From positions 1 to 17,720 of the forward strand of contig JAIRSN010000060.1 in the NCBI GenBank assembly GCA_031255425.1: a DNA stretch of 17,720 nt, given 5' to 3'. The notes beneath the pieces were generated by a model. It worked only from the letters and a program-made list of their open reading frames with translations. It made no database searches and was not told where the DNA came from. The position numbers and the translations under genes were made by a program. How positions within the stretch are numbered: the first letter of the stretch is position 1; the number at the start of each line of letters is the position of its first letter. Of the stretch, positions 1 through 17,720 are shown one piece after another. This stretch comes from Dysgonamonadaceae bacterium. Its GTDB lineage: Bacteria > Bacteroidota > Bacteroidia > Bacteroidales > Azobacteroidaceae.

Positions 1-1078
1 CAAAGGTATGATGGTCTATAATTCCGGAACCAATCTGGGTGGTCCCAGCATCTACATTTGGAACGGCGAACAGTGGACGGCGATCATCGCTCATTCGGCA
101 CCGGAGATTACGGTCCCGGCATACGACGCAACGAAAATCACCGAACTGGAAGAGCCGTTGACCCTGTCGGTTACGGCGAAGGGCTACGGACTTGTACCCA
201 CTTACCAGTGGCAACAGTCCGACGATGGCGTAGACGGATGGCAGGATATTCAGGATGCAACCGGTGCCGATTGCGATGTTCCGGTCAACGCCGGCGGGAA
301 ATTCCATTACCGCTGCACGGCAACCAACACTTTCGGCACGGATATATCCAACGTGTTCACGGTGATTGTATGCCCGCAGGCGGTAAAAGATCTGGAAGGC
401 AACTACTACTGCACCGGCGACTTCGGCAGCGCCGGCACATGGATGACCATGAACCTGCGTTCCACCCGCAATGAGAGCTATACCGATTTGGAGGAAAATC
501 GCAATTCGAACGCGGAGTCACGTAAATATTATTATTACCCGAAAGGAGACAAAGCCCTTTTTGAAGCACATCCGGAATACGGATTGCATTATACTTGGCC
601 GGGCGCCAATAATATTATCCCCACGGACGATGATTATACAGACGAAAACCCAACGAATCGCCAGGGAATATGCCCCGCCGGGTGGCATGTGCCGACAAAT
701 GCCGAATGGACAGCGTTGATTCAAGTCCTGAACGACGACGAAAGCCAAATTTATTCATCCAATGCAGGGAAGAATAATGCCGGGTTAAAGATAAGAAGCA
801 AGACGAGGATCGGCAATGAAATCAGGGATCCCGACTTCCCCGGCGAAAGTCATGCGAGCTATGAAAACAGAAACGGCATGGACATACTGTTAGTGGGAAC
901 CAGTTGGGCGGGCGACTTTACATACTGGGGACAGGGTGTGCATGTAACATCTTCATCGTCCTATCCCGGTTCCCCGGGAGATACGTACACCGTAAATCTA
1001 TGGGACGGTAGTCGTAATGCGGGCACCGTAAAATACGCCAAGGGTGGGATGCCTACCGTGCGCTGCAAGAGAAACTGA
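1..1078 (+). CDS. FISUMP-domain exported protein with Ig-like module, 5'-partial
   Basis: The frame is open from the first base (base 1 is the last base of a codon), so the gene starts upstream; the ATG at 8 is probably internal. Numbering from that ATG, residues 1-30 (GMMVYNSG...YIWNGEQW) resemble the linker seen before FISUMP modules. Residues about 34-123 look like an Ig-like fold (YQWQQSDDG, YRCTATNTFG) with Cys near both ends. Residues about 128-355 match the Fibrobacter succinogenes major paralogous domain: YYCTGDFGSAGTWMTMNLR, GICPAGWHVPTNAEW and the C-terminal VRCKRN. These proteins are usually secreted or surface lipoproteins of Bacteroidota and Fibrobacteres with no established biochemical role. 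The protein ends at the FISUMP module, with no type IX secretion C-terminal domain. The family call is firm; the function is unknown and the N-terminus is not visible. Confidence 0.85.
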   Translation, partial: KGMMVYNSGTNLGGPSIYIWNGEQWTAIIAHSAPEITVPAYDATKITELEEPLTLSVTAKGYGLVPTYQWQQSDDGVDGWQDIQDATGADCDVPVNAGGKFHYRCTATNTFGTDISNVFTVIVCPQAVKDLEGNYYCTGDFGSAGTWMTMNLRSTRNESYTDLEENRNSNAESRKYYYYPKGDKALFEAHPEYGLHYTWPGANNIIPTDDDYTDENPTNRQGICPAGWHVPTNAEWTALIQVLNDDESQIYSSNAGKNNAGLKIRSKTRIGNEIRDPDFPGESHASYENRNGMDILLVGTSWAGDFTYWGQGVHVTSSSSYPGSPGDTYTVNLWDGSRNAGTVKYAKGGMPTVRCKRN

Positions 1079-1135
1079 CCATTCAACAATTTATCGATAC
1101 AACCGGTTGAAAGGAAGGGATTCTCTGTGTATAAA

Positions 1136-1173
1136 AACAGGCGCCCCCTACCCTCCCCGCATAAGCGCCTGTT
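1136..1173 (+). terminator. Hairpin downstream of the FISUMP gene, weak terminator candidate
   Basis: AACAGGCGC (1136-1144) pairs perfectly with GCGCCTGTT (1165-1173) around a 20-nt pyrimidine-rich loop, about 60 bp after the stop codon. There is no T-tract after the stem, so it would be an atypical terminator or a 3'-end stabilising structure. Confidence 0.35.
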
Positions 1174-1180
1174 ACCTTAG

Positions 1181-1200
1181 AAGATAAAGCAAGATAAAGC
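1181..1200. repeat. Tandem 10-bp duplication
   Basis: AAGATAAAGC occurs twice back to back, immediately after the hairpin at 1136-1173. Only two copies are present and no function is visible. Confidence 0.6.
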
Positions 1201-1312
1201 GTGGGACAAACGTACAGGTTACAAGTCCTGCGCTTCGTTCTTTTTAAATAGCTTCCCTTCGGGACTCCGGAATCCCAACAGACAACCGCAATATGTCAGA
1301 AATATAAACGCG

Positions 1313-1468
1313 ATGTCTAATTATTTGATACAAAATAATTCGTGTAAAGTGAAAGGAATCGTTTATTTTTGTGCAGATAATAATGATGTGTACGGAATAA
1401 CCATAATAGACATGAATTTGGACAAAGTATTTCCGGTAAATGGTAAAGGCAACTTTTTTGAGCGATGA
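1313..1468 (+). CDS. Candidate 51-aa small protein, unrecognised
   Basis: An ATG at 1313 opens a 51-codon frame ending with TGA at 1466-1468. The product begins MSNYLIQNNSCKVKGIVYFC and ends NLDKVFPVNGKGNFFER. Its composition looks protein-like: alternating hydrophobic stretches (GIVYF, YGITIID), two Cys, no low-complexity runs. The same frame is open upstream as far as 1181, 95 codons without a stop in AT-rich DNA, so this may be the C-terminal remnant of a longer gene rather than an intact small gene. No family is recognised, and no signal peptide or membrane helix is obvious. The start is preceded by an A-rich stretch without a clear Shine-Dalgarno, which is common in Bacteroidota. A minus-strand frame also covers this stretch, so coding on either strand is uncertain. 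Confidence 0.35.
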   Translation: MSNYLIQNNSCKVKGIVYFCADNNDVYGITIIDMNLDKVFPVNGKGNFFER

Positions 1469-2014
1469 ATGGTGAACGGTGAGTTGAACACGTCTTATCA
1501 TCCATTACTCAAAAATCATCGTTCTCCTGTTTATATCGGGGTTGTCTTTACCGGAACCGGATTTTGTCGACCGAACGTTAACCGAACGGGGAACAGATAA
1601 TCCATATAAATGTAAAAACAATCTTTAAGCGGCATCCGGCGGGCATCCCGGCTCCCGGCGCGGGCGGGTTTCCGGTCGGACCTGGGCAGCACATAATGCA
1701 GCCAGTGGGTTTGCCTGCGGCGAATCTGCCGAATTATACTTTGCAGCATCAATCGAAGACTTCCCGGCGCGACGCCTTTCGTCGAAAAAATCTACTCATT
1801 CATCGAAATTCCGCTCTTTTTGGGCGACTCTTGTTTGTTTTCCGTCATCTTTTCAAATTACTTTGCGGAAAATAAAACGCAGTAAGTAGTATTATTCATT
1901 TTTAACAAAATTAAAATAGGAAAACTTTTATTGTTCCAAAAGTTTTCATTTCCTTTGCCGCCGGATAAAATATTTTCCAAGGTTATTTGTCTTACAATAA
2001 AAAAGGACGTAGAA
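1469..2014. other. Intergenic region with no recognisable gene
   Basis: This 546-bp stretch contains a very GC-rich patch at 1631-1680 (40 of 50 bases G or C). An AT-rich segment follows from about 1780, then the palindrome at 1920-1947 before the TetR gene. Frames are open on both strands across the GC-rich part (+ 1582-1875, - 1531-1752), but neither translation resembles a known family. High GC alone suppresses stops, so I do not call a gene. Confidence 0.5.
1920..1947. promoter_or_regulatory. Palindromic operator candidate upstream of the TetR gene
   Basis: GAAAACTTTT (1920-1929) and AAAAGTTTTC (1938-1947) form a perfect 10-bp inverted repeat with an 8-bp spacer, 67 bp before the TetR start codon. 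A near-consensus Bacteroidota -7 box, TTCCTTTG at 1950-1957 (consensus TAnnTTTG), lies just downstream, so the palindrome would cover the -33 region. TetR regulators bind such dyads as dimer pairs to repress their own operon. That the palindrome is the operator is inference from position and symmetry. Confidence 0.5.
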
Positions 2015-2629
2015 ATGGAATTAAAAGACAGAATCATAAAAGAAGCGTCACTTCTTTTTTTCAATAACGGAATCAAGAGTATGACCATGTCCGACATCGC
2101 GAACGAGTTGGGCATCTCCAAACGAACGCTTTATGAAGTTTTCCGGGATAAGGAAGAGCTTTTGGAAAAATGTGTCAACGCGCACATGGAAAAAACCGAC
2201 GAGGAAATAAACGAACTGGTCAATAATTCGGAAGACGTGATCGACACCTTGATGCGGATTTACGCCAAGCATCTCAACAACATGCGGAACGTACATAAAA
2301 CCATTACACACGATTTGAGGAAATACCACGCGAATATTTACAAGAAAATCGAGTGTAAGCAAAAAGAAGACACGCATGTGTTTATGCCTTTGATGAAAAA
2401 AGGAGTCGATCAGGGACTGATACGGGATGATATTAATTTCGAAATTTTGATCTGGCTGTTGAAAAGCCAGTTCAAAGCGCTGATGGACGGCGATTTCATT
2501 CCGACCGACAAGTATTCGATAAATGAATTTATCCGGGCAATCATTCTCAATTTTATCCGTGGAATTGCCACGCCGCTGGGAAATGAAAAAATAAACAAGA
2601 TTGTATCGGCATTGAAAGTGGAAGCCTGA
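2015..2629 (+). CDS. TetR/AcrR family transcriptional regulator
   Basis: The product is 204 aa from the ATG at 2015. The frame extends upstream to a TTG at 1931, but those 28 residues fall outside the TetR fold and would overlap the operator palindrome. The start at MELKDRIIKEA also matches the usual TetR N-terminus and follows an AAGGA-like sequence. The helix-turn-helix lies at about residues 23-48 (TMSDIANELGISKRTLYEVF). The all-helical remainder is the ligand-binding and dimerisation domain, as typical for the family. The gene lies 52 bp upstream of the TolC-like gene on the same strand, so it probably represses its own efflux operon and is released by a pump substrate. The ligand cannot be predicted. 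Membership is certain; the regulatory target is inferred from context. Confidence 0.9.
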   Translation: MELKDRIIKEASLLFFNNGIKSMTMSDIANELGISKRTLYEVFRDKEELLEKCVNAHMEKTDEEINELVNNSEDVIDTLMRIYAKHLNNMRNVHKTITHDLRKYHANIYKKIECKQKEDTHVFMPLMKKGVDQGLIRDDINFEILIWLLKSQFKALMDGDFIPTDKYSINEFIRAIILNFIRGIATPLGNEKINKIVSALKVEA

Positions 2630-2681
2630 GGGATGCCGTTGCATTGTTTGCAGTTAAATCAAAATAGGTAAAAAAGTAAAT

Positions 2682-4145
2682 ATGAAATTAAGATTAGGTA
2701 AAAAGATGTTTTTCGCATCAGTGCTGCTGGTGCCTTTTATGACAAATGCGCAAAACGAGCAGGTTCCTCTCGAAATAACGTTGGAACGGGCGATTGAAAT
2801 TGCGCTGAACGAAAACCCTTCTGTTAAAATTGCCGATTTGGATGTGCAGAAAAAGAAGTATGCAAAAAAATCAAGCCAATCGGCGCTTTATCCGCAGATT
2901 GACGCCGTCGGGCAGTACAGCCGGACATTGAAAAAACAGGTGATGTATATGGGAGGGGACGACGACAATGCCGGAGGAAATTCGATGTTCGATCCGATTC
3001 TTATGGGGATGGAGGCGACGCTGGCTGAAACGAGCGGTTATGTGCCGGGAACTTTGTTCCAGAAGATTGCCGAAAATTCCGTTTCGAGCGGAGACGGAGG
3101 AATCACCATCGGGCGAAGCAACAACTGGTCGGGCGGATTTCAATTGAACTGGCCGGTCGTTGTTCCCACGCTTTGGAAAACGCTGGAAATCTCCAGTCTG
3201 GATACGGAATTGGCAGTAGAAAATGCCCGGTCGTCCAAAATCAATATGGTGAATGCGATCCGGAAAGCGTATTACGGTGCGCTTCTGGCGAAAGACGCCT
3301 TGCATGTACTCCGGCAGAGTTACGACAATGCCGTCCTGAGCTACGACAACATCAACGAGAAATACAAACAGGGTATTGTTTCCGAATTCGACCTGATTCG
3401 TGCAGACGTAAACGCCAAAAATATCAAGCCGAACCTGATTCAGGCGCAGAATGCGTACAACATCGCTTCGCTGTCGCTGAAAGCGCTTATGGGCGTCGAC
3501 ATTGATATGGAAATTTCGATAGACGGCAGCTTATTGGATTACGAAGAAGGTCTTTACGGCGAGATACTGAACGCCGACACTTCGCTGGTCTACAACTCTG
3601 ACCTGAAAAAATTCGACATTCAAAAAGAACAGTTGAAAAAGTCGATGGAACTCTATAAATCGCAGTATTATCCGACAATCGCCATTGCGGGTAATTTTAT
3701 GTATATGTCGATGAGCAACAATTTCAAATTCGGCGATTACCGGTGGAACCCCAGTTCGTCCGTCAGTTTGAATATCTCCATCCCGATTTTCGACGGATTG
3801 AAAAAACACAGTGAAATCCGGCAGACGAAAATCTCTATGGAAGAAATGGACTGGCAACGGGAAGATGTGGTACGGAATCTTAAATTGGCCGTAAACAATA
3901 ATATAAACAATATGGCGAATTATGTGGAACAAGTCTTTTCGACCAAAGATGTGATTGCGCAAGCACAGAAAGGATACGAAATTTCCCAGAAATTATACGA
4001 CACCGGTATGGGAACGCTGCTCGACCTGAACGATGCGCAGTTGGGATTAACGCAGGCAAGCCTGGCATTCAATCAGGCGATATACAATTTCCTCGCCGCC
4101 AAAGCAGATTTGGACAAAACACTGGGCGTAGACGTAAACCGGTAA
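2682..4145 (+). CDS. TolC-family outer-membrane efflux protein
   Basis: This 487-aa protein opens with a Sec signal peptide (about residues 1-23, ending TNAQ). The mature part carries two outer membrane efflux protein repeats: about residues 30-255 (LERAIEIALNENPSVKIADLDV, SALYPQIDAVGQYSR) and about 295-480 (SQYYPTIAIAGNF, SVSLNISIPIFDG, ending NFLAAKADLDKTLGV). TolC-type proteins trimerise into a beta-barrel with a long periplasmic helical tunnel and form the exit duct of tripartite pumps. Length and layout fit the family. It is the first structural gene after the regulator and precedes the adaptor and pump genes, the common order in Bacteroidota. Substrate choice lies mainly with the pump, not this component. 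Confidence 0.93.
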   Translation: MKLRLGKKMFFASVLLVPFMTNAQNEQVPLEITLERAIEIALNENPSVKIADLDVQKKKYAKKSSQSALYPQIDAVGQYSRTLKKQVMYMGGDDDNAGGNSMFDPILMGMEATLAETSGYVPGTLFQKIAENSVSSGDGGITIGRSNNWSGGFQLNWPVVVPTLWKTLEISSLDTELAVENARSSKINMVNAIRKAYYGALLAKDALHVLRQSYDNAVLSYDNINEKYKQGIVSEFDLIRADVNAKNIKPNLIQAQNAYNIASLSLKALMGVDIDMEISIDGSLLDYEEGLYGEILNADTSLVYNSDLKKFDIQKEQLKKSMELYKSQYYPTIAIAGNFMYMSMSNNFKFGDYRWNPSSSVSLNISIPIFDGLKKHSEIRQTKISMEEMDWQREDVVRNLKLAVNNNINNMANYVEQVFSTKDVIAQAQKGYEISQKLYDTGMGTLLDLNDAQLGLTQASLAFNQAIYNFLAAKADLDKTLGVDVNR

Positions 4146-4273
4146 AAAGAGACAAGCAAATAAATAATAGTTAATGAATTAAAAACAAACAGGTGAACCG
4201 GTAAATGAAAGTACGGTCAAACAAGCCTTTTCTTGTTTACTCATCTACTCGTTTACTAAAAAAATAATGAATA
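4146..4273 (+). other. 128-bp gap inside the efflux operon, with a small hairpin
   Basis: This is the longest gap within the operon. AAACAAG (4219-4225) pairs with CTTGTTT (4232-4238) around a 6-nt loop, and the motif GTTTACT occurs at 4235-4241 and 4251-4257. No T-tract follows and no clear promoter box is seen. It may tune expression between the tolC-like and adaptor genes, or be neutral. Confidence 0.3.
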
Positions 4274-5281
4274 ATGAAAACTAAAAAACTGATTAAATTA
4301 TTACCTCTTTTGAGTTTAGGGATTTTGATCTCCTGCGGGGAAAAAACGCAGGAAACTTCTCCGGAAGATGCAAAAGTCAAAGTGAGTACGACGGTGGCAA
4401 CGATGCAGACGGTGGATAACATTTCCGGCTACACGGCAAATGTTCAGGCGGATGTGATCAATCATATCACACCGGCAATCCCGGCGCGAATCGAAAAGAT
4501 TTACGTGGAAATCGGCGACAGGGTGAATGTCGGACAATTACTGGTGCAAATGGAATCGTCCAACCTGCAACAGCAAAATGCTCAACTCGCCAATCTGGAA
4601 CGCGATTATGCCCGCTACACCGAACTGTTGAAAGTCGGTGGGATTGCCCAGCAACAGGTAGACCAGATGAAAACGCAAATCGATATTTTGAAGGCAGCCA
4701 TCAAAAATATACGGGACAATACGCAGTTGAGAAGCCCGATCAACGGAATCGTGACGGCACGGAACTACGACAACGGCGATGTTTTCGCGCAGTTGCCGGT
4801 ACTGACCGTTCAACAATTGAATCCGTTGAAAGCCATCATCAATGTGTCGGAAACCGATTTCACAAAGGTAAAACTCGGAATGCCTGCTAATATCAAGCTG
4901 GATGTGTACGAAAATGAAAGTTTTACCGGAAAGGTGAGCTTGGTTTATCCCACCATTGATGCGGCGACGCATACGTTCGGCGTAGAGGTGGCAATCCACA
5001 ACAAAGACGCAAAAGTGCGCCCGGGAATGTATGCCCGCGTGGAACTGAACTTCGGATCAAAGCAAAGCATTGTTGTTCCGGATATGGCAGTCCAAAAACA
5101 GGCGGGGTCGAACGACAAATACGTTTACATCGTGGAAAGCGGTCTTGCCAAATACCGTAAGGTAGAGCTTGGGCTGCGGCTGGGCGCCAACTACGAAATC
5201 CTTTCCGGTATAAATCCGGGAGATGAAGTGGTGACGGCGGGGCAAAGCCGCCTGATTGACGGCACCTCTGTTGAGAAATAA
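4274..5281 (+). CDS. RND efflux periplasmic adaptor (membrane-fusion protein), lipoprotein
   Basis: The product is 335 aa. A lipoprotein signal peptide ends in the lipobox LISC with the acylated Cys at residue 21, so the adaptor is anchored by lipid. HlyD/AcrA features follow in order: the first lipoyl half (HITPAIPARIEKIYVEIGDRV), a helical hairpin (about residues 95-150), the second lipoyl half (LRSPINGIVTARNYDNGDV), a beta-barrel domain (about 175-255, GMPANIKLDVYENESFTGKV) and a membrane-proximal domain ending GDEVVTAGQSRLIDG. It links the inner-membrane pump to the TolC-like duct. The 30-bp gap to the pump gene supports co-transcription. It is somewhat shorter than AcrA, mainly through a short helical hairpin. 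Confidence 0.93.
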   Translation: MKTKKLIKLLPLLSLGILISCGEKTQETSPEDAKVKVSTTVATMQTVDNISGYTANVQADVINHITPAIPARIEKIYVEIGDRVNVGQLLVQMESSNLQQQNAQLANLERDYARYTELLKVGGIAQQQVDQMKTQIDILKAAIKNIRDNTQLRSPINGIVTARNYDNGDVFAQLPVLTVQQLNPLKAIINVSETDFTKVKLGMPANIKLDVYENESFTGKVSLVYPTIDAATHTFGVEVAIHNKDAKVRPGMYARVELNFGSKQSIVVPDMAVQKQAGSNDKYVYIVESGLAKYRKVELGLRLGANYEILSGINPGDEVVTAGQSRLIDGTSVEK

Positions 5282-5311
5282 AAAATAAGAAACAAAAAAA
5301 ATTACAAGATA

Positions 5312-8300
5312 ATGAGTTTATATGAATCCGCGGTAAAAAAACCGATTACTACCGCTTTAATATTCGTCGGAGTCGCTATCATGGGATTATTTTCCCTGAC
5401 CCGGTTGCCGATCGATTTATTTCCCGATATAGAAGTTAACTCCCTGACCGTCATCACGGCTTATTCGGGCGCCAGCGCTTCGGACATCGAAACGAATGTC
5501 ACCCGGCCGATGGAAAATTCATTGAATACGGTCGAAAACCTGAAGAAGATAACTTCCCAATCCAAAGACAATATGTCGCTGGTTACGTTGGAGTTCAATT
5601 ACGGAACCGATATTAACCTCGCCACAAACGACGTGCGGGACAAAATCGATATGGTCAAGTCCCAGCTCCCCGATGATGTGAGCAATCCGATCATCTTCAA
5701 GTTCAGCATGGATATGATTCCGGTCGTTATTTATTCTGCCACGGCGGACGAGAGTGTCAACGCGCTGTATAAGATATTGGACGAAAAAGTCGCCAATCCG
5801 CTGAACCGGGTGGCAGGCGTGGGTGCGGTGACCGTTTCCGGAGCGCCGCAACGGCAGGTGCAGGTCAACGTTGCGCCCGAAAAGCTGGAAGCGTACAACC
5901 TGACGGTCGAGCAGATTTCCAATGTGATCCGGACGGAAAACCTGAACGTGCCGGCGGGAAGTTTCGACGTCGGAACGGCTACCTACGCGCTGCGGGTGGA
6001 AGGCGAATTTAAGGAAAGCGGTCAACTGGCGGGCATTGTCCTGGGCAGCCACAACGGGAAAAATATTTACCTGAAAGACGTGGCGACCGTCAGCGATACC
6101 ATCCAGAGCCGTATTCAGGAGTCTTTTACCAACGAGGTGAAAGGCGCTACGATTGTTGTCCAGAAGCAATCCGGATCCAATACGGTGGAGATTGCCCGGA
6201 AGGTAAACGAGTTGATTCCCGAACTGCAAAAAACACTTCCTCCCGATGTGAAACTCTCACTGATCATGGACTCTTCGGACTTTATCCAGGAATCCATCGA
6301 CTCGCTGGTTGAAACCATCCTGCTCGCCGGTATCTTCGTGATTATCGTCGTGCTGTTTTTCCTGGGACGCTGGCGCGCAACGGTGATTATCATCCTTGCA
6401 ATCCCGATTTCGCTGATCGCCTCTTTCATCTACCTGATGGCGACCGGAAGTACGCTGAACATTATATCGCTCTCCTCTATTTCCATCTCTATCGGGATGG
6501 TGGTCGACGACGCGATTGTGGTGCTGGAGAATATAACGAAGCATATCGAAAAGGGAAGTACGCCCAAAGAGGCCGCCGTGTATGCCACCAATGAGGTGGG
6601 GGTAGCGGTAATTGCTTCTTCGTTGACGATTATCGCCGTATTCTTCCCGCTCACCATGACCACCGGTCTGGCAGGGGTGATGTTCGGCGAATTGGGTTGG
6701 ATGGTCACCATCATGATCACGGTTTCCGTAATCGTAGCCTTGTCGCTGACCCCGATGCTCTGTTCGCAGATGCTCCGGTTGACCAACACGCAGGGGAAAC
6801 TGTTCGACCGGCTGTATGCACCGGTCCGCAGGATGCTCGACAAACTGGATATTCTCTATGGCAAGTTCGTGAATATCTGCGTAAGGAACCGCTGGAAAAC
6901 ATTATTGGTCTGTTTCTCCATCTTTTTCATCATCATGGTACCTGCCCTCAACCTGGTGAAGTTCGACTTTATGCCGGCTTCCGACAACAGCATGATCACG
7001 GCTTCCGTTCACCTTCCCACCGGCACCCGGATGGAAGTGGCACGCGAAACCGCCATGAAAATCACCCAAATGGTGCAGGCGAAGTATGGAAAAGAGGTCA
7101 ATATCCGCAGCTTTTCCGTCGGGCAGGCGGACGAAAACAACTCTTTCGCCGCTATGCAGGAAAACGGGACCAACCTGATTACATTCCGTTTCCGTTGTGT
7201 CGATGCCGACGCGAGAAAGCTGACCATTTATGATATTGCCGACGGCATACGAAAGGAACTGGAAACGATGCCGGAACTCTACAAATATACCGTGACTCCC
7301 GGTGGCGGTGGCGGTATGGGTACCGGAGCCAGTACGGTTGACGTGGAAATTTACGGCTACGACCTGGCGCTGACCGACCGGATTGCCGACGAAATGAAGC
7401 TCCGGCTGGCGTCTGTCAACGGGTTGCGCGACATCGTGATCAGCCGGCAGGACTACCGCACGGAATACCAGATCGACTTCGACCGGGTGAAACTTGCCGA
7501 AAACGGGCTGAACTCCGCCACGGTAGCCACCTACGTCCGCGACCGGATCAACGGGGAGTATACTTCCAAGTACCGGGAAGACGGCGACGAATACGATATT
7601 GTGGTTCGGTACGACGAGGCTTACCGCCAGTCGCTGGAGGACATCCGGAACATTACGGTTTACAACAATGCCGGCGCCCCGATCCGTATCCGCGAACTTG
7701 GAACGATTGTCGAAAAGACATCCCTCCCGCAAATCGACCGGCAAAACCGCCAGCGTATCAACAAGGTGCAAGGTTCTCTGTATAAGGCAGCCTTGAGTGA
7801 TGTGATTGCCGGTGCCAACGGCGTGATAAACGAAATGCAGGAGGAAGGGAAGATTCCACCTGAGATCGGCATCAAAATCGGCGGGTCGTACGAAGACCAG
7901 CAGGAAACAAACAACGACTTGATGCTGTTGATGGTGCTTTGCGTGGTACTGGTCTACATCGTGATGGCGGCGCAGTTCGAATCGCTCACCTATCCGTTTA
8001 TCATTGTCCTGTCGCTGCTGTTCGGTTTGGCAGGTGTATTCCTGGCGCTGATGATCACCGGGAAATCCATGAGCCTGATGGCGATGATCGGCCTGGTCAT
8101 GCTGATTGGTATCGTGGTGAAAAACGGAATTGTGTTTATCGACTACGCCAACCTGAACCGCGAACGCGGCATGTCGATCGACAAAGCCATTGTTTCCGCC
8201 GGAAGATCCCGTCTGCGTCCCATCCTGATGACTACGGCGACGACCGTCCTGGGGATGATTCCGATGGCTATCCCCCGGGGAGCCGGGTCGGAGATGTGGC

Positions 8301-8443
8301 AGCCGATGGGGATCACCATTGTCGGCGGGCTAACGCTGTCGACGTTGCTGACCTTGTTTTACGTTCCGGCGCTCTACTCCATTTTCGGAGGAAACGGCGT
8401 GAAAAGGAAAAGAAAAAAATACAGACAATCCTATCATTCTTAA
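5312..8443 (+). CDS. RND efflux pump inner-membrane permease, HAE1 type
   Basis: This 1043-aa protein is full length for AcrB-like pumps. It has a first membrane helix at about residues 12-30, then a large periplasmic loop (about 35-330) beginning PIDLFPDIEVNSLTVITAYSGA. Helices from about 335 to 540 contain GMVVDDAIVVLEN, with the proton-relay Asp399 and Asp400. A second periplasmic loop runs from about 560 to 865, followed by the final helices. The latter contain GIVVKNGIVFIDYAN, where Lys937 matches AcrB Lys940. The adjacent DD pair points to the hydrophobe/amphiphile (HAE1) group rather than CusA-type metal pumps, which carry a single Asp there. A glycine-rich stretch (GGGGGMGTGAST) lies near residue 665. 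The pump is proton-driven and expels drugs, bile salts or detergents in relatives. The specific substrate is unknown. Confidence 0.95.
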   Translation: MSLYESAVKKPITTALIFVGVAIMGLFSLTRLPIDLFPDIEVNSLTVITAYSGASASDIETNVTRPMENSLNTVENLKKITSQSKDNMSLVTLEFNYGTDINLATNDVRDKIDMVKSQLPDDVSNPIIFKFSMDMIPVVIYSATADESVNALYKILDEKVANPLNRVAGVGAVTVSGAPQRQVQVNVAPEKLEAYNLTVEQISNVIRTENLNVPAGSFDVGTATYALRVEGEFKESGQLAGIVLGSHNGKNIYLKDVATVSDTIQSRIQESFTNEVKGATIVVQKQSGSNTVEIARKVNELIPELQKTLPPDVKLSLIMDSSDFIQESIDSLVETILLAGIFVIIVVLFFLGRWRATVIIILAIPISLIASFIYLMATGSTLNIISLSSISISIGMVVDDAIVVLENITKHIEKGSTPKEAAVYATNEVGVAVIASSLTIIAVFFPLTMTTGLAGVMFGELGWMVTIMITVSVIVALSLTPMLCSQMLRLTNTQGKLFDRLYAPVRRMLDKLDILYGKFVNICVRNRWKTLLVCFSIFFIIMVPALNLVKFDFMPASDNSMITASVHLPTGTRMEVARETAMKITQMVQAKYGKEVNIRSFSVGQADENNSFAAMQENGTNLITFRFRCVDADARKLTIYDIADGIRKELETMPELYKYTVTPGGGGGMGTGASTVDVEIYGYDLALTDRIADEMKLRLASVNGLRDIVISRQDYRTEYQIDFDRVKLAENGLNSATVATYVRDRINGEYTSKYREDGDEYDIVVRYDEAYRQSLEDIRNITVYNNAGAPIRIRELGTIVEKTSLPQIDRQNRQRINKVQGSLYKAALSDVIAGANGVINEMQEEGKIPPEIGIKIGGSYEDQQETNNDLMLLMVLCVVLVYIVMAAQFESLTYPFIIVLSLLFGLAGVFLALMITGKSMSLMAMIGLVMLIGIVVKNGIVFIDYANLNRERGMSIDKAIVSAGRSRLRPILMTTATTVLGMIPMAIPRGAGSEMWQPMGITIVGGLTLSTLLTLFYVPALYSIFGGNGVKRKRKKYRQSYHS

Positions 8444-8457
8444 TTCATAATATATAT

Positions 8458-8751
8458 ATGAAAGCAGTATTTATTCCCTACAATCAAGCCTATAAAGACC
8501 GGTTGATTGTCATCTTAGATAAAATGAATATCCGGGGTTTCACTCTCTGGGAACAAGTGCAGGGCAGAGGCAGCGAGCAGGGCGATCCGCATTACGGAAA
8601 CCACGCCTGGCCTACCATGAACTCCTCCATCCTCACCGTAATCCCCGACCATAAAGTGGACGATTTACTGGAAAAAATCCACGAAATGGACATGGAAACC
8701 GAAATGCAGGGCATCCGTGCCTTTGTGTGGGAGGTGGAAAAGGCGGTGTAA
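8458..8751 (+). CDS. Small PII-like protein at the end of the RND operon
   Basis: The product is 97 aa, with its ATG 14 bp after the pump stop codon. The pattern is ferredoxin-like beta-alpha-beta-beta-alpha-beta, as in PII proteins: MKAVFIPYNQAYKDRLIVILDKMNIRGFTLWEQVQGRG, then a short loop (SEQGDPHYGNHAWP), then SSILTVIPDHKVDDLLEKI and a closing strand GIRAFVWEVEKAV. It is shorter than GlnB/GlnK (112 aa). The canonical T-loop, with its uridylylated Tyr, is replaced by a compact loop carrying His45 and His49. PII-like proteins have been described next to RND efflux genes in other phyla, mostly metal pumps. Here the neighbour is an HAE1 pump. A sensor or modulator of efflux, reading a nucleotide or metal, is plausible but is inference. 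The terminator follows directly, so it belongs to this operon. Confidence 0.75.
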   Translation: MKAVFIPYNQAYKDRLIVILDKMNIRGFTLWEQVQGRGSEQGDPHYGNHAWPTMNSSILTVIPDHKVDDLLEKIHEMDMETEMQGIRAFVWEVEKAV

Positions 8752-8774
8752 GCAGGTAATTGCAACGAAAAGAA

Positions 8775-8818
8775 GATCCTCCGTACCCGGGCTGCCCGGG
8801 CTGCGGGGGATTTTTTTT
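8775..8818 (+). terminator. Strong rho-independent terminator of the efflux operon
   Basis: GATCCTCCG (8775-8783) pairs with CGGGGGAT and the next T (8804-8812), allowing G-U pairs. Inside it, CCCGGG-CTG-CCCGGG (8786-8800) forms a second stem. Eight Ts follow at 8811-8818. It lies 24 bp after the PII-like stop codon and marks the end of the five-gene unit. Confidence 0.9.
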
Positions 8819-8881
8819 GGGTAAAAGAACGGGAAATCATTTTTAAATGTATTCTTGTCTTCGGGAGGGTGGCTCAGCCAC

Positions 8882-8923
8882 CGTTTTCCATTTTCCTGGA
8901 AAACGTGAATAGAACTCCGGGAC
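8882..8923 (-). repeat. 42-bp palindromic repeat unit, copy 1 (inverted)
   Basis: Read on the minus strand it begins GTCCCGGAGTTCTATTCACG and ends in the hairpin CGTTTTCCA/TGGAAAACG, whose plus-strand arms are 8882-8890 and 8897-8905. It is the inverted counterpart of the copies at 9022 and 9064 and abuts the MITE-like element. Confidence 0.75.
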
Positions 8924-8924
8924 A

Positions 8925-9021
8925 GGGGCTGACTAAAAAGTCGGTATTTCCCCAAAACATCCTATCTACAGGCTCTGTGAGGAGGGTGAAATTTGCTTTT
9001 TGAGACTTTTTAGCCAGCCCC
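8925..9021. mobile_element. 97-bp MITE-like element with IS1182-type ends
   Basis: The left terminus GGGGCTGACTAAAAAGTC (8925-8942) is the near-perfect inverse of the right terminus GACTTTTTAGCCAGCCCC (9004-9021), with one mismatch in 18. The left terminus is identical over all 18 bases to the left end of the IS1182-like element at 17368-17385. The 61-bp interior has no ORF and does not match the IS interior. This fits a non-autonomous derivative that the IS transposase could move. No obvious direct target duplication is visible. Confidence 0.75.
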
Positions 9022-9063
9022 GTCCCGGAGTCTTATTCACGTTTGCCATTGTATGTGGCAAAC
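9022..9063 (+). repeat. 42-bp palindromic repeat unit, copy 2
   Basis: The unit begins GTCCCGGAGTCTTATTCACG and closes with a hairpin whose arms ACGTTTGCCA (9039-9048) and TGGCAAACGT (9056-9065) pair perfectly over 10 bp around a 7-nt loop. It follows the MITE-like element directly and is tandem with copy 3. Confidence 0.8.
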
Positions 9064-9104
9064 GTCCCGGAGTCTTATTTACGCTTGCCATTGTGTGTGG
9101 AAAA
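9064..9104 (+). repeat. 42-bp palindromic repeat unit, copy 3
   Basis: This direct tandem copy of the preceding unit begins GTCCCGGAGTCTTATTTACG (19 of 20 identical). Its hairpin part is decayed (CTTGCCATTGTGTGTGGAAAA), so it no longer pairs well. Confidence 0.75.
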
Positions 9105-9192
9105 ATAAAAGCAGCGCCGCCGCCTTTTTTACGACAAAGACGTTTTTTGAATAAAATTTAGAAAATAAGACGGTTTTTATATTTAAAAAGAT

Positions 9193-9200
9193 TACATTTG
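9193..9200 (+). promoter_or_regulatory. Bacteroidota -7 promoter box for the beta-barrel gene
   Basis: TACATTTG matches the TAnnTTTG consensus exactly and lies 47 bp before the ATG at 9248. No clear TTTG -33 box is found at the usual distance, only a T-rich run near 9174-9179. Confidence 0.6.
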
Positions 9201-9247
9201 CGCAATATATTGTAAAATGTTTAATTAATTTGAAAGTTAGATTTATA

Positions 9248-9934
9248 ATGAAATTACTTATGAGAAAAAAAATTATTTTATTAATTGCGGTGATAAGTGT
9301 GGTATACTCCGTTCGTTCCCAAACAAAATTCGGAATTGAAGCGGGAGGCGTTTATAACGGAATGTTTGCCTCGAACGTTGAGATCAGCCCTAAATTTTCG
9401 TATCGCGTGGGAGGCTTCGTAAACTATAATCAGTTTTGGGGTTCCGGCATCGCTTATGCAAGGAAAAGTGCGGAATTATCCGGGTTCCTGCCCCAGTATG
9501 CCGGTTATATCCAAAAGTTGGATATTGTAATGAACCAGGTAGAATTAGTACCCCTTTCGCTCCGTTTCAGCGCCATAAATATTGGACGGGATTTCAGCAT
9601 TACGCCGGTATTAAGCGTCTATTGCCTGTATGGATTTTCGGGCAAAGGAACAATCACCGGTATTGATACCCGGCTCTCCGAAAGTGAAAACACGTTCCAT
9701 AAAGAGATCGGCAATTTATTTAAAGATAGCCGGTTTGAAGAAGGCGCCGCAAGCTATTCCTACAAGGGATTCAAGCCTTTTGATGCGGGAGGAAAGATAG
9801 GAGTCGATTTTACGTACCAAAAGAATTACATGCTGAGATTCAATTATGCTGCCGGATTAATCAATCTTTCTTCTTATGATAAAAAACTTAGAAACAGTTC
9901 TTTAGAACTGTCCTTGTGTTATTTGTTCCCCTAA
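9248..9934 (+). CDS. Outer-membrane beta-barrel protein, PorT/OMP_b-brl_2-like
   Basis: The product is 228 aa from the ATG at 9248. The frame reaches back to a TTG at 9230, but the ATG gives a compact signal peptide (MKLLMRKKIILLIAVISVVYSVRSQ). The mature protein opens TKFGIEAGGVYNGMF, typical of Bacteroidota barrels, and alternates amphipathic strands (FSYRVGGFVNYNQFWGSG, ELVPLSLRFSAI, YMLRFNYAAGLINL). It ends LELSLCYLFP, a plausible last strand with a terminal aromatic. Such small barrels are porin-like or structural outer-membrane proteins; the exact role is not known. It has its own promoter box and is followed by a hairpin terminator, so it is probably monocistronic. Confidence 0.8.
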   Translation: MKLLMRKKIILLIAVISVVYSVRSQTKFGIEAGGVYNGMFASNVEISPKFSYRVGGFVNYNQFWGSGIAYARKSAELSGFLPQYAGYIQKLDIVMNQVELVPLSLRFSAINIGRDFSITPVLSVYCLYGFSGKGTITGIDTRLSESENTFHKEIGNLFKDSRFEEGAASYSYKGFKPFDAGGKIGVDFTYQKNYMLRFNYAAGLINLSSYDKKLRNSSLELSLCYLFP

Positions 9935-9956
9935 TCCGTTTCGCACGTTTTCATTA

Positions 9957-10001
9957 AAGAAAGCTGCTTCAAAAATCCGCGATTTTTGAAGCAGCTTTCT
10001 T
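9957..10001. terminator. Bidirectional terminator between convergent genes
   Basis: Arms 9957-9977 and 9981-10001 are perfect inverse complements over 21 bp with a 3-nt CGC loop. The arms contain GAAGCAGCTTTCTT on one side and its mirror on the other. It lies between the + strand barrel gene and the - strand hppA, and the T-rich ends on both strands suit termination in both directions. Confidence 0.88.
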
Positions 10002-10027
10002 ATAGTAACTAAATTAAAACTTTCCTT

Positions 10028-12235
10028 TCAAAACAGGCTCCATGCGACGGTCATACCCGCCATGATAATGGCGACCATGCTCATGAGCTTAATCAGGATG
10101 TTCAGGCTTGGGCCGGAGGTATCTTTGAAAGGATCGCCTACGGTGTCGCCTACGACAGTCGCCTTGTGGCAGTCCGAACCTTTGCCGCCGTGGTTCCCTT
10201 CTTCGATAAACTTCTTGGCATTGTCCCAGGCGCCACCGGCGTTAGCCATAAAGATGGCAAGGATAAAGCCGGTGCTTAATCCGCCCACCAGAAGTCCCAT
10301 AACTCCGGTTACACCAAAGATCCAACCGACGGCTACCGGCGTGACAATCGCCAGAATGGAAGGAAGTATCATCTCCCGCTGCGCGCCCTTGGTTGAGATT
10401 TCGACGCAACGCGCGTAATCCGGTTCGGCTTCTCCCGTCATGATTCCTTTGATGGTACGGAATTGCCGGCGCACTTCTTCGACCATGCTCCCGGCAGCGC
10501 GCCCTACGGCGTTCATCGTCAATCCACAGAAAAGGAAAGCCATCATCGAACCGATAAACATTCCCGATAAAACCTTGGGATTCATCAGCGTTACATCGTA
10601 ATGAACCATGAAATCGACGAAGCTTGCCTTCGCGGTTTCTATCGTTTGCCCGCCGACATCCATGCTTGTTTGCCCGATGCGGATCAATCCGATCTTTAAT
10701 TCTTCTACATAAGAGGCGAGTAAAGCCAAACCGGTCAAGGCTGCCGAACCGATGGCGAACCCTTTGCCGGTGGCGGCAGTTGTGTTGCCCAAGGAGTCGA
10801 GCGCATCCGTCCGTTTACGCACTTCTTTGCCCAGTCCGCTCATTTCTGCATTTCCGCCTGCATTGTCGGCAATCGGACCGTAAGCGTCGGTCGCCAGCGT
10901 GATGCCCAACGTCGAAAGCATCCCGACCGCAGCAATGCCGATGCCGTACAAGCCCATTCCTACATTGTTGAAATCGAAGCCGGAAGCAAACAGGAAAGAC
11001 GCAATAACGCCCACCACAACGGCGATAACAGGAATGGCGGTCGACATCATACCCAGTCCCAATCCCGAAATGATTACGGTAGCGGGTCCCGTCAGGCCTG
11101 AATTGGCCACCTTTTTCGTGGGATTATACGACTGGGAAGTGAAATATTCCGTCGCCTGACCGATTACAATACCGACCAGCAAGCCCACAATCACCGAGCA
11201 GGAAATCCATACCCAGTTTTCCAGTTGCAACCAGTACATAATGCCGAAGGTTGCCGCAACGATTAGCGCCGAACTGAGGTTCGTGCCGAGAGAAAGCGAC
11301 CGCAGCAGGTTCTTTATCGACGCATTTTCTTTTGTCCGGACGGAAAAGATACCGATGATCGACAGGATAATGCCGACCGCCGCAATCAACATGGGAGCGA
11401 TAACTGCCTTGTATTGAGCTTCTACATTGCCCGATCCGGCGAATGCGGCAGCGCCCAGGGCAGCCGTCGCCAGTATCGAACCGCAATACGATTCGTAGAG
11501 GTCGGCGCCCATTCCCGCTACGTCGCCCACGTTATCGCCTACATTATCGGCAATCGTTGCAGGGTTGCGGGGGTCGTCTTCCGGAATACCGGCTTCCACC
11601 TTACCGACCAGGTCGGCGCCCACGTCGGCCGCTTTGGTGTAAATACCGCCTCCGACACGGGCAAAAAGCGCCTGCGTGGAAGCTCCCATACCAAACGTCA
11701 ACATGGTTGTCGTAATAATTGTCAGCTTGTGCATGTCGTTGATCGATTCCGCCGGAATAATCCAGTTGAGGAAGATATACCACCCCGAAATGTCCAGCAG
11801 TCCCAAGCCCACAACGACCAGTCCCATCACTGCGCCGCTCCGGAAAGCGACCTGAAGCCCTTGATTCAACGACTTCTCTGCGGCATGGGCGGTCCGGGCG
11901 GAGGCATACGTCGCGGTTTTCATCCCCAAAAATCCGGCTAACCCGGAAAAGAAACCGCCGGTCAGAAACGCAAACGGCACCCAATGGTTCTGCAAATCAA
12001 AACCGAAGGCCATAATCGAAAAAAGAATGACCAGCACGAGAAACACAATCCCTACAACTTTGTACTGCTGCCGAAGGTAAGACATAGCGCCTACCCGTAC
12101 ATGTTGCGCTATCTTTTTCATTAAATCGCTTCCCTCCTCTTTTTTCAGCATCCATTTGTAAAAATAAAACGCGAATCCGAGCGCTAACACGGAAGCGACC
12201 GGAACAATCCCAAAAATGGGCGAAATAGTATTCAT
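10028..12235 (-). CDS. hppA: Membrane-bound pyrophosphatase, K+-dependent, ion-pumping
   Basis: This 735-aa polytopic protein couples hydrolysis of pyrophosphate to Na+ and/or H+ export across the inner membrane. The signature motifs are present: [20 protein letters not shown] (from residue 204) and [20 protein letters not shown] (from 230), which bind Mg-PPi and line the ion gate (Glu248). The [10 protein letters not shown] motif has Ala487 and Gly490, the residue pair typical of K+-dependent enzymes; K+-independent ones have Lys and Thr. Bacteroides relatives include Na+-pumping and dual Na+/H+-pumping forms, so Na+ transport is likely but not proven by sequence. The gene has its own promoter box at 12269-12276, and a perfect hairpin follows it. 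Confidence 0.96.
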
Positions 12236-12268
12236 AAATATATGTTTTTAATTATTTGAAAAATCACG

Positions 12269-12276
12269 CAAAAGTA
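12269..12276 (-). promoter_or_regulatory. -7 promoter box of hppA
   Basis: On the minus strand this reads TACTTTTG, an exact TAnnTTTG match, 33 bp before the hppA start codon and inside the gap after the upstream acetyltransferase gene. The context TTTATTACTTTTGC is identical to that at the pheT promoter. Confidence 0.65.
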
Positions 12277-12299
12277 ATAAAAAATTCAAGGGAACGCTA

Positions 12300-12800
12300 T
12301 TAAAATTTAATAATTTTGTTCCCTTCTTTATCCACACTGCCAATCTGTTTCCCCGGATTCCCCACAATTAACGCATAATCCGGCACATTCCGGGTGACGA
12401 CGCTTCCCGCGCCGATCATCGCATATTCGCCGATCGTAATCCCGCAAATGATTGTCGCATTGGCTCCAATGCTTGCGCCTTTTTTTACCAGCGTCGGCTT
12501 GAACTCGTCTTTACGCGGGATAAAACTCCTCGGATTTATCACGTTTGTGAACACGCAGCTCGGTCCCAAAAAGACATCGTCTTCGCAAACAACGCCGGTA
12601 TAAACCGATACGTTGTTCTGAACTTTCACGTTATCCCCCAAGACAACCTGGGGCGAAATCACCACGTTTTGCCCGATGTTGCAGTTTGCACCGATAACCG
12701 ATCCTGCCATGATGTGCGAGAAATGCCATACCTTGGTTCCCTTGCCGATGACGGCGCCTTCGTCAATCACGGCGGTTGCATGTGCCTGATAATTATTCAT
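12300..12800 (-). CDS. wbpD: WbpD/WlbB-like sugar-nucleotide N-acetyltransferase
   Basis: The product is 166 aa and almost entirely left-handed beta-helix hexapeptide repeats ([79 protein letters not shown]). The motif [17 protein letters not shown] is characteristic of WbpD/WlbB enzymes, with the active-site Asn at about residue 86. In that family the enzyme transfers acetyl from acetyl-CoA to the 3-amino group of UDP-2-acetamido-3-amino-2,3-dideoxy-glucuronate, giving the diacetamido sugar used in LPS or capsule. The gene overlaps the upstream aminotransferase by 8 bp, consistent with translational coupling and consecutive steps. The exact sugar is inferred. Confidence 0.85.
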
Positions 12801-13917
12801 AACTTCTTAACTGATCAATGATGTATTGGATTTGTTCCTTGTCCAGTTCCGTATGCATGGGCAAAGACAGTACCGACCGGCAGAGGTTTTCCGATTCGTT
12901 CAGGTTGCTTCCCTTTTTCAATATGTATTTGAACGCCGGTTGGTGGTGCAGCGGCAGGGGATAATAAATCATTGTCGGGACTCCCTTCTCTTGCAGGTGT
13001 TTCTGCACTTTGTCCCGGTCTTGCTTTATTTTCACCGTGTACTGATGATAAACATGGGTGGATTGCGCCGCGCAGTGGGGAACGTCCAACAAATGCGACA
13101 GCGGTTTCAGTTGCGCGTTGTATTCCTCTGCTGTTCTTATGCGGATCTGATTGTATGTGTTCAGGTAAGGCAGTTTCACATTCAGGATGGCTGCTTGCAA
13201 GGTATCCAATCGCGAATTGCATCCGATTCGTTCGTGCATATACTTTTGCGATTGGCCGTGCCGGGCAATCATCTTTATCTTTTTCGCCAAGTCTTCGTCG
13301 CCGGTCAGCAGCGCGCCGCCGTCGCCGTAAGCGCCCAGGTTTTTCGTGGGAAAAAAAGACAGAGTGCCGATGGTGCCGATGGTCCCCGCCTGCTTTTTCG
13401 TTCCGTCCTGAAACGTGTAAGTCGAGCCGATACTTTGCGCATTGTCTTCGATGACAGACAGTCCGTACTTCCGGGCAATCTGCATCAAAGGCTCCATGTC
13501 CGCCGTTTGCCCGAAAAGGTGAACCGGAACTATCGCCCTTGTGCGGGGCGTAACGACTTCTTCCACCTTCTTCACGTCGATGTTAAACGTCAACGGATCA
13601 ACGTCGACCAGGACCGGCGTCAGTTTCAGCAGCGCAATGGCTTCGGCGGTAGCCGCGTAGGTAAATGCCGGCACGATGATTTCGTCCTCCTGCTGCAAGT
13701 CCAACGCCATCAGCGCTATCTGAAGTGCATCCGTTCCGTTGGCGCACGGAATGACATACTTTACATCCAGGTATTCCGACAAGCCGGCAGCCAATGCGTC
13801 GACGGCGGCTCCGTTGATGTATTTCCCCGACCGGAGAACATCCTGCACGGCTTTTTCTATTTCTTTCCGTAGGTGTTTGTATTGAGTGGTTAAGTCCACC
13901 ATCTGCAAGGGCGTCAT
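12793..13917 (-). CDS. wbpE: WbpE-like DegT/DnrJ/EryC1 sugar aminotransferase
   Basis: This 374-aa PLP enzyme has the substrate and cofactor loop [16 protein letters not shown] (about residues 59-74), [13 protein letters not shown] (85-97), VIEDNAQS with Asp158 for the PLP pyridine nitrogen, and [16 protein letters not shown] with Lys192 as the Schiff-base residue. [29 protein letters not shown] matches the WbpE/WlbC/PorR group closely. These enzymes aminate UDP-3-keto-N-acetyl-glucuronate at C3 using glutamate. The following overlapping acetyltransferase gene performs the next known step. The upstream oxidation steps (WbpA/WbpB or equivalents) are not in the window. The PorR-type member of this family in Porphyromonas gingivalis is needed for A-LPS. 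The family is certain, the substrate likely. Confidence 0.87.
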
Positions 13918-13940
13918 GATTTCCCGGTAATAATAAGCAG

Positions 13941-14657
13941 TTATTTCATGTTGTGAAAAACGTTTTGAACGTCTTCGTCTTCTTCAAACTTGTCCAACAG
14001 TTTATCCAAAGCCGCCCGCTGTTCGGCGGTTACTTCCTTGTAATCGTTCGGAATCCGTTCGAATTCCGCGCTGTGGATGTCGTACCCGTTTTCTTCCAAA
14101 TATTTCTGGATAGCGGAGTAGGACTGGAACTCGCCGTAAATCAGGATGACGTTTTCTTCCTCGTCCTGTTCGACTTCATCCACTCCGAAATCAATCAGTT
14201 CCAATTCCAGTTCTTCCAGATCGACTCCTTCTTTCGGCGTCACTTTGAATACGCACTTGTGATCGAAAAGGAATTGCAGGCTGCCGCTCGTTCCCAGCGA
14301 ACCGCCGTACTTATTGAAATAACTCCGGATGTTGGCGACCGTCCGGGTGGGATTGTCGGTTGCCGTTTCCACGACGATTGCGATTCCGTGCGGCCCGTAT
14401 CCTTCGTAAACCATTTCCTTGTAGTCTGCCGCATCTTTTGCCGTCGCCTTTTTGATGGCTCGTTCTACATTTTCCTTCGGCATATTCTCCTTTTTGGACT
14501 GCTGAACCAGGACGCGCAGGCGGGGATTGGTGTCTGGGTCGGAACCGCCTTCTTTTACGGCAATCGTAATCTGCTTGCCTAATTTGGTGAAAACACGGGC
14601 CATATTGCCCCATCTTTTTAACTTGGTTGCTTTCCGGTATTCAAATGCTCTTCCCAT
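13941..14657 (-). CDS. yebC: YebC/PmpR (TACO1) family protein
   Basis: This 238-aa protein has the full family layout: MGRAFEYRKATKLKRWGNMARVFTKLGKQI, EGGSDPDTNPRLRVLVQQSKKENMPKENVERAIKKA, then YEGYGPHGIAIVVETATDNPTRTVANIRSYF and GSLGTSGSLQFLF. An acidic C-terminus follows (EEDEDVQNVFHNMK). Members were first annotated as transcription regulators. More recent work on bacterial and mitochondrial relatives points to a ribosome-associated role in translating difficult stretches such as polyproline. Only 3 bp separate it from the pheT stop codon, so the two are co-transcribed, which suits a translation role. It is 23 bp upstream of the aminotransferase gene. Confidence 0.95.
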   Translation of the reverse strand: MGRAFEYRKATKLKRWGNMARVFTKLGKQITIAVKEGGSDPDTNPRLRVLVQQSKKENMPKENVERAIKKATAKDAADYKEMVYEGYGPHGIAIVVETATDNPTRTVANIRSYFNKYGGSLGTSGSLQFLFDHKCVFKVTPKEGVDLEELELELIDFGVDEVEQDEEENVILIYGEFQSYSAIQKYLEENGYDIHSAEFERIPNDYKEVTAEQRAALDKLLDKFEEDEDVQNVFHNMK

Positions 14658-14660
14658 TTT

Positions 14661-17123
14661 TTATCTAAGTTTTGCGTTTAATTTTTCTTCCAGATTTTTC
14701 TGTATGCGCGACATTGCCGCTTCGATTTGTTTGTCGTTCAATGTCTTTTCTTCGTCTTGCAGAATGAAACTCACTGCATACGACTTTTTCCCTTCCGGCA
14801 GGTTCGTGCCTTCGTACACATCGAACAGGATGACTTCTTTCAGCAATCCCTTTTCCGTCCGGCAGGCTACTTTTTCTATATCCGAAAAAGAAGTGTTTTT
14901 GTCCAACAGCAAGGCGAGATCTCTTTTCACTGCGGGAAATTTCGGTATTTCGGTGTATTTTACCTGCCCGTTTTTGTTTTCCTTCAACAAGGCATCCCAA
15001 TTTAATTCGGCAAAATAAACGTCTGCCTGTATGTCGAATTGCCTGCAAACGTTTTTCCGAAGGATTCCAAAGACCCCCAACAACTTGCCGGAAAGGGTTT
15101 CGATAGACAATCCGTCGGAGAACACATCGTCTTGAAACGGTTTGCAGGCAATCTTTTTAAGGGGGATGTTTAAGCGCGAAAGGATATTTTCGATGTAAGC
15201 CTTTAATTCGTAAACCGATGTTTTTTCGGCAGGCCGGATCCAACTGTTTGCCAGCGTATTTCCCGTCAACCACAACGCCAGCTTAAATTCTTCCTTGATG
15301 GCGGACAGGTAATTGTTTTCCTTTAACCGTTCGGGGAGATGAAAATAGGTGTTCCCGAACTCATAGAGTTTCAGGTCCGGATTTTTCCGGTTCCGGTTGT
15401 ATTCGATTGTTTCCAAGCCTCCGAACAACAGGGTCTGGCGCATCACATCCAAACCGGCGCTCAGGGGATTCTTTACGAATACCGCGTTGGTTTTGGGAAA
15501 GGCTGCCGACGGTTCATAATACGCCGACGCCGTCAGCGAATTGTTCAGTATCTCGTGAAAACCGGCTCCGGTGAGCTGTTCGGAAATAAGGTATTGCAGT
15601 TTATAATTCTTGTCCGCAGGCGTTTGGTACGACAGCGTCGACTTGATTTCTTCCTTCACTTCTACGTTGTTGTATCCGTAGATGCGCAGAATATCTTCGA
15701 TGACGTCCACGTCGCGGGTAACATCCACCCGGTAGGCGGGAATGTTTAACAGCCAGCAGTCGCCGTTTTTCTCCAGAACTTCGATTTCGAGGTTTTTCAG
15801 AATAAGGGCGATCGTGTCTTCCGGAATGTGTTTTCCTATCAGCCGGCCGGCTTTCCGGAGCGACAGCGCTACCGGCGGACGGTTGATTTTGAGCGGATAA
15901 ACGTCTTGAACCGGACCGGTAACGGCTCCGCCGGCGACTTCTTTGATCAGGAGTGCGGCGCGTTTCAGGACGTACAGCGTATTGTCCGGATCGGCGCCCC
16001 GTTCGAAGCGGAACGACGCATCCGTGTTTAACCCGTGGTAACGGGCAGTTTTGCGGATCCACGACGGATTGAAACAGGCGGATTCGAGGAATACATCCTG
16101 TGTCGTTTCGGTAACGCCGGAGTCCAGTCCGCCGAAAACGCCGCCGATGCACATTCCGTTTCCGGCATTGCAAATCATCAGGTCGTTGGCGGAAAGTTTC
16201 CGCTCTACGCCGTCCAGCGTGACGAAAGGCGTGCCTTCGGGAAGGGTTTTGACAATCACCCGGTTGCCTTTGATTTCCCGCAAATCGAAGGCATGGAGCG
16301 GTTGCCCTGTTTCGTGCAGCACGTAGTTGGTGACGTCCACGACGTTGTTTATCGAACGGACGCCGATCGCTTCCAGCCGCTTTTTGAGCCATCCGGGACT
16401 TTCTTTGACCGTGATGTTTTTGATTGTGACGCCGCTGTACCGCGGACAGGCGGTTGTGTTTTCCACTTCGACGGTCACCGCCGGTGCGGGATCTTCTATC
16501 CGGAACGCTTCCACACCGGGCCGGCGCACGGCGCACGGCGTCCGGTGCAGGGACAGCCAGGCTGCCAGGTCGCGGGCGACGCCGTAATGCGATGCCGCGT
16601 CGATCCGGTTGGGCGTGATGTCCACTTCCAGCACGTAATCGCTTTCTAATTTATAATACTCTTTGGCGGGCATTCCTGCCGGTGTTTCTTCCGGAAGCAC
16701 AATGATGCCGTCGTGACTGCTTCCGATGCCGATTTCGTCTTCGGCGCAGATCATGCCGTTGGATTCGATGCCTCTTATTTTGGATTTTTTGATTGTAAAC
16801 GATTCCTCTCCCGCATAGAGGGTAGTGCCGACGGTGGCGACCACCACTTTTTGCCCGGCGGCCACGTTGGGCGCTCCGCAGACAATCTGTTGCGGTTCGC
16901 CGTTGCCCAGATCCACCGTTGTGACGTGCAGGTGGTCGGAGTTGGGATGTTTTTCACACGTGATAATCCGGCCGGTCACCAATCCTTTCAGTCCGCCCCG
17001 GACGGCTTCGACTTCTTCAACACTGCCGGTTTCCAAACCGATGGCGGTAAGCACTTCCGGTAACTGTTCGGGGGACAGGTCGAAAAGAAGGTAGTCTTTC
17101 AGCCAGTTATATGAAATATTCAT
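14661..17123 (-). CDS. pheT: Phenylalanine--tRNA ligase beta subunit
   Basis: This 820-aa protein is full length. In order it has an N-terminal MNISYNWLKDYL, an EMAP/Trbp-like tRNA-binding OB fold (about residues 40-150, RIITCEKHPNSDHLHVTTVD, IVCGAPNVAAGQKV), the B3/B4 editing domain (about 210-385, NVVDVTNYVLHETGQPLHAFD), a B5 domain (about 410-485), the catalytic-like core (about 500-700) and a C-terminal ferredoxin-fold anticodon-binding domain (about 727-820, YTEIPKFPAVKRDLALLLDK). It pairs with PheS, which is not in this window, to form the alpha2beta2 enzyme that charges and proofreads tRNA-Phe. It heads a minus-strand unit with yebC and the sugar genes. Confidence 0.97.
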   Translation of the reverse strand: MNISYNWLKDYLLFDLSPEQLPEVLTAIGLETGSVEEVEAVRGGLKGLVTGRIITCEKHPNSDHLHVTTVDLGNGEPQQIVCGAPNVAAGQKVVVATVGTTLYAGEESFTIKKSKIRGIESNGMICAEDEIGIGSSHDGIIVLPEETPAGMPAKEYYKLESDYVLEVDITPNRIDAASHYGVARDLAAWLSLHRTPCAVRRPGVEAFRIEDPAPAVTVEVENTTACPRYSGVTIKNITVKESPGWLKKRLEAIGVRSINNVVDVTNYVLHETGQPLHAFDLREIKGNRVIVKTLPEGTPFVTLDGVERKLSANDLMICNAGNGMCIGGVFGGLDSGVTETTQDVFLESACFNPSWIRKTARYHGLNTDASFRFERGADPDNTLYVLKRAALLIKEVAGGAVTGPVQDVYPLKINRPPVALSLRKAGRLIGKHIPEDTIALILKNLEIEVLEKNGDCWLLNIPAYRVDVTRDVDVIEDILRIYGYNNVEVKEEIKSTLSYQTPADKNYKLQYLISEQLTGAGFHEILNNSLTASAYYEPSAAFPKTNAVFVKNPLSAGLDVMRQTLLFGGLETIEYNRNRKNPDLKLYEFGNTYFHLPERLKENNYLSAIKEEFKLALWLTGNTLANSWIRPAEKTSVYELKAYIENILSRLNIPLKKIACKPFQDDVFSDGLSIETLSGKLLGVFGILRKNVCRQFDIQADVYFAELNWDALLKENKNGQVKYTEIPKFPAVKRDLALLLDKNTSFSDIEKVACRTEKGLLKEVILFDVYEGTNLPEGKKSYAVSFILQDEEKTLNDKQIEAAMSRIQKNLEEKLNAKLR

Positions 17124-17160
17124 GCTTGTATGTTTCTTAATGATTTCAAAAAATGATGGG

Positions 17161-17168
17161 CAAAAGTA
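17161..17168 (-). promoter_or_regulatory. -7 promoter box of the pheT unit
   Basis: The minus strand reads TACTTTTG, an exact TAnnTTTG match, 37 bp before the pheT start codon. A TTG lies 22 bp further upstream as a poor -33 candidate. The surrounding sequence matches the hppA promoter over 14 bases. Confidence 0.65.
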
Positions 17169-17210
17169 ATAAATTTTGCCTGATTTATTGCAACGAATAA
17201 TAAAGATTTT

Positions 17211-17224
17211 GAGGCGGCGGCCTC
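17211..17224. repeat. GC-rich palindrome upstream of pheT
   Basis: GAGGC-GGCG-GCCTC forms a 5-bp hairpin with TTTT on one side and TTTTGA-type flanks on the other. The core shares the GCCGCCGCC motif (in inverse) with 9110-9124 and 17319-17326, suggesting a dispersed GC palindrome family. It could also act as a terminator for + strand reads. Confidence 0.45.
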
Positions 17225-17307
17225 TTTTATATTACACCTTATATATACAGGTACAGGACGATGATAATCCGCAGCCAGGCAGATACACCGTACTTCTTTA
17301 AAATACA

Positions 17308-17366
17308 AAAGCGGCTGCGCCGCCGCTTTCCAAGTATATTGGAAAACGTCCCGGAGAAGTTTTTAC
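17308..17366 (+). repeat. Palindromic repeat cluster next to the IS left end (copy 4)
   Basis: AAAGCGGC (17308-17315) pairs with GCCGCTTT (17322-17329). The next hairpin, TTTCCAA (17327-17333) with TTGGAAA (17339-17345), shares three bases with it, so the two are alternatives. ACGTCCCGGAG (17346-17356) and a decayed tail ending TTTTTACG (17359-17366) follow, matching the unit at 9022-9104. This is a diverged copy of the same family, directly abutting the insertion sequence. Confidence 0.65.
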
Positions 17367-17496
17367 GGGGGCTGACTAAAAAGTCCTCATTCGTATTTTT
17401 CGTTTTTTCTTTCCCTCCGGCAGAATTCCCAAGCATCGAATTGAAGTTGCAGCATCGAAAGAGAGGTTATTTGAAAATAAGCAGTCTGTTTATAAA

Positions 17497-17533
17497 AAAA
17501 GTTCTCTCTACAGTTGTGTAAGAGAGAACTTTT
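17497..17533. terminator. Hairpin in the IS leader, before the transposase gene
   Basis: AAAAGTTCTCTCT (17497-17509) pairs perfectly with AGAGAGAACTTTT (17521-17533) around an 11-nt loop. On the minus strand the stem runs into a seven-T tract, so it is a good terminator for leftward reads. For rightward reads from outside the element it would form upstream of the transposase. A promoter-like TATCTTAG (17537-17544) lies just downstream, with GTTG 20 bp before it inside the hairpin. Confidence 0.65.
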
Positions 17534-17580
17534 GTGTATCTTAGCGTGACAAAAAAAACATAAATACACAGTCCAAAGAT

Positions 17581-17720
17581 ATGCAAATTCCGGTATTCAA
17601 GCAAAATAATCAGGGTCAAATTTCCCTGTTTCCTGCCCGTTTAGATGAAAACATAGCTGAAAATGATTTGGTTCGCCTGATAAACAGGATTGTCGATGCG
17701 ATGGAGCTTAAAGAGCTTTT
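17581..17720 (+). CDS. IS1182-family transposase, 3'-partial
   Basis: The frame starts at ATG 17581 and stays open to the window end, giving 46 full codons and part of another. The N-terminus is MQIPVFKQNNQGQISLFPAR, followed by LDENIAENDLVRLINRIVDAMELKEL. The pattern of a short polar leader, LFP, then LDE.I.E..LVR.I..IVD is the usual opening of IS1182/DUF772-type transposases. The catalytic DDE residues lie beyond the window and cannot be checked. A hairpin and a promoter-like box precede it within the IS leader. Confidence 0.75.
   Translation, partial: MQIPVFKQNNQGQISLFPARLDENIAENDLVRLINRIVDAMELKEL

Follow-up and report, generated by a model that had tools for sequence, protein, structure and literature searches.

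What could a small PII-like protein do when its gene stands directly behind that of an efflux pump? The question is raised by a 97-amino-acid open reading frame in a 17,720-nucleotide stretch from the genome of a gut-type member of the Bacteroidales, a Dysgonamonadaceae bacterium (assembly GCA_031255425.1, contig JAIRSN010000060.1), here called the window. The PII-transporter pairs named in the accessible part of a review, AmtB, NrtABCD, UrtABCDE and SbtA, all serve uptake, and AcrZ, YajC and WatS1, the RND regulators described in the accessible text, are small proteins (PMC10710835). The explanation that we consider best as a whole, with the chances for and against it about balanced, is that a PII-like trimer would dock on the pump and tune efflux in response to a ligand.

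The gene and its operon

The gene lies at positions 8458 to 8751 of the forward strand and was recognized by the ORF list, Pfam, NCBIfam, the homologue search and structure prediction. It is preceded on the same strand by genes for a TetR-type regulator (about 2015 to 2629, Pfam TetR_N, 2015 being the first ATG in frame), a TolC-like outer-membrane factor (2682 to 4145, Pfam OEP), a periplasmic adaptor (4274 to 5281, RND_mfp above its cut-off) and an RND pump (5312 to 8443, by ORF, Pfam, NCBIfam and alignment), an order on which the ORF list and the Pfam and NCBIfam scans agree. The initial annotation had called it the last gene of the operon, and this position was borne out: it starts with ATG 14 bp past the pump stop at 8443 and is followed on the forward strand, at 8770 to 8817, by a terminator-like hairpin with a U tract, whose folding energy of −33.4 kcal/mol (z −5.35) was equalled by none of 200 shuffled sequences. 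A simple consensus terminator scan of the window did not list this hairpin. The PII-fold protein would be made together with the pump from one operon.

Two other features lie downstream. Within positions 8897 to 9104, near-perfect terminal inverted repeats enclose an element of 97-98 bp (8925 to 9021), which is 91-96% alike at five other places of the genome and sits within 42-bp repeats; the whole 8897 to 9104 stretch has 39 matches in its own assembly, itself included. The element has the look of a small mobile element of the inverted-repeat kind. Farther on, the opposite strand encodes a membrane H+ pyrophosphatase (10028 to 12235).

Family membership and predicted fold

The protein scored 122.9 bits against NCBIfam NF045581, "PG0541 family transporter-associated protein" (cut-off 45), and 34.9 bits against Pfam P-II (cut-off 25), and it has 358 homologues at E ≤ 1e-3, which makes the frame more than a chance ORF. 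Judged by its profile score it is a member of the PG0541 family and, as the family name implies, an RND pump lies directly 5' of it. With this membership, the family and its transporter link are already named by RefSeq; the name carries no mechanism. A RefSeq relative from Bacteroides finegoldii has the gene order of the window (TetR, TolC, adaptor, RND permease, PG0541), and we see no essential differences between NF045581 and the window gene. The gene is real, and its annotation is ordinary; its interest lies in a plausible role as PII regulator of an efflux pump.

The literature search, to which subscription papers were mostly closed, found no functional study of the PG0541 family. In the accessible portions of earlier reports, a table of 2007 gives PG0541 as one of the proteins restricted to Bacteroidales or neighbouring groups (PMC1887533), it is listed among genes raised after rat-mouth inoculation, and the adjacent loci PG_0538 and PG_0539 appear as possible drug targets, PG_0539 being linked to efflux (PMC12382797). 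According to an extract of a further report, a fragilis efflux system is TetR-controlled (PMC4790292); this system and XepCAB are likened here to the window operon by description, either being a possible orthologue.

The PII-like ferredoxin pattern claimed at the outset could be placed in a structure: single-chain prediction gave a PII fold, which assigns the protein to the PII superfamily and not to an unrelated fold. The protein is presumably a cytosolic trimer. In the assembly of the window (2.0 Mb, 77% complete) it is the sole Pfam P-II match, and a canonical GlnB or GlnK was not found there.

Pairing with one pump clade

Of 198 genomes in the order, 92 encode a protein that scores above the family cut-off, as do 19 of 395 in the phylum and 40 of 197 in the class to which genome G294 belongs; a second subfamily, Sb, includes Ignavibacteriota proteins. 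Gut commensals such as Parabacteroides distasonis have the operon. Pumps were searched in 36 genomes picked from these three sets. All 13 genomes with the PII-like gene encode a pump at least 37% identical to that of the window; among the 23 without it, the best match was 24-31% identical in 21, there was none in one, and one (G424) has a pump of 60% identity (L148), the gene next to which looks like an ABC ATPase.

The survey of neighbours placed an RND pump beside the gene nearly everywhere, as opposed to a gene mostly without RND neighbours. The pump lies 5' on the same strand in 46 of 46 loci above the cut-off with returned sequence, a few with an intervening ORF. It is directly 5' in 78 of 80 named loci, which are the best 80 of 509 confirmed relatives from a contig scan and are therefore dominated by close relatives; gaps range from −4 to 171 bp (median 22.5), 11 of the 78 show a 4-bp overlap of the two genes, and in the two remaining loci the contig stops at a distance of 49 and 65 bp. 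Weak profile matches were considered as further pump partners and rejected: within about 1.5 kb either side of 11 loci below the cut-off (L020-L030), no window-like RND pump was found. These loci look partly SbtB- or CPII-like. By eye, the PII-like genes of six of them (L020, L022, L024, L025, L028, L030) resemble SbtB beside SbtA-like membrane proteins.

For the pump tree, pumps shorter than 980 residues were left out (194 reduced to 184) and identical ones dropped (145 reduced to 142 among those with the PII-like gene), leaving 181 sequences. Five of the 145 full-length pumps (L176, L180, L209, L213, L214) were labelled by hand as having the PII-like gene, because it was missed by the distance or E-value limit of the script; a PII ORF is visible behind all five. 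One clade with support 1.0 unites 128 main and 7 subfamily Sa pumps that have the PII-like gene, its sole member without the gene being L148. The 7 Sb pumps form a separate clade whose placement is poorly supported. We read the clade of main and Sa pumps as one old pairing with one probable loss, as far as the tree can tell.

The near-constant adjacency suggests regulation by binding to the pump. The product could also be a soluble sensor that is co-produced with the pump but has another target, such as the TetR repressor or a metabolic enzyme, so that it would adjust transcription or metabolism and not the pump. PII proteins have soluble targets, and PII complexes with PipX, DraG and acetylglutamate kinase are among the structure matches of the window protein. 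Where the upstream sequence extends over at least 6.7 kb (61 loci), pump and adaptor are present in every case, an outer-membrane factor in 58 and a window-like TetR gene in 47; TetR is thus a usual member of the operon, but it is missing from 14 loci that keep the PII-like gene, whereas the pump is missing from none. Across 53 loci, PII distances correlate with pump distances at 0.80 and with adaptor distances at 0.81, and the partial correlations are 0.21 for the pump, 0.25 for the adaptor, 0.16 for the outer-membrane factor and 0.00 for TetR. On these counts we regard a target away from the pump as unlikely. The outer-membrane gene is 31 to 74% identical to that of the window across loci, which is consistent with its replacement. 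At L066, L068, L070-L073, L085 and others, the outer-membrane factor is 31-36% like that of the window and pump and adaptor are 65-79% alike; the sequences suggest that the factor gene was swapped at these loci. What is new here is the near-constant pairing with one pump clade, around which the TetR and outer-membrane genes vary.

Type of the pump

The Asp399-Asp400 pair that the initial annotation had reported for the pump was confirmed in TM4 by alignment, together with Lys937; Asp400 and Lys937 form a putative proton relay. The HAE1 type derived from this pair stands in part. The Asp pair fits, but the pump reaches the curated cut-off of none of the NCBIfam RND models that it matched: 526.3 against TIGR00915 (cut-off 940.35), 774.5 against NF033617 (1250) and 445.7 against TIGR00914 (701.45). 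CusA/CzcA is not the top-scoring subfamily model. The pairing had also been called unusual. Within the family it is not, since all 128 main-clade pumps have the Asp-Asp pair and RefSeq already calls an RND-adjoining relative transporter-associated. In the seven sister pumps of subfamily Sa (L208-L214), Asn occupies the positions of Asp400 and Lys937, and the PII-like gene is kept nonetheless.

T-loop and ligand pocket

Comparison with E. coli GlnK is based on a weak HMMER alignment (E 0.24). In this alignment, the T-loop of the window protein, described beforehand as shortened and carrying His45 and His49, is indeed 3-4 residues shorter, and both histidines are present. Pro52 stands opposite Tyr51, which we take to be the uridylylation site of GlnK, and Asn48 opposite Arg47. 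Likewise, in the same weak alignment, Gln84-Gly85-Ile86-Arg87 stands opposite Gly87-Asp88-Gly89-Lys90 (GDGK, in our understanding the B-loop), and the protein ends at about GlnK position 100, before Arg101 and Arg103, presumably the C-loop arginines. Motif scans found neither the uridylylation motif around Tyr51 nor the B-loop motif G[DY]G[KR] in any of 137 family proteins.

The T-loop of the family has a character of its own. It spans codons 36-55 (GRG...GDPHYGNHAWPTMN; 8563 to 8622, forward strand) and is a low-confidence loop in the predicted structure. Among main proteins its mean entropy of 0.99 bits is the lowest of six segments (1.37-1.84 in the five others), and it ranks third in conservation among 77 stretches of equal length. 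Among the proteins that the script took, the motif aromatic-Pro-x-x-Asn/Cys occurs in 122 of 126 main proteins (at least one of which is a cut frame) and in every one of the 4 Sa and the 7 Sb proteins; three Sa proteins outside this count carry it, too.

The histidines of this loop had been associated with a metal signal, and the protein might accordingly serve the pump as sensor or chaperone of a metal. Such a role has been suggested for PII-NG proteins next to CzcABC, CutA1 binds copper, and His49 is invariant in 125 main-clade proteins. However, His45 is replaced by Arg in 23 of these 125, position 49 is taken by Arg in the Sb proteins and by Ala or Pro in those of Sa, the Asp-Asp pair is found in 128 of 128 main-clade pumps, and CusA/CzcA does not score best for the window pump. 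The metal site was lowered as a candidate for the first two of these reasons, and we consider a metal role via His45 and His49 quite improbable. Its precedent is in print: the earlier statement that PII-like proteins accompany RND metal pumps agrees with the accessible text of a report in which PII-NG proteins adjoin czcABC, for example Geobacter GSU2134 and others (PMC7726332). The window gene resembles PII-NG in being clustered with an RND operon and differs in its pump, which is of metal type for PII-NG and an Asp-Asp pump under the TIGR00914 cut-off in the window, a comparison made by gene context.

A partner that assists assembly or stability of the pump trimer without any ligand would account for the near-constant pairing and frequent gene overlap, and it agrees with the missing canonical ligand motifs in 137 of 137 proteins. 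We find this rather unlikely. All 125 main-clade proteins retain Gly27, Thr/Ser29, Gly85 and, at position 87, a basic residue, which suggests a pocket in use, and one pump (L148) lives without the PII-like protein. Because these residues are kept, a modified ligand pocket may remain; the canonical ATP/2-oxoglutarate site is not expected to read the ligand, and an adenine nucleotide is possible, as Gly27 and Thr/Ser29 are retained.

Search for an interface

An interface was sought in the cytoplasmic loops of the pump. Going by the usual RND topology, we assign pump residue 952 (codon at 8165 to 8167, forward strand) to the TM10-TM11 loop on the cytoplasmic side. This residue is Arg in all 128 main and all 7 Sa pumps and in 6 of the 7 Sb pumps (the remaining one has Lys), a total of 141 of 142 pumps with the PII-like gene, and in 1 of 38 paralogues without it; L148, outside the 38, has Arg as well. 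In further sets, which overlap the first in part, 62 of 63 loci with the gene (46 from genomes partly used before, 17 new) have Arg952, as do 4 of 60 pumps without it, 9 of these 60 having Lys. Taken together, 5 of 98 pumps without the gene have Arg952. Arg952 is the sharpest cytoplasmic correlate of PII presence in the compared sequences and a candidate contact only. Several periplasmic positions likewise track the PII-like gene, and the lineages are few.

Cytoplasmic loops showed no significant enrichment of PII-specific pump positions (shift fraction 0.17), with a mean divergence of 1.43 in cytoplasmic, 1.33 in periplasmic and 1.18 in membrane regions, which had been delimited manually by hydropathy and the usual RND topology. 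In mutual information between pump and PII (125 pairs, effective number 66), cytoplasmic positions contributed 13-15% of the 30 to 200 highest-ranking pairs against 12.4% of columns; for the membrane the share was 28-32% against 21.5%. Two other candidates were dropped. The basic C-terminal tail of the pump (its net charge has a median of 7 for main-clade pumps versus 2 for pumps without the PII-like gene) is unspecific as a docking site, since L148 has charge 5 and Sa pumps 1, and His411 occurs also in related pumps that lack the gene, L159, L160, L240 and L244 among them. The evidence for the pairing is strong and that for an interface weak. Because the enrichment was not significant, mutual information gave no clear signal and periplasmic positions behave alike, we see direct docking as an even call.

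Proposed mechanism and known systems

Our proposal builds on the computed PII fold, operon position, pairing with one clade, missing canonical signalling residues and conserved family T-loop; the coupling of efflux to a ligand we infer. The PII trimer would dock on the pump trimer from the side of the cytoplasm, where the T-loops might reach the cytoplasmic loops of the pump with Arg952 as candidate contact, and, depending on a bound small ligand, it would raise or lower efflux. This would move the principle of GlnK-AmtB and SbtB-SbtA to an efflux pump. In a more specific form of the idea, which is somewhat less probable than not, a dedicated trimer would cover a multidrug-type RND pump on its cytoplasmic side and gate it in answer to a small ligand, with a T-loop code (aromatic-Pro-x-x-Asn) matched to the pump; tripartite efflux would then be controlled post-translationally by a PII protein.

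Known PII systems differ from the one in the window. GlnK has the Tyr51 motif, the GDGK B-loop and the C-loop arginines that the window protein lacks, and its partner AmtB is an ammonium channel instead of an efflux pump. In contrast to SbtB/SbtA and CPII, no bicarbonate transporter adjoins the window gene. The DUF3240 family has a PII-like fold by structure match, but the window protein had no match to its Pfam model at E ≤ 1, and the one DUF3240 example that was translated is without the aromatic-Pro-x-x-Asn motif of the PG0541 family. On a Thiodictyon plasmid (L256, 6403 to 6729), a DUF3240 gene is second behind a CusA/CzcA pump gene; the plasmid search gave two records of DUF3240 relatives, a number too small for a survey. 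According to an extract of its description, an island of H. pylori that encodes a cobalt-zinc-cadmium resistance protein contains DUF3240 as well (PMC8935386).

The named PG0541 family is directly testable, because a single operon encodes both partners and each can readily be deleted or co-purified. If the family does gate its efflux pump, many Bacteroidales would have their efflux controlled directly, at the protein level, by a cellular signal.
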